A DNA stretch of 64,000 nucleotides from Adhaeribacter swui. GTDB lineage: Bacteria; Bacteroidota; Bacteroidia; Cytophagales; Hymenobacteraceae. The stretch spans positions 2,920,585 through 2,984,584 of the forward strand of contig NZ_CP055156.1 of NCBI RefSeq assembly GCF_014217805.1, in the 5' to 3' direction. Positions 1-64,000 of this stretch are shown here, one piece after another; positions within the stretch are counted from its first letter, which is position 1; every line of letters starts with the position of its first letter. Both the position numbers and the translations under genes were made by a program. The notes under the pieces were generated by a model. That model was not told the DNA's origin. It saw only the letters and a program-made list of their open reading frames with translations, and did no database searches.

Positions 1-1
1 C

Positions 2-829
<828 letters not shown>

Positions 830-997
830 ATTTAAAAAAATAAAAAATCACTAGTGCATTAAGGTTTAAAGGTAAATAAGCTTTTAAGCCCGATGCTTTA
901 AACTTCTGGTAACAAGTAATTGATAATTCAATTATTGATTGCCCAATCGTATTTGTAAGGAAAATCAATAATACGCAAGTAATCAAAAGATATAGGT

Positions 998-2338
998 ATG
1001 AACAATACGGTTACAATAAAAGATGAAAGCAGTTCAGTTGGGGTAAGTTCTTTATCAAAGCGCAATACCACTATTTCGATTTTGATTATCGGGTTGCTGT
1101 TCTTTATTTTTGGATTTGTCTCCTGGGTAAATGCCATCCTGATTCCTTACTTTAAGATTGCCTGCGAGCTGACAAACTTCCAGTCTTATTTAGTAACGTT
1201 CGCCTTTTATATTTCCTATTTTGTTATGTCGGTGCCGGCGTCTTTTTTGCTCAAACGATTGGGTTTTAAAAAAGGCATGATGGCCGGCTTCTGGACTATG
1301 GCTACCGGAGCCTTTATTTTTATACCAGCCGCCTCTACCCGAACGTACGAAATATTTTTATTGGGTTTATTTACCTTGGGAGCCGGTTTAGCTATTCTGC
1401 AAACGGCGGCAAACCCGTACATTACCATTCTTGGCCCGAAAGAACGCGCTGCCCAGCGTATCAGTATTATGGGTATTTGTAATAAGGCGGCTGGCATTTT
1501 AGCGCCTATTATTTTTGCTGCTGTTATTTTAAAAGCTACCGATACAGACCTTTTTGCGCAGTTGGGCACCATGAGCGAAAGTCAGAAAGATGCTGCTTTA
1601 GATGAGTTAATTAGCCGGGTAATTCTTCCGTATAGTGTATTAGGCTGTGTGTTACTGGCTCTGGGTTTAATGGTGCGTTTTTCGCCGTTGCCTGAAATTA
1701 ATACCGAAGAAGAAACGGCCGAGGTAGCTACCGCCAACTCCGGAAAGACTAGTATTTTTCAGTTCCCGCACTTAATATTAGGGGCAATCAGTATCTTTTT
1801 GCACGTAGGCACTCAGGTTATCGCCATAGATACCATCATCGGGTATGCTGGCACCATGAACATCCCGTTAATGGAAGCAAAGGTATTTCCGTCTTATACC
1901 TTGTTTGCTACCATTTGCGGGTACATTCTGGGCATTATTTGTATACCGCGGTTTATCAGCCAGGTAAATGCTTTTCGGGTTTGCACCTTGCTGGGTACCA
2001 TTTTAACGCTGCTCGTTATTTTCGCAAAAGGCCAGGTTTCTTTTCTGGGGCACCAGGCAGATATTTCTATCTGGTTTATGGTTTTGCTGGGTTTGGCAAA
2101 CTCGCTGGTATGGGCGGGTATCTGGCCCCTGGCATTAGATGGCTTAGGCAAGTTTACGAAGCTGGGAGCTTCCATCATGATTATGGGCTTATGCGGAAAC
2201 GCGATTATGCCGCTTTTCTACGGTTATTTCGCCGATCTTTTAAATGAACGCGCCGCTTACTGGGTGCTATTTCCATGCTATCTCTATCTGGTGTTTTATG
2301 CGATGTACGGGCATAAAATCAGACGCTGGAGTATTTAG
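998..2338 (+). CDS. FucP/GluP-type sugar MFS transporter
   Basis: A 446-residue inner-membrane protein with about 12 hydrophobic segments, the first near residues 25-45. The family signature of fucose/glucose/N-acetylglucosamine:H+ symporters is visible: a VNAILIPYFK stretch in TM1, the SYLVTFAFYISYF segment in TM2, and QTAANPYITILGP in TM4. Two positions that are acidic and functionally important in E. coli FucP (Asp46, Glu135) are Ala46 and Gln135 here. Gln at the second position is normal for the GluP/NagP branch; Ala at the first is less usual. Its neighbours are a Gfo/Idh/MocA oxidoreductase upstream and a secreted hydrolase 20 bp downstream, so it probably imports the monosaccharide used by this operon. 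The exact sugar is unknown. Confidence 0.88.
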   Translation: MNNTVTIKDESSSVGVSSLSKRNTTISILIIGLLFFIFGFVSWVNAILIPYFKIACELTNFQSYLVTFAFYISYFVMSVPASFLLKRLGFKKGMMAGFWTMATGAFIFIPAASTRTYEIFLLGLFTLGAGLAILQTAANPYITILGPKERAAQRISIMGICNKAAGILAPIIFAAVILKATDTDLFAQLGTMSESQKDAALDELISRVILPYSVLGCVLLALGLMVRFSPLPEINTEEETAEVATANSGKTSIFQFPHLILGAISIFLHVGTQVIAIDTIIGYAGTMNIPLMEAKVFPSYTLFATICGYILGIICIPRFISQVNAFRVCTLLGTILTLLVIFAKGQVSFLGHQADISIWFMVLLGLANSLVWAGIWPLALDGLGKFTKLGASIMIMGLCGNAIMPLFYGYFADLLNERAAYWVLFPCYLYLVFYAMYGHKIRRWSI

Positions 2339-2358
2339 CGAAAATTTAGTTTTCTAAT

Positions 2359-3573
2359 ATGGGAAACAGGGTAGTGGTGAAAGTAAAATTTTTAAAAATA
2401 GAGGCGAAACGAAAGTTAAAGTTATATAAGGTGCAGTATTATTTAAAAAACATTATCCCGCTTCTAATAATATTTCTGGCTCCTGACCTGAATGGGCAGA
2501 CTCTAAAGAAGGCTGAACGGCAGGCTATTTGGGAGCAAATAGCGCCTTATTTTTCACCACCTGATCTTTATAAAAATGATTTTGGGGGCTACCGTTCCCC
2601 ATTAAATTTTTATGATGGTAGCCCCGTAAAAACCAAGCAGGATTGGACTACGCGCCGGCAAGAAATTTTAAAAAAATGGCACGGATTAATGGGGGAGTGG
2701 CCGGCCTTCATTGAAAACCAGAAAATAGAAATACTGGAAACCATCCGCAAGGAAGGCTATACCCAGCACCGCATCCGCTTCAACTGGACCCCCACCGAAA
2801 AAACAACGGGTTACCTGTCAGTGCCCGATGGCAAAGGGAAAAAGCCGGCCGTTATTACCGTATTTTACGAACCGGAAACCGCTATTGGCGTAGGTGGTGC
2901 GCCCTTTCGGGACTTTGCCTTACAATTAACCCGAAGAGGCTTTGTAACGCTTTCTATCGGTACTACGGATGCTACCAAAGCTCAAACTTATTCCATTTAT
3001 TATCCTTCCATTGAAAATGCAACTGTTCAGCCACTTTCGATGCTGGGCTATGCGGCGGCCAATGCCTGGTATGTAGTAGCCGCGCTGCCCGAAGTAGATG
3101 CCAAGCGCATTGGTATTATGGGGCATTCGTTTGGGGGTAAGTGGGCCATGTTCGCTTCCTGCCTGTTCGACAAATTTGCCTGTGCCGTCTGGTCCGATCC
3201 GGGAATTGTGTTTGATGAAAAGAGGGAAAATGTTAATTACTGGGAACCCTGGTATTTAGGTTACCATCCTAAACCTTGGCGGAAAAGCGGAGTTATTTCG
3301 GTGGATAATCCGGCCAAAGGTTTGTACCCGCAAATGGTCAGAGAAGGATTTGATTTACACGAACTACATGCTTTAATGGCTCCGCGCCCGTTCCTGGTAT
3401 CGGGTGGGTCCGAAGACCCTGTGGAACGGTGGGTGCCCCTAAATCATACGGTTAAGGTTAATAAATTATTGGGTCAAGATAGCCGGGTGGCGATGACTAA
3501 CCGGCCGGCGCACTCACCTAATGCCGATTCTAACGAAAAGGCCTACTTATTTCTCGAATATTTCCTGAAGTAA
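2359..3573 (+). CDS. Secreted alpha/beta hydrolase (acetyl-xylan esterase / dienelactone hydrolase-like)
   Basis: A 404-residue protein with a hydrophobic export segment near residues 30-46 (IIPLLIIFLAP). The nucleophile elbow is GHSFGG at residues 255-260, with Ser257 as probable nucleophile. A later APRPFLVSGGSEDP stretch would carry the acid, and a His near the C-terminus (NRPAHSPN) may complete the triad. The first ATG gives an unusually long basic N-terminus; an in-frame GTG at 2431 would give a conventional signal peptide and may be the true start. The gene begins 20 bp after the sugar transporter, so the two are probably co-transcribed. A periplasmic or surface esterase removing acyl groups from a glycan fits the context, but the substrate is not shown by the sequence. 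Confidence 0.75.
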   Translation: MGNRVVVKVKFLKIEAKRKLKLYKVQYYLKNIIPLLIIFLAPDLNGQTLKKAERQAIWEQIAPYFSPPDLYKNDFGGYRSPLNFYDGSPVKTKQDWTTRRQEILKKWHGLMGEWPAFIENQKIEILETIRKEGYTQHRIRFNWTPTEKTTGYLSVPDGKGKKPAVITVFYEPETAIGVGGAPFRDFALQLTRRGFVTLSIGTTDATKAQTYSIYYPSIENATVQPLSMLGYAAANAWYVVAALPEVDAKRIGIMGHSFGGKWAMFASCLFDKFACAVWSDPGIVFDEKRENVNYWEPWYLGYHPKPWRKSGVISVDNPAKGLYPQMVREGFDLHELHALMAPRPFLVSGGSEDPVERWVPLNHTVKVNKLLGQDSRVAMTNRPAHSPNADSNEKAYLFLEYFLK

Positions 3574-3626
3574 ATCGATTTAATAATGTCTTGTTCCGAG
3601 CGCATTATGCTTACTAATTTATATTT

Positions 3627-5240
3627 ATGCTTTATTTAAAAAACAGGCGAATAGTTCGTTTCTCATCATTTTTCATTTTCCTGTTTATTCTTTCCTGTTC
3701 CACAATAACTACTGGCCCGGGTTCAATACATTCCAATTTATCGGCTATAAAAACACCCATTGAGCAGCAATTTATTCTGGATTCCACCAAGGTAGGGGTA
3801 AGTACCATTATAGATAAACTTAATGTGCCTTGGGAAATAACCTGGGGACCCGATAACTGGATTTGGTATACCGAACAAAGTGGCACCGTTAGTAAAGTAA
3901 ACCCAACTACCGGCGAAAAAAAGCTACTATTAACTATTCCGGAAGTATATCGCTACCGCACGCTGGGCTTGTTGTGTATGGCTTTGCATCCTAATTTTAA
4001 AAAACAACCTTTTGTTTTCTTGAATTACACTTTTAAGCAAGATACAAAATTAACCTCCCGGTGGGTGCGGTACACCTATAGCAACGATATACTAAGCAAC
4101 CCGTTGATTTTAATGGAAGTACCTGCCGATGTGGGGCATAATGGTTCGCGCATGGCTTTTGCCCCCGATGGCAAATTAATGCTGGCTACCGGCGATGCCG
4201 ATGTGAACAATAATGAGCAAAATGGAGGTAATGCACAGAAAGATAATGTGTTAAGCGGTAAAATATTGCGGATTAACATAGATGGAACCGTGCCCCGAGA
4301 TAACCCTATTCCGGGCAATCCGGTTTGGGCGAAAGGCTTCCGGGTTCCCCAGGGTATGGTATATGCGGCTAACGGAAATTTATACACCGCCGAGCATGGC
4401 GATGCCACGGATGATGAAATTAACCTAATTACTAAAAGCGGTAACTATGGCTACCCGAACGTGGCAGGTAAATGCAACCTCCCTCACGAAAAAACTTTTT
4501 GTGACCAGCATGCCGTAATTGAACCTCTAATGGCCTGGACGCCCACTATCGCCCCGGCAGGTATTGATTATTACAACGCTACTGCAATTCCGGAGTGGCA
4601 GAATTCTCTATTGCTTACTACGCTAAAAGAAACCGATTTTCGGGTACTGAAATTGAATAAAGCCGGCAACACCATAGTTTCAGAACAAATTTACCTGGAT
4701 AAAGAATTTGGGCGCTTACGTGATGTATGCGTAGCCCCTAACGGGGATATTTATATTTCTACCAGCAACCGGGACTGGAACCCGGCTAAAGGTTTCCCGC
4801 AGGAAAATGATGACCGGATTATTCGCTTATTCAAAATAAAAGAAAACGATACGTATGCATCAAATTTTAAAGATATAGCATCTACTGAAACTAAACCCAA
4901 TGAAATATTGCCCAATGCCGGGGCACAGGTTTATACCAAATACTGTGTTTCCTGCCACAAAGAAGATGGCAATGGGGTTGCCGGCACCTTTCCGCCTTTA
5001 ACGGAAGCGGAGCAAGTTACGGGAGATAAACAGAGGTTAATTTCTATTGTATTACAGGGTTTAGCCGGCCCGATAATAGTTAAAGGCAAAGAATACAACC
5101 AGCAGATGCCGGCTTTCCATTTCTTAAGCGATCCCGAGATTGCCGATGTACTTACCTACGTCCGGGCTGAATTTGGCAAAGGAGCCAGTTCCATCTCTAG
5201 AGAAGAGGTAGAAAAAGCCAGGTTGGGAAAAGCAAATTAG
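3627..5240 (+). CDS. PQQ-dependent sugar dehydrogenase (glucose/sorbosone dehydrogenase type) with C-terminal cytochrome c
   Basis: A 537-residue predicted lipoprotein: a hydrophobic N-terminus ends in FILSC with Cys24 as the likely lipidation site. Residues about 50-420 form a glucose/sorbosone-dehydrogenase beta-propeller, with the family stretches GHNGSRMAFAPDG, LRINIDGTVPRDNP and LYTAEHGDATDDE. A class I cytochrome c follows, with CVSCH at residues 440-444 and a candidate axial Met in QQMPAFHF near residue 493. The fusion suggests that electrons from aldose oxidation pass from PQQ to heme inside one protein and then to the respiratory chain. It lies in the same-strand gene run, 53 bp after the hydrolase. 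PQQ and substrate are family inferences; no PQQ synthesis genes are in the window. Confidence 0.85.
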   Translation: MLYLKNRRIVRFSSFFIFLFILSCSTITTGPGSIHSNLSAIKTPIEQQFILDSTKVGVSTIIDKLNVPWEITWGPDNWIWYTEQSGTVSKVNPTTGEKKLLLTIPEVYRYRTLGLLCMALHPNFKKQPFVFLNYTFKQDTKLTSRWVRYTYSNDILSNPLILMEVPADVGHNGSRMAFAPDGKLMLATGDADVNNNEQNGGNAQKDNVLSGKILRINIDGTVPRDNPIPGNPVWAKGFRVPQGMVYAANGNLYTAEHGDATDDEINLITKSGNYGYPNVAGKCNLPHEKTFCDQHAVIEPLMAWTPTIAPAGIDYYNATAIPEWQNSLLLTTLKETDFRVLKLNKAGNTIVSEQIYLDKEFGRLRDVCVAPNGDIYISTSNRDWNPAKGFPQENDDRIIRLFKIKENDTYASNFKDIASTETKPNEILPNAGAQVYTKYCVSCHKEDGNGVAGTFPPLTEAEQVTGDKQRLISIVLQGLAGPIIVKGKEYNQQMPAFHFLSDPEIADVLTYVRAEFGKGASSISREEVEKARLGKAN

Positions 5241-5326
5241 AATACTAAACGAAAATTTTTAAATTTTAAAATTTCCGGATTCATTGTTATTACTGAAAAG
5301 CTACGAATTTATAATCTGATAAATTA

Positions 5327-6592
5327 ATGGATAACAGAGTTACGCAGGAACCAGTTACGGTTTCGCCCCAAACAGGAGAGTCCGGAGTTTTTACCTCCCT
5401 TAAAAAAGTCTTATTATCCTTAGGTCCGGGTATAATTACGGCGGCTTTGGTTTTTGGGCCAAGTAAAATGACCATTACTTCTAAATTAGGGGCGGTTTAT
5501 GGCTATTCGTTGCTTTGGATAATTGCCGTAGCTATATTTTTCATGACGGTTTTTACGGTTATGGGAGCGCGCATTGGCGTTGCGGCTAAGCAATCCTTAT
5601 TGGCTACTATCCGGTTAAAATGGGGAAAAGCAGCGGCCATTTTTATTGGTTTCGGGATATTTTTAGTAGCCACCTCTTTTCAAGCCGGAAACTCCATAGG
5701 CGTAGGTATTGCTATTGCAGAAGCTAATGGTACTTCACCGGTTATTTGGATTATTGTTTTTAATGTTATTGGCATTGCCTTACTATTTTTCCAGTCCTTC
5801 TACAAAGTATTAGAAAAACTGATGATCTTCCTGATTGGATTGATGCTTTTTTCTTTTATCACCACCTTGTTTTTAGCTGATCCGGACTGGAGTGCGGTAG
5901 CTGTTGGTTTTGTACCATCCATTCCGGAAGGATCCTTGGGTTTAGTGATAGCCTTTACGGCTTCTGCTTTTTCCATTGTAGGCGCTTTATACCAATCGTA
6001 CCTGGTGCAGGAGCGCATCAAGCAAAATCCGGAAATTAAAGAAACCAGCCGCAACAGTATAACCGGCATTTTTATTCTCGGCCTCATGAGTGCTATTGTA
6101 TTGATTTGTGCGGCAGCAGTTTTAAATCCCCAAGGCATTAAAGTTACCAGTGCCTCCGATATGGCAAAGGCGCTGGAACCTCTATTTGGAAGCTATGCTT
6201 CTACTTTATTTTTAACCGGATTATTTGGGGCTGCCTTCTCTTCCTTAGTAGGAAATGCCTCTTTAGGAGGTACTTTATTAGGCGATGCCTTGGGCTATGG
6301 AAGCCAGTTAACTTCCAAAATGGTGCGCTTTTTAATTGCTTTAGTAATGATTATTGGAGCCTGCATCGCCATTGCTTTCGGTAAATTGCCTCTGGAGTTA
6401 ATTGTATTTGCCCAAAGTGTTACCATTTTTTTAGTGCCTTTTATTGGATTAGCCATGTATGTGATCGGGAATGATGTTAAAATTATGGGTTCCCATGTAA
6501 ACTCCACTCCCGTGAAAATAATGGGTGCTTTTGGCTTGCTGATTTTATTTGTTTTGGCTGCAAGTAATGTAAATGAGTTATTTTTAAAATAA
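5327..6592 (+). CDS. Nramp-fold membrane transporter lacking the canonical metal-binding motifs
   Basis: A 421-residue membrane protein with about 11 hydrophobic segments. The Nramp fold is recognisable from GPGIITAALV in TM1 and AVYGYSLLW in TM2. The TM1 motif DPGN, whose Asp and Asn bind the metal in true Nramps, reads GPSK here (Gly44, Lys47). The TM6 motif MPH reads IVG (Ile217-Gly219), followed by the conserved ALY. All the main Mn/Fe ligands are therefore missing, and it is unlikely to carry divalent transition metals. It is followed after 13 bp by an epimerase-like gene and then, 3 bp further on, by a DHDPS-type aldolase, so an organic substrate such as a sugar acid is more plausible. 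Automatic annotation as a metal transporter would be misleading. Confidence 0.8.
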   Translation: MDNRVTQEPVTVSPQTGESGVFTSLKKVLLSLGPGIITAALVFGPSKMTITSKLGAVYGYSLLWIIAVAIFFMTVFTVMGARIGVAAKQSLLATIRLKWGKAAAIFIGFGIFLVATSFQAGNSIGVGIAIAEANGTSPVIWIIVFNVIGIALLFFQSFYKVLEKLMIFLIGLMLFSFITTLFLADPDWSAVAVGFVPSIPEGSLGLVIAFTASAFSIVGALYQSYLVQERIKQNPEIKETSRNSITGIFILGLMSAIVLICAAAVLNPQGIKVTSASDMAKALEPLFGSYASTLFLTGLFGAAFSSLVGNASLGGTLLGDALGYGSQLTSKMVRFLIALVMIIGACIAIAFGKLPLELIVFAQSVTIFLVPFIGLAMYVIGNDVKIMGSHVNSTPVKIMGAFGLLILFVLAASNVNELFLK

Positions 6593-6605
6593 TTGAAATT
6601 TAGAT

Positions 6606-7622
6606 ATGAGTGAATTAGAATTATTAGAGCAAGAGTTATTAAAACCTTCAGAGGCTTTAATTTCTGATTTATATGATATAGAAGGCGATATTATATTGCT
6701 GGGGGTAGGTGGAAAAATGGGGCCGAGTATGGCTCGTTTAGCCAAGCAAGCCGTTGACCAGGCCGGATTAAAAAAGCGAATTATCGGTGTTTCCCGCTTT
6801 TCTGATCCGGAAACCCAGGCCGAATTAGAAGCAGAGGGCATCGAAACTTTTGCGGCGGATTTGTTAAACGAAAGCCATTTAGCTGCCCTACCAGATGCAG
6901 CCAATGTAATTTATTTGGCAGGTACTAAATTTGGTACTACGGGTAAAGAAGCTTTTACCTGGGCCATGAATGCGTATTTGCCGGGCCGTGTTGCCGAACG
7001 GTATAAAAACTCCCGGATTGTAGCTTTCTCTACCGGTAATGTTTATCCGTTTGTACCGGTAACTTCTGGTGGCCCATCCGAAGACCAGGCAGCGGCACCG
7101 GTGGGAGAGTATGGTCAATCATGTTTAGGCCGGGAGCGTATTTTTCAATACTTCTCCGATAAATATCAGATTCCGACTTTAATCTATCGTCTAAATTATG
7201 CCGTTGATTTTAAATATGGCGTGTTGCTGGAAATAGCGAAATCAGTGAACGAAGGCCGACCAATAGATTTGACTACCGGAAATGTAAACGTTATCTGGCA
7301 GGGAGATGCCAATGAAATAGCTATTCGGGCTTTAAAACACTGCGACGTACCGGCTAAAATTTTAAATGTTACCGGGCCTGAAACTGTTTCCGTGAAGTGG
7401 CTGGCTGAACAATTTGGTTTATTATTGGGCAAAGAGCCAAACTTTATGGGGGAAGTGCAGCAAACTGCTTTGTTAAGCAACGCTTCGGAGGCGCATCGCT
7501 TATTTGGTTACCCCAGAGTAACCTTACGGCAAATAATGGATATTACGGTTACCTGGTTACAGGGCGGCGGTAAAATATCCAACAAACCAACTCATTTCCA
7601 GGAACGAAACGGCAAGTTTTAA
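6606..7622 (+). CDS. NAD-dependent epimerase/dehydratase-like protein with altered active site
   Basis: A 338-residue extended short-chain dehydrogenase. A Rossmann start is visible at residues 27-40 (GDIILLGVGGKMGP), then VIYLAGTKFG, then FSTGNVYPF with the usual Ser/Thr position. In the catalytic YxxxK motif Tyr169 is present, but the +4 position is Cys173 (YGQSCLGRE) instead of Lys. Classical epimerases and dehydratases need this Lys, so the chemistry may differ or the protein may only bind nucleotide or ligand. It is tightly packed between the Nramp-fold gene (13 bp) and the aldolase gene (3 bp), almost certainly in one transcript with them. The family assignment is firm; the function is unknown. 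Confidence 0.8.
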   Translation: MSELELLEQELLKPSEALISDLYDIEGDIILLGVGGKMGPSMARLAKQAVDQAGLKKRIIGVSRFSDPETQAELEAEGIETFAADLLNESHLAALPDAANVIYLAGTKFGTTGKEAFTWAMNAYLPGRVAERYKNSRIVAFSTGNVYPFVPVTSGGPSEDQAAAPVGEYGQSCLGRERIFQYFSDKYQIPTLIYRLNYAVDFKYGVLLEIAKSVNEGRPIDLTTGNVNVIWQGDANEIAIRALKHCDVPAKILNVTGPETVSVKWLAEQFGLLLGKEPNFMGEVQQTALLSNASEAHRLFGYPRVTLRQIMDITVTWLQGGGKISNKPTHFQERNGKF

Positions 7623-7625
7623 TAC

Positions 7626-8702
7626 ATGAAATCAAACACCTTAAAACCCGAAATTAAAGCTTTACTGCACGAAGGAACGGTTATTCCCGCGCATCCTTTG
7701 GCCTTAAATGCAGCCCGGCAGTTAGATGAGCAGCGCCAGCGCGGCTTAACCCGGTACTATATGGCGGCTGGTGCCGGAGGAGTAGCAGTTGGCGTGCATT
7801 CAACTCAATTTGAAATCCGGAACCCGGAAGTTAATTTGTATGAAACCGTATTAAAACTGGCCGCCGAAGAAATAGAAGAAGCGCAGTTAACTCGTCCGTT
7901 TATAAAAGTTGCCGGTATTGTTGGCCCTACCGCGCAAGCTACGGAAGAAGCCGAGATAGCTTTGAAGTACGGTTATGATTTGGGCTTATTAAGCATGGGT
8001 GGCTTACAAAGCTGGACCGAAGATGAAATATTGGACCGGGTAAAAGCCGTAGCTGACATTATTCCTGTTTTTGGCTTTTACCTGCAGCCCAGCGTAGGTG
8101 GCCGCATCTTTACTTATGACTTCTGGTTTAAGTTTGCGCAGATACCCAATGTACAAGCTATTAAAGTGGCCGCTTTTAACCGCTACCAAACCCTAGATGT
8201 GGTGCGGGCAGTGTGCGCCTCGCCTCGTCGGGATGAAATTGCTTTATATACCGGGAACGATGATAATATTATTGCCGATTTACTAACAACTTATAGATTT
8301 GAAGTTGACGGAATTGTAAGACAAAAGGAATTTGTCGGCGGTTTGTTAGGCCATTGGGCCGTTTGGACAAAGAAAGCAGTTGAATTACTAGCTGAGGTAA
8401 AAAGTATGAAACAGGTAGGAAACGCATTTGGTTTCTCAGAATTGCTGACCCGCAATATCGAAGTTACGGATATGAACGCTGCTATTTTTGATCCGGCTCA
8501 TGGTTTTCATGGCTGTATTCCGGGCATTCACGAAGTTCTGCGCCGCCAGGGTTTATTAGAAGGACGTTGGTGCCTCAATCCGGAAGAGGAATTATCGCCC
8601 GGGCAAATGGAGGAAATTGACCGCGTGTGTGCTGCTTATCCGCATCTGGTGGATGATGCTTTTGTGCGGGATCTCTTAGAAAGAGAAATGCTGACAAAAT
8701 AA
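7626..8702 (+). CDS. Dihydrodipicolinate synthase/N-acetylneuraminate lyase family aldolase
   Basis: A 358-residue (beta/alpha)8 class I aldolase, somewhat longer than DapA (about 290). The Schiff-base Lys is probably Lys180 in QAIKVAAFNRY, and the catalytic Tyr of the YxxP motif is Tyr152 in FGFYLQPSVGGR. An N-terminal GAGGVAVGVHSTQF stretch is where the family binds the pyruvate-type carboxylate. The family condenses or cleaves 2-keto acids (DHDPS, NAL, KDG aldolases, 5-keto-4-deoxyglucarate dehydratase). It starts 3 bp after the epimerase-like gene, so the two are translationally close. The context argues for sugar-acid catabolism and not lysine biosynthesis. The substrate is unknown. Confidence 0.82.
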   Translation: MKSNTLKPEIKALLHEGTVIPAHPLALNAARQLDEQRQRGLTRYYMAAGAGGVAVGVHSTQFEIRNPEVNLYETVLKLAAEEIEEAQLTRPFIKVAGIVGPTAQATEEAEIALKYGYDLGLLSMGGLQSWTEDEILDRVKAVADIIPVFGFYLQPSVGGRIFTYDFWFKFAQIPNVQAIKVAAFNRYQTLDVVRAVCASPRRDEIALYTGNDDNIIADLLTTYRFEVDGIVRQKEFVGGLLGHWAVWTKKAVELLAEVKSMKQVGNAFGFSELLTRNIEVTDMNAAIFDPAHGFHGCIPGIHEVLRRQGLLEGRWCLNPEEELSPGQMEEIDRVCAAYPHLVDDAFVRDLLEREMLTK

Positions 8703-8829
8703 ATGGTGATGTTTAGCGAATTTCTAGCTTGTTATTAAATTAAAAGGCGGAGGTTATGCGAACTGCTACTACTTTAACAAAGGTGTAAACGGTGTTTGAT
8801 GTATGACTAAATTAATTTAAAAATTCTTC

Positions 8830-9591
8830 ATGAATAACGAAAGCATAACGGAAGCTTTAAAAGTAGATATTTCTGCTACTCGTAGTGAGTTGGGTTTAAA
8901 GGCGGTAAAATTGGTTGCCAGCAAAATAATAGAATTATTAGACCAGCAGCAATTCGTGAATATCATTTTTGCCGCGGCCCCCTCTCAAAACGAATTTTTA
9001 GAAGAGCTATCTAAAAATGATGCAATTGCCTGGGAACGCATCAATGCCTTTCATATGGATGAATATGTAGGTCTGCCGGAAGATGCGCCCCAGCGTTTTG
9101 GTAATTTTTTAAAAAATCGTTTATTCGGTAAAGTCCCATTCCGTTCTGTAAATTACCTGAATGGATTAGCCGAAAATTTAAAAGAAGAGTGCGCCCGATA
9201 TACTGCCTTATTAGAATCTCATCCAACGGATATTGTGTGCATGGGGATTGGTGAGAATACCCATATAGCCTTTAACGATCCGCACGTGGCCTATTTTAAC
9301 GATCCGCAGCTAGTAAAAATAGTGGATTTAGACGAAGCTTGCCGGCAGCAGCAAGTAAACGATGGATGTTTTACTGCATTAAATGAAGTGCCAATCTATG
9401 CTTTAACGTTAACAGTGCCTGCTTTAATGCGCGCCAAATACGCATTTTGTATGGTTCCTGGACCAACTAAAGCGCAGGCCATTTACCATACCCTGCAAAG
9501 TGATATTCAGGAATTATACCCGTCAACCATACTGAGAAAACACCCGGAAGCTATTTTATTTATTGATAAAGAAAGCAGCGCATTGTTATAG
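8830..9591 (+). CDS. Divergent glucosamine-6-phosphate deaminase-like protein (NagB paralogue)
   Basis: A 253-residue protein of the NagB/6-phosphogluconolactonase fold. FHMDEY (Asp77, Glu78) and a GIGEN..HIAFND block (His145, Asp150) match the NagB active site. Two deviations stand out. The usual Gly before the catalytic His is Thr144, and the phosphate-binding loop, GxxTGxTP in NagB, is AAAPSQNEF around residues 48-56. A canonical loop would clamp the sugar phosphate, so binding may be altered. It closes the plus-strand operon and is followed 40 bp later by a strong terminator. A second, better conserved NagB lies at 34,439. It could be a deaminase for another hexosamine phosphate or a lactonase-like enzyme. 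Confidence 0.75.
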   Translation: MNNESITEALKVDISATRSELGLKAVKLVASKIIELLDQQQFVNIIFAAAPSQNEFLEELSKNDAIAWERINAFHMDEYVGLPEDAPQRFGNFLKNRLFGKVPFRSVNYLNGLAENLKEECARYTALLESHPTDIVCMGIGENTHIAFNDPHVAYFNDPQLVKIVDLDEACRQQQVNDGCFTALNEVPIYALTLTVPALMRAKYAFCMVPGPTKAQAIYHTLQSDIQELYPSTILRKHPEAILFIDKESSALL

Positions 9592-9631
9592 CGGCTTAAA
9601 GACTTACTGAAAAGGAGTTTATTTTACTGGA

Positions 9632-9659
9632 ACCCGCAGGCTTATACCTGCGGGTTTTT
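9632..9659 (+). terminator. Rho-independent terminator of the first operon
   Basis: A 9-bp perfect stem (ACCCGCAGG / CCTGCGGGT) with a 6-nt loop is followed by a T run. It lies 40 bp after the NagB paralogue and ends the plus-strand gene run that starts before base 1. Confidence 0.85.
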
Positions 9660-10033
9660 GGCTTTATACCTTTTTTAAATAAAGCAGAGTTTTTGAACAA
9701 ACACAGAATAATTTTTAAATTTTTGAAAAAATGAAAGTACTCCTTGGAGCTTCCTGGCGGAAAAAGATTGGTATCTACATGTAGTTAGCGCAGGTCTAAA
9801 TTTAAGATTCAATTTCACCGCTCCTTTATCCCTCCTAATTTTTAAAAAATTGTAAAATCAAAAGATGTTTTAACAAATGTTGCATTACCTAGGCAATGGT
9901 ATTAAAAACTAAATGCTTCACTTCTGTTTTAATCGTTTTCAAAAGCTTATTTTTTTTATTAAAAAGTTTTAAAAGCTTGTTTTATTTTAAAAAAAAAGGT
10001 TCTTTTAAGAATAAATAAAAAACATGCTTTGCT
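9660..10033. other. AT-rich intergenic region before the GH20 gene
   Basis: There is no coding frame of useful length. The last 100 bp are almost pure A/T with TTTTAAAAAG-like repeats, a typical Bacteroidota upstream region. I could not place a convincing TTTG / TAnnTTTG promoter pair here. Confidence 0.5.
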
Positions 10034-12298
10034 ATGCTCCTAAACCGAAATAGAAACATTTGGTTCACGTTGTTTTGTGCTATTATTCTTTCTTATAATG
10101 GACAGCGTGCGTTTGCTGCAATAAATAAAAACATAGGCTCGGTTGTGCAGGGCAATGACTCTTTAAGTTTTATTTCCCCGCTCCGTCTCCGGGGTTTTAG
10201 CCTGTTGCCAGCTCCGCAACAAGTAGAATTGGGCGCTAAGAATATTGTGGTAGATGGGTCGTGGGTAATAGATTCAAAAATAGGCAAAGAAGATATTGCC
10301 GTGCGGAGATTATTGGAAGGTGCCTCGGAGCTTCATGGATTGGATTTCGCGAAAAAAGGAGGAAAAAAGATTACGCTTGCCGTTAAACCCGGAACGGTAA
10401 AAGCCACGAATGATCCGGCGCTCAACGAACAAGCTTATTTGCTGGCGATCACCGCCAATAAGATCGAAATTACTGGTAACAGCCCAACCGGACTTTTTTA
10501 CGGGGTTCAAAGCTTATTGCAATTACTCCGGCGGGATCAGGCCGGTCGGCTCATTGCTCCGGAAGCGGTGATTCGCGACTGGCCAGCGGTGCAATTGCGG
10601 TTTGTGCATTGGGATACGAAACATCACCAGAAACGCATGGAAACCATGAAGCGACTGATCGACTGGCACGCCTTCTTTAAGGTAAACATGGTTGCCCTGG
10701 AGATTGAAGATAAATACGAATTCCCACGGCATCCGATTATTGGTGCTCCTGGCGCCTACACCAAAGCAGAGTTACAGGAGCTAACCCGTTACGCGCTGGA
10801 GCGACACATTCAGATTGTTCCCAATATTCAGGCGCCAGCCCACATGGCACACGTCCTGAAACATAAAGAATTTGAGCATTTAAAGGCTGAGCCTGAATCT
10901 AATTACCAGGCCTGCATGTGCGACGACGAAGCTATTAACCTGATCTTCGATATGTACCAGGATATGATTGATGCCACACCCGGTGTCGACTATTTTCTGG
11001 CTTCTACGGATGAAGTTTATTATGCCGGTATCTGTGCCAAATGTAAGCGGCCTTATAATCCGGAAAACCGCAGTTTGGCCTGGGCTGAGTTTGCCGTAAA
11101 AGCCCACGATTGGCTAGCAAAACGTAATCGCCGGATGATTGCCTGGGTGGAGTATCCCTTGCTGCCGCAGGATATTTCGCGCCTGCCATCGGATATAATT
11201 AATGGCATAATGGGCGAAGACAAGGAATTTTTGGACAATCAGCGAAAAATAGGAATGCGGCAACTTGCCTACAGTTCTATCCAAGGGGGCGAACCGCTTT
11301 TCTCCGATTATTCCAGGTATCCAAATTATGTAAGCACCGTTCGCGACGGCATTAAGGCGGGCGCTAACCCCATCGGAAGTTTTGCTGCCGCCTGGGACGA
11401 CAGCGGGTTGCACGAAGAAGTTTTTCATTTGGGTTGGGCTACTATTACGCAATATGCCTGGAACCCTTACGGACCGGCTTATGAACAAACCATGGCCGAT
11501 TTTTTAGATGTGTTCTACGGGGCTAATAGTCCGGATATAGCCTCTGCCTATGCACTCCTGAATGAAGGCGCTCAATTTTTTAGAAGAGGATGGGATGAGG
11601 TAACCAGCACTGAGCGCCCTTCCAGTTACGGCAACAGTTTCGGCAAAGGAATTGGCACCGAACGAATGGATGATTTTCTCCGGCTCCCGGAAATACCGCT
11701 AGATAAAAATTTAAAATCCAATACTAAATATACCACCGACCACAGCAAGATTATTGCGCAGGCCGAAGAATTAGAATTAAAAAATGACGAGTTAATCAAC
11801 AAGCTTGCCCGGTACATGACACAGGTTGACCGCAACCGTTATAGTCTGGAGGTGTACCTATCAATTGCTTACCTGGAGCGTTACTTTATTAAAACCGTAC
11901 TTGCGTTTCGCGATGCCGAGCGCACCTTTGGGCGTGCTCAGTCGGCTTCGGCGGCCGGAAAACACGAAGAAGCAGTTGGGCTCCTGATAGAAGTCAGCAA
12001 CAAGATCGGCGCTCTCGACAGTTGGGGTAAGGGGATGTGGGAAAACGTTACGGAGGTATGGGAAAAAAGCCGTTATGAAAAAAACCGTGACGTAAACGGA
12101 CGTAAATTTGTGCATGTGCAGGACGATGTAAAAGATCATTTTGCTGACCGCCGGAAAGGCCTGGATTATATGATTGCCCCTTTTCAACGGACAAATTTGC
12201 CGGGCTGGCAGAATAAGCTGAACGAGAGAATAAAACAGTACGCGGAGGCAAACAAAGTTCCGGTGAAAGGACTGGCTGAAAAACGCCTGGAAGACTAA
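10034..12298 (+). CDS. Family 20-like glycoside hydrolase (beta-N-acetylhexosaminidase-type)
   Basis: A 754-residue exported protein with a signal-like N-terminus ending near AFAA (residue 29). Residues about 55-180 form the GH20b zincin-like domain, ending in GLFYGVQSLLQLL and the usual RDWP junction. The TIM barrel follows, with Asp326-Glu327 in FLASTDEVYY, matching the Asp-Glu pair of GH20 enzymes that use the substrate N-acetyl group in catalysis. Four Cys (294, 296, 333, 336) flank this site and could bind a metal. The C-terminal 250 residues are mostly helical and not recognised. It has its own terminator and is not in a tight operon. It probably releases terminal GlcNAc or GalNAc from oligosaccharides in the periplasm. 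Confidence 0.75.
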   Translation: MLLNRNRNIWFTLFCAIILSYNGQRAFAAINKNIGSVVQGNDSLSFISPLRLRGFSLLPAPQQVELGAKNIVVDGSWVIDSKIGKEDIAVRRLLEGASELHGLDFAKKGGKKITLAVKPGTVKATNDPALNEQAYLLAITANKIEITGNSPTGLFYGVQSLLQLLRRDQAGRLIAPEAVIRDWPAVQLRFVHWDTKHHQKRMETMKRLIDWHAFFKVNMVALEIEDKYEFPRHPIIGAPGAYTKAELQELTRYALERHIQIVPNIQAPAHMAHVLKHKEFEHLKAEPESNYQACMCDDEAINLIFDMYQDMIDATPGVDYFLASTDEVYYAGICAKCKRPYNPENRSLAWAEFAVKAHDWLAKRNRRMIAWVEYPLLPQDISRLPSDIINGIMGEDKEFLDNQRKIGMRQLAYSSIQGGEPLFSDYSRYPNYVSTVRDGIKAGANPIGSFAAAWDDSGLHEEVFHLGWATITQYAWNPYGPAYEQTMADFLDVFYGANSPDIASAYALLNEGAQFFRRGWDEVTSTERPSSYGNSFGKGIGTERMDDFLRLPEIPLDKNLKSNTKYTTDHSKIIAQAEELELKNDELINKLARYMTQVDRNRYSLEVYLSIAYLERYFIKTVLAFRDAERTFGRAQSASAAGKHEEAVGLLIEVSNKIGALDSWGKGMWENVTEVWEKSRYEKNRDVNGRKFVHVQDDVKDHFADRRKGLDYMIAPFQRTNLPGWQNKLNERIKQYAEANKVPVKGLAEKRLED

Positions 12299-12349
12299 CC
12301 CACTACATTCAAGTTAAAAAGGATATTGTTATCTATAGAAAAACTATTG

Positions 12350-12402
12350 GGCGGTAAATTATTGATGTGGACGAAACCCCGCAACGATTTACCGCCTTTT
12401 TT
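12350..12402 (+). terminator. Terminator after the GH20 gene
   Basis: GGCGGTAAAT pairs with ATTTACCGCC (10 bp perfect) across a 27-nt loop and is followed by six Ts. It lies 50 bp after the GH20 stop codon. Confidence 0.7.
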
Positions 12403-13448
12403 GTACCTTATTAATTCCTAAAATTTAAATAATAATTTAAAGCAGTAGCGCTCTTACTGGCTATAAAAAAGGGCTTTTTATGATTAAAGTTTCTTGTTTT
12501 TAAAAAGCTGCTGTTCCCAAAAGGATAATTTAAATCATTCATCTTTTGAAATGAAGCTCGATGGTATTGCCTCTTTATCAGGCGCTTTCAAAGCAAGAAT
12601 TAAAAATTAATAAAGGTATAAATACATCATATTTTTTAAAAAGCCGGGTTTTAGGTTATGGTGGGTTTATTTTAATCAATAATGTAATCTCATTTTACTT
12701 CCATTCTGCGCCGTCCAATGTATAGGCCCAGGCAAGCCTTGTTAATTTTTATTATTTCCCTATCTGACCGCTATAAACTGGGTATTCCTTAATTTTTAAA
12801 ATAATAATGATCAGGGGCAAGGAGAAGACTTTTTAGCAATGTCTTGTCGGGAGCATTGATTAAGCTCATTAGTGATTTAGATGAATATAATAACTCGGTA
12901 AAGGTTTGCCTATAAAAAAGCACTATCCGTAAGTACAGGCAGGACCTACCTGCTAATAATAGATTCTATTCCGGAAGCACAGTTGCTCTTATTCTTTTGC
13001 TCATACTAAAAATCACAAAAAAATGAATTAACAATCATTCGTGTATGCCTTTTGCGTTAATTAATTGAGAATAAATGTAGATTGTAACTAAAACAAAGGA
13101 ATTTTAAGATTCTATGTTAATTTAAGATTAAATAATTTTAAAATTAAGTTTAAGTTAAAAATAAAAGTAAATGAATTGAAATATGTTGATACATTTTGCG
13201 AAACAGGTGAAATCTGATAGCTTGGAAGGAATAATTGAGTAGAATCTGGTTTTTTGGGCTTAAAATTGATGTTTGTAGATAAATTATAGATGTTTTCTGG
13301 ATATAAAAGGCTTGAAAGTAATTTCAGGTTAAAATACTTATTTATATAAAAGGAAAGGAAATTGCTTAATAAAAATAACGAAACGAATGTTTTTGGTTTT
13401 ATTTTTATTAGTTTTGTTTAGTACACACAAAGGTTAAAGTAATAAAAT
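12403..13448. other. Long non-coding AT-rich region
   Basis: About 1 kb with frequent stops in all frames and no recognisable gene. A short stretch near 12,840 (AATGTCTTGTCGGGAGC) loosely resembles one near 3,587, which may be a decayed dispersed repeat. The 3' part must carry the promoter of the SIS-domain gene. Confidence 0.5.
13392..13416 (+). promoter_or_regulatory. Possible promoter of the SIS-domain gene
   Basis: TAGTTTTG at 13,409-13,416 fits the Bacteroidota -7 consensus TAnnTTTG. A TTTG at 13,392-13,395 is only 13 nt upstream, shorter than the usual 19-21, so the -33 part is doubtful. The start codon is 33 nt downstream. Confidence 0.3.
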
Positions 13449-14627
13449 ATGCAACACCTCGGGCTGGATTTTCGGACTTTAAATGAAAAAGGTGCATTCC
13501 ACACGGCAAAAGAGATAGCGCAGCAACCAGAGATATGGTTAAGCGTTTGGGAGATGATTCATAAAAACAGATCAGAAATCAATAAATTTCTGGATAAAGT
13601 CTTACCAAAAACAAAGCGGATTATATTAACAGGCGCCGGCACCAGTGCATTTATTGGCCGTTCCTTGTCAGGGGTATTCCAGCGAAATACTAAAATCATA
13701 ACAGATGCCATATCCACCACTGACTTAGTATCTGATCCGAAAGATTACCTGGACCCGGAAACGCCTTTACTGATGATTTCCTTTGCCCGATCGGGAAACA
13801 GTCCGGAAAGTATAGCCGCGGTTGTGCTGGCAGATACCCTTTGCGATACCTGCTTTCATTTGATTATTACCTGCAATAGCGATGGCGAACTTGCTGGGTA
13901 TGGCAGGGCTGATGAAGAGCGCCGATTCGTGATAACCTTACCCAGTGAAGCGAATGATAAGAGCCTTGCCATGACCAGCAGTTATACTGGAATGTTATTG
14001 GCCGGCATTCTTATTTCACAAATGCAAAACATTGAAGCTAACCGGGCTATGGTTGATATTTTAAGTAGTTACGGTAGCAAAATTATTAATGATTACAGTG
14101 CAGATTTTCGTCTGATTGCGGAAAAAGACTTTAAGCGCGCCGTTTTTCTGGGTTCCGGGCCTTTACAGGGTACAGCCACTGAATCGCATTTAAAACTTCA
14201 GGAGCTGACGGACGGCAAAATTATATGTAAAGATGATTCTTTTCTCGGTTTCCGACATGGTCCGAAAGCGGTTGTAGATAATACCACCTTGGTAGTATAT
14301 ATTTTTTCAAGCGACAGCTATGTTTTAAAATATGAAATTGACATGGTGGCCTCCATGAAAAAAGGAAACCAGCCACTGCTGGAGATTGGAATTATGGAAA
14401 AGCAAATCCCAGAGCTTCATCTGGATTATACTTTCTGCTATTCTGAAGAAAACCTGGGCGTACCTAAAGAATTTCTGTCGGTGTGCAGCGTGCTGCCTGC
14501 CCAATTAATTGCCTTTTTTAAATCTGTTCAATTGGGGCTCCGGCCAGATTCGCCCTCGGAAACAGGTGCTATTTCGCGGGTAGTGGAAGAGTTTCCGATC
14601 TATGAACTAACAGATAATCATATCTAA
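13449..14627 (+). CDS. agaS: SIS-domain sugar isomerase, AgaS-like (galactosamine-6-phosphate deaminase/isomerase type)
   Basis: A 392-residue cytoplasmic protein with two SIS domains and a length close to E. coli AgaS (384). The first domain has LTGAGTSAFIG at residues 60-70 and SFARSGNSPES at 111-121, the phosphosugar-binding Ser/Thr clusters. The second has FLGSGPLQG and FLGFRHGPKAVVD. AgaS-type enzymes deaminate and isomerise galactosamine-6-phosphate to tagatose-6-phosphate. A PfkB kinase and a class II ketose-bisphosphate aldolase lie 3-6 kb downstream, which supports that route. A GlmS-like isomerase without the glutaminase domain, or a FrlB-like deglycase, are less likely alternatives. 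The gene starts a plus-strand group with the ACT-domain gene 67 bp downstream. Confidence 0.82.
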   Translation: MQHLGLDFRTLNEKGAFHTAKEIAQQPEIWLSVWEMIHKNRSEINKFLDKVLPKTKRIILTGAGTSAFIGRSLSGVFQRNTKIITDAISTTDLVSDPKDYLDPETPLLMISFARSGNSPESIAAVVLADTLCDTCFHLIITCNSDGELAGYGRADEERRFVITLPSEANDKSLAMTSSYTGMLLAGILISQMQNIEANRAMVDILSSYGSKIINDYSADFRLIAEKDFKRAVFLGSGPLQGTATESHLKLQELTDGKIICKDDSFLGFRHGPKAVVDNTTLVVYIFSSDSYVLKYEIDMVASMKKGNQPLLEIGIMEKQIPELHLDYTFCYSEENLGVPKEFLSVCSVLPAQLIAFFKSVQLGLRPDSPSETGAISRVVEEFPIYELTDNHI

Positions 14628-14694
14628 GCCGGATTGGAAACCGGAGCATCAACGATAGCGGAATGATACAAAGTGCAGATTGAAAGTGCGACAT

Positions 14695-15003
14695 ATGAGT
14701 ACAGAAAGTCAGAAAAATGACCTGCTTACAATTCCTGACAAAAATAACCAGTACATTTTTGTTATCGAAAGTGCGTATTCGCTGCACATTTCCATGAGGC
14801 TTTACAATATTTTTTCGCGCCGCCGGATTCCTGTCCTGGATTTTCAAACCAGCAGATTGAACGGTGGTGAGCGACTACGTGCGCTTATTATTATTGAAGA
14901 AACAAAAGAAAACGTGTTAAAATTACAAAGTCAGCTTTTGCGGCAGGTGGAGGTAATAACAGTAAATCTTTTCGAACCGGTACCAGAAAGAATAGGATAT
15001 TAA
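14695..15003 (+). CDS. Orphan ACT-domain protein resembling an acetolactate synthase regulatory subunit
   Basis: A 102-residue protein counted from the ATG at 14,695; an upstream TTG at 14,680 is possible but less likely. Residues about 17-90 look like an ACT domain: a hydrophobic first strand (YIFVIESAYS), a helix ending IFSRRRIPVLDF as in IlvN/IlvH, a second strand, then a helix and LRQVEVITVNLF. ACT domains bind amino acids or other small ligands and regulate enzymes. No acetolactate synthase is nearby. It sits between the AgaS-like isomerase and the polysaccharide lyase, so it may sense a ligand for the sugar pathway. The family is inferred from pattern only. Confidence 0.55.
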   Translation: MSTESQKNDLLTIPDKNNQYIFVIESAYSLHISMRLYNIFSRRRIPVLDFQTSRLNGGERLRALIIIEETKENVLKLQSQLLRQVEVITVNLFEPVPERIGY

Positions 15004-15151
15004 ATTTAAAAAAAAGCCTTTTCTGAAGCACTCTCCGAAGATCTCTAGGTGAGTTCGGCACCTTAATAATGTCCTTTAAAAGGCTACAAAATAGTTCATG
15101 GAACAGGAATTTGTTTATGCCTGGTGTTATATAAAATAGAATATAATTTGT

Positions 15152-17605
15152 ATGCTAAAAAAAATCTACGGTTGTTTTGCTTTCTTACTCTTATGGACTG
15201 AGTTATCGCAAGCACAAATATTACCAGAGGCTATTTTGGGGCAACTAAATTCCAGGGATTTCAGTGTAAATGTTGCTCTCACTTCTTCTGCTAAAACAAT
15301 CCTTGCTAATAGCTCTTTTGCAGATTCGGAGGAAACCATAAAAATATCCAACCTTCGGCCGCGGCTGTTCGTGCGGGCTGATGAAGACCAGGTTGGGAGC
15401 GGACTCACTTTATCGGCATTGCGGTTAAAAATCAAAGATCCAGCCTATCAAAATTGGATTAATTATACCGGAGGAATTAGCGGCTGGGAAAGTTTGCCCG
15501 CAATGGCGATGCAGTATTTACTGAACGGGGATAAAAAGATGGCGCAATTAGTAGGGGAATACATCGCCAATACTCCTTATAATTTTGGGGAGCATACTTC
15601 TGCTGCCGCCATGGTTTATAATAGTGCCATTGCGTTTGACTGGGTCAGAATGGCCTTGCCGAAGGAGATGGCATTAAAGATATGTGCCCGGTTGGTCGAA
15701 GGGGCGGAACATCTTAAAGGTGGAGTAGTAACTCCCTCCATCAACCATAACTATACCTTTGTATCCATGTACGGGGTGGCTATGGCAGCGATGGCCATTC
15801 ATGGGGAAAGCGAAGCATATAATAAGCAAGCCGCAGAATACCTAGGCCTGTTAAACCATCTGCTGTTGGATGAACACATGCTATTCGAAACCATAAAAGC
15901 TAAACAGGGAACCTGGGGAGAGGGCAATCATTATACTCCGTTTGTAGTATTTTACCCGTTGCTGATGACCTTGAACGGATTAACAACCGCTACCAGCCGG
16001 GATTATTTTAAAATAATACAAGAAAACTACAATGATTTTCTGGTTCCGATGTCAAAATTCATTATCGCCAACTTCCGGCCGGATCTTACCCTGGAGCGGA
16101 TTGGCGATGTAACGACGCGGGTTGTTCCGCACAAATCCTTCCTGCGCCCGTTTATAGATTTAATGGCCCTGAAAATCAACGATCAGACGCTGCAAGGGCA
16201 AATACATTCCTTCTCAAAGCAATTGTCGGCTTATTACGGGCCAGATTTGGTGGCGGAACCGTATTATTGGATGATGTTAGTTAATTACAATGCTGAAATT
16301 CCTGACAAGCCGGCCTATACTACTTTACCAACTGCGATGCGCCTGGGAGAGAATTCCTATGAGCATATTATGTTCAGAAGCGATTGGAGCGAAAATGGTA
16401 CTTTAATTTCCTTTTTAAGCGGTGATCATTATACCGACCATCAGCACTTCGATAAAGGACATTTTCTCATTTATAAAAAAGGCGCATTAGTGGTGGATGG
16501 CGGCGGTTATTCCAAGATGTATAGTGATAGCTGGTCTAATTACTCTATTCGGACCTTGGCGCACAACAATGTTCTGGTTTATGATCCTAAGGAGATTCCC
16601 GGCAAGGAAGTAAACAAAACGGAAATTTATCTCGATGGTGGACAGCGAATAATCCGGGGCGCGCAAGCCCTTACAAGCTGGAAAGAATTTAATGAGAAGG
16701 CTGATGCGCTCGGGCTGCATACGGCGAGTGTACTGGCCTTTGATGCCGATACGGAATTGAACCGTTATAATTATGTGAAAAGCAACCTGACAAACGCGTA
16801 TGGCGAAAAGGTAACGTGGATGGACCGGCAATTGCTTTATCTGCCCCAAGCCGACTTTCTGGTGGTGAAAGACCGCGTGATCACACCCCGGCCGCTGGAT
16901 AATTATTGGTTATTGCACTTTGAAGAACGACCTACCATCGACGGGAAAATACCGGAAACAGGCGTAAAAGATTACCAAAATGCCTCCATAGTTCATTCGC
17001 AACGCTCCGGAACGTTAGCACTGGAAGGCCAGTCTGTGCCTTATTCCGGTAGTTTATTTGTTAAAACCTTGATGCCCACCAAAAGAGCCATTTCTATAAT
17101 TGGCGGGCCGGGCTATGAATATTATAACCGTTTTGCAAAGAAGAATTTTCCACCCGAAAAGCCATTCCTCCAAAATCGGGAGTCGGGTAATTGGCGCATG
17201 GAAGTAAGCCCGGTAAAACCCGGAACCAGTACAGCGTTTTTGCATGCTTTTCAAATCTCGGATTCTAGTAAAAAAGAGATGATCGCTACTGAATACCTGC
17301 GGACACCGGATGGCAAACTGGAAGGAGCGTTGTTCCGGTCAGAACAAAATCCTTATTTGGTCATGTTTAGCAGCAGTCTCGATGCCAAAGGCCATGAGCA
17401 GCAAACAGTAAATTTTCCTCTGAAATATAAGGTAAAGGCAAAAACACCGGTAAACCATGTACTAGCTGAATTAGCGCCCAATAAAAAAGTAAAGCTTATT
17501 ATAAACAACAAAAACAAAGGCACTTTCCAAACTTCCTCCGCAGGCGTTCTATATTTTAACGATGAATCTGACGGAGTAAGAAGGATTCGGATATTGGCAG
17601 ATTAA
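15152..17605 (+). CDS. Heparinase II/III family polysaccharide lyase
   Basis: An 817-residue exported protein with a signal peptide ending near SQAQ (residue 22). Residues about 70-370 form the alpha/alpha toroid, with SINHNYTF (196-203) and WGEGNHYTPF (255-264) in positions where these lyases keep catalytic His and Tyr. The beta-sandwich domain begins near 395 with the signature GDHYTDHQHFDKGHF (424-438), where several His/Asp residues can bind a metal. The family cleaves uronic-acid-containing polymers (heparan, alginate and related) by beta-elimination in the periplasm. Together with the GH20-like enzyme and the hexosamine genes it points to a uronate/hexosamine polymer. The polymer cannot be named from sequence. 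Confidence 0.85.
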   Translation: MLKKIYGCFAFLLLWTELSQAQILPEAILGQLNSRDFSVNVALTSSAKTILANSSFADSEETIKISNLRPRLFVRADEDQVGSGLTLSALRLKIKDPAYQNWINYTGGISGWESLPAMAMQYLLNGDKKMAQLVGEYIANTPYNFGEHTSAAAMVYNSAIAFDWVRMALPKEMALKICARLVEGAEHLKGGVVTPSINHNYTFVSMYGVAMAAMAIHGESEAYNKQAAEYLGLLNHLLLDEHMLFETIKAKQGTWGEGNHYTPFVVFYPLLMTLNGLTTATSRDYFKIIQENYNDFLVPMSKFIIANFRPDLTLERIGDVTTRVVPHKSFLRPFIDLMALKINDQTLQGQIHSFSKQLSAYYGPDLVAEPYYWMMLVNYNAEIPDKPAYTTLPTAMRLGENSYEHIMFRSDWSENGTLISFLSGDHYTDHQHFDKGHFLIYKKGALVVDGGGYSKMYSDSWSNYSIRTLAHNNVLVYDPKEIPGKEVNKTEIYLDGGQRIIRGAQALTSWKEFNEKADALGLHTASVLAFDADTELNRYNYVKSNLTNAYGEKVTWMDRQLLYLPQADFLVVKDRVITPRPLDNYWLLHFEERPTIDGKIPETGVKDYQNASIVHSQRSGTLALEGQSVPYSGSLFVKTLMPTKRAISIIGGPGYEYYNRFAKKNFPPEKPFLQNRESGNWRMEVSPVKPGTSTAFLHAFQISDSSKKEMIATEYLRTPDGKLEGALFRSEQNPYLVMFSSSLDAKGHEQQTVNFPLKYKVKAKTPVNHVLAELAPNKKVKLIINNKNKGTFQTSSAGVLYFNDESDGVRRIRILAD

Positions 17606-17972
17606 TAAGGTTCGGTTTGGGGCTATTCGTAGCAGAATTTAAAAAGTTGGTTTTTCCATATAATTGAAGGCTTAATTAACGTAATTTCGAGCTAAGCCAT
17701 TCTTCTTCATCTCCGTCATTCTGTAGAATTCGAAGAATCTAACCGGTTACTTACTGGTTAGATTCTTCCAGAATGACTGTATTTGATAGTAAGTAAAGTA
17801 AAATATACTGCTATTTGTTCCGCTAAAAGCTTACGTCGAACTCACGTTAATTAGTTTTATTGTCGCTACTTAAAAGTCGCAACGCAATTTTTTAAAAATT
17901 TAATTTATTTAGCTCTAACAATGTGCTTTACGGATTCAGTAAAATGGCAATTTTAATACTATAGCTTCCTGT
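17606..17972. other. Intergenic region with a REP-like palindrome
   Basis: There is no gene. It contains the 63-bp imperfect palindrome listed separately and then an AT-rich leader of the kinase gene. Confidence 0.6.
17715..17777. repeat. REP-like imperfect palindrome
   Basis: GTCATTCTG at the left end pairs with CAGAATGAC at the right end. An inner GAAGAATCTAACC pairs with GGTTAGATTCTTC. The element is about 63 bp with a small central loop and no T tail, so it resembles a dispersed REP or MITE-like element more than a terminator. Confidence 0.6.
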
Positions 17973-18926
17973 ATGATTCTTAAAAAAAAATATGATGTCG
18001 TAGTTGTTGGTGAGCTGAATGTGGATCTAATTGCCAATGGACTCTCCAAATTTCCGGAGGTCGGAAAAGAAATTATTGCGAATCAATTTGTTACCACCTT
18101 AGGTAGTAGTTCCGCCATTTTCGCCAGTAATTTGAGTGCTTTTGGAACGAAGGTAACCTTTACAGGTAAAGTTGGAAATGACAATTACGGTGATTTTATC
18201 GTTGCCGCTTTAAAGGCGAGAAGGGTAGATGTAAATAATATTGTTCGCACCGGTAAACCAGATACTGGTGTTACCATAGTTCTTAATTATGATGAAGACC
18301 GGGCAATGGTAACGTATCAGGGGGCGATGGCAGCATTTAACCTCGGGGATATTCCGGATAATGTATTAGAACAGGCCAGGCACCTTCATTTAAGTTCTGT
18401 TTTTCTGCAAGAAAGCCTGAAAAAAGATATCGTGTTACTTTTTAAAAAAGCAAAGCAATTGGGGCTTACTACTTCACTTGATCCGCAATGGGATCCGGCG
18501 GAAAAATGGGATATTGACTGGGAAAAACTTTTAGGCTACGTTGATATTTTTATGCCAAACCAGGCCGAACTTAACGCTATAACAAATACCACAACAATTC
18601 CGGCGGCAATTGATGTACTTAAAGATTTTTCTAATATACTGGTGGTAAAAAATGGCAGAGAAGGGGCTATTCTTTGGACAGATAATAATTTAATTCATCA
18701 GCCGGCATTTTTTAATAACTCAGTCGTAGATAGTATTGGGGCGGGGGATAGTTTTAATGCGGGCTTTATTCATGCGTTTCTGCAGGGAAGGACTTTAAAG
18801 GAATGTATGGAGTTTGGTGCCCTAATGGGAGCTATAAATACAACCAGTTCGGGGGGGACGATGGCATTTGAGAATATGAGTAAGGTAAAAGAAATCGCGA
18901 AATCTTCTTTTGACTATACTTTTTAA
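17973..18926 (+). CDS. PfkB-family carbohydrate kinase
   Basis: A 317-residue ribokinase-fold enzyme. The N-terminal VVVGELNVDL (residues 10-19) and GKVGNDNYG (65-73) are typical of the family. The C-terminal signature DSIGAGDSFNAGF starts at residue 253, with Asp259 as catalytic base and GAGD forming the anion hole. It phosphorylates a sugar or sugar phosphate with ATP. Given the AgaS-like isomerase upstream and the class II aldolase on the opposite strand, tagatose-6-phosphate kinase is the best guess, although a KDG or fructose kinase is possible. It converges on the aldolase gene, with a hairpin between them. Confidence 0.85.
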   Translation: MILKKKYDVVVVGELNVDLIANGLSKFPEVGKEIIANQFVTTLGSSSAIFASNLSAFGTKVTFTGKVGNDNYGDFIVAALKARRVDVNNIVRTGKPDTGVTIVLNYDEDRAMVTYQGAMAAFNLGDIPDNVLEQARHLHLSSVFLQESLKKDIVLLFKKAKQLGLTTSLDPQWDPAEKWDIDWEKLLGYVDIFMPNQAELNAITNTTTIPAAIDVLKDFSNILVVKNGREGAILWTDNNLIHQPAFFNNSVVDSIGAGDSFNAGFIHAFLQGRTLKECMEFGALMGAINTTSSGGTMAFENMSKVKEIAKSSFDYTF

Positions 18927-19089
18927 GGTGTAGGTTACTGGTTAGTTTTAAGTTAGCTGTTTCGCATTTTTAAATTTTTTAATTATAAGTACCTGTAAAT
19001 AAGTTTTGAGATGAAGGCATCGGCAAGGGCGTCCTTTTTTTAAAATTTTAAATTTTAAACAGCTTCCTGATCTAATCCCACCAAAAAGA

Positions 19090-19137
19090 AACAATCCGGA
19101 AGAATTTTATCGATTGATTAAATTCTTCCGGATTGTT
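19090..19137 (-). terminator. Terminator of the aldolase/DMT/peptidase minus-strand group
   Basis: A perfect 18-bp inverted repeat with a 12-nt loop. Read on the minus strand it is followed by TTTCTTTTT, so it terminates the gene group ending at 19,209. It may also stop transcripts from the kinase gene. Confidence 0.75.
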
Positions 19138-19208
19138 GGCAATAAAGGATAATGGTATTTTTATTCTTGTTTACCTCATATGTTCTATAGAGAAATAACA
19201 TTCAAGAT

Positions 19209-20042
19209 TTAAACATATTCTTTCAGGTTCTGAACCGAAATTAGTTTTTCCATAACTAACTCGGTTACTTTCTCTGTTGCCTTTGGAAATACTTTTCTTA
19301 AATCTATTTCATCCGTATCTCTCAGGAGGGCCTGCAGGCTTTTCATAAACATATTTTTTATTTCGGTAGCCAAATTAACCTTGCAGATGCCTCTGGAAAT
19401 GGCGGCCTGTACTTGATCTTCGGGGATACCGGAACTGCCGTGCAAAACCAGAATAGCATCAGTTTTTGCGTGAATCTCTGATAACAGTGGTAATTGAAGT
19501 TTCGGCACTTCTTTGTAAAATCCGTGGGCAGACCCAATAGCAACTGCCAGGGCATCTACACCGGTCTCTTCCACAAATAAGCTGGCTTCCTCCGGGCTGG
19601 TGAACATTTGTTGAACATGAGACTGGCCTAATTTAGCAACATAACCAAGCTCTCCTTCAACGGTAGCACCGTATTCGCCTGCAATTTTCACGGCTTCTGC
19701 CGTTAATTTTATGTTGTCTTTAATAGGCAATTCACTGCCATCAAACATAACGGAATCAAAGCCGGCGTCCAGGCATTTGCGAACAAGTTCCAGGGAGTCG
19801 CCGTGGTCCAGATGCAGCCATCCTTCAACGCCAAATGCTTCCAAGGCGCTCCTACCCATATTAACGGCTGTTTGCAGGCCCATGTATTCGATGGAACTTC
19901 TGGTTAGTTGTAAAATTAATGGTTGTTGCAAGGACGCAGCCGCCCGCAATACGCCATGAAGCGTTTCCAGGTTGTAAAAATTAGTAGCAAGTAAGCCTTT
20001 TTTTTGGTCGGTAAGTACTTGCATTTTTTGCTTTAAGGTCAT
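19209..20042 (-). CDS. Class II ketose-bisphosphate aldolase (tagatose/fructose-1,6-bisphosphate type)
   Basis: A 277-residue zinc-dependent aldolase of the GatY/KbaY/FbaA family. Visible motifs are HLDHG (catalytic Asp79, zinc His80), VEGELG (around 128-133), GSAHG (zinc His173) and VLHGSSG (zinc His201), followed by KVNLATE. It cleaves ketose-1,6-bisphosphate to dihydroxyacetone phosphate and glyceraldehyde-3-phosphate. With AgaS-like isomerase and PfkB kinase genes nearby, tagatose-1,6-bisphosphate is the likely substrate. It is the last gene of a minus-strand group, 71 bp after the DMT transporter. Confidence 0.88.
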   Translation of the reverse strand: MTLKQKMQVLTDQKKGLLATNFYNLETLHGVLRAAASLQQPLILQLTRSSIEYMGLQTAVNMGRSALEAFGVEGWLHLDHGDSLELVRKCLDAGFDSVMFDGSELPIKDNIKLTAEAVKIAGEYGATVEGELGYVAKLGQSHVQQMFTSPEEASLFVEETGVDALAVAIGSAHGFYKEVPKLQLPLLSEIHAKTDAILVLHGSSGIPEDQVQAAISRGICKVNLATEIKNMFMKSLQALLRDTDEIDLRKVFPKATEKVTELVMEKLISVQNLKEYV

Positions 20043-20113
20043 TGTAAAGTAGAGAAATTTAAAATTTTACCAATTTTATTTAGCGTTTTAGTAGCTGAGA
20101 GGTAGAATCGGCT

Positions 20114-21037
20114 TTATACTTCTTTCAATTTTATTGCTTTTGACTCTTTAGTCTCTTCCACTTTAGTCTCTTCCGCAGCCATTAAAAGTGCCGAGATTAT
20201 GGCCAGTACCATGCCGGTAATAATTACCGGATGGGGTATAAAGGCATAAATAGTTAATGAGAGGATCACTGTCAGTACTGGGGAAAGGGCAGTAGTCATG
20301 GGGGCTACAATTATTGCCTTGCCAAACCTAAAGGCATACACCAGGCAAAGAGCACCAAAAGCATTTAATATCTGAACTACCGCTGCCAGGTAAGGTCCCT
20401 TTATTCCCAGATTAATATGCTGCGAGAAATCAGTCATGTATAAGGCAAACGGAATAAGTAAAACCGAGCCCAGGGCCATATAAAAGAAAATGCTCTCGGC
20501 TTTCATGGTTTCGTTGGCAAAGCGCAAAACGTAACCCTGAACTCCCCAGGCCAGCAAGGGTATAGCCGTTAAAACCATCCATAAATAACCCTTAACCGTG
20601 CTGTCGCCGGGAGGTTGATAGGAGAGCAACAGAACCGCGATAAGGGCCGCAACTATGCCCAGCCATCCCAAGCGCCCTGTTTTTTCTTTTAATATAATTA
20701 CCGCCAATAAAATGGTAATAACCGGAGTTAAGGAAAGTAATGGAAAAACAAGGTAGGCCGGTGCTATTTTCAGGGTAAAGAAAAGAACCAATTGGCCGCC
20801 TGCACCCATAATCCCGGCACCGGTGCCCAGTAAAATAGAACGCTTGTCATGCTCGAGTTGCCAGCGGTTTATGGCCAAGGCAAAAATTGCCGCCAGAATC
20901 ATGGTTAAGGCCCATACCACATAGCCCAGGGTGGCCGGAAAACCATTTTTTTCAGGTATCTCGATAAGCGCACCCCACACGCCCATAAAAATTACATGGA
21001 TAACTACAAAACTGATCCAATTTTTTCCTTTGTTCAT
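20114..21037 (-). CDS. EamA/DMT-superfamily membrane transporter
   Basis: A 307-residue inner-membrane protein with ten hydrophobic segments in two repeats of five, the usual EamA layout. Recognisable parts are a GVWGALIEIPEK start, an internal YLVFPLLSLTPVITILLAVIIL helix pair, and the second-repeat helix ALSPVLTVILSLTIY. The C-terminal tail is charged. It lies between the aldolase and an S9 peptidase with a 9-bp gap to the latter, so they are probably co-transcribed. Members move metabolites, sugars or amino acids, but the substrate is not predictable. In this locus, sugar or amino-sugar import is plausible. Confidence 0.8.
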   Translation of the reverse strand: MNKGKNWISFVVIHVIFMGVWGALIEIPEKNGFPATLGYVVWALTMILAAIFALAINRWQLEHDKRSILLGTGAGIMGAGGQLVLFFTLKIAPAYLVFPLLSLTPVITILLAVIILKEKTGRLGWLGIVAALIAVLLLSYQPPGDSTVKGYLWMVLTAIPLLAWGVQGYVLRFANETMKAESIFFYMALGSVLLIPFALYMTDFSQHINLGIKGPYLAAVVQILNAFGALCLVYAFRFGKAIIVAPMTTALSPVLTVILSLTIYAFIPHPVIITGMVLAIISALLMAAEETKVEETKESKAIKLKEV

Positions 21038-21046
21038 CTTAAAAAT

Positions 21047-23026
21047 TTAACTCTTTATAAATTCATCAAACCAGTTCAGCACGCGGCTGTATAAATCATA
21101 TCTGCTTTTCGGTTGCAAATCGGGCCGCCAGCCATGCCCTTCTTCGAGATACTGGACGAAAGATGCGGTTACTCCTAATTTTTTTAAGGCGACGTACATT
21201 TCTTCCGCCTGAGTTACCGGAACCTCATTGTCTTTAGTGCCATGCAGGAACAGCGTAGGAGTTTTAACATTTTTTACATGCCGCAACGGCGACCATTGCC
21301 AAAGCAGGGGAAAATTATTATAAACACTCCCGTTAAATTCCGATTCCATGAGTGAATGGTACAAAGAGGTGCCCGCGAAACTGATGAGGTTGCTGATACC
21401 GCCATCGACAACAGCTGCTTTGAAGCGATTGGTTTGCGTGATGATCCAGTTGGTCATATAGCCGCCGTAGCTCTGGCCGGTTACTCCCAAATTTCCCTCG
21501 TCAATCCAGGAATTAGTAGCAACAGCATAATCTAGTCCGAGCATCAGGTCTTTATAATCGCCGCCACCCCAGTTCAGGACAGTGCCTCTTGAGAATGCCT
21601 GGCCATAGCCGCTACTACCTCTGGGGTTCATGAAAAGCACCCCATATCCGTGCGCCGCTAGCAACTGCATGAACGGATCAAAAGAATAGCCGAACATATT
21701 GTGCGGACCGCCGTGAATAACCAGGATTAAAGGGTACTTTTTTGAATCCTGTAAAGAGCAAGGCGGCATGAGCCAGCCTTGTACCGGAGTTCCGTCGAAG
21801 CTATTAAACCAGAATTCCTTAACCTCCTGCAGGGCCCACTTATCCAGCAAATCTTTGTTTTCATCTGTTATTTGAATGGGGGAAGGCTCGCTGGTTTTTT
21901 TCAGGAAAATTTCAGACGGATGGGTAATGTCTGTTAAAATATAGGCCAGAGCATCTCCATCGGCAGTTAAGGAATATTCTTGCACCTGGGAATTACCCGC
22001 CAGGATTTTTTCAATTTCACCGGTGCTTATAGAGGCCCGGTACAGCGATGTGGAGCCTTGGTTGCCAGCGGTAAAGTAAACCCAATCGCCAAGGGGATGC
22101 CATTGGATATTTTCTATTCTTCGGTCTAAGGTTTGGGTTAAACATTGCGGCGATCCGCTCGTTGCTGGTACGATATATAATTGTGTATCGTCCGCCGGGC
22201 TGTCGTTTGTGCTAATGGCGCTTGTCGTGGCCAGGTACGCAATATACTTCCCGTCCGGCGACCAGGCAGGTTGAAAGGCGGTACCCGCATGGTTTGTAAG
22301 TTTTTCTATTTTTTTTGTCTGGATACTAACGGTCCATAAATCGCAATTTTGATTATTATCCGGATCAGCGGTATGATTGCTGATAAACACTATTTGGGTG
22401 CTGTCCGGAGACCACGATATAGAATGTTCGTTATAATCCCCCGGAGTTATGATTTGCGGTTCGCCGCCCTTAACAGGAATAATCCAAATATGGCTCGTAT
22501 ACGCATCCGCGAAAAATGGCCGGCCCCATCCGCCTTTTGTTTTGTAAAGCAGCCGGTTTACCACCATAATCTGGTTATCCTGGGCTTCCGGCACAGTAGG
22601 AGGAACGGTACTTACATAGGCGATATACTGTCCATCCGGCGACCAGCAGAAATCTGTTTGGGTTAGGTGATTAATAAAATAAGATGATTCATACACTTCT
22701 GTTAGGAAACGGGTTGTATGATCCTGTAAACTATAAATCCATATTCCGGAGCTTCCGTTTTGGGATGCGTGATAAGCAATAGATAAACCATCCGGCGACC
22801 ATACTGGGGAAGATCCTTGGGTTAAAATCTCTGATTTGTTATCGGAAGTAGATGTTAATACAATATAATCTTGTCTGGTGTTGTGGTTTAAATCGCTTAC
22901 AGTTTTTACATAAACGATTTTACTGCCATCAGGAGAAATCTTGATACCACTTAGAGTGCGAATTTCAAATATGTCATTAATATGAAAAATAAGGTTACCC
23001 GTCTCTTTATTTTCCGTTTCTCTCAT
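21047..23026 (-). CDS. S9-family prolyl oligopeptidase-like serine peptidase
   Basis: A 659-residue protein. Residues about 20-385 form a beta-propeller with repeated WSPDG/SPDG blades (WSPDG near 76, 128, 206 and 255). The C-terminal alpha/beta-hydrolase domain has GQSYGGY with nucleophile Ser519, HGTKDNEVP with Asp599, and EEGHGW with His631. No signal peptide is visible, so it is probably cytoplasmic. The family cleaves small peptides or acyl-peptides. It is the first gene of the minus-strand group and sits 9 bp before the DMT transporter gene. Its role in a glycan locus may be trimming of peptide or amino-acid conjugates. Confidence 0.88.
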   Translation of the reverse strand: MRETENKETGNLIFHINDIFEIRTLSGIKISPDGSKIVYVKTVSDLNHNTRQDYIVLTSTSDNKSEILTQGSSPVWSPDGLSIAYHASQNGSSGIWIYSLQDHTTRFLTEVYESSYFINHLTQTDFCWSPDGQYIAYVSTVPPTVPEAQDNQIMVVNRLLYKTKGGWGRPFFADAYTSHIWIIPVKGGEPQIITPGDYNEHSISWSPDSTQIVFISNHTADPDNNQNCDLWTVSIQTKKIEKLTNHAGTAFQPAWSPDGKYIAYLATTSAISTNDSPADDTQLYIVPATSGSPQCLTQTLDRRIENIQWHPLGDWVYFTAGNQGSTSLYRASISTGEIEKILAGNSQVQEYSLTADGDALAYILTDITHPSEIFLKKTSEPSPIQITDENKDLLDKWALQEVKEFWFNSFDGTPVQGWLMPPCSLQDSKKYPLILVIHGGPHNMFGYSFDPFMQLLAAHGYGVLFMNPRGSSGYGQAFSRGTVLNWGGGDYKDLMLGLDYAVATNSWIDEGNLGVTGQSYGGYMTNWIITQTNRFKAAVVDGGISNLISFAGTSLYHSLMESEFNGSVYNNFPLLWQWSPLRHVKNVKTPTLFLHGTKDNEVPVTQAEEMYVALKKLGVTASFVQYLEEGHGWRPDLQPKSRYDLYSRVLNWFDEFIKS

Positions 23027-24133
23027 GATTTAATTGGTAATTCACTGAAGCTATTCTAATGAATGACCTTTTTTTTAATATTAAAATATTTAGTGGATAC
23101 ACTAGGCCAAGGTTTATAAGTAAATACAAAGATTTAATCAGCTTTCTTTTCTTACAAACTTTCTTTCAGATTATGTACTAATTGGTTGGTGCTTATTTTT
23201 CACAACCTTACGTAAGGTTGCGAAATAAATCTTTTATTTACAAAAAAATTAAAGAATAATTTTCTGTCCTTTTTATTTCTTACATCACGTTTTTATTGCA
23301 ATATTTTTATACAAACCCGTATGAACTTCCTGATATATATTATTGCCTGCTTTATTTGTTTTTCGTAAATCTTGTTTTTTTTTAAATATATAAGTAGTTA
23401 ATATTTAAATACTTGTTTTATGGTGTCTGCGTCGTCTAGACCAGCTTTGTATTGCTGAGTGAGGTGTGCAAGTGGTTAAAGTCATTTGGTTGAATAGAAT
23501 GAATGACTAGAACGACGTGGTGCGGATAGGGATTAAGTAAATAACTAAAGACAAATAATGTTCTAAGCTACTTTCTCTTTGTTGTAGCCTCTAGTTAGGC
23601 TTGCTAAATTAAAATGCTAAAAAGATTCTAGGTGCCTGTGCTTTAGTTAGTTTAATTAATTGACCATCAGTAGTTAATTTATTTTGCCAGAATGCTTCAT
23701 AATCTTTTTACTCCATTATACTCCTTAATCAACTTGTTATTACTTAGAATAGGCTTGTCTGCTCGCTACATAAAGCATATTAAATAATCTGCTTTTTTAA
23801 AAAATTATTTTAAACAGATAGACCAATTTGAAATAAGAGATCAGAGCTAACGTGCTTGGCAGGTTTTTTATGGTTTTAGTTGGTAAATGAATATGTTGAT
23901 ATATAAAAACAACAACATACAATGAATAATCGAGTTTGGGTTTAGGTGTATTAAGGGTTTGTTTCATTTTATTAACTAGTAAGTTCCATTACCTTTATTA
24001 ATTTGAAGATTTTGGGTTTCAAAACATTAATAATTTAAAAAAAAATATTTTTTTTGTTATGATTTGTTGTTAAAAACAATTTTATTTAGGCAACGAAAGC
24101 TAATATTCTTCTCTACAACTCAAAAAAGCAATT
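23027..24133. other. 1.1-kb divergent intergenic region between the peptidase and susC
   Basis: No credible gene; stop codons are dense in all frames. It holds the 18-bp palindrome at 23,203-23,220 and a loose inverted pair (CGTCGTCTAG near 23,430 and CTAGAACGACG near 23,507). It ends in a very AT-rich susC leader. Both flanking transcripts must start here. Confidence 0.55.
23203..23220. promoter_or_regulatory. 18-bp perfect palindrome, candidate operator
   Basis: CAACCTTACGTAAGGTTG is its own reverse complement with no loop. It lies 177 bp upstream of the peptidase start, in the region shared with susC. Its form fits a dimeric regulator binding site, but no second copy was seen. Confidence 0.4.
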
Positions 24134-27100
24134 ATGAAATTAAAAACTTCTACAAAAATGTGTTGGTCAGAACCACCTGGCAAGGCTCTTCTGGTATTTT
24201 GGATAAGTTGTATTCTTATCCTCGGAGTGCAATCGAATACTTTTGCGCAGCAAAAAACGGTTACTGGCACTGTGAAAGATGAAAGGTCTGCTCCAATACC
24301 AGGAGTAACAGTACTAGTAAAAGGAGCTTCTAAAGGAACTACTACTGATGTAAGTGGTAAATTTAACTTGCAGGTTTCTCCGGACGAGGTTCTGGTTTTT
24401 TCAATCATCGGGTATGTTTCCAGAGAAGTCCCTGTAGGAAACCGGACAACAATTGATGTTAACATGTCGGAAGACATGCAAAATCTTTCGGAGGTGGTGA
24501 TCGTTGGGTTTGGAGCAGAAAAGAAAGTAAACGTTATTGGTTCTATCGAAACAATCTCCACAAAAGAAATTAAGGCCTCGCCTGTTGGTTCCGTGTCCAA
24601 TGCTTTGGCCGGACGGTTGCCGGGTCTGGTGGTGCAACAGCCGCAAGGGGAACCGGGCGCTGACGCAGCGCAATTGTTAATTCGTGGTAGAGGTACCTTG
24701 GGTAATAGTGCACCCTTAATTATAATTGACGGCACCGAAGGAAGGGACATTAATGCTTTAAATGCCAATGATATTGAGAGTATCAGCGTTCTTAAAGATG
24801 CTTCCGCTGCTATTTATGGCGCCCGGGCGGCCAACGGTGTAATTCTGGTTACTACTAAAAAAGGTGCCCAGGGCAAGCCCCGAATAGATTATTCCATGTA
24901 TCAAGGTTTATCAAAACCTACCTGGTTACCCAAAATGACGGATGCCGCTACTTACGCCCAAATGGTGCGGGAGATGCAAACCTACGACGGGGTTGCGGAA
25001 GCCAACTTGCGGTATAAGCCGGAAGATGTCGAAAAATACAGATCGGGCGAATACCCCTGGACCCATCCGAATACTAACTGGAATGACGTTACCTTGCGGA
25101 ATTTTGCCAATACCTCTAACCATAACCTTTCTATTAGTGGTGGTACCGATAGAGTTACCTACTACGGTGGTATCGGCTATTTTCATTCCGATGGTATTTA
25201 TAAACGGGATGCGAATGATTTTAAGCGGTTTAACATCAAAGTGAACGTTGATTTTAACGTTAATAAGTACTTAACGGTAGGAGTAGCATTAAACGAAATC
25301 CAGGAAAACCGGATGTCCTCGTCCATGGACCGAGAAACAATTTTCAATGTTGTTAACCAAGGCCGACCTACTGATTTTGCTTACTGGCCCAATGGTCAGC
25401 TAGCTACTGGTTCTTTTGGGTTAGGATATCATCCGGCCGTTATTTCCACGCTGGATTATGGTTTTAACGACCGGAAAAACTTAATGAGTTACAACACGCT
25501 CAATGCTTCTTTAAAGATCCCGGGTGTGGAAGGACTGGCTCTGACAACTTACTATTCTTATGACGTGGACTTTAACAAAGGGAAGCTTTTTACCCAGCCT
25601 CTGGAAGGGTATACCTTTAATCGGGCCGCGTATTTGGCCGCTGGCAATACTGGCAAGGAAGACGGCTCCGCGTTTTTGACCAAGATTTCAAACAATGCTC
25701 CCCGGACATTGGAAAATACGAATGGCAACGCTACCCGCAAGCTCTATCATTTGCAGTTGGATTACGCGAAGACCTTTAATGAGGCGCATAACCTGAGTGC
25801 CTTTGTGGCCTATGAGCAATTTAAAAACGAAACCAATAGTACATCGGCGTTCCGTACCGGTTTTGTCAGCAGCGCGCTGCCTTACCTATTTGCTGGTGGC
25901 AACCAAAATAAAGATAATTATGAAACCGTAGGGATTGATACCCGGGTTAATTACTTCGGAAGACTAAGTTATAATTATAAAGAAAAATACCTGTTGCAAT
26001 TTACTCTACGCCGCGATGGTTCCGTGCGTTTTTCGGAAGAAAGTGGACGTTGGGGAACCTTCCCGAGTGCATTGGCCGGCTGGGTAATTTCCAAGGAAGG
26101 ATTCATGCAGGATAAATTTGTTAATTTTTTAAAACTGAAGGCATCGTGGGGAAGAATGGGTAATGACCAGGTAGACCCTTTCCAGTACCTGGCTAGCTAT
26201 TCGTTTGGCACGGGCGGCGTTTATGGCACCGGTTTAAATTATAGTAACAGTCTTTTTCAGAACGTAACCCCGAACCCCAATATTACCTGGGAAATTGCCA
26301 ACATGACCAATGTTGGTTTTGAGTCGGCGTTCTTTAATGATTTCTTTTTAAATGCCGATTTCTTTTATCAGCGCCGAAGCCGGATTCTAGTGGCACGGAA
26401 TGCTTCGGTGCCAGACTTTACCGGTATCTCTCTTCCGAACGAAAACTTTGGTATCGTGGATAGCAAAGGTTTAGAAGTGGAATTAGGATACCAAAAAGGT
26501 AAATCGGATGTAACCTACGGGATAACCGGCAACTTTACATTTGCCCGCAACAAGATAGTGGAGTTCGACGAGCCCAAGCAGGTAGTAGAATGGCAGAGAA
26601 GAACCGGACATCCCATCGGCGCCATACTGCTTCATAAATCCGCGGGTATTTTTAAAAATGTAGATCAAGTAAATTCAATGCCGCATGTGACCGGAGCCAT
26701 ACCCGGAGACGTGATTATTGAAGATGTGAACGGAGATGGTCAAATCACCGCCGATGACCGCATATTATTTGATCAGACGAGCGTTCCCGAAATAACCTAT
26801 GCCGCATCGCTTAATGTAGGCTATAAAGCCTTTCGTTTAAGTGCTTTGATTACCGGAGTTGGAACGGCCTGGCGGCAAATGCTAGGTTCCCAGCAAGGTT
26901 TGCAAGGAAATTACTACCAGTATCAGGCCGACGGACGCTGGACACCTGATAACCCGAATGCTACCAAACCCAGAACCCCGAATGGCTGGCAGCCTTATTG
27001 GAGAAATAATAGCTTCCGGACCGATATGGAGTATCAGAATATGGAATTTGCCCGGCTAAAAAATGTGGAGCTGAGTTATACCTTGCCTAAAAAATTCCAG

Positions 27101-27259
27101 AACACCCTTAAAATGGCTAATGCCGAGATTTATTTATCCGGCCAAAATTTATTCCTCCTGTATGCCTCGCAAGGTATCTGGGATCCGGAATTCAGCGGCA
27201 ACCGGGATAACTACCCAATCATGAAGGTTTATACCATAGGTGCCCGGGTTTCTTTTTAA
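24134..27259 (+). CDS. SusC/RagA-type TonB-dependent outer-membrane transporter
   Basis: A 1041-residue protein with a signal peptide ending at NTFAQ (about residue 38). A carboxypeptidase-like regulatory domain (residues 41-115, starting VTGTVKDE) comes next, then a TonB box (LSEVVIVGFG), a plug domain with LLIRGRGTLGN and VLKDASAAIYGARAANGVILVTTKKG-like signatures, and a long beta-barrel. The C-terminus ends in an aromatic strand (GARVSF). It imports glycan fragments across the outer membrane together with the SusD lipoprotein encoded 39 bp downstream. The lyase, hexosaminidase and amino-sugar genes around it suggest a uronate/hexosamine oligosaccharide ligand. Confidence 0.95.
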   Translation: MKLKTSTKMCWSEPPGKALLVFWISCILILGVQSNTFAQQKTVTGTVKDERSAPIPGVTVLVKGASKGTTTDVSGKFNLQVSPDEVLVFSIIGYVSREVPVGNRTTIDVNMSEDMQNLSEVVIVGFGAEKKVNVIGSIETISTKEIKASPVGSVSNALAGRLPGLVVQQPQGEPGADAAQLLIRGRGTLGNSAPLIIIDGTEGRDINALNANDIESISVLKDASAAIYGARAANGVILVTTKKGAQGKPRIDYSMYQGLSKPTWLPKMTDAATYAQMVREMQTYDGVAEANLRYKPEDVEKYRSGEYPWTHPNTNWNDVTLRNFANTSNHNLSISGGTDRVTYYGGIGYFHSDGIYKRDANDFKRFNIKVNVDFNVNKYLTVGVALNEIQENRMSSSMDRETIFNVVNQGRPTDFAYWPNGQLATGSFGLGYHPAVISTLDYGFNDRKNLMSYNTLNASLKIPGVEGLALTTYYSYDVDFNKGKLFTQPLEGYTFNRAAYLAAGNTGKEDGSAFLTKISNNAPRTLENTNGNATRKLYHLQLDYAKTFNEAHNLSAFVAYEQFKNETNSTSAFRTGFVSSALPYLFAGGNQNKDNYETVGIDTRVNYFGRLSYNYKEKYLLQFTLRRDGSVRFSEESGRWGTFPSALAGWVISKEGFMQDKFVNFLKLKASWGRMGNDQVDPFQYLASYSFGTGGVYGTGLNYSNSLFQNVTPNPNITWEIANMTNVGFESAFFNDFFLNADFFYQRRSRILVARNASVPDFTGISLPNENFGIVDSKGLEVELGYQKGKSDVTYGITGNFTFARNKIVEFDEPKQVVEWQRRTGHPIGAILLHKSAGIFKNVDQVNSMPHVTGAIPGDVIIEDVNGDGQITADDRILFDQTSVPEITYAASLNVGYKAFRLSALITGVGTAWRQMLGSQQGLQGNYYQYQADGRWTPDNPNATKPRTPNGWQPYWRNNSFRTDMEYQNMEFARLKNVELSYTLPKKFQNTLKMANAEIYLSGQNLFLLYASQGIWDPEFSGNRDNYPIMKVYTIGARVSF

Positions 27260-27298
27260 AAAATCTACATTTTACAGTTAAAGTTTGAATTCGCTCTT

Positions 27299-29077
27299 AT
27301 GAAATATTCAAAAATATTTATAGCAGTAGTCGGCTCCCTCGTGTTTGGGATGTCTTCCTGCCACGACATCCTCGATATAACGCCGGTAGATAGGTATACC
27401 GATGCGGTTCTCTGGGAAGATATTAACTTATCTAAGGCTTATTTGCTGGATACCTACCGGGGTACCGGTATTGGTTACCGGCAGTATATGGTTACCGGGG
27501 TATCGGATGAGTCACAAATTAAATTCCGGGAGAACTTTTACGTGAGAGGTGACATCTCGCCCGATAATGCCGCCCCTTGGGGATTATCAAGCTACCTTCC
27601 GGGCTGGAACGACCATTACAAAAATATCCAAAAGCTGAACAAATTTCTCGACAATGTAGGACGGGCGGTGGAAGCTGCTTCCGCCGATAATAAGCCTTCG
27701 GTACAGGCTCAGGTAGATGTTTTGCGGGGCGAGGCCTTGTTTTTACGGGCGTATGCCTATTCGGAGCTTGCTCGCATCTACGGCGGTGTTCCCTTGCTGG
27801 CCAAAGAAAGCCAGATAAATCAGGATTTCCAGTCGATAACGCGGGCCTCTTTTGAGGAAACGATAAACTTTATTGTAAAAGATTGCGATGATGCGGCTGC
27901 CCTCTTGCTGGAAAAAAGCAGAACCGAGATGGGTAAAGCAACCAAAGCGGCGGCGCTGGCTTTAAAGTCTCGGATTTTGTTGTTTGCCGCCAGTGATTTA
28001 ACGGCCGATGGCACTGCTGGTAGCAAGTTTGTTGGTTATACCAACCCAAATAGACAGGTGCTCTGGAAGGCGGCCCAATTGGCTGCTAAAGCAGTAATGG
28101 ATTTGCCTGAAGTTGGTCTGGAAAGTTTTGGCGCCCCTGACAAAGAGCAGGTAAGTAATAGGATGGCTGCCTTTTTTGAAAAAAGAGATTTGGCAAGCCC
28201 TGAAGTGATCTGGGGCAAAATGTATTCGACTATTGACGGCGATATAAATTCGATGAATGGACAGAATGCGCCGAGCGGCACCGGATTTGCCACTTCCACC
28301 AATCCATCGCAAAAGTTGGTTGATACTTATCAGATGGAAGACGGCAGTAATTTCTATGAGCATTTCGCAGTGGATAACGACGTGTATAGAAACATTTCCG
28401 GTAAGTATAAAAATGAAAATATTTACAAAAACCGAGATCCCCGGTTCTACGCCACCATACTCTACGATAGCGCTCTTTGGAACGGAAGAAGTGTTGATAT
28501 CCGTACCCGGGTAACCATTGAAAATGGGGTGGAAACCAAACGGGTTTTTGGCTATGATACCGAAAACAGTACTTACAATGCGCACAATGCCACCGTAACG
28601 GGCTATAGCCTTCGGAAATTGCTGATTGCAAATTTAACTGATCCGCTAAACCGGAATAATAATGCTTATATCGAATTCCGATACCCGGAGATTCTGTTAA
28701 ATTATGCAGAAGCCAGCATCGCATTAGGGGAAATTTCGGAAGCAGCTACCTATATAAACATGATTCGCAATCGTGCGGGTATGCCTGATTTTACCGGAGA
28801 CATAACCCAGGCCTTGCGTTATGAAAGACAGATTGAGCTGGCTTTTGAAAACCAACGTTGGTATGACATGAGAAGGTGGAAAATCTTGGTTCCGGAACTT
28901 ACCAATGTTTATGGAATTAAGATTGATGAAGTAACAAATAACGGCGTTATTTCAACTACCTGGAAACGATTTGTTACCCAGACCCGGGTAGCCGTTGACC
29001 GAATGCTATGGATTCCGATCCCACGCATAGAAATAAACAAAGCCCCTCAACTGGAACAGAATCCGGGTTATAATTAA
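27299..29077 (+). CDS. SusD/RagB-type nutrient-binding lipoprotein
   Basis: A 592-residue surface lipoprotein. The lipobox is GMSSC with Cys21, followed by HDILDITPVD, the classic SusD mature N-terminus. The central region has the tetratricopeptide-like helices of the family (QVDVLRGEALFLRAYAYSELARIYGGVPLL). The C-terminal part has the usual ILLNYAEASIALGE, YINMIRNRAGMPDF and ERQIELAFENQRWYDMRRWK stretches. It captures glycan at the cell surface and closes over the SusC channel. It begins 39 bp after susC, and a long hairpin follows the stop codon. Confidence 0.95.
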   Translation: MKYSKIFIAVVGSLVFGMSSCHDILDITPVDRYTDAVLWEDINLSKAYLLDTYRGTGIGYRQYMVTGVSDESQIKFRENFYVRGDISPDNAAPWGLSSYLPGWNDHYKNIQKLNKFLDNVGRAVEAASADNKPSVQAQVDVLRGEALFLRAYAYSELARIYGGVPLLAKESQINQDFQSITRASFEETINFIVKDCDDAAALLLEKSRTEMGKATKAAALALKSRILLFAASDLTADGTAGSKFVGYTNPNRQVLWKAAQLAAKAVMDLPEVGLESFGAPDKEQVSNRMAAFFEKRDLASPEVIWGKMYSTIDGDINSMNGQNAPSGTGFATSTNPSQKLVDTYQMEDGSNFYEHFAVDNDVYRNISGKYKNENIYKNRDPRFYATILYDSALWNGRSVDIRTRVTIENGVETKRVFGYDTENSTYNAHNATVTGYSLRKLLIANLTDPLNRNNNAYIEFRYPEILLNYAEASIALGEISEAATYINMIRNRAGMPDFTGDITQALRYERQIELAFENQRWYDMRRWKILVPELTNVYGIKIDEVTNNGVISTTWKRFVTQTRVAVDRMLWIPIPRIEINKAPQLEQNPGYN

Positions 29078-29452
29078 TATTCTTTAAGTGCTAAATAATT
29101 GCCAAATGGTATTCAGAAGAATACCGTTTGGCAATACACTTAAATTTATAAATATGCTATTTTTTAAATTTTTAGTGTGCAGGACTTCCTATAGCAGAAG
29201 CATAATCTAGTTATGCATTGAAAAATGGATATTTCTACCTGGAAAAGGACCTGGGATATCCAGAATAGCGGAAGATTATGCCCTTTGCCAAGTGTGAGAT
29301 TGTGAAACTAAAAAGACCGAAAATAAAGGAAACGTTTTCCATCAATTACGGATTATACAGAAAAGGTAACCAGTCGTCGGTTAATACAGCGGGCGAAATA
29401 TTTAAAAAGCCAGATTCTAAATCCGGCTTACCTATTTATCAATAGAACAACC
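29078..29452. other. Intergenic region after susD
   Basis: It contains the 17-bp hairpin listed next. Just before the following gene a weaker hairpin (AAGCCAGATT / AATCCGGCTT, near 29,407-29,431) is present. No coding frame is seen. Confidence 0.5.
29098..29135 (+). terminator. Long hairpin after susCD
   Basis: A 17-bp stem with one G-U pair and a 4-nt AGAA loop begins 21 bp after the susD stop. There is no T run after it, so it may act as an attenuator or an mRNA 3' end stabiliser that separates susCD from the downstream oxidoreductase genes. Confidence 0.55.
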
Positions 29453-29983
29453 ATGAACAGAAGAGAGGCTATCCGGAATATAATCGTTTTTACGGGCGGG
29501 GTAACCTTCTTGCCTGCTTACGCAGGATCGGAAGGAAGAGCATCTGTGGCCCTTAACAACATCAATATTTCGGCGCAACAGGAAAAACTTCTAGCCATTA
29601 TTGCTGCTACTCTCATCCCAAAAACCGATACACCAGGTGCCGACGAAACAGGCGCCCATCTGTTTGTCCTGAAAATGGTAGACGATTGCTACGAGAAAGC
29701 GGATCAGGATAAATTTGTAGGGGGGCTGGATCAATTGGAGCAGGCTGCTCAAAAACGTTTTGGAAAATCAATGCTAAAATGTTCGGTGGCTGATCGTCAA
29801 AAGTTGTTGCAGGAGGTAGAAAATAAAGATGGATTCGCGCCGGAAGTTTATGCCTTTTACCAGATTATGAAGCAACGCACCATTCAGGGGTATATGACCT
29901 CCCGGTATGTGTTGGACAACATCAAGCATTATACCATTATTCCTGCTGTTAAATACGACGGGTACCACCGGATTGAAAATTAA
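29453..29983 (+). CDS. Gluconate 2-dehydrogenase subunit 3-like protein
   Basis: A 176-residue protein with an N-terminal MNRREAIRN twin-arginine-like export signal and a hydrophobic stretch ending PAYAG. The mature part has the family pattern AIIAATLIPKTDTPGADE with FVLKMVDDCY, and a C-terminal YMTSRYVLDN segment. The family is the small 'hitchhiker' subunit that carries a GMC catalytic subunit through the Tat system. The GMC gene starts 9 bp downstream, which confirms the pairing. It should lie in the periplasm. Confidence 0.88.
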   Translation: MNRREAIRNIIVFTGGVTFLPAYAGSEGRASVALNNINISAQQEKLLAIIAATLIPKTDTPGADETGAHLFVLKMVDDCYEKADQDKFVGGLDQLEQAAQKRFGKSMLKCSVADRQKLLQEVENKDGFAPEVYAFYQIMKQRTIQGYMTSRYVLDNIKHYTIIPAVKYDGYHRIEN

Positions 29984-29992
29984 ATTGAGAGA

Positions 29993-31711
29993 ATGGAAGA
30001 ATTAAAATACGATTCGGCGAAGAATCGGACGTTTGACGCCATCGTGATCGGTTCTGGTATGAGCGGGGGCTGGGCGGCTAAGGAGTTTACCGAAAAAGGA
30101 TTAAAAACCCTGGTGCTGGAGCGAGGTCGGGACGTTAAACATATAAAAGATTACCCAACGGCAAACAAATTGCCCTACGAATTTGAGCACCGGGGAGAAA
30201 TACCGCTGGAGGAGAAAAAAAAGGATCCGATTATCAGCAGTTGTTATGCCTATGGGGAAGATACCAAACATTTTTTTGTGCGAGACAGCGAGCATCCGTA
30301 TGTACAGGAAAAGCCATTCGACTGGATCCGCGGCTATCAGGTTGGCGGTAAATCGCTGATGTGGGCCAAGGCTACCCAACGTTGGAGTAACTTCGATTAT
30401 GAGGGTCCGGCCAGGGATGGCTTTGCCGTAGACTGGCCCATCCGGGAAAAGGATATGGCCCCTTGGTACAGCCATGTGGAGCGGTTTGTGGGTATTGCCG
30501 GTAACCGCGACGGATTAAAACAATTGCCGGACGGCGAATTTCTTCCGGCTTTTCCCTTGAACGTAGTAGAAGATTATTTTAAAAATAAGTTAACGGAACT
30601 CTATGAGCACCGCCATGTAATCAGCGAACGGGTGGCACATTTAACTAAGCCAAACCCCATCCATCACGAACAGGGGAGGGGGCAATGCCTTACCCGTAAT
30701 CTTTGCGCGCGGGGTTGCCCGCTCGGTGGGTATTTCAGCAGTAATTCCTCTACCATTCCTTGGGCAGCCAAGACCGGTAACATGACCTTACGGCCTTTTT
30801 CCGTTGTGCATTCTATTATTTACAACAACGACAAGGGCAAAGCAACCGGCGTGCGCGTGATTGATGCCAATACCAAAGAGATGATTGAATATTATGCCAA
30901 GGTAATTTTTGTAAACGCCGGCGCTTTAAATTCTAATTTGGTATTGCTTAATTCTACCTCGCATCGCTTCCCCAACGGGATTGGTAATGATAATGGCCTG
31001 ATGGGTAAATTTGTGGCTTTCCATAATTACAGCGCGCGCATTAGCGCCACCCTGGAAAAAGGATTTGAAGAATATAATCCGGTGGGCACCAACCCCGCCG
31101 GGGGAGGTTACATGCCGCGTTTCAGAAATCTTTTTAAGCAGGAAACCGACTTCCTACGGGGCTATTCTGCAGGGGTGTCCGCCTACCGCAGCTCATCTTC
31201 TAGTTTATCAGGTGTAGGGCCGGATTTAAAGGAACAATTGTTAAATCCCAAACTCGGGCCCTGGAAAATTGGGTCGCACATGATGGGGGAAACTATCCCC
31301 AAAGAAACCAATCGGGTAAGCCTCGACCGCACCACGACTGACGCCTGGGGAATTCCATTATTAAAGATCTCGGTCGCTTACGACGACAATGATGAGAAGA
31401 TGAAGCAGGATTATTTCGAACAATTCTCAAATATGTTTACGCGAGCCGGTTTTACTAATATCCAGATACAAAGTTCTTCGCCAAATCCGGGTAACGATAT
31501 TCATGAAATGGGTGGGGTTAGAATGGGAAATGACCCTAAAACCTCTTTGTTGAATAAATGGAACCAGCTCCATTTGTGTAAAAATGTGTACGTAACAGAT
31601 GGTGCGGCTATGACCTCTACCTCTACGCAAAATCCGTCCCTTACTTATATGGCCCTTACCGCGCGAGCAGTAGACCATGCCGTAAATCAATTAAAACGAG
31701 GCGATTTATAA
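29993..31711 (+). CDS. GMC-family FAD oxidoreductase (gluconate/pyranoside dehydrogenase type)
   Basis: A 572-residue flavoprotein. The FAD-binding GSGMSG lies at residues 20-25 (AIVIGSGMSGGWAAKEF), with VLERGR after the second strand and GGKSLMWAKATQRW in the GMC signature region. A Cys-rich segment (CLTRNLCARGCPLGG) is typical of the gluconate-dehydrogenase group. The C-terminal NPSLTYMALTARAVDHA closes the FAD domain. It has no own signal and is probably exported with the small subunit 9 bp upstream. It should oxidise a sugar or sugar acid, perhaps at C3 as in pyranoside 3-dehydrogenases. The cytochrome c partner of such complexes is not in this pair. Confidence 0.9.
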   Translation: MEELKYDSAKNRTFDAIVIGSGMSGGWAAKEFTEKGLKTLVLERGRDVKHIKDYPTANKLPYEFEHRGEIPLEEKKKDPIISSCYAYGEDTKHFFVRDSEHPYVQEKPFDWIRGYQVGGKSLMWAKATQRWSNFDYEGPARDGFAVDWPIREKDMAPWYSHVERFVGIAGNRDGLKQLPDGEFLPAFPLNVVEDYFKNKLTELYEHRHVISERVAHLTKPNPIHHEQGRGQCLTRNLCARGCPLGGYFSSNSSTIPWAAKTGNMTLRPFSVVHSIIYNNDKGKATGVRVIDANTKEMIEYYAKVIFVNAGALNSNLVLLNSTSHRFPNGIGNDNGLMGKFVAFHNYSARISATLEKGFEEYNPVGTNPAGGGYMPRFRNLFKQETDFLRGYSAGVSAYRSSSSSLSGVGPDLKEQLLNPKLGPWKIGSHMMGETIPKETNRVSLDRTTTDAWGIPLLKISVAYDDNDEKMKQDYFEQFSNMFTRAGFTNIQIQSSSPNPGNDIHEMGGVRMGNDPKTSLLNKWNQLHLCKNVYVTDGAAMTSTSTQNPSLTYMALTARAVDHAVNQLKRGDL

Positions 31712-31827
31712 ATGTAAGCTAGGTTTATTGAAGCATGAATTAGTAAAAACTTAAATTAACTACAGCGTGAGTTTCAGCATTCTAAGGTTGGTAGCATTCT
31801 AAAAAGATTTTTATGATTTTAAAACAG

Positions 31828-31860
31828 TTTCTAAGAAAAGAATTTAATTTAGTATGTTTG
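31828..31860 (+). promoter_or_regulatory. Predicted promoter of the DeoR regulator
   Basis: TATGTTTG at 31,853-31,860 is a perfect -7 TAnnTTTG element. TTTC at 31,828-31,831 matches -33 TTTG in three of four bases, with a 21-nt spacer. The ATG is 42 nt downstream. Confidence 0.5.
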
Positions 31861-31901
31861 AAACCATTATTCCCAATAGTTTATAGTCATTTTTGAGCCC
31901 T

Positions 31902-32687
31902 ATGAAGAGTAACGAAACAAAGTCCACGGTCAGCAGACGGATGATAATACTAAGTCAGCTGGAAAAGAACGGGGAGGTCAATATCAATGACCTTAGTTCA
32001 TCGCTCGGGGTGAGTACCGTAACTATTCGGAATGACCTGGAGCAACTGGAAAAGAAAAATATGCTGTTGCGCGCCAGGGGTGGGGCCATGAAGATTTCGC
32101 AGGATCACGTTAGTCTTGATTTTCCGTTGTCGGATAAACAGAAAAAACACCTGCTTGAAAAAAAGGAGATTGGCAAGAAAGCCACGGAGCTGATAGAAGA
32201 GCGCAATACCATTATTCTGGATTCCGGATCCACCACTTTTGAAATTGCCAAGAACCTAGGGAAATTTGAAGAATTAACCGTTATTACTAACGCCATTAAT
32301 GTGGCCAATTACCTGGCGGAGCAAAGAAATATCACCGTAATCGTACCGGGCGGCACGCTTCGTAATAATTCTCTTTCTTTGGTAGGTAATCTGGCGGAAA
32401 AAGGGTTCAAGAACTATTTTTGCGATAAACTCTTCCTGGGCGTAGATGGATTTGATATCAGTTATGGTTTATCCACGCCCAACGTGGAAGAAGCTCACCT
32501 GAACCAGATCATGATAGAAATGTCACAAAAAGTGATTGTGGTGGCCGATTCCAGCAAATTCGGGCGGCGGGGCTTTGCCTTTATTGCCCCCATCAACCGC
32601 ATCCATGCCCTGATTACGGATAGCGGTATCCCGCTGGAAGTGAAAAATAAACTCATAGGCATGGGGATAGAAGTGCTAATCGCATAA
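31902..32687 (+). CDS. DeoR/GlpR-family transcriptional regulator
   Basis: A 261-residue protein counted from the ATG at 31,902; an upstream in-frame TTG at 31,893 is less likely because it lies closer to the predicted promoter. The N-terminal winged helix has ILSQLEKNGEVNINDLSSSLGVSTVTIRNDLEQLEK in the canonical DeoR pattern (residues about 18-55). The C-terminal DeoR sensor domain has DSGSTTFEIAKNL, the sugar-phosphate-binding loop, and VVVADSSKFG. Such regulators usually repress sugar genes until a phosphorylated intermediate binds. Its position between the GMC genes and nagB makes it the likely regulator of this locus, sensing a hexosamine- or tagatose-phosphate. Confidence 0.9.
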   Translation: MKSNETKSTVSRRMIILSQLEKNGEVNINDLSSSLGVSTVTIRNDLEQLEKKNMLLRARGGAMKISQDHVSLDFPLSDKQKKHLLEKKEIGKKATELIEERNTIILDSGSTTFEIAKNLGKFEELTVITNAINVANYLAEQRNITVIVPGGTLRNNSLSLVGNLAEKGFKNYFCDKLFLGVDGFDISYGLSTPNVEEAHLNQIMIEMSQKVIVVADSSKFGRRGFAFIAPINRIHALITDSGIPLEVKNKLIGMGIEVLIA

Positions 32688-33075
32688 GTGCCTCGGATTT
32701 TCTTTTAATACAAGCTATTGTACCTGCTAAGTTACTACATATGTTCAGGTGCAACCGGCGAGGTAAAATGTAACTATTCTGTTTCCGGTTCAAAAACAGA
32801 GTCGATTTTGATTCCGGTATAGCAGTTTATAGGTATTTGAAACATACCTGTTTATAACATTGTGTTACTTCTGGTTCTGCTTTTCTGTTTTTTTTAAATT
32901 TTTATTATTTAGAAAGAGTAGATGCTCTGTTATGCATCCGGGTGTAGGATGCTGGCGATCTATTGCCCTATTTTTTTGACCGGAAAATACCTGAGCTTAT
33001 AAAATCATTAAACTTAAATACTTCCTGCATTGTGCAATCAGGAAAGTACAACCACCTTAATAAACCTTAATAGCT
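32688..33075. other. Intergenic region before the Tat-signal hydrolase
   Basis: No gene is seen. A small hairpin GCATCC / GGATGC lies at 32,934-32,952. The region is otherwise AT-rich. Confidence 0.4.
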
Positions 33076-34350
33076 ATGAAAAAAAATCGCAGGGAATTCC
33101 TGAAAATAACCGGTTTTGCAGGTATAAGCGTTGCGGGGGCTAGTATCTTGCCCGGCTTTGCTAACGAAAAAAATAAAGGGAATATCCCTGATAGGGAAAT
33201 AGATGAAAAAGATCAAAGCATCATTGGGTTATACGGTGCCTGGGCAAATTCTTTAAACGCAAACAAATTGCCTCCCTTTTCTTTTAGAAACCAAAAATGG
33301 CCGGATCTGGAAAAATGGCGAAAAGCGGCGAAAGACCGGGTAGTGGAACGATTAGCTATTCCGGACATAGGCGGTTTACCCAAAGTAACAATAAAGAAGC
33401 AGTACAACTATGACGGCTTACATATAGAAGAACTTAGTTGGCAATTACCTTATGGCCGCCCAACAGAAGCGATTTTATTAAAGCCGCAGAACGCGAAAGG
33501 CCAGCTGCCCGGTATTCTGGCTTTACACGATCATGCCGCCAACAAATATTTTGGTTGTCATAAAATCACCCGGACTTCGGATAAGCAACATTCGTTGATG
33601 AAATACCACCAGGAACACTACTATAGCGGTATTGCCTGGGCGAATGAAATAGCCAAACGCGGGTATGTGGTTTTGGTTGCTGATGCCTTTGCGTTTGCCA
33701 GCCGCCGGGTAATGCTACAGGATGTGCCCACCCGACAGCGAAATGGTTTAACGGATCCCGGCCTGGAAAATTCGGAAGGTATTGCAAGTTATAACACTTG
33801 GGCCGCCGATCACGAGCATATAATGGCTAAATCTTTATTTTGCGCCGGCACCACCTGGCCCGGAGTATTTTATGCCGAAGACCAAAAAGCGCTGGACGTT
33901 TTGTGTGCCCGGGCAGATGTGGATGCAGATAAAGTAGGCTGTGGAGGACTTTCGGGTGGAGGCCTTAGAACCGTTTTTTTGGCTGGCCTTGATCCAAGAA
34001 TCAAGTGTGCAGTTGATGTTGGCTTTATGAGTACCTGGAAAGATTTTCTCCTTAATAGATCCTATACCCATACCTGGATGACGTATGTTCCTTTACTCCC
34101 AAATGAGTTAGATTTTCCGGATATATTAAGTTTAAGGGCGCCACTACCAATCCTGGTTTTAAATGATAGTGATGACCAATTGTATACTTTGCCCGAAATG
34201 AACCAAGCCGAAAAAGTGTTAGCGGAGGTATATAAAAAAGCCGGAGCGGAAGATCGTTTTAAGTGCTCTTATTACCCGGGACCCCATAAGTTTGATGACA
34301 AAATGCAGCAGGAAGCTTTTAATTGGTTTGACCAATGGTTAAAAGCCTGA
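33076..34350 (+). CDS. Tat-exported alpha/beta hydrolase (dienelactone hydrolase / acetyl-xylan esterase-like)
   Basis: A 424-residue protein starting MKKNRREFLKITGFAG, a clear twin-arginine signal with a hydrophobic core and a cleavage region near PGFAN. The catalytic domain has ALHDHAANKYFG near the oxyanion strand, LSGGG with nucleophile Ser293, LVLNDSDDQLY for the acid, and PGPHKFDD for the His. It resembles large DLH-type esterases common in Bacteroidota glycan loci. It should be folded before export and act on acylated sugars or lactones in the periplasm. It lies between the DeoR regulator and nagB (88 bp). The exact substrate is unknown. Confidence 0.78.
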   Translation: MKKNRREFLKITGFAGISVAGASILPGFANEKNKGNIPDREIDEKDQSIIGLYGAWANSLNANKLPPFSFRNQKWPDLEKWRKAAKDRVVERLAIPDIGGLPKVTIKKQYNYDGLHIEELSWQLPYGRPTEAILLKPQNAKGQLPGILALHDHAANKYFGCHKITRTSDKQHSLMKYHQEHYYSGIAWANEIAKRGYVVLVADAFAFASRRVMLQDVPTRQRNGLTDPGLENSEGIASYNTWAADHEHIMAKSLFCAGTTWPGVFYAEDQKALDVLCARADVDADKVGCGGLSGGGLRTVFLAGLDPRIKCAVDVGFMSTWKDFLLNRSYTHTWMTYVPLLPNELDFPDILSLRAPLPILVLNDSDDQLYTLPEMNQAEKVLAEVYKKAGAEDRFKCSYYPGPHKFDDKMQQEAFNWFDQWLKA

Positions 34351-34438
34351 TTTTAAATAAGCAGCCAGAGAGAATTTTTAAAATTTTAGCCATCATGTGT
34401 CTGCTTTCAAGACAATAGAAAAGTAAATCAAAAATTTA

Positions 34439-35200
34439 ATGGAAATAAAAATTTTTAAAAATCCGATGGAGTTGGGCAAATCTGCGGGCAGAGCAGCGGC
34501 TGACTTAATTCGGCAAACGATAGCTGATCAGGGTTACGCGAATGTAATATTAGCCACCGGTACGAGCCAGTTCGAAACTCTAAATCAGCTTATTGCTGAA
34601 AAGGATATTGATTGGACTAAAGTAACCATGTTCCATTTGGATGAATATATTGGCTTACCCATTACGGCCAAAGCCAGTTTTCGGAGATATTTAAAAGAAC
34701 GTTTCCTGGACAAGGTTCCGGCCTTAAAAGCAACCTACCTGGTAAACGGAGAAAATAATCCAGAAGCAGAATGTGAACGTTTAGGTATTGCCATTAATTT
34801 GCATCCGATTGATGTGGCCTTGGTTGGAATAGGAGAGAATGGCCATTTAGCCTTTAATGATCCCCCTGCTGATTTTGATACGGAGCAGCCCTACATTATT
34901 GTGGAATTAGATGAGCAATGTCGTCGGCAGCAATTTAATGAGGGGTGGTTTGATACTTTGGAAGATGTGCCCAATAAAGCTATCAGTATGTCGGTGAAGC
35001 AAATTATGAAAGCGAAGCATATTATCTGCTCGGTACCGGATAGCCGCAAAGCAACCGCCGTACGCAACTGTTTAGAAGAAGCCGTTGACAACCAGTACCC
35101 TGCCAGTATTTTGCAACTGCATTCTAACTGCAGCTATTATTTAGACGAAGCATCCGCTTCCTTGCTATCAGCGGATGTGCAAGAAAATTTAAAAAACTGA
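34439..35200 (+). CDS. nagB: Glucosamine-6-phosphate deaminase
   Basis: A 253-residue cytoplasmic enzyme. FHLDEY (Asp68, Glu69) and GIGENGHLAFNDP (His136, Asp141) match the NagB active site, and KAISMSVKQIMKAKHIIC and a LQLH stretch match the later family blocks. The phosphate loop is ATGTSQFETL where E. coli has GLPTGGTP. It converts glucosamine-6-P to fructose-6-P and ammonia. It ends the predicted polysaccharide locus, 88 bp after the hydrolase. It is closer to the NagB consensus than the paralogue at 8,830. Specificity for GlcN-6-P over GalN-6-P is not proven. Confidence 0.85.
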   Translation: MEIKIFKNPMELGKSAGRAAADLIRQTIADQGYANVILATGTSQFETLNQLIAEKDIDWTKVTMFHLDEYIGLPITAKASFRRYLKERFLDKVPALKATYLVNGENNPEAECERLGIAINLHPIDVALVGIGENGHLAFNDPPADFDTEQPYIIVELDEQCRRQQFNEGWFDTLEDVPNKAISMSVKQIMKAKHIICSVPDSRKATAVRNCLEEAVDNQYPASILQLHSNCSYYLDEASASLLSADVQENLKN

Positions 35201-35228
35201 GTGGTTTATATGCTGTTCTAAATAGTTT

Positions 35229-35300
35229 ATAAGGGTTGAGCCGCTTAAATTTATTGGGTTCATAACCCAAAGCTCACAGGTTCGAGTCTTGTTCCCGCTA
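35229..35300 (+). pseudogene. Decayed initiator tRNA-fMet(CAT) remnant
   Basis: The 3' two-thirds fold like a tRNA. The anticodon arm is TTGGG-TTCATAA-CCCAA (35,254-35,270), with the three G-C pairs typical of initiator tRNA and anticodon CAT at 35,261-35,263. The variable loop is AGCTC and the T arm is ACAGG-TTCGAGT-CTTGT (35,276-35,292), followed by acceptor strand TCCCGCT. The 5' side is degraded: the D arm keeps only GAGC and the 5' acceptor keeps three pairing bases, so it should not be functional. A strong terminator lies just downstream, as for a real tRNA gene. It could also be a scar of an integration event. Confidence 0.6.
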
Positions 35301-35312
35301 CTTAAAATTTAG

Positions 35313-35341
35313 AAGGCCTTTCTACTTTAGAAAGGCCTTTT
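35313..35341 (+). terminator. Terminator downstream of the tRNA remnant
   Basis: An 11-bp perfect stem (AAGGCCTTTCT / AGAAAGGCCTT) with a 5-nt loop and a short T tail. It would end transcription of the tRNA remnant or of nagB. Confidence 0.7.
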
Positions 35342-35451
35342 AGATATTCTTTCAGAACCGCATTTCTGTCAAATTGAATCGTACCATTGGTTCAAGTTTA
35401 GCCTTGCCCAGCAAGGCTCCGGATAGGTGGCAAATCCCTAAGTGGCTGTTT

Positions 35452-36189
35452 TTACCAAGGGCAACTGGTTGGTTCCGGAAAGTATTCTTCGCTTATAAAT
35501 TTTCCGGTTGGTCCATCCGGACCAGTTAAGGCATATTTTGTAATCCGGGCACCGGCTTCCTGCACAGTACTGGTGCCTTGGTAATTGGTAAAGTCGGTTT
35601 TGGTATATCCCGGGCAAACCATATTTATTTTAAACAAAGTATCGCGCAGTTCATAAGCCAGATTAATGGTATACATGTTCAGGGCAGCTTTGCTGGATTG
35701 GTATACGGCCAGTTTGTAGTTGTAACCGCTACTGGCTGGGTCGGCGGCTAAAGTAAGCGAGGCCATGGCGGTACTTACATTTACAATGCGGGGTACCGGC
35801 GATTTTTTTAAAAATTCTATAAACGCCTGGGTTACCCGCGCTATCCCGAACACATTGGTTTCGTACACGTTCCTGAACTGGTCCATGGTAGCATCCAAGG
35901 CCGATTGCGGAAACCCGCCCGAAATGCCCGCATTATTAATTAATACATCCAGAACTTCTGTTTTTTTGCTTATTACTCTTGCCGCAGCATCTACAGATGC
36001 CTGATCGGTAACATCTAACTGCACGGCTTCTAGGTTATGTAGGCCATCTGCTTTAAGTTTTGCTACGGCCGCTTGGCCGCTTTCCAGGTTGCGGCTGCCT
36101 ACATAAACAAAGAAACCTTTTTGGGTAAGTTGTTTGGCTACTTCCAAGCCAATGCCTTTGTTGGCGCCGGTAATTAATGCTGTTTTCAT
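35452..36189 (-). CDS. Short-chain dehydrogenase/reductase
   Basis: A 245-residue classical SDR. TGANKGIG (residues 7-14) is the cofactor motif, NNAG lies near residue 90, a Ser sits in VNVSTAMAS, and YQSSK gives the YxxxK catalytic pair. SRNLE after the second strand suggests NADP preference. It resembles plant-type carbonyl reductases (SDR21C) that reduce aldehydes or ketones. An AraC-type regulator lies 81 bp upstream on the same strand and may control it. The substrate is unknown. Confidence 0.9.
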   Translation of the reverse strand: MKTALITGANKGIGLEVAKQLTQKGFFVYVGSRNLESGQAAVAKLKADGLHNLEAVQLDVTDQASVDAAARVISKKTEVLDVLINNAGISGGFPQSALDATMDQFRNVYETNVFGIARVTQAFIEFLKKSPVPRIVNVSTAMASLTLAADPASSGYNYKLAVYQSSKAALNMYTINLAYELRDTLFKINMVCPGYTKTDFTNYQGTSTVQEAGARITKYALTGPDGPTGKFISEEYFPEPTSCPW

Positions 36190-36270
36190 GTAACAAATTA
36201 TTTAAATTACAACAGCAAAAGTAGCGGTCAAGAAACCGGGCGAGGCGGACAAATCATGAGAATAGCTGGA

Positions 36271-37137
36271 TTAATCGTGGTGCTCGGCTAAGTATGTGCT
36301 GATGCTTTTGCCGGTGTACTTTTTAAATAACCGTGAAAAATAATCGGGGTCGTTGAAGCCCAGTTCGTAGGCAAGTTCTTTCACCGAAAAATTGGAATAC
36401 TGCAGTTTACGCTGCGCTTCCAGCATGAGCCGGTTTGTCATCCATTCTTTGGGCGATACACCCGCAAATTCTTTAACAACCCCATACAGGCTGCTGGTAG
36501 TCATGTTTAATTTTTCAGCAATGGAGTGTACATCGTGCTGCTCCGTCAGGTGCGTTTCTACGGCTAGTTTAAAGGCGATGTATTTGTTCAGCTTCGGATT
36601 GGCTACTATTACTTGGTTGCTTTGTTCAAAATAAGCGCTGTTAAACTCAGTTAAAAGGGTGTTTAGGTGGGCTAAAACAATTTCTGTTTTGGGTGGCTTG
36701 CCTTTGGTATGCAGCAACTGGAACAAATTAGAAAAAACAGACTTTACCCGTTCTTTAGCCTCCGGATCGAAGGTGATGGTGTTGGTATTGAGCGGGTTTA
36801 ACAAAAACGGAAAAGAATTTGGCAAGAGCGCCAGCGTACTTTCATCAAACCCTACTTTATAGTTCGGGTAATGATGCACTTGGGTCGGGTTACAGAAGAT
36901 TTGATTGGGTAAACCAAAAATTAACTGGCTGCCGGCAATGGTAATATCCTGTAAATCTATTTTATACGTTTCGGAGCCTTCTTCCAGAAATACAAAATAG
37001 TAAAAAGATAGCTTATGCGGCTGCAGCAACTTTTCCAGAATATCCGGTGGTACGGCAACTTGGCAATTTTCGTTCACCGTAAGCTCCAACCGGGGGTGAT
37101 GCTTCATCCGGTTAATAATTCCTGCGAGTTCTTGCAT
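36271..37137 (-). CDS. AraC-family transcriptional regulator
   Basis: A 288-residue regulator with an N-terminal cupin-like sensor domain of about 170 residues and a C-terminal pair of helix-turn-helix motifs (HDVHSIAEKLNMTTSSLYGVVKEF and the FSVKELAYELGFNDPDYFSRLFKKYTG pattern near residues 245-272). The second HTH is the best conserved AraC signature. It lies upstream of the SDR gene on the same strand, the usual layout for regulator and target. The effector is unknown. Confidence 0.88.
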   Translation of the reverse strand: MQELAGIINRMKHHPRLELTVNENCQVAVPPDILEKLLQPHKLSFYYFVFLEEGSETYKIDLQDITIAGSQLIFGLPNQIFCNPTQVHHYPNYKVGFDESTLALLPNSFPFLLNPLNTNTITFDPEAKERVKSVFSNLFQLLHTKGKPPKTEIVLAHLNTLLTEFNSAYFEQSNQVIVANPKLNKYIAFKLAVETHLTEQHDVHSIAEKLNMTTSSLYGVVKEFAGVSPKEWMTNRLMLEAQRKLQYSNFSVKELAYELGFNDPDYFSRLFKKYTGKSISTYLAEHHD

Positions 37138-37165
37138 TTATCTTTTAGTACTTTATACAAATATA

Positions 37166-37196
37166 AAGCCCCAGAAGTTTTTTGCTTCCGGGGCTT
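37166..37196 (-). terminator. Terminator of the small minus-strand gene
   Basis: AAGCCCCAGAAG pairs with CTTCCGGGGCTT (one A-C mismatch) around a T-rich loop. On the minus strand it is followed by TTTATATTTG. It ends the transcript of the 95-residue gene and separates it from the AraC gene. Confidence 0.6.
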
Positions 37197-37256
37197 ATTT
37201 AATTTTAAAATATGCGCTTATTAATAAGATCTACAGGCAAGTAAGTTTATGTGTTA

Positions 37257-37544
37257 CTAAATTATGGCATCGCAGTACCAGTTTTCTAAATCAAATTTTA
37301 TTTCTTTTTGGGCCGGAATTAAATGCTGAATGGCTTCGGTAACCGGATAAGCATATTTCTCGGCATTGTATTTTTTTATAGGCGTGGCAAAGGTAGAATA
37401 AGTTTTAAAATTTTCGTCGGTGTCGGTGCTCTCGGGCGATAAAGGAACTAAGCGCGGATAGCCCAAGGCCGTATCCACTGTTTTACAAAATGCATCCGCT
37501 TCTTCCTTCATGTTAAAAATTACGTACTGAATCATGCCTGCCAT
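37257..37544 (-). CDS. Small protein of unknown function
   Basis: A 95-residue soluble protein that I do not recognise. It begins MAGMIQYVIF; the second Met is an equally good start. It has alternating hydrophobic and charged stretches, four Tyr in the segment YSTFATPIKKYNAEKYAYP, and one Trp-Tyr-Cys cluster near the C-terminus. No signal peptide or membrane segment is visible. It is isolated, with its own terminator, upstream of the AraC gene on the same strand. The absence of low complexity and normal codon use support it as a real gene. Confidence 0.6.
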   Translation of the reverse strand: MAGMIQYVIFNMKEEADAFCKTVDTALGYPRLVPLSPESTDTDENFKTYSTFATPIKKYNAEKYAYPVTEAIQHLIPAQKEIKFDLENWYCDAII

Positions 37545-37927
37545 GGTCTTACCAATTTATTGTACTTTGTATGCTACTTAATTCCGGCTTCGTGTTGCGT
37601 AGAAGCTCTTGTTTTTAAATTAAAAAATTACTGCGTTTTTAATGCGCCATATACATTTATCGCCCGAATTAGAAAAGGTAACCCAAGCTTTATGTATTCT
37701 GACAAAAACAAAGCCAAACCAGATTGAAATTTTTTAAATTTTATTAACCACCAGAGTAAAAAAAACAGCGAAGTAGTGGATAGGTTTAGCCCAAAAACGA
37801 ATTAGAGCGTCAAAATTTGCATTACTTTATTTCATATTGCCGTTGGTGCAGCGGAAAACCAGAGAAAATTGGTATATTTTGAATCTGAAATAAAACCACT
37901 GCCAGTTCAGGTTGTAAATAAAAACTT
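37545..37927. other. Divergent intergenic region
   Basis: No gene and no strong hairpin. It separates divergent genes and must hold both promoters. GTATATTTTG at about 37,872 is close to the -7 consensus but has one base too many. Confidence 0.4.
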
Positions 37928-39103
37928 ATGAAAAATACTTCTTTAAATCGCAGAAAGTTTGTAAAAGATACTTTAGCCGGAGCCGCTGGTATAGCCGGGT
38001 TAACTACGTTGCCGTTAGATTTACTGGCCGCTCCAAATAAAATTATTGTTTCGGAAGAATCTACAACTTCAGGAGAAGTGCGGCCATCTTTGCCTCCTAA
38101 AATTAAGTTTGCGGTAATCGGGCTTAACCACGGGCACATTTACTCGCAGGTGGAGGCGGTAATTAGAGGCGGGGGGCAGTTAATTTCGTTTTACGCGAAA
38201 GAAGATGATTTAGCCGCCGCATTTACTAAAAAGTACCCCCAGGTAAAAAAGGCCCGTTCCGAAAAAGAAATCCTAGAGGATAAAGCTATTCAACTGGTGG
38301 TAAGCGCTTCTATTCCGGATGAGCGGGCGCCACTGGGTGTTCGGGTAATGCGCCACGGCAAAGATTTTATGGTAGATAAACCAGGTATAACCTCATTGGA
38401 GCAACTGGCGGAAGTGCGCCGGGTACAAAAAGAAACCAAGCGGATTTATTCGATTATGTACAGCGAACGTTTGGAGAACAAGGCTACCGTAAAAGCCGGC
38501 GAATTGGTAAAAGCGGGCGCAATTGGCAAAGTTATTCAGACCATTGGTTTGGGACCACACCGCATGAACCCAAAAACCCGCCCCGATTGGTTTTTCGACC
38601 GGCAGCGTTTTGGTGGTATAATCTGCGACATTGCCTCGCATCAGTTTGATCAATATTTATATTTTACAGGGTCTACGCAAGCCGATGTGGTGGCCGCTCA
38701 GGTGGGTAACGTTAATCATCCGCAGTACCCGAAGTTCGAAGATTTTGGCGATGCCATGCTGCGCGGAAACAAAGGTATGGGCTACATCCGCGTAGACTGG
38801 TTTACGCCCGATGGGCTAAAAACCTGGGGCGATGGCCGGCTTACTATTCTGGGTACCGAAGGTTTCATTGAAATCCGGAAAAACATTGATATTGGTGGTA
38901 GGGAAGGTGGTAACCACTTGTTTCTGACGGATCAAAAAGAAATGCGTTACGTGGACTGCAGCAAAGAGCCTTTGCCTTACGGCGAACAATTAGTAAACGA
39001 TATTGTAAACCGCACCGAAACCGCCATGACCCAGGAGCACTGCTTTTTAGCCACCGAATTAGCGCTTAAAGCCCAACAGCAAGCAAAATCAATCAGCATC
39101 TAA
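37928..39103 (+). CDS. Exported Gfo/Idh/MocA-family oxidoreductase
   Basis: A 391-residue protein with an N-terminal LNRRKFVKDTLAG twin-arginine signal and a cleavage region near LLAAP. The Rossmann fold begins at KIKFAVIGLNHGHIYSQ (about residues 57-73). The conserved EKP motif reads DKP (MVDKPGITSLEQL). The C-terminal domain has DIASHQFDQYLYFTG, where the His is the usual catalytic candidate. The Tat signal implies export with bound NAD(P), as in other Bacteroidota members that act on sugars in the periplasm. It has no clear operon partner here. Confidence 0.87.
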   Translation: MKNTSLNRRKFVKDTLAGAAGIAGLTTLPLDLLAAPNKIIVSEESTTSGEVRPSLPPKIKFAVIGLNHGHIYSQVEAVIRGGGQLISFYAKEDDLAAAFTKKYPQVKKARSEKEILEDKAIQLVVSASIPDERAPLGVRVMRHGKDFMVDKPGITSLEQLAEVRRVQKETKRIYSIMYSERLENKATVKAGELVKAGAIGKVIQTIGLGPHRMNPKTRPDWFFDRQRFGGIICDIASHQFDQYLYFTGSTQADVVAAQVGNVNHPQYPKFEDFGDAMLRGNKGMGYIRVDWFTPDGLKTWGDGRLTILGTEGFIEIRKNIDIGGREGGNHLFLTDQKEMRYVDCSKEPLPYGEQLVNDIVNRTETAMTQEHCFLATELALKAQQQAKSISI

Positions 39104-39407
39104 AATTTTAATTTTTTAAAATTTTCAAATTACATAAAAGTAGCCCGGCCGATGATCTGCGTTTTGGAAGATTTTAATAATCTGTAAAATAGAAAATTTT
39201 AAAAAAGTTTAGCAACCAATCGCCCTGGTTGGTGTCTTCACAAACCAGTTCTATCTCCAAGCTGGGCTGCTTGCGAGTAAAATATGCAGTAAAGGTAACG
39301 CAGGCTTGTAATCTAAATTAAAAAAAGAGAAGGGCTTAACCTGGTTAATAGGTTAAGCCCTTCTCTTTGTATGGGTAGCACTTGGATTAGGTTGGAATCA
39401 AATGTTA
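39104..39407. other. Convergent intergenic region
   Basis: Apart from the terminator at 39,324-39,368 I see nothing in it. Confidence 0.5.
39320..39368 (-). terminator. Terminator of the S41 peptidase gene
   Basis: A perfect 19-bp stem with a 7-nt loop. On the minus strand it is followed by a run of seven Ts. It lies 40 bp after the stop codon of the S41 gene. Confidence 0.85.
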
Positions 39408-41075
39408 TTAATCTACCCGGAATTTGTTAATGCCTAGTTGCACGTATCCTTTGCTGAGTTTATTGGCCTGATCGAACAATTTAAGCGCCTGCTGAAAATC
39501 AGCGTCGGTTTCGTGGAAGATAGGATAGAGGCCTTCGGGTCCGTATACACTGCGGGCAATGTAGGCTTTAATGTTGTTCTTTAGTAAGTTCTTCGAACGT
39601 TTAAATTCCTTATCATTATAGGTGATTTTTAAACTTTTAGCTTCTTTGTTAATTTCATCCAGCATTTTATCTGTCACCTCAAAAGTAGCTTTAAATTTTT
39701 CGAAAGGTATTTTCTGTAGTTCAGCTTTATGATCCTGGTAGTAATTAATGGCAAACTCCCGCACCAGGTTTTTACTGTATAGCTCGTTCAGGTAATTGGT
39801 AAGTTCCATGGTATCGCGGGCCACAAAAACATCCGGCATAATACCGCCGCCACCATAAACTATCCGGCCGTGCGCCGTTTTATATTTTAAAGAATCATTA
39901 AATTTAATGCTATCCGGGTGGAAAAATTCGCCGTGCTGAAAACGGTTTAAGATATCCATTTCGTAATCTTCGGAGCCTTCTGTATACGGTTTTTGGATAG
40001 AGCGGCCGCTGGGGGTATAATACCGCGAAATAGTTAAGCGCAGCTCCGAGCCATCGTTTAACGGAATAGGCATTTGCACCAAACCTTTACCAAACGAACG
40101 GCGGCCCACAATCAAAGCCCGGTCATTGTCCTGGAGCGCCCCCGACACAATCTCCGAAGCCGAGGCGCTGCCTTCGTCTATTAATACGATTACCGGTCCT
40201 TCTTCAAATTCGCCGCGTACGTGGGCGTAGGTTTCGTTGTCGTACTTGGTGCCTTTGCCATCGGTATACACAATTTTTTTATTCCCCGAAATAAACTCGT
40301 CGGCCATGCGGGTAGCGCGATCCATGTAGCCGCCCGGGTTGCCCCGTAAATCCAGAATCAGGCGGTCCATGCCTTTCTTCTTGAGCTTTACTAAAGTAGA
40401 TTTAAATTCGTCGTAAGTATTGGCGGCAAAGCGGGACACTTTAATATAACCCGTATGATTATCGACCATATAGCCGGTTTCTACCGAAACGGTAGGTATT
40501 TTATTGCGGGTAACCACAAAATCCATAGGTTTTTTCTCGTTCCGGCGCATAATGGTCAGGTTTACTTTGGTGCCTTTGCTTCCGCGTAGTTTTTCAAACA
40601 CGCCTTGCGTGGTAATGCCTACTCCAGCAATATTTTTCTTATCAACCTGAATTATTTTATCGCCGGCTTGCAAACCCACCGCTTCGGAAGGGCCGCCGCT
40701 CAGGGGAGCCACAATAAAAACCGTATCTTTAAAAATATTAAATTCTACCCCAATGCCATCAAAGTCGCCTTCCAGGTAAGAACGGGCTACATCCATTTCT
40801 TTGGCCGGAATATAAGCCGTATGCGGGTCTAATTTCTCCAGCATTTTATTAATGGCAAAGTCGGATAACTCTTCTATGTTTACCGTATCTACATAATCCC
40901 GATCAATGTAAGAAAGAATATCGCGGTACTTTAAGTAACTTTTAGCGGTGCTCTGCGGATTATTACTGGAAGCCTGGAAAACATTAGCGCCAATTAAAAT
41001 GCCAACGGCCATAGCTAAACCCAAAAACAAAGGTAGTTTTACCTGAAAAGGGGTATTTTTAAATTTTTCGCTCAT
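39408..41075 (-). CDS. S41-family C-terminal processing peptidase
   Basis: 555 residues from the ATG at 41,075; an upstream TTG would add eight residues and is unlikely. A signal anchor is visible near residues 12-35 (LPLFLGLAMAVGILIGANVF). An N-terminal helical region is followed by a PDZ domain (DFDGIGVEFNIF to the LRGSKGTKVNLTI stretch). The peptidase core has LRGNPGGYMDRA, GSASASEIVSGALQD with the nucleophilic Ser, and SFGKGLVQ with the general-base Lys. CtpA/Prc-type proteases process or degrade periplasmic proteins. It is monocistronic with its own terminator. Confidence 0.92.
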   Translation of the reverse strand: MSEKFKNTPFQVKLPLFLGLAMAVGILIGANVFQASSNNPQSTAKSYLKYRDILSYIDRDYVDTVNIEELSDFAINKMLEKLDPHTAYIPAKEMDVARSYLEGDFDGIGVEFNIFKDTVFIVAPLSGGPSEAVGLQAGDKIIQVDKKNIAGVGITTQGVFEKLRGSKGTKVNLTIMRRNEKKPMDFVVTRNKIPTVSVETGYMVDNHTGYIKVSRFAANTYDEFKSTLVKLKKKGMDRLILDLRGNPGGYMDRATRMADEFISGNKKIVYTDGKGTKYDNETYAHVRGEFEEGPVIVLIDEGSASASEIVSGALQDNDRALIVGRRSFGKGLVQMPIPLNDGSELRLTISRYYTPSGRSIQKPYTEGSEDYEMDILNRFQHGEFFHPDSIKFNDSLKYKTAHGRIVYGGGGIMPDVFVARDTMELTNYLNELYSKNLVREFAINYYQDHKAELQKIPFEKFKATFEVTDKMLDEINKEAKSLKITYNDKEFKRSKNLLKNNIKAYIARSVYGPEGLYPIFHETDADFQQALKLFDQANKLSKGYVQLGINKFRVD

Positions 41076-41563
41076 AATTACTAAATGTATTGCCGTCAAA
41101 AATCCGCGAAGACTAATGGCGGGTAAATGTAACCCAATATATAATATTTCTAATTACAATGCTAGTGGTAATTTACTCCTTCGGCATACAAAGATCTTTA
41201 AAATAGAGTTGCATTTTTAGAGGTACTGCGCCGAAGGTAAAACCTTAAAAATAAATAGATTAATTTAGTAAACTGTTTATAACCTGATTGATCCGTATAG
41301 TTTAGGTTATTAGTATCCGTTTCTACGGAAATTTACTATTACCTAGTTGATCGTTTGCTGCAAAATATTTTAAAATTTTAAAAATTTGCTTGTGAGCAGT
41401 TTGGGTTAACTTTAATTATTTAAGTGAGCGGTAATAAAAACCAGACATGCATACAAGATTAACCGCTGTAAAAATGTTGCGTTTTCAAAAAATCCTCATT
41501 TTAAAATCTTAAACTTGCTCTTCTTAAAGCAAATTATTTTCGGTACGTTTTTAATTTAGAATT
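41076..41563. other. Divergent intergenic region between the S41 gene and ruvX
   Basis: AT-rich with no gene. A loose -7 like element TACGTTTT at 41,544-41,551 precedes ruvX by 12 nt. No strong hairpin is present. Confidence 0.4.
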
Positions 41564-41977
41564 ATGGCACGTGTGGTGGCAATTGATTACGGCAATAAAC
41601 GGGTTGGTTTAGCGGCAACCGATCCGTTAAAATTAATCGCTAACCCTCTAGAAACGGTGCACGCCCAAGAAGTTATCACGTACCTGAAAGCATACGTGCA
41701 GCGCGAAGAAGTAGAAGCTTTTGTAGTAGGAATGCCGAAAAAACTAGATAACACGCCTACCGATGTAACAAGTGCCGTTATTGGCTTTGTACGCAAATTG
41801 CAAAAAGAAATACCCACCATACCCGTGCATACCATCGACGAGCGGTTTACTTCCCGGATGGCCTCCCGGGCCATGCTGGCCGGGGGCTTGAAAAAGAAAG
41901 ACCGGCAAAACAAAGCCACCGTAGATAAGGTAAGCGCTGCTATTATTCTGCAATCTTTTTTAGAGGCTAATCCTTAA
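41564..41977 (+). CDS. ruvX: Putative pre-16S rRNA nuclease / Holliday junction resolvase-like YqgF
   Basis: A 137-residue RNase H-fold protein. VVAIDYGNKRVGLA (Asp7 in the motif), a second acidic strand FVVGMPKKLD, TIDERFTSRMA, and the C-terminal DKVSAAIILQ carry the family's acidic active-site residues. The length is typical (about 138). YqgF processes the 5' end of 16S rRNA and is widely conserved. The next same-strand gene, def, starts 268 bp downstream. Confidence 0.92.
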   Translation: MARVVAIDYGNKRVGLAATDPLKLIANPLETVHAQEVITYLKAYVQREEVEAFVVGMPKKLDNTPTDVTSAVIGFVRKLQKEIPTIPVHTIDERFTSRMASRAMLAGGLKKKDRQNKATVDKVSAAIILQSFLEANP

Positions 41978-42122
41978 ATGCTACTGGGGCCATTGCCGGT
42001 AGAACGAAATTCTAAACTCTTTTCACTGATTTTACCGTGTTTAAACAGGTAATATTTTTTTATTCTGGTCGTTTTTTTTGAGCAGGCTTTATTTGCTGTA
42101 AGGCTACTTAAAGATTTCTTCT

Positions 42123-42130
42123 TAATTTTG
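42123..42130 (+). promoter_or_regulatory. Possible -7 element upstream of def
   Basis: TAATTTTG fits TAnnTTTG exactly and lies 115 nt before the start codon. The nearest TTTG is 27 nt upstream, farther than usual, so this is weak. Confidence 0.3.
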
Positions 42131-42245
42131 CCGCAATATTCTTGTTTGATTAAGGAAGCGGTTTAGCAAGAAGAAAGATGGAAAAATGCTTACAGCTTCC
42201 TTAAAGTCAACCTGGTTTTACCGTAAATAGACTTAGTTAATTTTT

Positions 42246-42812
42246 ATGATATACCCAATTACCGCTTATGGCGATCCGGTTTTGCGCACCAAGGCTACTG
42301 ATATACCGCAGGATTATCCGGATTTAAAAAAACTGGTTGCCGATATGTACGAAACCATGTACCACGCGCATGGCGTAGGCTTAGCCGCCCCCCAAATTGG
42401 CAAAAGCCTGCGGTTGTTTGTAATTGATTCAGCCCCTTTTGAAGAAGACGAGGAAAAGAAAAAATTAGCCGTAAAGCAAGCTTTTATTAACCCGCAAATA
42501 ATAGAAGAAACCGGCGACGAATGGGCTTTTGAAGAAGGCTGCCTGAGCATTCCTGGCGTGCGGGAAGATGTATTCCGCCCCGAAAAAGTGTTAATCCAGT
42601 ATTTTGATGAAGATTGGAACCAGCACGAAAAAACTTTTGACGGATTAGTTGCCCGGATTATTCAGCACGAGTACGATCACATTGAAGGCGTATTATTTAC
42701 TGATCATTTATCTGGGTTCCGCAAACGCTTAATTAAAAGCAAACTTACCAAAATTAGCAAAGGCGACGTAGATGCCGATTACGTAATGCGGTTTTACGGA
42801 AATAAAAGATAA
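42246..42812 (+). CDS. def: Peptide deformylase
   Basis: A 188-residue metalloenzyme. All three family motifs are present: GVGLAAPQIG (43-52), EGCLSIPG (97-104, metal Cys99), and HEYDH (141-145, metal His141 and His145 with catalytic Glu142). It removes the formyl group from nascent proteins. The length is usual for Bacteroidota. It is followed by a 17-bp terminator hairpin. No methionyl-tRNA formyltransferase lies beside it. Confidence 0.97.
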   Translation: MIYPITAYGDPVLRTKATDIPQDYPDLKKLVADMYETMYHAHGVGLAAPQIGKSLRLFVIDSAPFEEDEEKKKLAVKQAFINPQIIEETGDEWAFEEGCLSIPGVREDVFRPEKVLIQYFDEDWNQHEKTFDGLVARIIQHEYDHIEGVLFTDHLSGFRKRLIKSKLTKISKGDVDADYVMRFYGNKR

Positions 42813-42851
42813 TTTAAAAAGTTCAGCTAACCTTAAGTTGGCACTAGCTTA

Positions 42852-42898
42852 AAACAAAGAACTCCGGCCGGTTTAACTTGCCGGAGTTCTTTGTTTAA
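42852..42898 (+). terminator. Terminator between def and cyanophycinase
   Basis: A perfect 17-bp stem with an 11-nt loop; the 3' arm ends in TTTGTTT. Because both arms have A/T ends it can work for both convergent genes. Confidence 0.75.
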
Positions 42899-43025
42899 AG
42901 CCCGCCAGAAAATCAGATTTTTAAAATTTCCATTTCTAGGAAAAAACAGGTGGAATTAGTTGCTATAAAAACTATTGTACAAAGGGACTAATCTGTAATT
43001 CCCAAATTATTTGAACATCTAACAT

Positions 43026-43847
43026 CTAGTTGCCCGCATTATTAACCGACTTTAAGATGGGCTGTAATCTTTTATCGCTTAAACAATACCGGTGGCCTTC
43101 TACCAGCAAGTGCATTACTAAGTGTTCCACGGCAATGGGCGAGCCGTAGGCTACTTCATCAATGTTGCAATATTGAATCTGGCTGCCATCGATAATGGTA
43201 ACTACCCCGGGGCCAAAAACTTCTACTAAACTGCCTTCTTTAATAATTACCCCGGTTTCTTCGCCCAAGCCAATACCAATATAGTCGGGCCATTTGGCAA
43301 TGGCTACGGCTAAACGGCCAAACCGGCCACGTTCCGTAAAATGGGAATCGATGTATACTTTTTGCACAAACGATAGGCCGGAACAGGTTTTAGTTTCACC
43401 TTTAACCAAAGAGTTAGAGCCGTAACCTTCGTAAATCATGCGGTTAGATATGGCGCTAGCCCCAGCGCTGGTGCCGGCAATTACAATTTCCTCTTGCTGA
43501 TACCGTTGCTGCATTAATTGCTGCACCTGGGTATCCAACAAAAAGCGGTTAATCCGGCGTTGGTCGCCGCCCGTAAAAAAGAAAATATCGGCTTGCTTTA
43601 TCCGCTCTAAATACTCAGGTTTATCGGCTTCATTTTGTTCATCAATGTGCATTACCCGGGCATTTGTTAAACCCAACTCTACAAAGGCTTCCTGGTAAGC
43701 ATCGCCTGATTCCTGCGGCGAAGGAGCCGCTGTAGTTATTACTTCCACCACCGAGTCAGGGTGGCAATAATCTGCCCGGATAAGTTGAAGCAAGCCATCA
43801 TCATCGCCGCCCCCGAGAGCAATAAGCGTACCTTTGGGTTTTGTCAT
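43026..43847 (-). CDS. Cyanophycinase-like S51 serine peptidase
   Basis: A 273-residue protein. LIALGGGDDDG (residues 8-18), FFFTGGDQRRINR (89-101) and AGTSAGAS with nucleophile Ser127 (GTSAGAS, 125-131) are the S51/cyanophycinase signatures, and IDSHFTERGRFGRL is the conserved substrate-loop region. True cyanophycinases cleave the Asp-Arg storage polymer to dipeptides. Cyanophycin synthetase is not in the window, and no signal peptide is visible, so it may be an internal dipeptidase-type enzyme. The stop codon abuts a short 7-bp-periodic repeat. Confidence 0.85.
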   Translation of the reverse strand: MTKPKGTLIALGGGDDDGLLQLIRADYCHPDSVVEVITTAAPSPQESGDAYQEAFVELGLTNARVMHIDEQNEADKPEYLERIKQADIFFFTGGDQRRINRFLLDTQVQQLMQQRYQQEEIVIAGTSAGASAISNRMIYEGYGSNSLVKGETKTCSGLSFVQKVYIDSHFTERGRFGRLAVAIAKWPDYIGIGLGEETGVIIKEGSLVEVFGPGVVTIIDGSQIQYCNIDEVAYGSPIAVEHLVMHLLVEGHRYCLSDKRLQPILKSVNNAGN

Positions 43848-43988
43848 GGGTTGTATTTAAAACATATTATTGTGCATACTCCCTCCCGGGCCGGTAGGTT
43901 TTTTAAATTCAACCTGGCAAAAGTATAGTGCCACTAATTTTATAAAAATGTGCTGAAATTGTGTAATGCTTAGCCCTTACTTGCTGCG

Positions 43989-43996
43989 TAATTTTG
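43989..43996 (+). promoter_or_regulatory. Possible -7 element upstream of copA
   Basis: TAATTTTG fits TAnnTTTG and lies 75 nt before the start codon. No good -33 element is seen at the usual distance. Confidence 0.3.
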
Positions 43997-44071
43997 CATA
44001 GTTACTAAAAGATAAACCAGTATTTCAGGTAGATGATTGCTGGTAAGTTTAACATGCCTAAATAAATTGAT

Positions 44072-46303
44072 ATGAACGCAACTGCCACTCTCGCCCCCGA
44101 TGCTATTACCGCTACTTACCCGGTTGATGGCATGACTTGCGCCGCTTGTGCTGCCAGCGTAGAGTCTATGCTGCAAGCGCAACCGGGTGTGGTATCGGCC
44201 GCCGTGTCTTATGCCAATCGTTCGGTAGCAGTATCCATAGAGCCCGGTAAAACTAATTTTACTCAATTGCAAAAAGCGGTACGCCAGATTGGTTATGATT
44301 TACTGGCAAATCCCGAAACAGCCGAAGAATTAGAAAAGCAGCATTACGCCCGTTTAAAGAAAAGAACGTGGGGTGCTTTTATCTGCGCGCTGCCGGTAAT
44401 TGTAATCAGCATGTTTTTTCACGAAGGTTTCCCCGGATCAAATTGGCTATTATTGGCGCTTACCACGCCGGTGGTAATGTGGTTCGGCCGCGACTTTTTT
44501 GTGAGCGGTTTTAAAAAAGCGCGCCATGGCACTGCTAACATGGATACGCTGGTGGCTCTTAGTACCGGCGTAGCCTTTGTGTTTAGCGCTTTTAACACCA
44601 TTTATCCGCAGTTTATGCGCCAACAGGGTTTGGAACCCCAGGTGTATTTTGAGTCTGCTGCGGCAGTAATCGCTTTTATTTTACTCGGTAAATTGCTCGA
44701 AGAACGGGCGCGCCGGGGTACATCGGCTGCTCTAAAAAAATTAATTGGGCTGCAACCCAAAAAGGTAAAAATACTGCAAGCCGATTTAACCGAAATTGAA
44801 ATTCCAATTGAAGAAGTGCAGGCCGGCGACCGCATCCGCATAAGGCCGGGCGAGAAAATACCCGTGGACGGCGTAGTAAAAGAAGGCGAATCGTTCGTGG
44901 ATGAAAGTATGCTTACGGGAGAACCGCTTGCTTTGCCCAAAAAAGCAAACGATCGGGTATTTACGGGCACGCTTAACCAAAAAGGTAGCCTGGAAATTGT
45001 GGCGCAAAAAACCGGCTCCGAAACCATGCTGGCGCAAATTATCCAAACCGTGCAAAAAGCCCAGGCTAGTAAGCCACCGGTTCAAAAACTAGCTGATCAA
45101 ATCTCCGCGGTATTTGTACCCGTGGTGTTGGTGCTGGCGCTTTTAAGTTTTGGCATCTGGTATTTTTTTGGGCCAAACAATAGTTTAACCTTTGCTTTGC
45201 AGGCTTTTGTTACGGTATTAATTATAGCTTGTCCTTGTGCTTTGGGCTTGGCAACTCCTACCGCCATTATGGTGGCCGTGGGCAAAGGCGCCGAAAATGG
45301 AGTTTTAGTGAAAGATGCGCAAAGCTTAGAAACGGCCCACCAGGTAAACGCGGTAGTTCTGGATAAAACCGGTACCTTAACCAAGGGTAAGCCCGAAGCA
45401 GAAGCTTTTATCTGGTTAGTTCGTGCTAATCAGGTAGAGATAAAAGAAGCGGTATTAGCTATAGAAAGCCGTTCGGAGCATCCTCTGGCCGAAGCTATTA
45501 CACGTAAATTAAACCAGGAAGAAGTAGAAAAGGTTGAACTTACCCAATTTACCAGCATTACCGGGCAAGGTGTGCAGGCCAAAGTAAAAGACCATTTATT
45601 TCGGATTGGTAACCGCGCGTTTTTACTTGATTCCGGAGTAATTATCTCGGCAGAAGCGGCGCAAATAGCCGAAAAGCAAACAAAATTAGCTAAAACCTTG
45701 GTTTACGTTGCGGCTGATCAGGAGCTAGTAGCCCTAATTCCGGTAACAGACCCCATAAAAGAAACTTCGGCTCAGGCAGTTCAGGAATTACAGCACTTAG
45801 GTCTGCAAGTGTACTTACTTACCGGCGATAACGCGCAAACGGCCGAGGCAATTGCCCGTCAAACCAACATCAGTAACGTAGCAGCTGGAATTTTACCCAC
45901 TGGTAAAGCCGATTACGTAAAACAATTACAGCAGAAGAACTTAGTTGTAGCCATGGTGGGCGATGGCATAAATGATTCACCGGCTTTGGCCCAGGCAGAT
46001 TTAGGTATTGCCATGGGGCATGGTACCGATGTGGCTATGGAAACGGCAGGTTTAACTTTAATGCAATCTGACCTGCGATACATTGCCAAATCTATTAAAC
46101 TTTCCCGGGCTACCGTTCGCACGATTCGGCAAAATTTGTTCTGGGCCTTTATTTATAACTTAATTGGCATACCTATCGCCGCAGGGGTATTGTATCCGGT
46201 AAATGGATATTTATTAAACCCAATGCTGGCGGGCGCAGCCATGGCTTTAAGTTCGGTATCGGTTGTGGCAAATAGTTTGCGTTTACGACAAAAAACACTT
46301 TAA
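44072..46303 (+). CDS. copA: Copper-exporting P1B-type ATPase
   Basis: A 743-residue inner-membrane pump. One N-terminal heavy-metal-associated domain has [10 protein letters not shown] (Cys23, Cys26). Membrane segments begin near residue 100. The actuator motif is TGE (282-284), the metal site is CPC (387-389), and the phosphorylated Asp431 lies in DKTGTLT. HP in SEHPLAE and [10 protein letters not shown] are present. The CPC site and single Cys-rich domain mark a Cu(I) exporter. It is monocistronic with a terminator 55 bp downstream and no copper regulator beside it. Confidence 0.96.
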
Positions 46304-46357
46304 TCAGTGGTAGTAAAAAAGTAAAAATTTAAAAATAGTACATTAGATGCCCTAACG

Positions 46358-46391
46358 AAAGAGGCGGAGTTTTCTCCGCCTCTTTTATTTT
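46358..46391 (+). terminator. Terminator of copA
   Basis: A perfect 12-bp GC-rich stem (AAAGAGGCGGAG / CTCCGCCTCTTT) with a TTTT loop and a T-rich tail. Confidence 0.88.
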
Positions 46392-46531
46392 TTAATTCTG
46401 TGCTATCATTCGAAACAGGTAAGCGTTCTCCCCACCTTTTAAGTAACAAACATAATGGAAATATTCTGACCGCATTAATTTCGAAATGGATGTAGTTTAG
46501 TATTAGCAAACAGTTGATTATAGTAGGATAA

Positions 46532-46580
46532 TCTAGTGTTTAGCGTCTAGTGTCTAATATCCAATATCCAGCATCTGGTT
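46532..46580. repeat. Array of seven degenerate 7-bp repeats abutting a stop codon
   Basis: Seven consecutive heptads can be read: TCTAGTG, TTTAGCG, TCTAGTG, TCTAATA, TCCAATA, TCCAGCA, TCTGGTT. The array ends one base before the minus-strand stop codon at 46,582, so it forms the immediate 3' flank of that gene. Confidence 0.7.
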
Positions 46581-46581
46581 A

Positions 46582-47334
46582 CTACTTCACCAGTGCTTTG
46601 TTAATTGGCGTAGGACTGTTAAATAAATCACTATTTAAATTTTGGCTCACTACAATATCGGTCATGCTCATTTTGGCATCGCCGCGGTTCGAGGCAATTT
46701 TAAACTTTCCGTATTTCTGGTAATCAGCCCATGGCCGGGTAAATGTCGGCTTTTCGTCGGTAGCATTCCGGAAAAAAGACCATTCTGTTACCAAGCCGGA
46801 TTTTTTATCAACTCCAAGAATATAGCGGTTATTTGGTGTTACGCCTACATCTTTAAAAGTAAGCTCTATTAAATCAACATCAGCCCCGGTCTGGGTTTTT
46901 CCTTCTCCTTTATATTTTAATGTAACCCCATTGTCGCGGAGCTTAAAAGGCATGAGTAGCCAGTAGGAGTTGTTCGCCCAAATAGCGTATTGTTTATCCA
47001 GTATTTTTTGCTTTTGAGCTTCGTCGGTGAGCACTTTGCCTTTGCTGTAAACAGTGCCTTCTTTGGTTTTTAAATCCGACACTACTACCAACGTGTCTTT
47101 TTCATACCGGAATTTGTTTTCAAATTTATCCCAGATATGATACTGCCCCAGCCAACTCCAGGCAATGTAGCGGGTATTGTTCCAGTTTTTGGTGCCGCCC
47201 ATGTTTTTAATTACTTTATCGGCTAGGGCAAGGGCTTGCTCATCCGAAGTATTTGCCGTGTTTTGGGCCAGCAAAATGCCGGGTAAAAAAGTAAATAAAG
47301 CAACTAAAAGTCGGGTAATCGTTTTTCGAAACAT
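46582..47334 (-). CDS. Exported protein of unknown function (DUF6503-like)
   Basis: A 250-residue protein with a clear signal peptide (RLLVALFTFLPGILLAQ, cleavage near residue 24). The mature part begins with a helix containing ALADKVIKNMGG, a start shared by several Bacteroidota families that have an outer-membrane-lipoprotein-like beta fold. Later parts alternate beta strands with Trp and Tyr (YIAWSWLGQYHIWDK, YWLLMPFKLRDNG, LVTEWSFFRN). No catalytic motif is seen. The resemblance to DUF6503 is from memory. It probably binds a hydrophobic ligand in the periplasm. The stop codon is directly followed by a heptad array. Confidence 0.7.
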   Translation of the reverse strand: MFRKTITRLLVALFTFLPGILLAQNTANTSDEQALALADKVIKNMGGTKNWNNTRYIAWSWLGQYHIWDKFENKFRYEKDTLVVVSDLKTKEGTVYSKGKVLTDEAQKQKILDKQYAIWANNSYWLLMPFKLRDNGVTLKYKGEGKTQTGADVDLIELTFKDVGVTPNNRYILGVDKKSGLVTEWSFFRNATDEKPTFTRPWADYQKYGKFKIASNRGDAKMSMTDIVVSQNLNSDLFNSPTPINKALVK

Positions 47335-47681
47335 TCTTTTGCAGCAGGTAAAACTAAGCTTTCTTTCAACTGATTAAAGATAAAAAACAGAATTTAAAAA
47401 ATTAGAATTTAGCCAGGTTTCTCTTGTTATTTCGGGCAGTATTTACACCGGTAAATTCTACTGGTTTTGCTTCAGGCCAGACTCCCTCTTTTTGGTATCC
47501 GTAAATCGTAATAAGTACAAAAAATTAACCTGTCTGGGGTGCCTTGCGTAAGCGTGCTTGAAATAGCCCCGTATAAAACACGTGAAGCAGGCGCTAAAAG
47601 CAACATTAATTGGTGTTTGTTGCCAACTATTTCCGGTACAAGGGAGCTATATATAAACCAAAAACAGAAATTTTTAAAAAA
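47335..47681. other. Divergent intergenic region
   Basis: No supported gene. A TTG start at 47,610 would extend the next gene by 24 residues of poor quality, so this stretch is treated as non-coding and probably holds promoters. Confidence 0.45.
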
Positions 47682-48647
47682 ATGGCAAAATATACTTTTA
47701 AAGATGTACTCTCTATTGGCAAACATGCTGTGTCGGAGTTCATGGAAAATAACTCTTTTCGTTTGGCCGCAGCTTTATCCTATAATACCATATTTGCTTT
47801 GCCGCCGCTGTTATTAATTATTATTACGGCCGCCAGTACTTTTCTGGGCGATGTAGACTGGTCTAGTAAATTAGGGTTGCAAATTCAAGGGATGATTGGG
47901 AGAGACAGCGCCATTGAAGTGCAAAAAATGATTGATAATATCAACCGCAACGATGCCAAAGGCATTATGGGAGCTGTCGGCATCGGGGCGCTTATTTTTA
48001 CCGCTACTACTTTTTTTATAACCTTGCAAGATGCGCTTAATACCATCTGGAACATAAAGGCTAAGCCCAAAAACAACATTGTAAAAGTAGTAAAAGACCG
48101 GTTTTTATCTTTCGGTTTGATCCTGAGTATCTCCATCCTGATGTTAATTTCATTTATAATAAGTGCTGCTTTAACGGCCATGATGGATATTTTAAAACAA
48201 ATTTTCCCGGATGTAGCGGTTGTTTTCATGCAAATTATTGATTTTGCTTTTTCTACCGGGTTTATTACCTGTTTATTTGCCCTTACTTTTAAATACCTGC
48301 CCGATGCCATTATCCGCTGGAAAGATGTTTGGGTAGGCTCTTTTTTAACGGCGCTGCTGTTTGTTATTGGTAAATACCTGATCGGCTTTTATCTGGGTAA
48401 TAGCGATGTAGCCTCGGCTTATGGAGCGGCTGGTTCGGTTATCATTATTTTAGTTTGGATTTATTATTCTTCGCTAATTATCTTTTTTGGCGCGGAGTTT
48501 ACCCAGGAATACGCCGATCGGTTTGGGGAAAGAGTACGTCCGAAATCGCATGCTGTAGAGGTGCGTTTGCAAGAAGTTACCCACGACGAAAGCCAGGATA
48601 AGGAGGCTGGCCGCCCGCCCGCCCAGGGCAGGTTCCGTAAAGAATAA
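47682..48647 (+). CDS. YihY/BrkB-family membrane protein
   Basis: 321 residues from the ATG at 47,682. About six hydrophobic segments are visible; the first is preceded by FRLAAALSYNTIFALPPLLL, the family signature. Later parts are DALNTIWNIKAKP, the RFLSFGLILSISILMLISF helix, LTFKYLPDAIIRWKDVWVGSFLTALLF and a YGAAGSVIIILVWIYYSSLIIFFGAEFTQEYA C-terminal helix pair. The C-terminal tail is charged. The family (UPF0761) is widespread; its function is unsettled, and the old RNase BN label is wrong. It is monocistronic with a strong terminator. Confidence 0.92.
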   Translation: MAKYTFKDVLSIGKHAVSEFMENNSFRLAAALSYNTIFALPPLLLIIITAASTFLGDVDWSSKLGLQIQGMIGRDSAIEVQKMIDNINRNDAKGIMGAVGIGALIFTATTFFITLQDALNTIWNIKAKPKNNIVKVVKDRFLSFGLILSISILMLISFIISAALTAMMDILKQIFPDVAVVFMQIIDFAFSTGFITCLFALTFKYLPDAIIRWKDVWVGSFLTALLFVIGKYLIGFYLGNSDVASAYGAAGSVIIILVWIYYSSLIIFFGAEFTQEYADRFGERVRPKSHAVEVRLQEVTHDESQDKEAGRPPAQGRFRKE

Positions 48648-49037
48648 AATAACTAAGTGTACATAAATTAAAAAGCCAACCCGGTCAAGTACCGGGTTGG
48701 CTTTTTAATTTTAGTGGTTTATAAGCCAGTAAATGACTATTCAAGCGCTCCCGCATCTGAAATGTATTCCATTTGTGCGAGGGCTTGTTTCGTTAAAAAT
48801 AAGCAAGGTTGCGATTCTTAAAACGGCTCTTCTTTTAAAACTTAGCGCAATAAGTTAAAAATTTTATATAATAAAATAAATATATAACAATTTTAGACTA
48901 ATTGGCATGATTATTCCTGCTATATACCCAAGTGCTTCCACTTTAAAACATTTATTAAAACAAAAGTTTCGACTACTTAAAAGCCTTTTTACACACATAC
49001 TTAGCCTGGTTTACTAATATCTATTTCATTTTAGCCT
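48648..49037. other. Intergenic region before the delta-60 repeat gene
   Basis: Apart from the terminator at 48,670-48,706 I see only AT-rich sequence. Confidence 0.5.
48670..48709 (+). terminator. Terminator of the YihY-family gene
   Basis: A perfect 16-bp stem (ending in AGCCAACCCGGT / ACCGGGTTGGCT) with a 5-nt loop and a T run. Confidence 0.9.
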
Positions 49038-52000
49038 ATGTTATACAAAATTCTACTTCATGTAATAAACAAAACCTTTTTCTTACAGAGGTTCGTTGGC
49101 TTGTTGTTTTTCCTCCTAACTCTATTACCGTCCGTTCAAGCACAGACTGTGGATGCCAATTTTAAACCATCCGTTTACAGTAATTACGAGATGGATGGCC
49201 AAGTTTTAGCCAGCGCTTTGCAGCCCGAAGATAGAAACCTGATTATTTCGGGTGATTTTACCAAGATAGATGGCTCTATCCGCAAATCTTTGGCGCGTTT
49301 AAAGTCGGATGGTAGTCTGGACCTTAATTTTAATCCCGGAAACAGTGTAGATGCCAGTATTACGGCCATAGCGGTGCAGCCCGATGGCAAAATAATTATT
49401 GGTGGTATGTTTACTTCCTACGATGGTAAACCTCAGAATAAATTAGCCCGCTTAAATAAAAACGGTACCCTGGACGAAACTTTTCATACGGGTAAAGCAT
49501 CGGCTAACAATTTCTCGATTGGTACCGGAGGTAATAACTACATTAACGCTATTGAGCTACAAGCCGATGGTAAAATAATAGTAGGTGGCTATTTCACCAC
49601 TACTTCCGGATTTTACTTAAGTAAAATTGCCCGTTTAAATCCGGATGGTACCATTGATACTTCGTTTAACCCGGGCTTTGGCGTTAATAATACCGTAAAC
49701 ACGGTAGCGGTTCAACCTGATGGTAAGATAATTATTGGTGGTTCTTTTACCGCTGTAAACAATATCAGCCGGGTACGGATTGCCCGCTTGAACACCGATG
49801 GCAGCCTGGATACCAGCTTTGATGCCGGTATGGAAGTAAGCTCCGATGCAACTACAAAACTAGATAAGGTGCTGTTACAGCCCGATGGCAAAGTGCTGAT
49901 AGCCGGCGATTTTGTTTCGGTAAAAGGACACCCGCAACGTTATTTTGCCCGCCTGAACAGTGATGGCAGCTTAGATGCCTCATTTAATAATGGGGGCGGT
50001 GCCGATGGCGTTGTTAGTTATTTATTGTTACAGCCCGATGGGAAAGTGGTTCTGGCCGGTGATTTTGAAAATATCAATGAAGTATCTAGCCAGCACATTG
50101 CCCGCTTAAATGCCGATGGTACCCTGGATAACACCTTTGTGCCGGGATCTGGTGCGGATGGCAAAATTGTAACGTTAGCTCTTTTCCCGGATGGCAACAT
50201 TGTAGCTGCCGGTAGCTTTACTTCTTATTCTGATGTGGAGTGCCAGAACATTGTGCAAATAACACCGGTCGGAAAGCTTAATACGGCTTACAATATTGCT
50301 AAAGGTAATAGAAGTAAAGTAAAAGCTATCCAGATTCAATCGGATGGTAAAATCTTAATTGGCGGCAGCTTTTCGGCCGTAACTACCATCTCCCGCAACC
50401 ATGTGGCGCGTCTGAACCCGAGTGGTACATTAGACAAAAATTTTAATGCTGGTGCAGGGCCCGATGATTTTGTGAATGCGCTTGGATTACAATCTGACGG
50501 GAAAGTAGTAATTGGCGGTAGTTTTACTACTGTAAACGGAATTAATCATAGCTATATAGCGCGGTATAACGCCAGTGGTACCTTAGATAGTAAATTTAAT
50601 GCCGAAACCAATGCGGCAGTAGAAGCAGTAGTGATTCAAAAAGATGGCCGTATTTTAATTGCCGGTAGCTTTACGCAGGTAAACGGCCAGGCTAGAACCC
50701 GGATTGCGCGTTTAAATGCTGATGGTACCCTGGACGAAAGCTTTAACCTGGCTACTGGTATTAATAATACAGTATCAGCCATGCTCGTGAATGCCGATGG
50801 TAAAATCGTAATTGGCGGAGCCTTTACTAAAGTTAATAATTTTAATCGTAAGTATTTAGCCCGTTTAAATTCTGATGGTAAATTGGATAACAATTATTAT
50901 CCGGGAACTGGCTTGGATGGTGCCGTTGAAGCGCTGGTTCAACAACCCGATGGTAAGCTAATTTTTGCGGGTTTATTTACGTCCGTAAATGGAGAAGTTA
51001 AAAAGAATATCGCCCGTTTGAATACAGATGGTTCACTGGATGCTTCTTTTAATACCAATTCCAATAATGCTATCTACACCGTATTGCTGCGGGAAGACGG
51101 TCGTATTATGATTGGCGGTATATTTACACAAATTGATGGCAAAGTCCGGAACCGGGTGGCTCGTTTAAAAATAGATGGTAGTTTAGATCCTACATTTGAT
51201 CCCCGTATTGGAAGTAATGCGGGCACCAACCGGGAAGTAAATACGCTGGCTTTAATGCCGGATCAGCGCTTGCTTTTAGGAGGTTACTTTACTATGATCA
51301 CGGGTAAAGGACGTACCCGGATTGCTATGCTCTCCGCTAAAGCTCCCCAGATCATAAAGTTATCACCCGTAGCAGATGTAACTGATCAAAGAACTTCAGT
51401 ACCGGTTTCTGCTACGGCATCTTCTGGTTTACCTGTTACCATCGAAGTAGTGTCTGGTCCGGCCGTGCTGGAAGGAAATAATTTAAAAATTACCGGTACC
51501 GGCGAAGTTAAAATTAAAGCAACGCAGCCAGGCAACGAAGATTATGCTGCGGCTCCTCCGGTAGAATTAACTTTCTGCGTTACTCCAGTGCAGCCAACAA
51601 TTACCGTAAACGGCAACGTTCTTACCTCCAGCAGTGATACGAATAACCAATGGTATTTTAATGGTGAACCCATTGCAGATGCAACAGACAAAACGTACAC
51701 TGCCACTCAAGCTGGTGATTATTCCGTGCGGGTAGGAACAAATAGCTGCCTTTCGGTAGCGTCAGGGGGGCAAAACATCAGTAAGGAAACTATAGAAGCA
51801 GGAAAACCAAAGCCGGAGACTCCGGTGGTTGCCCTATCTGCTTATCCAAATCCGGCTACTACGCAGTTGTTCGTTAAAGGTACTGGTGTTGGACCTGGCT
51901 TAGTTACCGTTTACTTGTATGATGCTGCTGGCCGCAAGGTATGGCAGGAACAAGTGGAAAGTACCACGCCTGATTTAGATCTAAGCTTCTCGATAGCTAA

Positions 52001-52076
52001 GCTGCCCCGCGGTTATATGATCTTGCGCGTAATTACACCCAATGGCGTTATTCAACAACACCAGGTATTACAATAA
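49038..52076 (+). CDS. Delta-60 repeat protein with type IX secretion C-terminal domain
   Basis: A 1012-residue secreted protein. The signal peptide ends at SVQAQ (residue 36). Residues about 55-770 contain fourteen repeats of about 50 residues with the delta-60 pattern QPDGKIIIGGSFT followed by IARLNxDGSLDxSF, which should fold as a beta-propeller or solenoid. A proline-rich linker domain follows (about 775-930). The end, from LSAYPNPATTQLFV to the last residue, is a type A T9SS sorting domain (YDAAGRKVW, LPRGYMILRV). It should be exported through T9SS and attached to or released from the surface. The function is unknown. Confidence 0.9.
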   Translation: MLYKILLHVINKTFFLQRFVGLLFFLLTLLPSVQAQTVDANFKPSVYSNYEMDGQVLASALQPEDRNLIISGDFTKIDGSIRKSLARLKSDGSLDLNFNPGNSVDASITAIAVQPDGKIIIGGMFTSYDGKPQNKLARLNKNGTLDETFHTGKASANNFSIGTGGNNYINAIELQADGKIIVGGYFTTTSGFYLSKIARLNPDGTIDTSFNPGFGVNNTVNTVAVQPDGKIIIGGSFTAVNNISRVRIARLNTDGSLDTSFDAGMEVSSDATTKLDKVLLQPDGKVLIAGDFVSVKGHPQRYFARLNSDGSLDASFNNGGGADGVVSYLLLQPDGKVVLAGDFENINEVSSQHIARLNADGTLDNTFVPGSGADGKIVTLALFPDGNIVAAGSFTSYSDVECQNIVQITPVGKLNTAYNIAKGNRSKVKAIQIQSDGKILIGGSFSAVTTISRNHVARLNPSGTLDKNFNAGAGPDDFVNALGLQSDGKVVIGGSFTTVNGINHSYIARYNASGTLDSKFNAETNAAVEAVVIQKDGRILIAGSFTQVNGQARTRIARLNADGTLDESFNLATGINNTVSAMLVNADGKIVIGGAFTKVNNFNRKYLARLNSDGKLDNNYYPGTGLDGAVEALVQQPDGKLIFAGLFTSVNGEVKKNIARLNTDGSLDASFNTNSNNAIYTVLLREDGRIMIGGIFTQIDGKVRNRVARLKIDGSLDPTFDPRIGSNAGTNREVNTLALMPDQRLLLGGYFTMITGKGRTRIAMLSAKAPQIIKLSPVADVTDQRTSVPVSATASSGLPVTIEVVSGPAVLEGNNLKITGTGEVKIKATQPGNEDYAAAPPVELTFCVTPVQPTITVNGNVLTSSSDTNNQWYFNGEPIADATDKTYTATQAGDYSVRVGTNSCLSVASGGQNISKETIEAGKPKPETPVVALSAYPNPATTQLFVKGTGVGPGLVTVYLYDAAGRKVWQEQVESTTPDLDLSFSIAKLPRGYMILRVITPNGVIQQHQVLQ

Positions 52077-52094
52077 TCATTTCTAATAACCGCT

Positions 52095-52142
52095 AAAAAG
52101 CAACAGCGCGTCTAAGTATTTGGGCGCGCTGTCGCTTTTTTA
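52095..52142 (+). terminator. Terminator of the delta-60 gene
   Basis: A 16-bp stem with one A-C mismatch, a 14-nt loop and a T run. Confidence 0.85.
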
Positions 52143-52191
52143 TAAAACAGTATCAACTTTCGCCAGCTACCACCTGCTGGGTCCTAATAAG

Positions 52192-52227
52192 CGGAAGTGT
52201 TCCACTTCCGGCCAGTTGAAAACTGGC
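52192..52227. repeat. Two adjacent small hairpins (REP-like)
   Basis: CGGAAGTG / CACTTCCG (8 bp, 3-nt loop) is directly followed by GCCAGTT / AACTGGC (7 bp, GAA loop). Two back-to-back perfect hairpins without a T tail resemble REP elements. Confidence 0.5.
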
Positions 52228-52723
52228 AATCATCGATAACTTCCTTCATACTGGGTTAAATTTGGAGCAGATAGAGTAATGGAATTTTTAAGTTGATGGC
52301 TCTTAGGAAAACACCGGATAACGGTTACAATTAAATCAGATAATAAAGGCGAAACGGGTACAAAATTATAAAAAGCCAGCGCGCACTTTTGTGGTTTTTA
52401 AAAAATATGCTGTTCTGGTTTGGCGCCGGTAAGTTTATGGCTTTAAGGTAATTATTTTATGGTGCTTGCAACCAAACTCTGCAAAGGTGGGTCAGTTTAG
52501 TGTACCGATTCCGTTCTCTTAAAATGATAAAACCACGTGTAGCTTTATCCCAGGGTTTTTTAAGCTTGTTGTACATGCTTTTTTATTATTTCTGTTTTTT
52601 TAGTACGCTGGCTGCTATTGGCCAATTGTATTTACCGGCGGGTCGGCTCGCTTTTAACCGCTTATTACCGCTCATCAGTTAATAAGTTTTGCCCCAATCA
52701 GGAAATTACTAAACTAAATCACT

Positions 52724-54058
52724 ATGCAAGAACAAGATACCCTGCGTTTGTTATGTAGCCGGCCGGCGGCATACCTGATTTTTTTAATTTTTTCCTGGTT
52801 AATAGCTGGTTGTACAGAACCTTGCGAAGGAACGTATACCTATACTGTATACGAACCAGTTTATCAAACGCGGGCCGAATTGGCTGCTGCTATACAATCA
52901 GAGCCGGCTAAAGCTTTGCGTAAAACCGGTAAAATTTATGCCGTAGACCAGTACATTTTAGTAAACGAACTTAACGAAGGCATACATGTAATTGATAACA
53001 GTAATCCCCGTAATCCGCAAAATATAGGCTTTATTGCCATTCCGGGTAATGTAGATATGGCCGTGCGCAGTAATGTATTATACGCCGATGCCGGTACCGA
53101 CTTGCTGGTTCTGGATATAACTATTCCGAAAGCAATAAAAGTAATCAAGCACCTGGAAAATGTGTTTCAGCCTGCATCCTTAATGGCTGCTAATGGGGCA
53201 TTTATAAACGCTGATCCTAGCAAAGGCATTGTAGTAGCTTACAAAGAGCGGCTAGTAACCGAGCAACGATCCTGCGACGAAATGATACCTAACCGTCGTC
53301 CGGTCGCTTGGTGGGAGTGGAACTCGGCAAATCCGAATAGTAATTTTGTAAGCAATGATGCGGGTAAAGCAAATAGTGGTGGCGCAACGGGTAAAGCAGG
53401 TTCCATGGCCCGGTTTACATTATACGGTAATTTCTTATACACCGTAGGTCCCAGCCAGATGCAGGTTTTTAATGTGGCAAATCCAACTAATCCGCAAAAA
53501 GGTGAACCGGTATATCTGGGCGGCGGCATCGAAACTATTTTTCCGTACCAAAATAAATTGTTTATAGGTTCTAATGCTGGTATGCTTATTTATAGTCTTG
53601 CCAATCCGGCTGCACCCACGCACATTGGTGGTTACTCGCACCTGCGGGCTTGCGACCCAGTGGTAGTAGAGGGAAATTACGCTTACGTTACTTTACGAAC
53701 CAATCCCAATAGTTTTTGCGGCGGAAATGCCAACCAATTAGATGTAGTGGATATTAGCAATGCCGCTTTGCCCCAGGTACGTAAAACTTATCCGATGCAA
53801 AACCCGCATGGTTTAGGAATTGATAAAAGTACGTTGTTTATCTGCGAGGGAAATTACGGGTTAAAAGTTTTTAATGCTGCCAATCCCGATGCTATTGCTG
53901 ATAATTTGCTGGCGCATAAAAAAGATTTGCATGCTTTTGATGTAATACCTTTGGGTAAAAACCTACTGGTAATTGGCGAAGATGGCTTTCGGCAGTACGA
54001 TTATTCTAACCCCAAAAGTTTACAGTTCCTGAGTAAAATTCCGGTTTCGCCGAACTAA
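52724..54058 (+). CDS. LVIVD-repeat lipoprotein
   Basis: A 444-residue lipoprotein. The N-terminal hydrophobic stretch ends LIAGC with Cys30 as the lipidated residue. The body contains repeated LVIVD-type blades, each with a short hydrophobic strand and a D/N-x-S-N-P-x-N-P turn: GIHVIDNSNPRNPQNIG, LLVLDITIPKAIK, MQVFNVANPTNPQKG, MLIYSLANPAAPTHIG, LDVVDISNAALPQVR, LKVFNAANPDAI. These form a beta-propeller. It should sit in the cell envelope and serve as a binding scaffold. Ligand and partner are unknown. It follows the delta-60 gene on the same strand but is 650 bp away, with a terminator between. Confidence 0.82.
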   Translation: MQEQDTLRLLCSRPAAYLIFLIFSWLIAGCTEPCEGTYTYTVYEPVYQTRAELAAAIQSEPAKALRKTGKIYAVDQYILVNELNEGIHVIDNSNPRNPQNIGFIAIPGNVDMAVRSNVLYADAGTDLLVLDITIPKAIKVIKHLENVFQPASLMAANGAFINADPSKGIVVAYKERLVTEQRSCDEMIPNRRPVAWWEWNSANPNSNFVSNDAGKANSGGATGKAGSMARFTLYGNFLYTVGPSQMQVFNVANPTNPQKGEPVYLGGGIETIFPYQNKLFIGSNAGMLIYSLANPAAPTHIGGYSHLRACDPVVVEGNYAYVTLRTNPNSFCGGNANQLDVVDISNAALPQVRKTYPMQNPHGLGIDKSTLFICEGNYGLKVFNAANPDAIADNLLAHKKDLHAFDVIPLGKNLLVIGEDGFRQYDYSNPKSLQFLSKIPVSPN

Positions 54059-54410
54059 ACTTGAAAGGAAAATTACTTATTATTAAAAAAACAGGATCGT
54101 AATTTTTTTAATAACAGAAACCCTATTTGAAGCCTGTAAAGGCATATTTTTTAAAATATATTTAATTGCAATATAGTTTTGTTGTAAAAAATTTACAAAT
54201 CTTATTTTTTTATTGAAAAATAGAGATATATTTGTTCTGGGTAAATGAGGTAGGAATTTAAAATTAGAAGATAAAATTTACCAGATAATTTCTTAATTAA
54301 TTCTTCTGAAGAAGATTTTTATACCGACTTTGCTTTACTTGTTCACTGTTCAATGAAAACGCCTGGTACGTATACCAGGCGTTTCTTTTTTTAAGCTATT
54401 TTTAAAAAAA
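54059..54410. other. Convergent intergenic region
   Basis: An AT-rich stretch with an A/T-only hairpin near 54,078-54,115 and the strong terminator at 54,357-54,392. No gene is seen. Confidence 0.5.
54357..54392 (+). terminator. Terminator at the convergent LVIVD gene / rlmN junction
   Basis: A perfect 12-bp stem (AAACGCCTGGTA / TACCAGGCGTTT) with a 4-nt loop, followed on the plus strand by CTTTTTTT. Confidence 0.85.
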
Positions 54411-55472
54411 TTAAGCTACTTGCTCTTCTTTGGTGGCTAACTGACCGCAGGCCGCATCAATATCTTTACCCCGGCTTCGGCGCACGTTTACTTGTACGCC
54501 CCGGTCAGCCAGATAATACACAAACTTAGATAAATGGTCGTCGTCGGTGTTTTTAAACAAGGCCGCTGCAATGGGGTTATATTCAATAATGTTTACTTTA
54601 CACGGAATTACTTTGGTAAACCGGTATAGTTCTTCGGCATCCTGCAGGGTATCATTAAAATTTTCGAAAACAATGTATTCGTAGGTAACTTTGCGGCCAG
54701 TAACCTGGTGGTAATACTTTAGAGCGTCGGTTAATGCTTCTAACGAATTGGTTTCGTTAATGGGCATAATCTCGTTCCGTTTTTTATCGTTGGCGGCGTG
54801 CAGCGATAAAGCCAGGTTGGCTTTAATATTATCGTCGGCCATTTTCTTTATCATTTTGGCAATACCGGCGGTACTTACGGTAATGCGGCGGGCCGCCATA
54901 TTTAAACCGTCGGCTGAAGAGGTAATCCGGTCAATGGCTTTCATTACGTTGGCGTAATTTAAAAGCGGTTCGCCCATACCCATAAAAACAATATTGGTTA
55001 ACGGAATACCCGATGCTTCCAGGCTTTGCTGGTTTATAAGTACTACCTGGTCGTAAATTTCGGCGGCATCTAAGTTACGCTTCCGTTCCATGTAGCCGGT
55101 AGCACAAAATTTACAAGTTAAGGAACAACCTACCTGACTGGAAACACAAGCTGTTTTACGTTCTTCGTGCGGAATTAGCACACCTTCTACCAAATTGCCA
55201 TCAAACAACTGAAAAGCCGATTTAATGGTGCCATCGGTACTATGTTGCTGCTTGGCCACCGAAACGGTATTTATGGTAAAGCTAGCGTTCAGTTTTTCGC
55301 GCAGGGGCAACGAAATATTATTCATTTGGTCGAACGAACGAGCCGCGTGTTTCCAAAGCCATTCGTATACCTGTTTGGCCCGGAAAGGTTTCTCGCCATT
55401 TTCGGTGAACCAAACTTTTAGTTCATCCAGCGTAAGTTTGCGAATATCAGTTTTCTTGCTCGTCGTTATCAT
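54411..55472 (-). CDS. rlmN: 23S rRNA (adenine-2503-C2)-methyltransferase, radical SAM
   Basis: A 353-residue radical SAM enzyme. The cluster motif is CSLTCKFC (Cys116, Cys120, Cys123) after KTACVSSQVG. FMGMGEPLLNY and the RITVSTAGI and LALSLHAAND stretches are RlmN signatures. The methyl-carrying Cys is probably in DAACGQLA near the C-terminus. It methylates A2503 of 23S rRNA and A37 of some tRNAs. CAAAGTTA just upstream (reverse of TAACTTTG) is a -7-like element only 5 nt from the ATG, which may mean a very short leader. Confidence 0.96.
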   Translation of the reverse strand: MITTSKKTDIRKLTLDELKVWFTENGEKPFRAKQVYEWLWKHAARSFDQMNNISLPLREKLNASFTINTVSVAKQQHSTDGTIKSAFQLFDGNLVEGVLIPHEERKTACVSSQVGCSLTCKFCATGYMERKRNLDAAEIYDQVVLINQQSLEASGIPLTNIVFMGMGEPLLNYANVMKAIDRITSSADGLNMAARRITVSTAGIAKMIKKMADDNIKANLALSLHAANDKKRNEIMPINETNSLEALTDALKYYHQVTGRKVTYEYIVFENFNDTLQDAEELYRFTKVIPCKVNIIEYNPIAAALFKNTDDDHLSKFVYYLADRGVQVNVRRSRGKDIDAACGQLATKEEQVA

Positions 55473-55641
55473 AATGCAAAGTTATAAAATATATCAGGTA
55501 ATGTTTGCTGGCAACCAAAAGTTGGTTGATAACCAAAAAGCTGAATTAAACACTAATTACCTGGTACAAGGGCAAAACAAAAGCAGACGGCCAATAGTTG
55601 CAGGGTAGTTTTTGTTTTTAGTTTTAATAAATTTTAAAAAA

Positions 55642-56079
55642 TTACTTCGCAGAAATGCCTGCTTCCACTTTGGAGCGTATCTCAGCCGGCACCGACATTA
55701 CTTTACGGCTATCATAACTAAAACAGAGCATGCCCGTTTTGGCGTGGGCGATCACTTTTTGGTTTTGGTTGGTAACCTGGTAAAGCAAATCAAACCCGTA
55801 TTTGTTAAAGTCAGCGGGAGAAATTTGTATAGTCAGGATATCGCCTAAAAACCCTTCTCCTTTATATTCTATGGCTACATCGGCCATAATTAATGAACTG
55901 CCGCCTAATTGTAATTCGGTGTAGCCCAGGGATTGCAGATATTGTAAACGGGCATCGTGCAGAATGCTTAATAAGGCGTCGTTGCTTAAATGGCCGCCGT
56001 AGTTTATGTCGGAAACGCGTACTTTTATTTCCGTAGAAAAAGCAAAATGTAAGGGTAAGTCTATTTTTATCCGGGCCAT
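55642..56079 (-). CDS. Acyl-CoA thioesterase, 4-hydroxybenzoyl-CoA thioesterase (hotdog) family
   Basis: 145 residues from the ATG at 56,079. The longer reading to 56,124 would translate a repeat array and is rejected. The hotdog fold is indicated by KVRVSDINYGGHLSNDALLSILHDARLQYL (residues about 18-46), with the Asp/Asn positions of the 4HBT group, and by ADVAIEYKGEGFLGDILTIQ. It should hydrolyse short or medium acyl-CoA thioesters in the cytoplasm. The start codon is 3 bp from a 7-bp-periodic array, so the leader is highly unusual. Confidence 0.85.
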   Translation of the reverse strand: MARIKIDLPLHFAFSTEIKVRVSDINYGGHLSNDALLSILHDARLQYLQSLGYTELQLGGSSLIMADVAIEYKGEGFLGDILTIQISPADFNKYGFDLLYQVTNQNQKVIAHAKTGMLCFSYDSRKVMSVPAEIRSKVEAGISAK

Positions 56080-56082
56080 AGA

Positions 56083-56117
56083 GTTGCAGGTTAGAGGTTG
56101 CAAGTTACAGGTTTTAA
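56083..56117. repeat. 7-bp-periodic array, left arm of an inverted pair
   Basis: Heptads GTTGCAG, GTTAGAG, GTTGCAA, GTTACAG and a degenerate fifth lie directly upstream of the thioesterase start codon. Bases 56,089-56,113 are the exact reverse complement of 56,247-56,271. Confidence 0.7.
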
Positions 56118-56232
56118 ACTGCAAGTTTTATATTCATAAATAAGCCTGGCTTGCGGCTTTTCTTTTTTCTAATACTATTCGGTTACAAGTAAGAAATCCC
56201 TTGATTGATAATCTTTTTCAACGTTTCATGTT

Positions 56233-56274
56233 AACCTGCAACCTGCAACCTGTAACTTGCAACCTCTAACCTAA
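56233..56274. repeat. 7-bp-periodic array, right arm of an inverted pair
   Basis: Six heptads: AACCTGC, AACCTGC, AACCTGT, AACTTGC, AACCTCT, AACCTAA. The array ends 5 bp before the mnmD start codon. A 25-bp part is a perfect inverted repeat of the left arm 133 bp away. Confidence 0.75.
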
Positions 56275-56279
56275 ATCGC

Positions 56280-56951
56280 ATGAAAACGGAAATCCGGCAA
56301 ACCAAAGATGGTTCGGCCACCTTATATGTACCCGAACTGAATGAGCATTACCACTCCGTAAACGGCGCTTTGCAAGAGTCGCTGCATGTTTTTATCCGGG
56401 CCGGATTAGAATTTGCCTGGCAAAACCAGCCCGAAATTAACATTCTGGAAGTGGGCTTTGGTACGGGCTTAAACGCTTTGCTTACTTTGCAACAAACCTT
56501 ACTTTTAAAAAAAAATATATTTTACCATACCCTAGAAAAATATCCGCTAACGCTGGAGCTGATTAACCAGATGCATTTTGAGCAATTTATCTTAAACCCG
56601 GAACTGTTAGATTATTTGGGGCCGCTGCATCGTGCTCCCTGGAATGAAGCCGTAAACCTAACACCGGAGTTTACTTTGTTAAAATCGGAGGCAGATTTGC
56701 AGACCTACCTTTTTCCGATGGAGCATTACCATTTAATTTATTTTGATGCCTTTGCCCCCGAAAAGCAGCCGGAACTCTGGACCGATGCTATTTTTTTAAA
56801 TTTATATAATGCGCTAAAAATAAACGGTTGCTTGGTGAGCTACTGCGCCAAAGGCAGCTTTAAACGCAGCTTAAAAGCGGCTGGCTTTACCGTAGAAGCA
56901 TTGCCCGGGCCGCCCGGTAAACGCGAAATGACCCGCGCCCTAAAAAGATAA
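56280..56951 (+). CDS. mnmD: tRNA (5-methylaminomethyl-2-thiouridine)(34)-methyltransferase
   Basis: A 223-residue SAM-dependent methyltransferase. It has the DUF752/MnmD N-terminus (TKDGSATLYVPELNEHYHS), the SAM motif EVGFGTGLNALL (Glu57, Gly59, Gly61, Gly63) and YFDAFAPEKQPELW, followed by LVSYCAKGSFKR. It corresponds to the MnmC methyltransferase half without the oxidase domain, the stand-alone form found in Bacteroidota and Gram-positives. It installs the final methyl of mnm5s2U34. The gene is divergent from the thioesterase with a heptad array between them. Confidence 0.9.
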   Translation: MKTEIRQTKDGSATLYVPELNEHYHSVNGALQESLHVFIRAGLEFAWQNQPEINILEVGFGTGLNALLTLQQTLLLKKNIFYHTLEKYPLTLELINQMHFEQFILNPELLDYLGPLHRAPWNEAVNLTPEFTLLKSEADLQTYLFPMEHYHLIYFDAFAPEKQPELWTDAIFLNLYNALKINGCLVSYCAKGSFKRSLKAAGFTVEALPGPPGKREMTRALKR

Positions 56952-57055
56952 CCCAACGTACATTTTTGGATGGATGATAACCTGAATTTTTGTTGTTCGT
57001 TTACTAACAGGTAAAAACAAATTTAAAAAAAGTAGACTAAATCAAAGATAAACTT

Positions 57056-57349
57056 ATGGCAAAGAAGAAAGGCAAAAAAGGTAAAAGCAAAAAGAATAAG
57101 AAAAAGAAAAACAAGCTTAATGTTGCGGATATGGTAGCGGATGTGGTGGCCAATTTAGCCCGCAAGAGTACGAAAAAGCTGCTAAAATCTTTTGGCAAAA
57201 AAGCGGGTAACCTGGTGCCCCAAGTTAACCCGGCTAATTTACTGGCCGCTGCTCTAGAAAATACCGGAAATAAAGAAATTAAAGACAACTCCAATAACAA
57301 CGAAGTTAAACAAGGCATAGCCGCCCTGACCGATGCAGATGAAAAATAA
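57056..57349 (+). CDS. Small lysine-rich basic protein of unknown function
   Basis: A 97-residue protein. The first 21 residues are almost only Lys, Gly, Ser and Asn, followed by a helical segment (LNVADMVADVVANLARKSTKKLLKSFGKK), a PQVNPANLLAAAL stretch and an acidic Asn-rich tail. No domain is recognised. The basic N-terminus could bind nucleic acid or acidic surfaces; the middle could form an amphipathic helix. It follows mnmD by 104 bp with no strong terminator between. Confidence 0.6.
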   Translation: MAKKKGKKGKSKKNKKKKNKLNVADMVADVVANLARKSTKKLLKSFGKKAGNLVPQVNPANLLAAALENTGNKEIKDNSNNNEVKQGIAALTDADEK

Positions 57350-57421
57350 TCGTGCGGACAGGAGCTGAAAAAGTAAAAATTTAAAAAATAGTTATGCTGG
57401 AGGCGGATTCCGGTTGGTAAT

Positions 57422-57826
57422 TTACAAAAAACGGGCTTTTAGTTCGGGAGTAGGTAGCATACAGCTTTCTTGCTTGCCGAACCAGCGGTACCGGTTTTGG
57501 GCAATACCTTTATAAATAAAATCGCGCAAAAATGTGGGTAATATGATAAAGCTGTACGCTAAAGGCCATAAACCATCTAACCGGGACAGTATTTTTAAAG
57601 CCGCCGCCGAGCGCACGTATACTTTTCCGTTTTCCACCAGAACTACCGTACTCAGCGAGAAATCAGAATAATGAACTTGTTGCAGAACTTCCTTACCAGC
57701 TTCGGATTGTAAGGCTGTAAATTTAAAATAACCCCGGCGATCATTCTTAATTACAAATTGAACAAAGCTGTTGCAAAGGTTGCAAACTCCATCGAACAGG
57801 ATAATAGGCGGATTAAATACTTGCAT
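57422..57826 (-). CDS. DCC-family thiol-disulfide oxidoreductase (DUF393)
   Basis: A 134-residue thioredoxin-like protein. The family motif DGVCNLC lies at residues 12-18 (Asp12, Cys15, Cys18), preceded by a hydrophobic strand (PIILF). The later LFDLSTVVLVENGKVYVRS-like segment and the C-terminal Arg/Tyr-rich region (RDFIYKGIAQNRYRWFG) match YuxK-type proteins. Residues around 95-108 are hydrophobic. It probably reduces or exchanges disulfides in the cytoplasm; targets are unknown. Its start region is AT-rich with no clear promoter. Confidence 0.88.
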   Translation of the reverse strand: MQVFNPPIILFDGVCNLCNSFVQFVIKNDRRGYFKFTALQSEAGKEVLQQVHYSDFSLSTVVLVENGKVYVRSAAALKILSRLDGLWPLAYSFIILPTFLRDFIYKGIAQNRYRWFGKQESCMLPTPELKARFL

Positions 57827-58105
57827 TGTTTAAAAACATAAAACTTATTATAATTACAAATTTTGCTGCTATTTGGTTATTACTGAGTATAATATTACAG
57901 CTTAGATTAACCAAAATTATATTCTGCTCGTATCTTAGGTTCATTAGGGTTACCTTTTATAAATTAATAGTATTAAGAGTTGGATTACCTGTAAGTACAA
58001 ATTTTTTTTGGGAATACTTAACCTTAAACAATCCCAAACGTATAGCAGGCAACTAATAATATTATATTAAATACTAAAAATTGTAACATTAGTTAAAGTA
58101 AAACT

Positions 58106-58576
58106 ATGAAAAAGACCTATTTAAGCATCTTAGCAGCCGCATTTGTAGCAACAACCACGTTTACGTCATGCTCCAGCACGAATACCGACACTGGTACTTC
58201 AACCGGTACTTCTACCACTGACGATGCTACCGGCACTACTTCTGGTACCACCAGCGGCACCACCGATGGCACCACTTCCGGTACTACTACCTCTGGTACT
58301 ACCGATGGTACTACCACCAGCGGCACTACTTCTGGCACTACTACCGGTACTACCGATGGCACTACTACCAGCGGTACCACTTCTGGTACAACCACTATGG
58401 GTACTACTGCTGGAACTACTAGCGGTACTACTAGCGGCACCACTTCTGGTACTACCAGTGGCACTACTGCCGGTACAACAACAGGTACTACCACTACTGG
58501 TACTACTGCAGGCACTACCAGTGGTTCAACAACCTCAGGTGGTACAACTGCTGGAGGTTCAACAACCGGCAACTAG
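58106..58576 (+). CDS. Low-complexity Gly/Thr/Ser-repeat lipoprotein
   Basis: A 156-residue predicted lipoprotein. The signal ends TFTSC with Cys22. From about residue 28 to the end it is built almost only of GTT, SGTT and DGTT tripeptide or tetrapeptide units. The DNA is a degenerate 9-12-bp repeat of GGTACTACT type, so slippage is likely and copy number may vary between strains. No folded domain is expected; it may be a flexible surface spacer or a substrate for O-glycosylation, because Bacteroidota O-glycosylate Asp-Ser/Thr-hydrophobic sites. The ribosome frame is supported by the signal peptide and terminator. Confidence 0.7.
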   Translation: MKKTYLSILAAAFVATTTFTSCSSTNTDTGTSTGTSTTDDATGTTSGTTSGTTDGTTSGTTTSGTTDGTTTSGTTSGTTTGTTDGTTTSGTTSGTTTMGTTAGTTSGTTSGTTSGTTSGTTAGTTTGTTTTGTTAGTTSGSTTSGGTTAGGSTTGN

Positions 58577-58602
58577 TATTTAGATATATTCGCGAAAGCG
58601 TT

Positions 58603-58637
58603 AAAAGGCAATTACCATTTTGGTTTTTGCCTTTTTT
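58603..58637 (+). terminator. Terminator of the repeat lipoprotein gene
   Basis: AAAAGGCAA pairs with TTGCCTTTT (9 bp) and is followed by a T run, 27 bp after the stop codon. Confidence 0.75.
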
Positions 58638-58685
58638 TATTTCTCAGCTTCTGCTGGTACCAATATTATTCAGCACAGTGCTTCC

Positions 58686-60185
58686 ATGGCGTACATTTTA
58701 CTTTATTTTAAAAAAGTTTTTAGCGTAGACTATCGGGCATTGGCCCTCATGCGCATTGGCGTTGGGTTTGTATTATTAGTAGATCTGGCGATACGGGCTT
58801 CGGACTTGGAGGCTTTTTATTCCAACATGGGGGTTTTGCCGCTGCATGTACTTTTTAAGTATGTGTGGGACCCTTATTTAATTTCCATTCATACCTTAAG
58901 CGGCTTGTGGCAAATACAGGCTCTTCTTTTTTTAATAGCGGCTTTCTTTGCTTTTTGTCTTTTACTGGGGTATCGTACCCGGCTGGTTACTATTGTTTGC
59001 TGGTTTATGCTTTTATCGCTGCAAAACCGCAATACGTTAATCGGGCAGGGGGGCGACGATTTGCTCCGGATGCTTTTATTCTGGGCCATATTTTTGCCTT
59101 GGGGACGCCACTACAGCCTGGATGCTAAAAAAAGTACGGCATATCCAAAACCGGTTTCGCATTTTAGTGCCGCTTCGGCAGGTTTTGTTATCCAGATCAT
59201 GCTGGTTTATATCTGTACAGCTTTACTTAAAGATTCGCCGGAGTGGCATACTACCGGTACTGCCTTGTATAATGCGCTGAGCCTCGATCAAGTTTTATTT
59301 CCCGGTGGTAAACTGATTTATCCGTACCCGGTTTTATTAAAATATTTAACCCTAGGTACATATTATACCGAGTTTTACCTGCCGTTTCTTTTATTAATAC
59401 CCGTTTTTAACTCTTTTTTCCGGTTAGTAGTGGTGGGTGTATTAGCTGGTTTTCATTTAGGCATTAGTTTAACGCTTTTTGTAGGCTTATTTTATTTAAT
59501 TAACTGGGTTTCTATTTTGGGTTTATTGCCCCCTGTAGCCATGGATTGGTTCGAGGCCAAGCTGTTGCCTTATTTTGAAAACCTGGGCTACCGGTTAAGG
59601 CGCTACACTGCCAACGTACCAAAGTTGTTTGAGCTACGCTTTACCTGGCATTTATCGCCGGCTCGCTGGGAAGCATTAAGTGCCATTAAAGAAGGATTTG
59701 TAATTGCCGTACTGGGTTATGTTATCTGGTGGAATTTATCAAATGTACCGCAAATTAATCACCCAATTCCGGTGGCTGCCCGTTGGCTGGGTATGTTATT
59801 GCGGGTAGACCAACACTGGGGCATGTTTGCGCCGCAAGTTTTTAAAGACGATGGGTGGTACATTCTGGAAGGTTTAACTACCAAAAACAAACGCATCGAC
59901 CTGAACCGGCAAGGCCAACCCGTTACCGAGAAAAAACCGAAATCGGTGGTAGCTTTATTTAAAAACGACCGCTGGCGCAAATACAGCGAAAATTACTTGT
60001 TTGTAAATAACGCCTTTATGCGACCTTATTTTTGCAATTATCGTCTCCGGATATGGAACGAATCGCATGCGCCCGCGGATCAGATTAAAGAATTACAGGT
60101 AGTTTACATGCTGGAACGTACCTTGCCTAATTATCAACCCATAATACCCCAGCGGCAGGTACTTTGTGTTTGCGGTACCCCATAA
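58686..60185 (+). CDS. HTTM-domain membrane protein (vitamin K-dependent carboxylase-like)
   Basis: 499 residues from the ATG at 58,686. The earlier TTG at 58,620 lies inside the preceding terminator and is rejected. About 7-9 hydrophobic segments are visible. DYRALALMRIGVGFVLLVDL begins the HTTM domain. LLLGYRTRLVTIVCWFMLLSLQNRN and DDLLRMLLFWAIFLPWGRHYSLD are the family core, with conserved polar residues in the membrane. The C-terminal 130 residues are soluble. Eukaryotic relatives carboxylate glutamates with vitamin K; the bacterial proteins are mostly of unknown function. Confidence 0.87.
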   Translation: MAYILLYFKKVFSVDYRALALMRIGVGFVLLVDLAIRASDLEAFYSNMGVLPLHVLFKYVWDPYLISIHTLSGLWQIQALLFLIAAFFAFCLLLGYRTRLVTIVCWFMLLSLQNRNTLIGQGGDDLLRMLLFWAIFLPWGRHYSLDAKKSTAYPKPVSHFSAASAGFVIQIMLVYICTALLKDSPEWHTTGTALYNALSLDQVLFPGGKLIYPYPVLLKYLTLGTYYTEFYLPFLLLIPVFNSFFRLVVVGVLAGFHLGISLTLFVGLFYLINWVSILGLLPPVAMDWFEAKLLPYFENLGYRLRRYTANVPKLFELRFTWHLSPARWEALSAIKEGFVIAVLGYVIWWNLSNVPQINHPIPVAARWLGMLLRVDQHWGMFAPQVFKDDGWYILEGLTTKNKRIDLNRQGQPVTEKKPKSVVALFKNDRWRKYSENYLFVNNAFMRPYFCNYRLRIWNESHAPADQIKELQVVYMLERTLPNYQPIIPQRQVLCVCGTP

Positions 60186-60422
60186 TTTTTTAAATTTTTC
60201 TGTTTTTAAGAGCAACCAATTAACCTGAGTTCGGGATAAGCTATTCTTCTCTATCCCAAAACGGCCTATAGGAAGGTAAGCTATTGGGTTTAGTGGTATT
60301 ATTTGTGGTTTGTACAACTAAAAACTTACGTGCAATTCACGTTGTTTTAGCTATAAAATGGCGTTATACGTATATTCTGGGTGAAGGCAATTTTATTTTA
60401 TAACCCTTAAAATTTAAAAATT

Positions 60423-60607
60423 ATGCCCAGAGGAGACAAATCGGCGTACACCGATAAACAAAAGCGGCAAGCTGCGCACATAGAAGAAAGCTACGAAAAA
60501 CAAGGCCTCAGCGAAGAAGAAGCAGAAAAGCGGGCTTGGCCACTGTAAACAAACAAGACCCCGGCGGTAAAAAAAGTGGCTCCGGCCGGAGCGCAGCCAA
60601 AACATAA
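60423..60607 (+). pseudogene. Small 'plasmid stabilization'-type protein gene with a -1 frameshift
   Basis: Starting at the ATG at 60,423 the reading gives MPRGDKSAYTDKQKRQAAH and then EAEKRAWPL, ending at 60,548 (41 residues). The expected continuation, ATVNKQDPGGKKSGSGRS, is found in another frame directly after it and runs to a TAA at 60,605-60,607. One G missing near 60,539 (TGGCC for TGGGCC) restores the full 61-residue product. The family is small, basic, widespread and poorly understood. The frameshift may be real decay or a sequencing error. Confidence 0.75.
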
Positions 60608-60639
60608 CCTTAGGCGGAGTATTAAAAATCTAAAAAATT

Positions 60640-60688
60640 AAAAAAGCGCTGGTAATTGTAAAATAAGTAAACTACCGGCGCTTTTTTT
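60640..60688 (+). terminator. Terminator between the small frameshifted gene and the next minus-strand gene
   Basis: AGCGCTGGTA pairs with TACCGGCGCT (one G-T wobble), flanked by A and T runs, so it can act in both directions. Confidence 0.75.
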
Positions 60689-60694
60689 AGGTGC

Positions 60695-61216
60695 TTACAT
60701 AGCCCAGTCTTCGGGTAGTTTTCTTTTTTTGTTTGTTTCCCGGAAACCTTGCGCTACTGCGGCTGTTACTAAACCCCCTAAAAAGTACCAGATTACCGTC
60801 ATGGCTTTGGTTTGCAGCGTTCGTCCGCTGGGTTCTGTACCTAAGCCCATTGGGCCCGGCAATACTACACCACCTACGCCAGCCAGCGTACCCAATAACA
60901 CTCCTTTCACCCACGGTTGCTGCCCATTGGCGCCAAAAGAATAATACAACGTGTTTGATACCAGATCGCCCACAATAGACCATTTAAACAATTCTTCGCT
61001 TTCGGGCGGTTGTTCATCCATTTTGTATAATCCTTTGGCAATAGCCCGCATACCCAAAACATCCATGCGCGGCGCATTGGGTATAAAACGACGGGCGGTT
61101 TCATGCACCAGGGTCACGGCAACCGCTCCTGCTAAGCCACTCGCCAACGCTTGCCAAATGCTGTTTTGCTGATTTCGGGTGTGTTTCTTTTTTTGTCTTT
61201 TCAGGTAATTTTTCAT
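60695..61216 (-). CDS. Membrane-associated protein of unknown function
   Basis: A 173-residue protein. The N-terminus is very basic (KRQKKKHTRNQQ), then a hydrophobic helix near residues 22-40 (ALASGLAGAVAVTLVHE), and further hydrophobic helices at about 108-122 (GVLLGTLAGVGGVVLPG) and 143-158 (WYFLGGLVTAAVAQGF). The C-terminus is charged. It loosely resembles DUF1440/YagU-type small membrane proteins, but I am not sure. It lies among stress-type genes (DUF421, a small single-TM protein). No catalytic motif is visible. Confidence 0.65.
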   Translation of the reverse strand: MKNYLKRQKKKHTRNQQNSIWQALASGLAGAVAVTLVHETARRFIPNAPRMDVLGMRAIAKGLYKMDEQPPESEELFKWSIVGDLVSNTLYYSFGANGQQPWVKGVLLGTLAGVGGVVLPGPMGLGTEPSGRTLQTKAMTVIWYFLGGLVTAAVAQGFRETNKKRKLPEDWAM

Positions 61217-61485
61217 AGTTCTTTTTAATTTAAATAAGCAGCTTTTTACTTGCCAATAATTAAGTCAGGAAGCACTGATTTTAAAAAAAAAACATTTCCG
61301 CCGAACTTATTTGCAATATGCCTTACAACGAACAAAGGCAAATCACCACTAGTGGTTTTAAGTAATGCGTATATAATTAATACCAAGGTTATTATATTGT
61401 TACAGCTTGGTTGCACCAACAACTGGCATTGCCTAACTGGTTATTTTGTCTTTTAAAAAATTATAATTTAATCAGGATATTAACT

Positions 61486-61989
61486 TTAAGGCTTTTGGTT
61501 GCGGATAATAACACTTACGTTACCGCTGCGCTCCAGGTAAGCTTCCTGCACTTCTTCTATCTTGGTTGTTTTACCATTTAAGCGCAACATCTCGTGCAGG
61601 TCATGAATGGTAATTTTTTGTTTCCGCATGTTTTTTTCTTGTACCTGCCCATCTTTAACCAACAATATTTTTTGTCCTTTAATTAATATGCCAAACCGAT
61701 GGTGTTTTTGCGCTACCAATGCCAATACCCAATGCAGCGCAACCAAGGCTACGCTGGTAATTATGGTTGGTACAAAAGGGGCGTTACCGGTTACAGCCCT
61801 ACTAAGCACCGAGCCCAGAATAATACTCATTACAATATCAAAAGCTGCGTTTTTACTAAAAATGCGTCGGTCGCCGATGCGAATTAACACCAGCGCTAAA
61901 AAAAACACCAGACTTCCGCGAATGCACATTTGCCACCAGTTAATGGCATTGGAATCCGGCCCGATCAGATGACGGAATGTTTCCTCCAT
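61486..61989 (-). CDS. DUF421/YetF-type membrane protein
   Basis: A 167-residue protein. Two or three hydrophobic helices lie in the first 95 residues (GSLVFFLALVLIRIGDRR, FDIVMSIILGSVLSRAV, SVALVALHWVLALV). A soluble DUF421 domain follows, with KGQKILLVKDGQVQEKNMRKQKITIHDLHEMLRLNG and a final short beta strand. The RRIFSKNAAFDIVMSIILGS stretch is the family signature. YetF-like proteins are linked to spore or envelope stress in Bacillus; the function in Bacteroidota is unknown. Confidence 0.88.
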   Translation of the reverse strand: MEETFRHLIGPDSNAINWWQMCIRGSLVFFLALVLIRIGDRRIFSKNAAFDIVMSIILGSVLSRAVTGNAPFVPTIITSVALVALHWVLALVAQKHHRFGILIKGQKILLVKDGQVQEKNMRKQKITIHDLHEMLRLNGKTTKIEEVQEAYLERSGNVSVIIRNQKP

Positions 61990-62163
61990 TAATCAACAAT
62001 ACGGTTTGCTGCCTTAATGAACGAAGCGGATTTTTTTAAGTTTTTTTAATTAAAACTACTCTGCTGAGCAGGCAACCCATTTTACGTAGAAGGTTATTTT
62101 TTAAAATATTACGAATAAAATGGGCAGCAGTAATTTGAGCATAACACCGCAGCTCTATCAGTT

Positions 62164-62204
62164 TAAAAAAAATGCCTGATGCAACGCACATCAGGCATTT
62201 TTTT
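62164..62204. terminator. Bidirectional terminator-like hairpin
   Basis: An 11-bp core stem (AATGCCTGATG / CATCAGGCATT) extended by A and T runs, with a 7-nt loop. Since both flanking genes are on the minus strand, it ends the transcript of the gene at 62,226. Confidence 0.85.
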
Positions 62205-62225
62205 AATTTTTACTAAATTTCGGTA

Positions 62226-62495
62226 TTAATATTCCCGCGACATATGCGCTACATTCCGGAAACTCATCCGGGAACGTCTGGACAGATAACCGGCTCCTAA
62301 CAATAATAAAGCTCCGCCAACTACTTTTTGAGTAGTGCTCAGGCCTTTTACTTTGTTGGCGGCCGTAGTGCCAAATTGTTTTAATTGATCGGGTACCTGA
62401 TTTAAATTGATATTTTTGAAGTAAGAAGCAGCAGTACCTAAAATGTTATTTACGTTGTCTTGCGACTGATTCTGATTATTTGCATTATTTTCCAT
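62226..62495 (-). CDS. Small single-TM protein of unknown function
   Basis: An 89-residue protein. The N-terminal third is Asn/Gln-rich, then a helical region (AASYFKNINLNQVPDQLKQFGTTAANKVKG), then a hydrophobic helix (VVGGALLLLGAGYL, about residues 58-71) and a basic tail with RRSRMSF. It probably sits in the inner membrane with one pass. I do not recognise the family. It has its own terminator. Confidence 0.65.
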   Translation of the reverse strand: MENNANNQNQSQDNVNNILGTAASYFKNINLNQVPDQLKQFGTTAANKVKGLSTTQKVVGGALLLLGAGYLSRRSRMSFRNVAHMSREY

Positions 62496-62763
62496 AGTTG
62501 TAGAATTTTAAAATTTTGCACTTTATTTATTCTGGTTAATGGCCTTAAAAAGATAAAACCGTATAATAACCAGATTTATATTATCGGAGAAACAACTAAT
62601 TTGGTTACACGGTAAACTAATTTTATTTAAAAAAGCTCCTATAAAGAGGTAATTCTAAGTTATTAATTCTCCGGTCGGCGCCCGATTAATCTGGTTATAA
62701 CTTAAGCTTAGCATTACAAAACAATTACTAAATTGCAGGCTAATTTGTAAGGACCTGCTCTCT

Positions 62764-63495
62764 ATGACCTACACCGAATTTGTAAAAAATATTTCGTTCC
62801 GGTTCTTGAAACCCAGCACCAAACAACCCCTTGGCTTTGGTACTTTAAAACGCACTTTGCCTAAGCTGGGGCTTTCGTTGGATGTGCTAAATACAAAACT
62901 GCCGGAAAGACACGCGGAATTTAAAAATAAATTAAAAACGGTATGCAAAATTCCGCGGATGTCTACGTTTGCCGTTGGCGCCATGATTAACCGCGGCGTT
63001 TCGGAAATGAAGCCGGGCGAAGTTTTTGTAAATGTAGGTGTCTGGAATGGCTTTACTTTTTTATCGGGAGTAGCGCATAACCCTACCAAAACCTGCATTG
63101 GCGTCGATAATTTTTCGCAGTTTGGTGGCCCGCGCGAAGCTTTTTTAAAACGCTTTAACGCCCTGAAAAGTACTAATCACCATTTCTTTGATATGGATTA
63201 TATCGAGTACTTTAACCGCCTGCATACCGCTAAAATCGGGTTTTACATTTACGACGGCGACCATAAATACGAAGACCAGATCAAAGGCCTGCAAATTGCC
63301 GAACCGCATTTTTCAGATAACTGCATTATTCTGGTAGACGATACCAACTGGCCAGATCCGCGCCAGGCTACTTACGATTTTATGCAGAATAGTGCTTACC
63401 AGTACGAAGTTTTGCTGGATGAAAAAACCTACCGCAACGGCCACATTACGTACCACAATGGCATTATCTTGTTCCGGCGGGTTGGTAAAAAATAA
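62764..63495 (+). CDS. Class I SAM-dependent methyltransferase-like protein
   Basis: A 243-residue protein. VNVGVWNGFTFLSGVAHN (residues about 83-100) is in the position of the SAM glycine loop, CIGVDNFSQFGG supplies the acidic residue after the second strand, and IYDGDHKYEDQIKGLQIAEPHF and CIILVDDTNW match the Methyltransf_24 pattern of sugar or cephalosporin-hydroxylase-like methyltransferases. The first 60 residues are basic and helical. It is isolated between minus-strand genes. The target is unknown. Confidence 0.8.
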   Translation: MTYTEFVKNISFRFLKPSTKQPLGFGTLKRTLPKLGLSLDVLNTKLPERHAEFKNKLKTVCKIPRMSTFAVGAMINRGVSEMKPGEVFVNVGVWNGFTFLSGVAHNPTKTCIGVDNFSQFGGPREAFLKRFNALKSTNHHFFDMDYIEYFNRLHTAKIGFYIYDGDHKYEDQIKGLQIAEPHFSDNCIILVDDTNWPDPRQATYDFMQNSAYQYEVLLDEKTYRNGHITYHNGIILFRRVGKK

Positions 63496-63502
63496 GGTTG
63501 TC

Positions 63503-63967
63503 TTATACCAATTCCATTTCCATTTCCATCTGAATATCGGCTCGTCTATACCCATTGGGAGCGCAGGGTACTTGTTTAAAGCCCATTTTCTGGTATACGT
63601 GCAAGGCTTGCTCCAGCGACCGGTGGCTAAGTAAAACTAACTTTTTAGCGCCGAGTTCCCGGGCTTTGCTAATGGCTGCCGTTACCAATTGCTGGCCTAT
63701 TTTTAGGCCTTGCATTGCGGCGGTTACGGCCATTTTACCTAATTCAAATTCAGTTTCGTTTATTTTTAACAAGGCGCAAGTTCCTACGGTTTGGCCGTTG
63801 TAGCGGGCCATTAATATAGCGCCGCCTTTTGCCAAAATGTAACTTTCCGGATTATCCAGTATTTGGTTATCTACTTCTTCCAGTTCAAAATATTTGGTAA
63901 TCCATTCGTGGTTTAAAGTCCGGAAGGCTTCCGCATCCGCCGGCGTATAGGCCTCTATTTGTAACAT
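63503..63967 (-). CDS. GNAT-family N-acetyltransferase
   Basis: A 154-residue protein. The GNAT fold is seen from the first strand (LQIEAYTPADAEAF), the central strand FELGKMAVTAAMQGLKIGQQLVTAAISKARELG carrying the Q/R-x-x-G-x-G/A-like acetyl-CoA loop (QGLKIGQQL), and VYQKMGFKQV near the C-terminus. It transfers an acetyl group from acetyl-CoA to an unknown amine. It converges on the methyltransferase gene with a 7-bp gap. Confidence 0.9.
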   Translation of the reverse strand: MLQIEAYTPADAEAFRTLNHEWITKYFELEEVDNQILDNPESYILAKGGAILMARYNGQTVGTCALLKINETEFELGKMAVTAAMQGLKIGQQLVTAAISKARELGAKKLVLLSHRSLEQALHVYQKMGFKQVPCAPNGYRRADIQMEMEMELV

Positions 63968-64000
63968 AAAAAAAGAAATTTTAAAAATTAATTATCAAGT

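Follow-up and report, generated by a model that had tools for sequence, protein, structure and literature searches.

A conserved SDR-aldolase pair with an Nramp-fold carrier in Adhaeribacter swui, a candidate catabolic unit for sugar acids

Several described systems bear on the locus presented here. Canonical Nramp/MntH carriers (SLC11), NRMT and NRAT are characterised by the site motifs DxxN-AxxM, DxxG-TxxA/T and DxxN-AxxT, respectively, and the Asp is said, in the available part of the source, to be conserved universally across SLC11 (PMC8806188). An organic substrate has a precedent in the Nramp-family 5-oxoproline carrier PxpT (PMC13274462, available in part), which like its relative YcsG belongs to the pxpTABC type of locus, where an Nramp-family protein is encoded beside organic-acid enzymes. 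In Alteromonas alginolytic systems an Nramp gene has been drawn and labelled as a metal-ion transporter (PMC6431674, in the part available). Finally, the Ong chitin-oxidation pathway comprises an amino-sugar acid form, deacetylation, deamination and a KDG-type intermediate, and it uses an SSS carrier, the D-aminoacylase-like OngB, the PLP-type OngC and KdgK (PMC9537276, in the part available).

Here, we describe a three-gene unit of Adhaeribacter swui, located in a window of 64,000 nucleotides (Table 1). The ORF map of the window reproduced the coordinates of the tight unit proposed in a preliminary description of this DNA, with intergenic gaps of 13 bp (carrier-SDR) and 3 bp (SDR-aldolase). 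The PQQ/cytochrome dehydrogenase, esterase and sugar transporter noted upstream are also present, as GSDH with cytochrome c, an alpha/beta hydrolase and a sugar MFS transporter. Among the papers listed by a literature search, none dealt with the three-gene unit, judged by title and abstract start, and the terms 'Nramp' and 'dihydrodipicolinate' are both absent from the main text of PMC9007349.

Table 1. Features of the unit and its surroundings, in window coordinates
Feature	Coordinates	Strand	Remarks
Gfo/Idh/MocA oxidoreductase, C-terminal part	182..829	+	Frame open to window start
MFS sugar transporter	998..2338	+	NCBIfam NagP 382.5 bits (cut-off 625, missed); gluP subfamily 244.5 (cut-off 202.6, reached)
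Alpha/beta hydrolase	2359..3573	+	Weakly like glucuronyl and acetyl-xylan esterases; five Pfam matches, all below cut-offs
Glucose/sorbosone (PQQ) dehydrogenase (GSDH), C-terminal cytochrome c	3627..5240	+	Context gene
Nramp-fold carrier	5327..6592	+	421 aa, own clade; TM1 site G44-P-S-K47 replaces D-P-G-N
Extended SDR (epimerase-like)	6606..7622	+	338 aa; Rossmann glycines and Tyr169 kept, Cys173 at catalytic-Lys position
Class I pyruvate-type aldolase	7626..8702	+	358 aa, NAL/DHDPS fold, Schiff-base Lys180, Tyr152
NagB-like	8830..9591	+	Pfam Glucosamine_iso; below all NCBIfam cut-offs
GH20 hexosaminidase-like	10034..12298	+	Context gene
SIS-domain sugar isomerase, AgaS-like	13449..14627	+	370.9 bits, cut-off 529.2 missed

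The aldolase gene is adjoined by the epimerase-like gene in 84/84 related loci from Bacteroidota and Bacillota, and the two genes are spaced by -56 to 149 bp in all but one of the 83 loci measured. A carrier match of at least 100 residues is present in 40 of the 84. By phylum, the carrier was found in 38/46 Bacteroidota loci and 0/34 Bacillota loci. Of 37 carrier-SDR gaps, 34 lie between -4 and 36 bp. The locus stretches of 34 Bacillota loci, and of 6 Bacteroidota loci that extend at least 2 kb upstream of the SDR gene, contain no carrier match, and the carrier therefore appears replaceable there. The SDR-aldolase pair is the conserved core, and the carrier lies outside the universal core. Gene-context rates refer to the best 80 of 236 confirmed loci, 12 of them shorter than 13 kb, and so hold for the closest relatives; two records, G588:C19 and G162:C1, belong to loci L012 and L048 and were not counted twice. 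Co-occurrence is not rare in the sense that had been named as evidence against a unit: of 395 genomes belonging to the window's class, profile searches found all three families in one and the same set of 5, a figure biased towards co-occurrence because the carrier and SDR profiles were built from aldolase-linked loci. Chance adjacency is ruled out by the 84/84 linkage together with these same five genomes.

The aldolase matches no Pfam or NCBIfam family at E 0.001. A phmmer search matched it to the N-acetylneuraminate lyase 8u8w (E 8e-7), and Foldseek assigned it the NAL/DHDPS barrel fold (best E 5.8e-14, TMq 0.73). It shares with this superfamily the barrel, the Schiff-base Lys and the Tyr. 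However, identity to the 50 best fold matches is 14-21% (TMq 0.67-0.73), and most of them are shorter by about 50 residues. In an alignment of 83 loci and the window (L051 was dropped for a stop in its extended stretch), Lys180 is found in 84/84 rows and Tyr152 in 83/84, the exception being the distant L005; both are retained, as first noted. GxxGE is the substrate motif of the NAL/DHDPS superfamily. Where NAL has GSTGE, the aldolase has VH(S/T)TQ (82-84 of 84 rows per position), with GE in L005 alone.

The epimerase-like protein scores 27.1 bits against Pfam Epimerase PF01370 (cut-off 20.9) and has a Rossmann fold. Like extended SDR epimerases and the NADP-dependent oxidoreductase TerB, it combines this fold (TerB TMq 0.75-0.78) with the Rossmann glycines and the Tyr (Tyr169 in 85/85 rows). 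Unlike them, it has none of the Lys of YxxxK: position 173 is Cys in 71 rows, Thr in 9, Ser in 4, Ile in 1 and Lys in 0 of 85, in agreement with the reported loss of the catalytic Lys. It also has an invariant residue set of its own (K108, R176 and E177 in 85/85 rows). A decayed epimerase was rejected because the loss is family-wide and other positions are invariant. The residue claims made earlier for all three proteins proved correct in the alignments.

From the gene order, co-occurrence, residues, folds and clades that were observed, we infer substrate, direction and every reaction as follows. With a probability slightly above one half (roughly 0.52), the unit is catabolic and degrades a sugar acid whose probable origin is an N-acetyl-hexosamine. 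The carrier, in which Gly stands for the Asp ligand and Lys or Ser for the Asn, would import the organic anion. The aldolase would form a Schiff base via Lys180 and split a 2-keto-3-deoxy sugar acid that carries no phosphate, yielding pyruvate together with a short aldehyde, while the SDR would bind NAD(P) and act on the aldolase substrate or product, reduction or oxidation of the aldehyde being favoured. The acid may be made by the surrounding PQQ dehydrogenase, Gfo/Idh enzymes and enolase-superfamily protein, and its acetyl and amino groups could be removed by an M20 deacylase and a serine ammonia-lyase (SDA). The substrate is probably unphosphorylated, since three kinase and three KDPG-aldolase queries found no relative in the 80 unit loci. 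A linked KDG kinase was found in 0/80 with two KdgK-like queries and one DGOK query; the kinase and KDPG-aldolase hits in loci of the GTGS clade (see below) are mostly self-hits, which leaves the absence from unit loci as the informative result.

Unit loci were compared with 20 control windows from three genomes, using queries taken from unit loci. Matches were found for Gfo in 33/80 unit loci vs 0/20 controls, M20 deacylase in 26/80 vs 0/20, SDA in 20/80 vs 0/20, GSDH in 15/80 vs 1/20 and NagB-like in 13/80 vs 0/20, counts that are not independent tests because the loci are related (many are from Paenibacillus), the queries unit-derived and the controls from three genomes. M20 is thus confined to a third and SDA to a quarter of the loci. 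Among the 85 units mapped, the window included, 14 have a GSDH relative upstream within the chain of same-strand genes. The M20 deacylases, serine ammonia-lyases and amino-sugar genes nearby hint at an acetamido sugar acid. The preliminary description had proposed a pathway for oxidised sugars, aldonic or uronic acids; sugar acids do appear to be the likely substrate class, but the gene context hints at amino-sugar derivatives in preference to plain aldonic or uronic acids. As a separate observation, a protein of about 440 aa with a borderline GdpP-GGDEF-like match occurs in Bacillota loci (22/80).

The gene context also bears on an oxidative GlcNAc route, which we regard as unlikely. Here the PQQ dehydrogenase would oxidise GlcNAc to N-acetyl-glucosaminate (GlcNAc1A), which the carrier would import; deacetylation by M20 would yield glucosaminate, loss of ammonia through SDA would yield KDG, and the aldolase would release pyruvate and glyceraldehyde from it. 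The window holds GSDH, a NagP-like transporter, GH20 and a NagB-like gene, M20 and SDA are linked to the SDR-aldolase pair, and a GlcNAc1A route through KDG has been published for Pseudoalteromonas (PMC9537276, in the part available). However, that published route, in the same part, resembles D-amino-acid degradation, whereas SDA is an L-serine enzyme family, and its KDG is phosphorylated. As a hypothesis, the route shares with the Ong pathway the acid form of an amino sugar, its deacetylation and deamination and a KDG-type intermediate, but it would use different enzymes: the carrier has an Nramp fold, the deacylase is M20 and the SDA is of the Fe-S type, and a KDG kinase linked to the unit was not found. 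Furthermore, the 15 Bacteroidota loci in which M20 is matched all lack a match to SDA; the lone Bacteroidota SDA match is that of L014, at 28%.

A route to N-acetylserine, quite unlikely in our estimation, would use the same neighbours differently. A 2-acetamido uronate or aldarate would be dehydrated to a 2-keto-3-deoxy acid, which the aldolase would cleave to pyruvate and N-acetyl-aminomalonate semialdehyde, the SDR would reduce the latter to N-acetylserine, and M20 and SDA would give acetate, ammonia and a second pyruvate. The SDA pair of L041, the one pair scanned, scores above the L-serine ammonia-lyase equivalog cut-offs. The unit-locus SDA alpha is the sole SDA alpha match in 6/9 Bacillota genomes searched, and of 10 Bacteroidota genomes searched, 9 contain an SDA match at some position, above cut-off in 6. 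The M20 neighbours belong to two subfamilies, an enolase-superfamily neighbour occurs in 11/80 loci, and Arg186 of the aldolase (83/84 rows) could bind a second carboxylate. Against this, the genome of L044, where M20 lies beside the pair, has no SDA match, no dehydratase is common to the unit loci, the uronate-type substrate is assumed, and the logic depends on neighbours found in a minority of loci. Very unlikely is the wider proposal that an Nramp-fold branch exchanged divalent metals for organic anions as its substrates, a Lys taking the place of a metal ligand, and now supplies a pathway not yet described. In it, a new class I aldolase family would break an acetamido sugar acid into pyruvate and a precursor of N-acetylserine, with M20 and SDA completing the degradation.

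The carrier itself belongs to the Nramp family (Pfam Nramp PF01566, 230.2 bits, cut-off 29.8) and resembles SLC11, NRMT and NRAT in overall sequence, but has GxxK or GxxS where they have the motifs given above: neither DxxN-AxxM, there being no Met, nor the NRMT motif is found. In an alignment of 37 loci and the window (L049, L053 and L067 were dropped for stops in their extended stretches), the TM1 Asp is Gly in 36/36 rows and the Asn is Lys in 32/36 or Ser in 4/36, the count being 36 because L002 and L004 are partial and have no letters at the site; two further members have Ser (L098) and Thr (L099). The metal ligands are thus missing, as originally claimed. The TM6 Met and His are also gone; the alignment there is ambiguous by one residue, Met230 falling on either Ser216 or Ile217, and by motif neither residue is a metal ligand. 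Judged from its sequence, the site seems unsuited to Mn/Fe. Continued transport of a divalent cation (Mn, Mg or a metal-acid complex), as a cofactor supply for the neighbouring enzymes, is improbable: Pfam membership and the retained TM10 Gln equivalent speak for metal, as does YcsG as a reported Mn importer (PMC10448178, in the part available), but the loss of the SLC11-universal Asp, the Lys in the site and the sugar-acid loci of the nearest clade speak against it. The genome also encodes a separate canonical MntH with DPGN and MPH elsewhere, and the carrier was rejected as its housekeeping Mn/Fe carrier.

The nearest carrier clade, GTGS, groups with the unit carriers in the tree (support 95/86). 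Five of its 11 loci are alginate/uronate or 2-keto-3-deoxy-galactonate loci, confirmed by family models. The carrier adjoins a KDG-kinase-like PfkB and KDPG aldolase in L156 and L157, DGOK and a KDPG-type aldolase in L153, and chondroitinase-B-family lyases in L149 and L152; L150 and L151 (2/11) have no sugar context by eye. Such alginate/uronate loci resemble the unit in placing an Nramp-fold carrier in a 2-keto-3-deoxy sugar-acid operon, but differ in having a kinase and a KDPG aldolase of another family, and no such SDR-aldolase pair. Carriers of the next clade, the GPGT type, adjoin a PxpA-type gene in 7/9 loci listed, one PxpA being confirmed by Pfam. PxpT-type and unit carriers form separate groups (support 100/100 and 99/99) with other partners and other sites (GPGT/VVPYN vs GPSK/FSIVGA), and no pxpABC was found among the scanned cluster representatives of unit loci. 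The proposed Nramp-fold organic transporter agrees with a site unlike that of Mn/Fe carriers and with a sugar-acid clade, and has its precedent in PxpT (PMC13274462, in the part available). No literature on Nramp proteins with organic substrates was found by title among the papers listed.

Least probable is a biosynthetic unit in which the aldolase builds an acidic sugar: the SDR is similar to epimerases of nucleotide sugars, 7/81 loci clustered contain aminotransferases of the DegT type, which are common in biosynthesis, and NAL/DHDPS superfamily enzymes run both ways, but the SusCD, PQQ dehydrogenase, hydrolase, deacylase and ammonia-lyase neighbours fit catabolism, and no nucleotidyl- or glycosyltransferase was found among the cluster representatives scanned.

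The SDR-aldolase pair adjoins in 84 of 84 loci across two phyla, yet none of the curated models in Pfam or NCBIfam matches the aldolase, and the SDR is weakly matched. The carrier site has changed in a small, sharply defined way (Asp/Asn to Gly/Lys), which makes it testable by mutation. Model-based annotation calls carriers of this kind, the window's among them, Nramp-family divalent metal transporters. If several Nramp clades move carboxylates, namely 5-oxoproline, uronate products and the acid of this unit, metal-uptake annotations in Bacteroidota would be partly wrong, and the metal-transporter fold would have an organic-acid arm.

The carrier, SDR and aldolase genes form a real and conserved unit. 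In the window, all three open reading frames have the positions, strand and 13 bp (carrier to SDR) and 3 bp (SDR to aldolase) gaps that the preliminary description had assigned to them. Upstream lie genes for a GSDH-cytochrome c protein, an alpha/beta hydrolase and a NagP-like MFS transporter, matching the PQQ/cytochrome dehydrogenase, esterase and sugar transporter described earlier, and downstream genes for a NagB-like protein, a GH20 protein and an AgaS-like SIS protein; several of these neighbour assignments fall below strict model cut-offs.

Genes of the unit, with their family and structure database matches
Gene	Position	Strand	Pfam	phmmer against PDB
Nramp-fold carrier	5327-6592	+	Nramp, 230 bits	MntH chains
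Epimerase-like SDR	6606-7622	+	Epimerase, weak but above cut-off, 27 bits	TerB oxidoreductase, E 3e-4
Aldolase	7626-8702	+	no family matched in scan	N-acetylneuraminate lyase, E 8e-7

Scanning one genome per species gave 236 confirmed related loci. The 80 best of these (46 from Bacteroidota and 34 from Bacillota, mostly Paenibacillus) were analysed; four loci from a draw of 247 genomes of the phylum were added to give a set of 84. By tblastn, the epimerase-like gene was found in all 84 and a carrier match of at least 100 residues in 40. Within the locus stretches of the best 80 of 236, the carrier is present in 38/46 Bacteroidota and 0/34 Bacillota loci. Among the other eight Bacteroidota loci, L020 ends inside the SDR gene and L069 contains the carrier end only (64 residues); in L043, L044, L070, L073, L077 and L084 (all Bacteroidota) there was no carrier match in the at least 2 kb searched upstream of the SDR gene. 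The spacing is that of a single operon: SDR and aldolase are -56 to 149 bp apart in 82 of the 83 loci measured, and the carrier-SDR gap is -4 to 36 bp in 34 of the 37 loci. Genome G544 has the SDR first, then the aldolase and then the carrier, so the linkage survives rearrangement; the distant locus L005 has the gene order reversed. Its aldolase is a remote relative (34%), and the SDR gene lies on the opposite side of it; a Glu aligns to the Tyr152 position and GE is retained in the substrate motif, perhaps reflecting a sister function.

Among 395 genomes of the window's class, five were matched by the aldolase profile, five by the SDR profile (E 1e-40) and five by the carrier profile at 382 bits or more (next match 192 bits; 27 genomes overall at E 1e-30), and these are the same five genomes (G000, G588, G158, G544 and G162). 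Because the profiles were built from loci linked to the aldolase, they are biased towards this result; the score gap is nonetheless wide. The aldolase was found in 5/247 genomes of the phylum draw, one being that of L005, and the unit is therefore rare and patchy. The joint presence of all three families in identical genomes, with the SDR beside the aldolase in 84/84 loci, bears out the earlier proposal of a three-gene unit.

AlphaFold models of the aldolase and SDR are confident (mean pLDDT 93.3 and 91.2). Among the 50 structure matches listed, the aldolase resembles NAL and DHDPS at 14-21% identity (TMq 0.67-0.73). It keeps, as claimed previously, the Schiff-base Lys180 (84/84 rows) and Tyr152 (83/84), together with His58, Asn211, Asp212 and Asp213 (84/84) and Arg65, Asn185 and Arg186 (83/84). 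VH(S/T)TQ replaces the GSTGE of NAL, and therefore the substrate end is unlike that of known members. The closest structures to the SDR are TerB and nucleotide-sugar epimerases. Its Tyr169, Lys108, Arg176 and Glu177 are invariant in 85 rows and the Lys of YxxxK, already reported as missing, occurs in none; this absence is therefore a family trait, and a decayed epimerase was rejected. The second strand ends in Arg64 (84/85 rows), which would fit NADP.

Absence of the Nramp metal ligands, first noted for the window's carrier, extends across the carriers of the unit. The Asp of the MntH reference site D-P-G-N is Gly in all 36 carriers with letters there, and the Asn is Lys in 32 and Ser in four (L037, L047, L048 and L079); in the alignment the TM6 Met and His are absent and the TM10 Gln is retained. 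Two further carriers have Ser (L098) and Thr (L099) at the Asn position. Work on SLC11 calls this Asp a universally conserved position, with the clade motifs DxxN-AxxM, DxxN-AxxT and DxxG-TxxA/T (PMC8806188). Judged from sequence, a Lys at the metal site would favour an anion over a bare dication. The window's genome has four Nramp-family genes, the unit's carrier being one. A second encodes an MntH that has DPGN and MPH and whose neighbour is DtxR-like by eye (L086); a third, whose site lacks both Asp and Asn, lies 2 bp after a gene that is PxpA-like by eye (L088:614-2583). The fourth protein (L089:1321-2718) is very divergent, with the site GSGE; by eye, its gene is flanked by those for an alpha/beta hydrolase and a DUF1080-like protein.

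In the carrier tree, the unit carriers form one group (support 100/100), which is joined by the GTGS group (95/86); its status as sister is provisional because the join takes in the long branch of L089 and the root is the midpoint. GPGT carriers form a further clade (99/99). A LamB/YcsF (PxpA-type) neighbour was found in seven of the nine GPGT loci examined, of 12 (L100, L101, confirmed by Pfam, L102, L104, L106, L107 and L109), and none in the stretches examined of L103 and L110. Such carriers are consistent with PxpT of Corynebacterium glutamicum, which transports 5-oxoproline and for which the authors did not exclude metal transport (PMC13274462); YcsG, its Bacillus relative, is reported as an Mn importer (PMC10448178).

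Eleven GTGS loci were examined, and five of them, assigned by family scans, make this a second sugar-acid-linked Nramp clade. The carrier directly follows a KDPG aldolase (above cut-off), beside a PfkB kinase (nearest KDG-kinase models, below cut-off), in L156 and L157; it lies beside a 2-keto-3-deoxygalactonokinase and a KDPG-type aldolase in L153, and beside chondroitinase-B-family lyases (PL6 class) in L149 and L152. These are Nramp-family genes lacking the Asp ligand in alginate/uronate or 2-keto-3-deoxy-galactonate loci. By similarity or eye, SDR and SusD neighbours were seen in L147 and L154, a NagB-like neighbour in L148 and L155 (in L155 also by family scan), and no sugar context in L150 and L151. 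Adjoining the Nramp gene of L149 is a gluconokinase-type domain fused to an NADP-dependent 6-phosphogluconate dehydrogenase (L149:9019-10908). In Alteromonas alginate systems, an Nramp gene is labelled a metal-ion transporter (PMC6431674).

Neighbours were counted by tblastn; three unit-carrying genomes supplied 20 control windows of 17 kb. M20 was matched in 26/80 loci, SDA in 20, Gfo/Idh in 33, the enolase superfamily in 11, NagB-like in 13, NagA in nine, GH20 in eight and SIS in four, each against 0/20 control windows, and GSDH in 15 and NagP/MFS in nine, each against 1/20; these are not independent draws, because the loci are related and supplied the queries. In the 11 GTGS loci the same queries matched GSDH once, NagB-like twice, GH20 once and the others never. 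M20 matches (15/46 Bacteroidota and 11/34 Bacillota loci) belong to two NCBIfam subfamilies, amidohydrolase and ArgE/DapE. All but one of the SDA matches are from Bacillota (19 loci), the exception being L014 of Bacteroidota (28%), and the L041 pair is above L-serine ammonia-lyase cut-offs. Nine Bacillota genomes were searched for SDA alpha: six match only at the unit locus, G595 has two matches that each lie in a unit locus, and the remaining two have a second copy with no unit gene within 1.5 kb either side. Nine of 10 Bacteroidota genomes searched have an SDA match, and none was found in that of L044, where M20 adjoins the pair. Paenibacillus ihumii has two SDR-aldolase loci (L023 and L045), each with its own SDA pair, whose alpha subunits share 53% and 82% identity with the L041 subunit. 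Six queries from L153, L156 and L157 (three kinases and three KDPG aldolases, whose matches in those loci were mostly self-hits) found no relative in the 80 unit loci. Further queries did give matches in unit loci, namely a lyase (L076), an SDR (L044, L078 and L085) and an SMP-30 protein (L019). L063:5288-6934, immediately upstream of the pair, encodes a xylose-isomerase-like TIM barrel fused to a NagB-like domain; L083 contains a protein of the same cluster. A family of ~440 aa in Bacillota loci (e.g. L041:5563-6882), with a borderline GdpP-GGDEF-like match, is linked to the pair in 22/80.

Linkage, residues, folds and clades are what the analysis observed; for the reactions we infer that the carrier would bring in a sugar acid, that dehydration or oxidation would yield a 2-keto-3-deoxy acid, and that the aldolase would split this acid, with no phosphorylation step, into pyruvate and an aldehyde. 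Either the substrate or the product of the aldolase may be what the SDR acts on. An acetamido sugar acid is suggested by the M20 and SDA genes and by the amino-sugar surroundings. Two routes fit, and we choose neither: GlcNAc1A to glucosaminate to KDG, the logic of the Ong pathway (PMC9537276) with other enzymes, or a 2-acetamido uronate or aldarate converted to pyruvate and an N-acetylserine precursor. Literature searches found no description of the unit, in keeping with the earlier statement that no pathway of this composition was known. Operons for sugar-acid catabolism are well known, and there is a precedent for an organic carrier of the Nramp family; new, as far as seen, are the change in the carrier site, the aldolase family, the SDR family and their combination.
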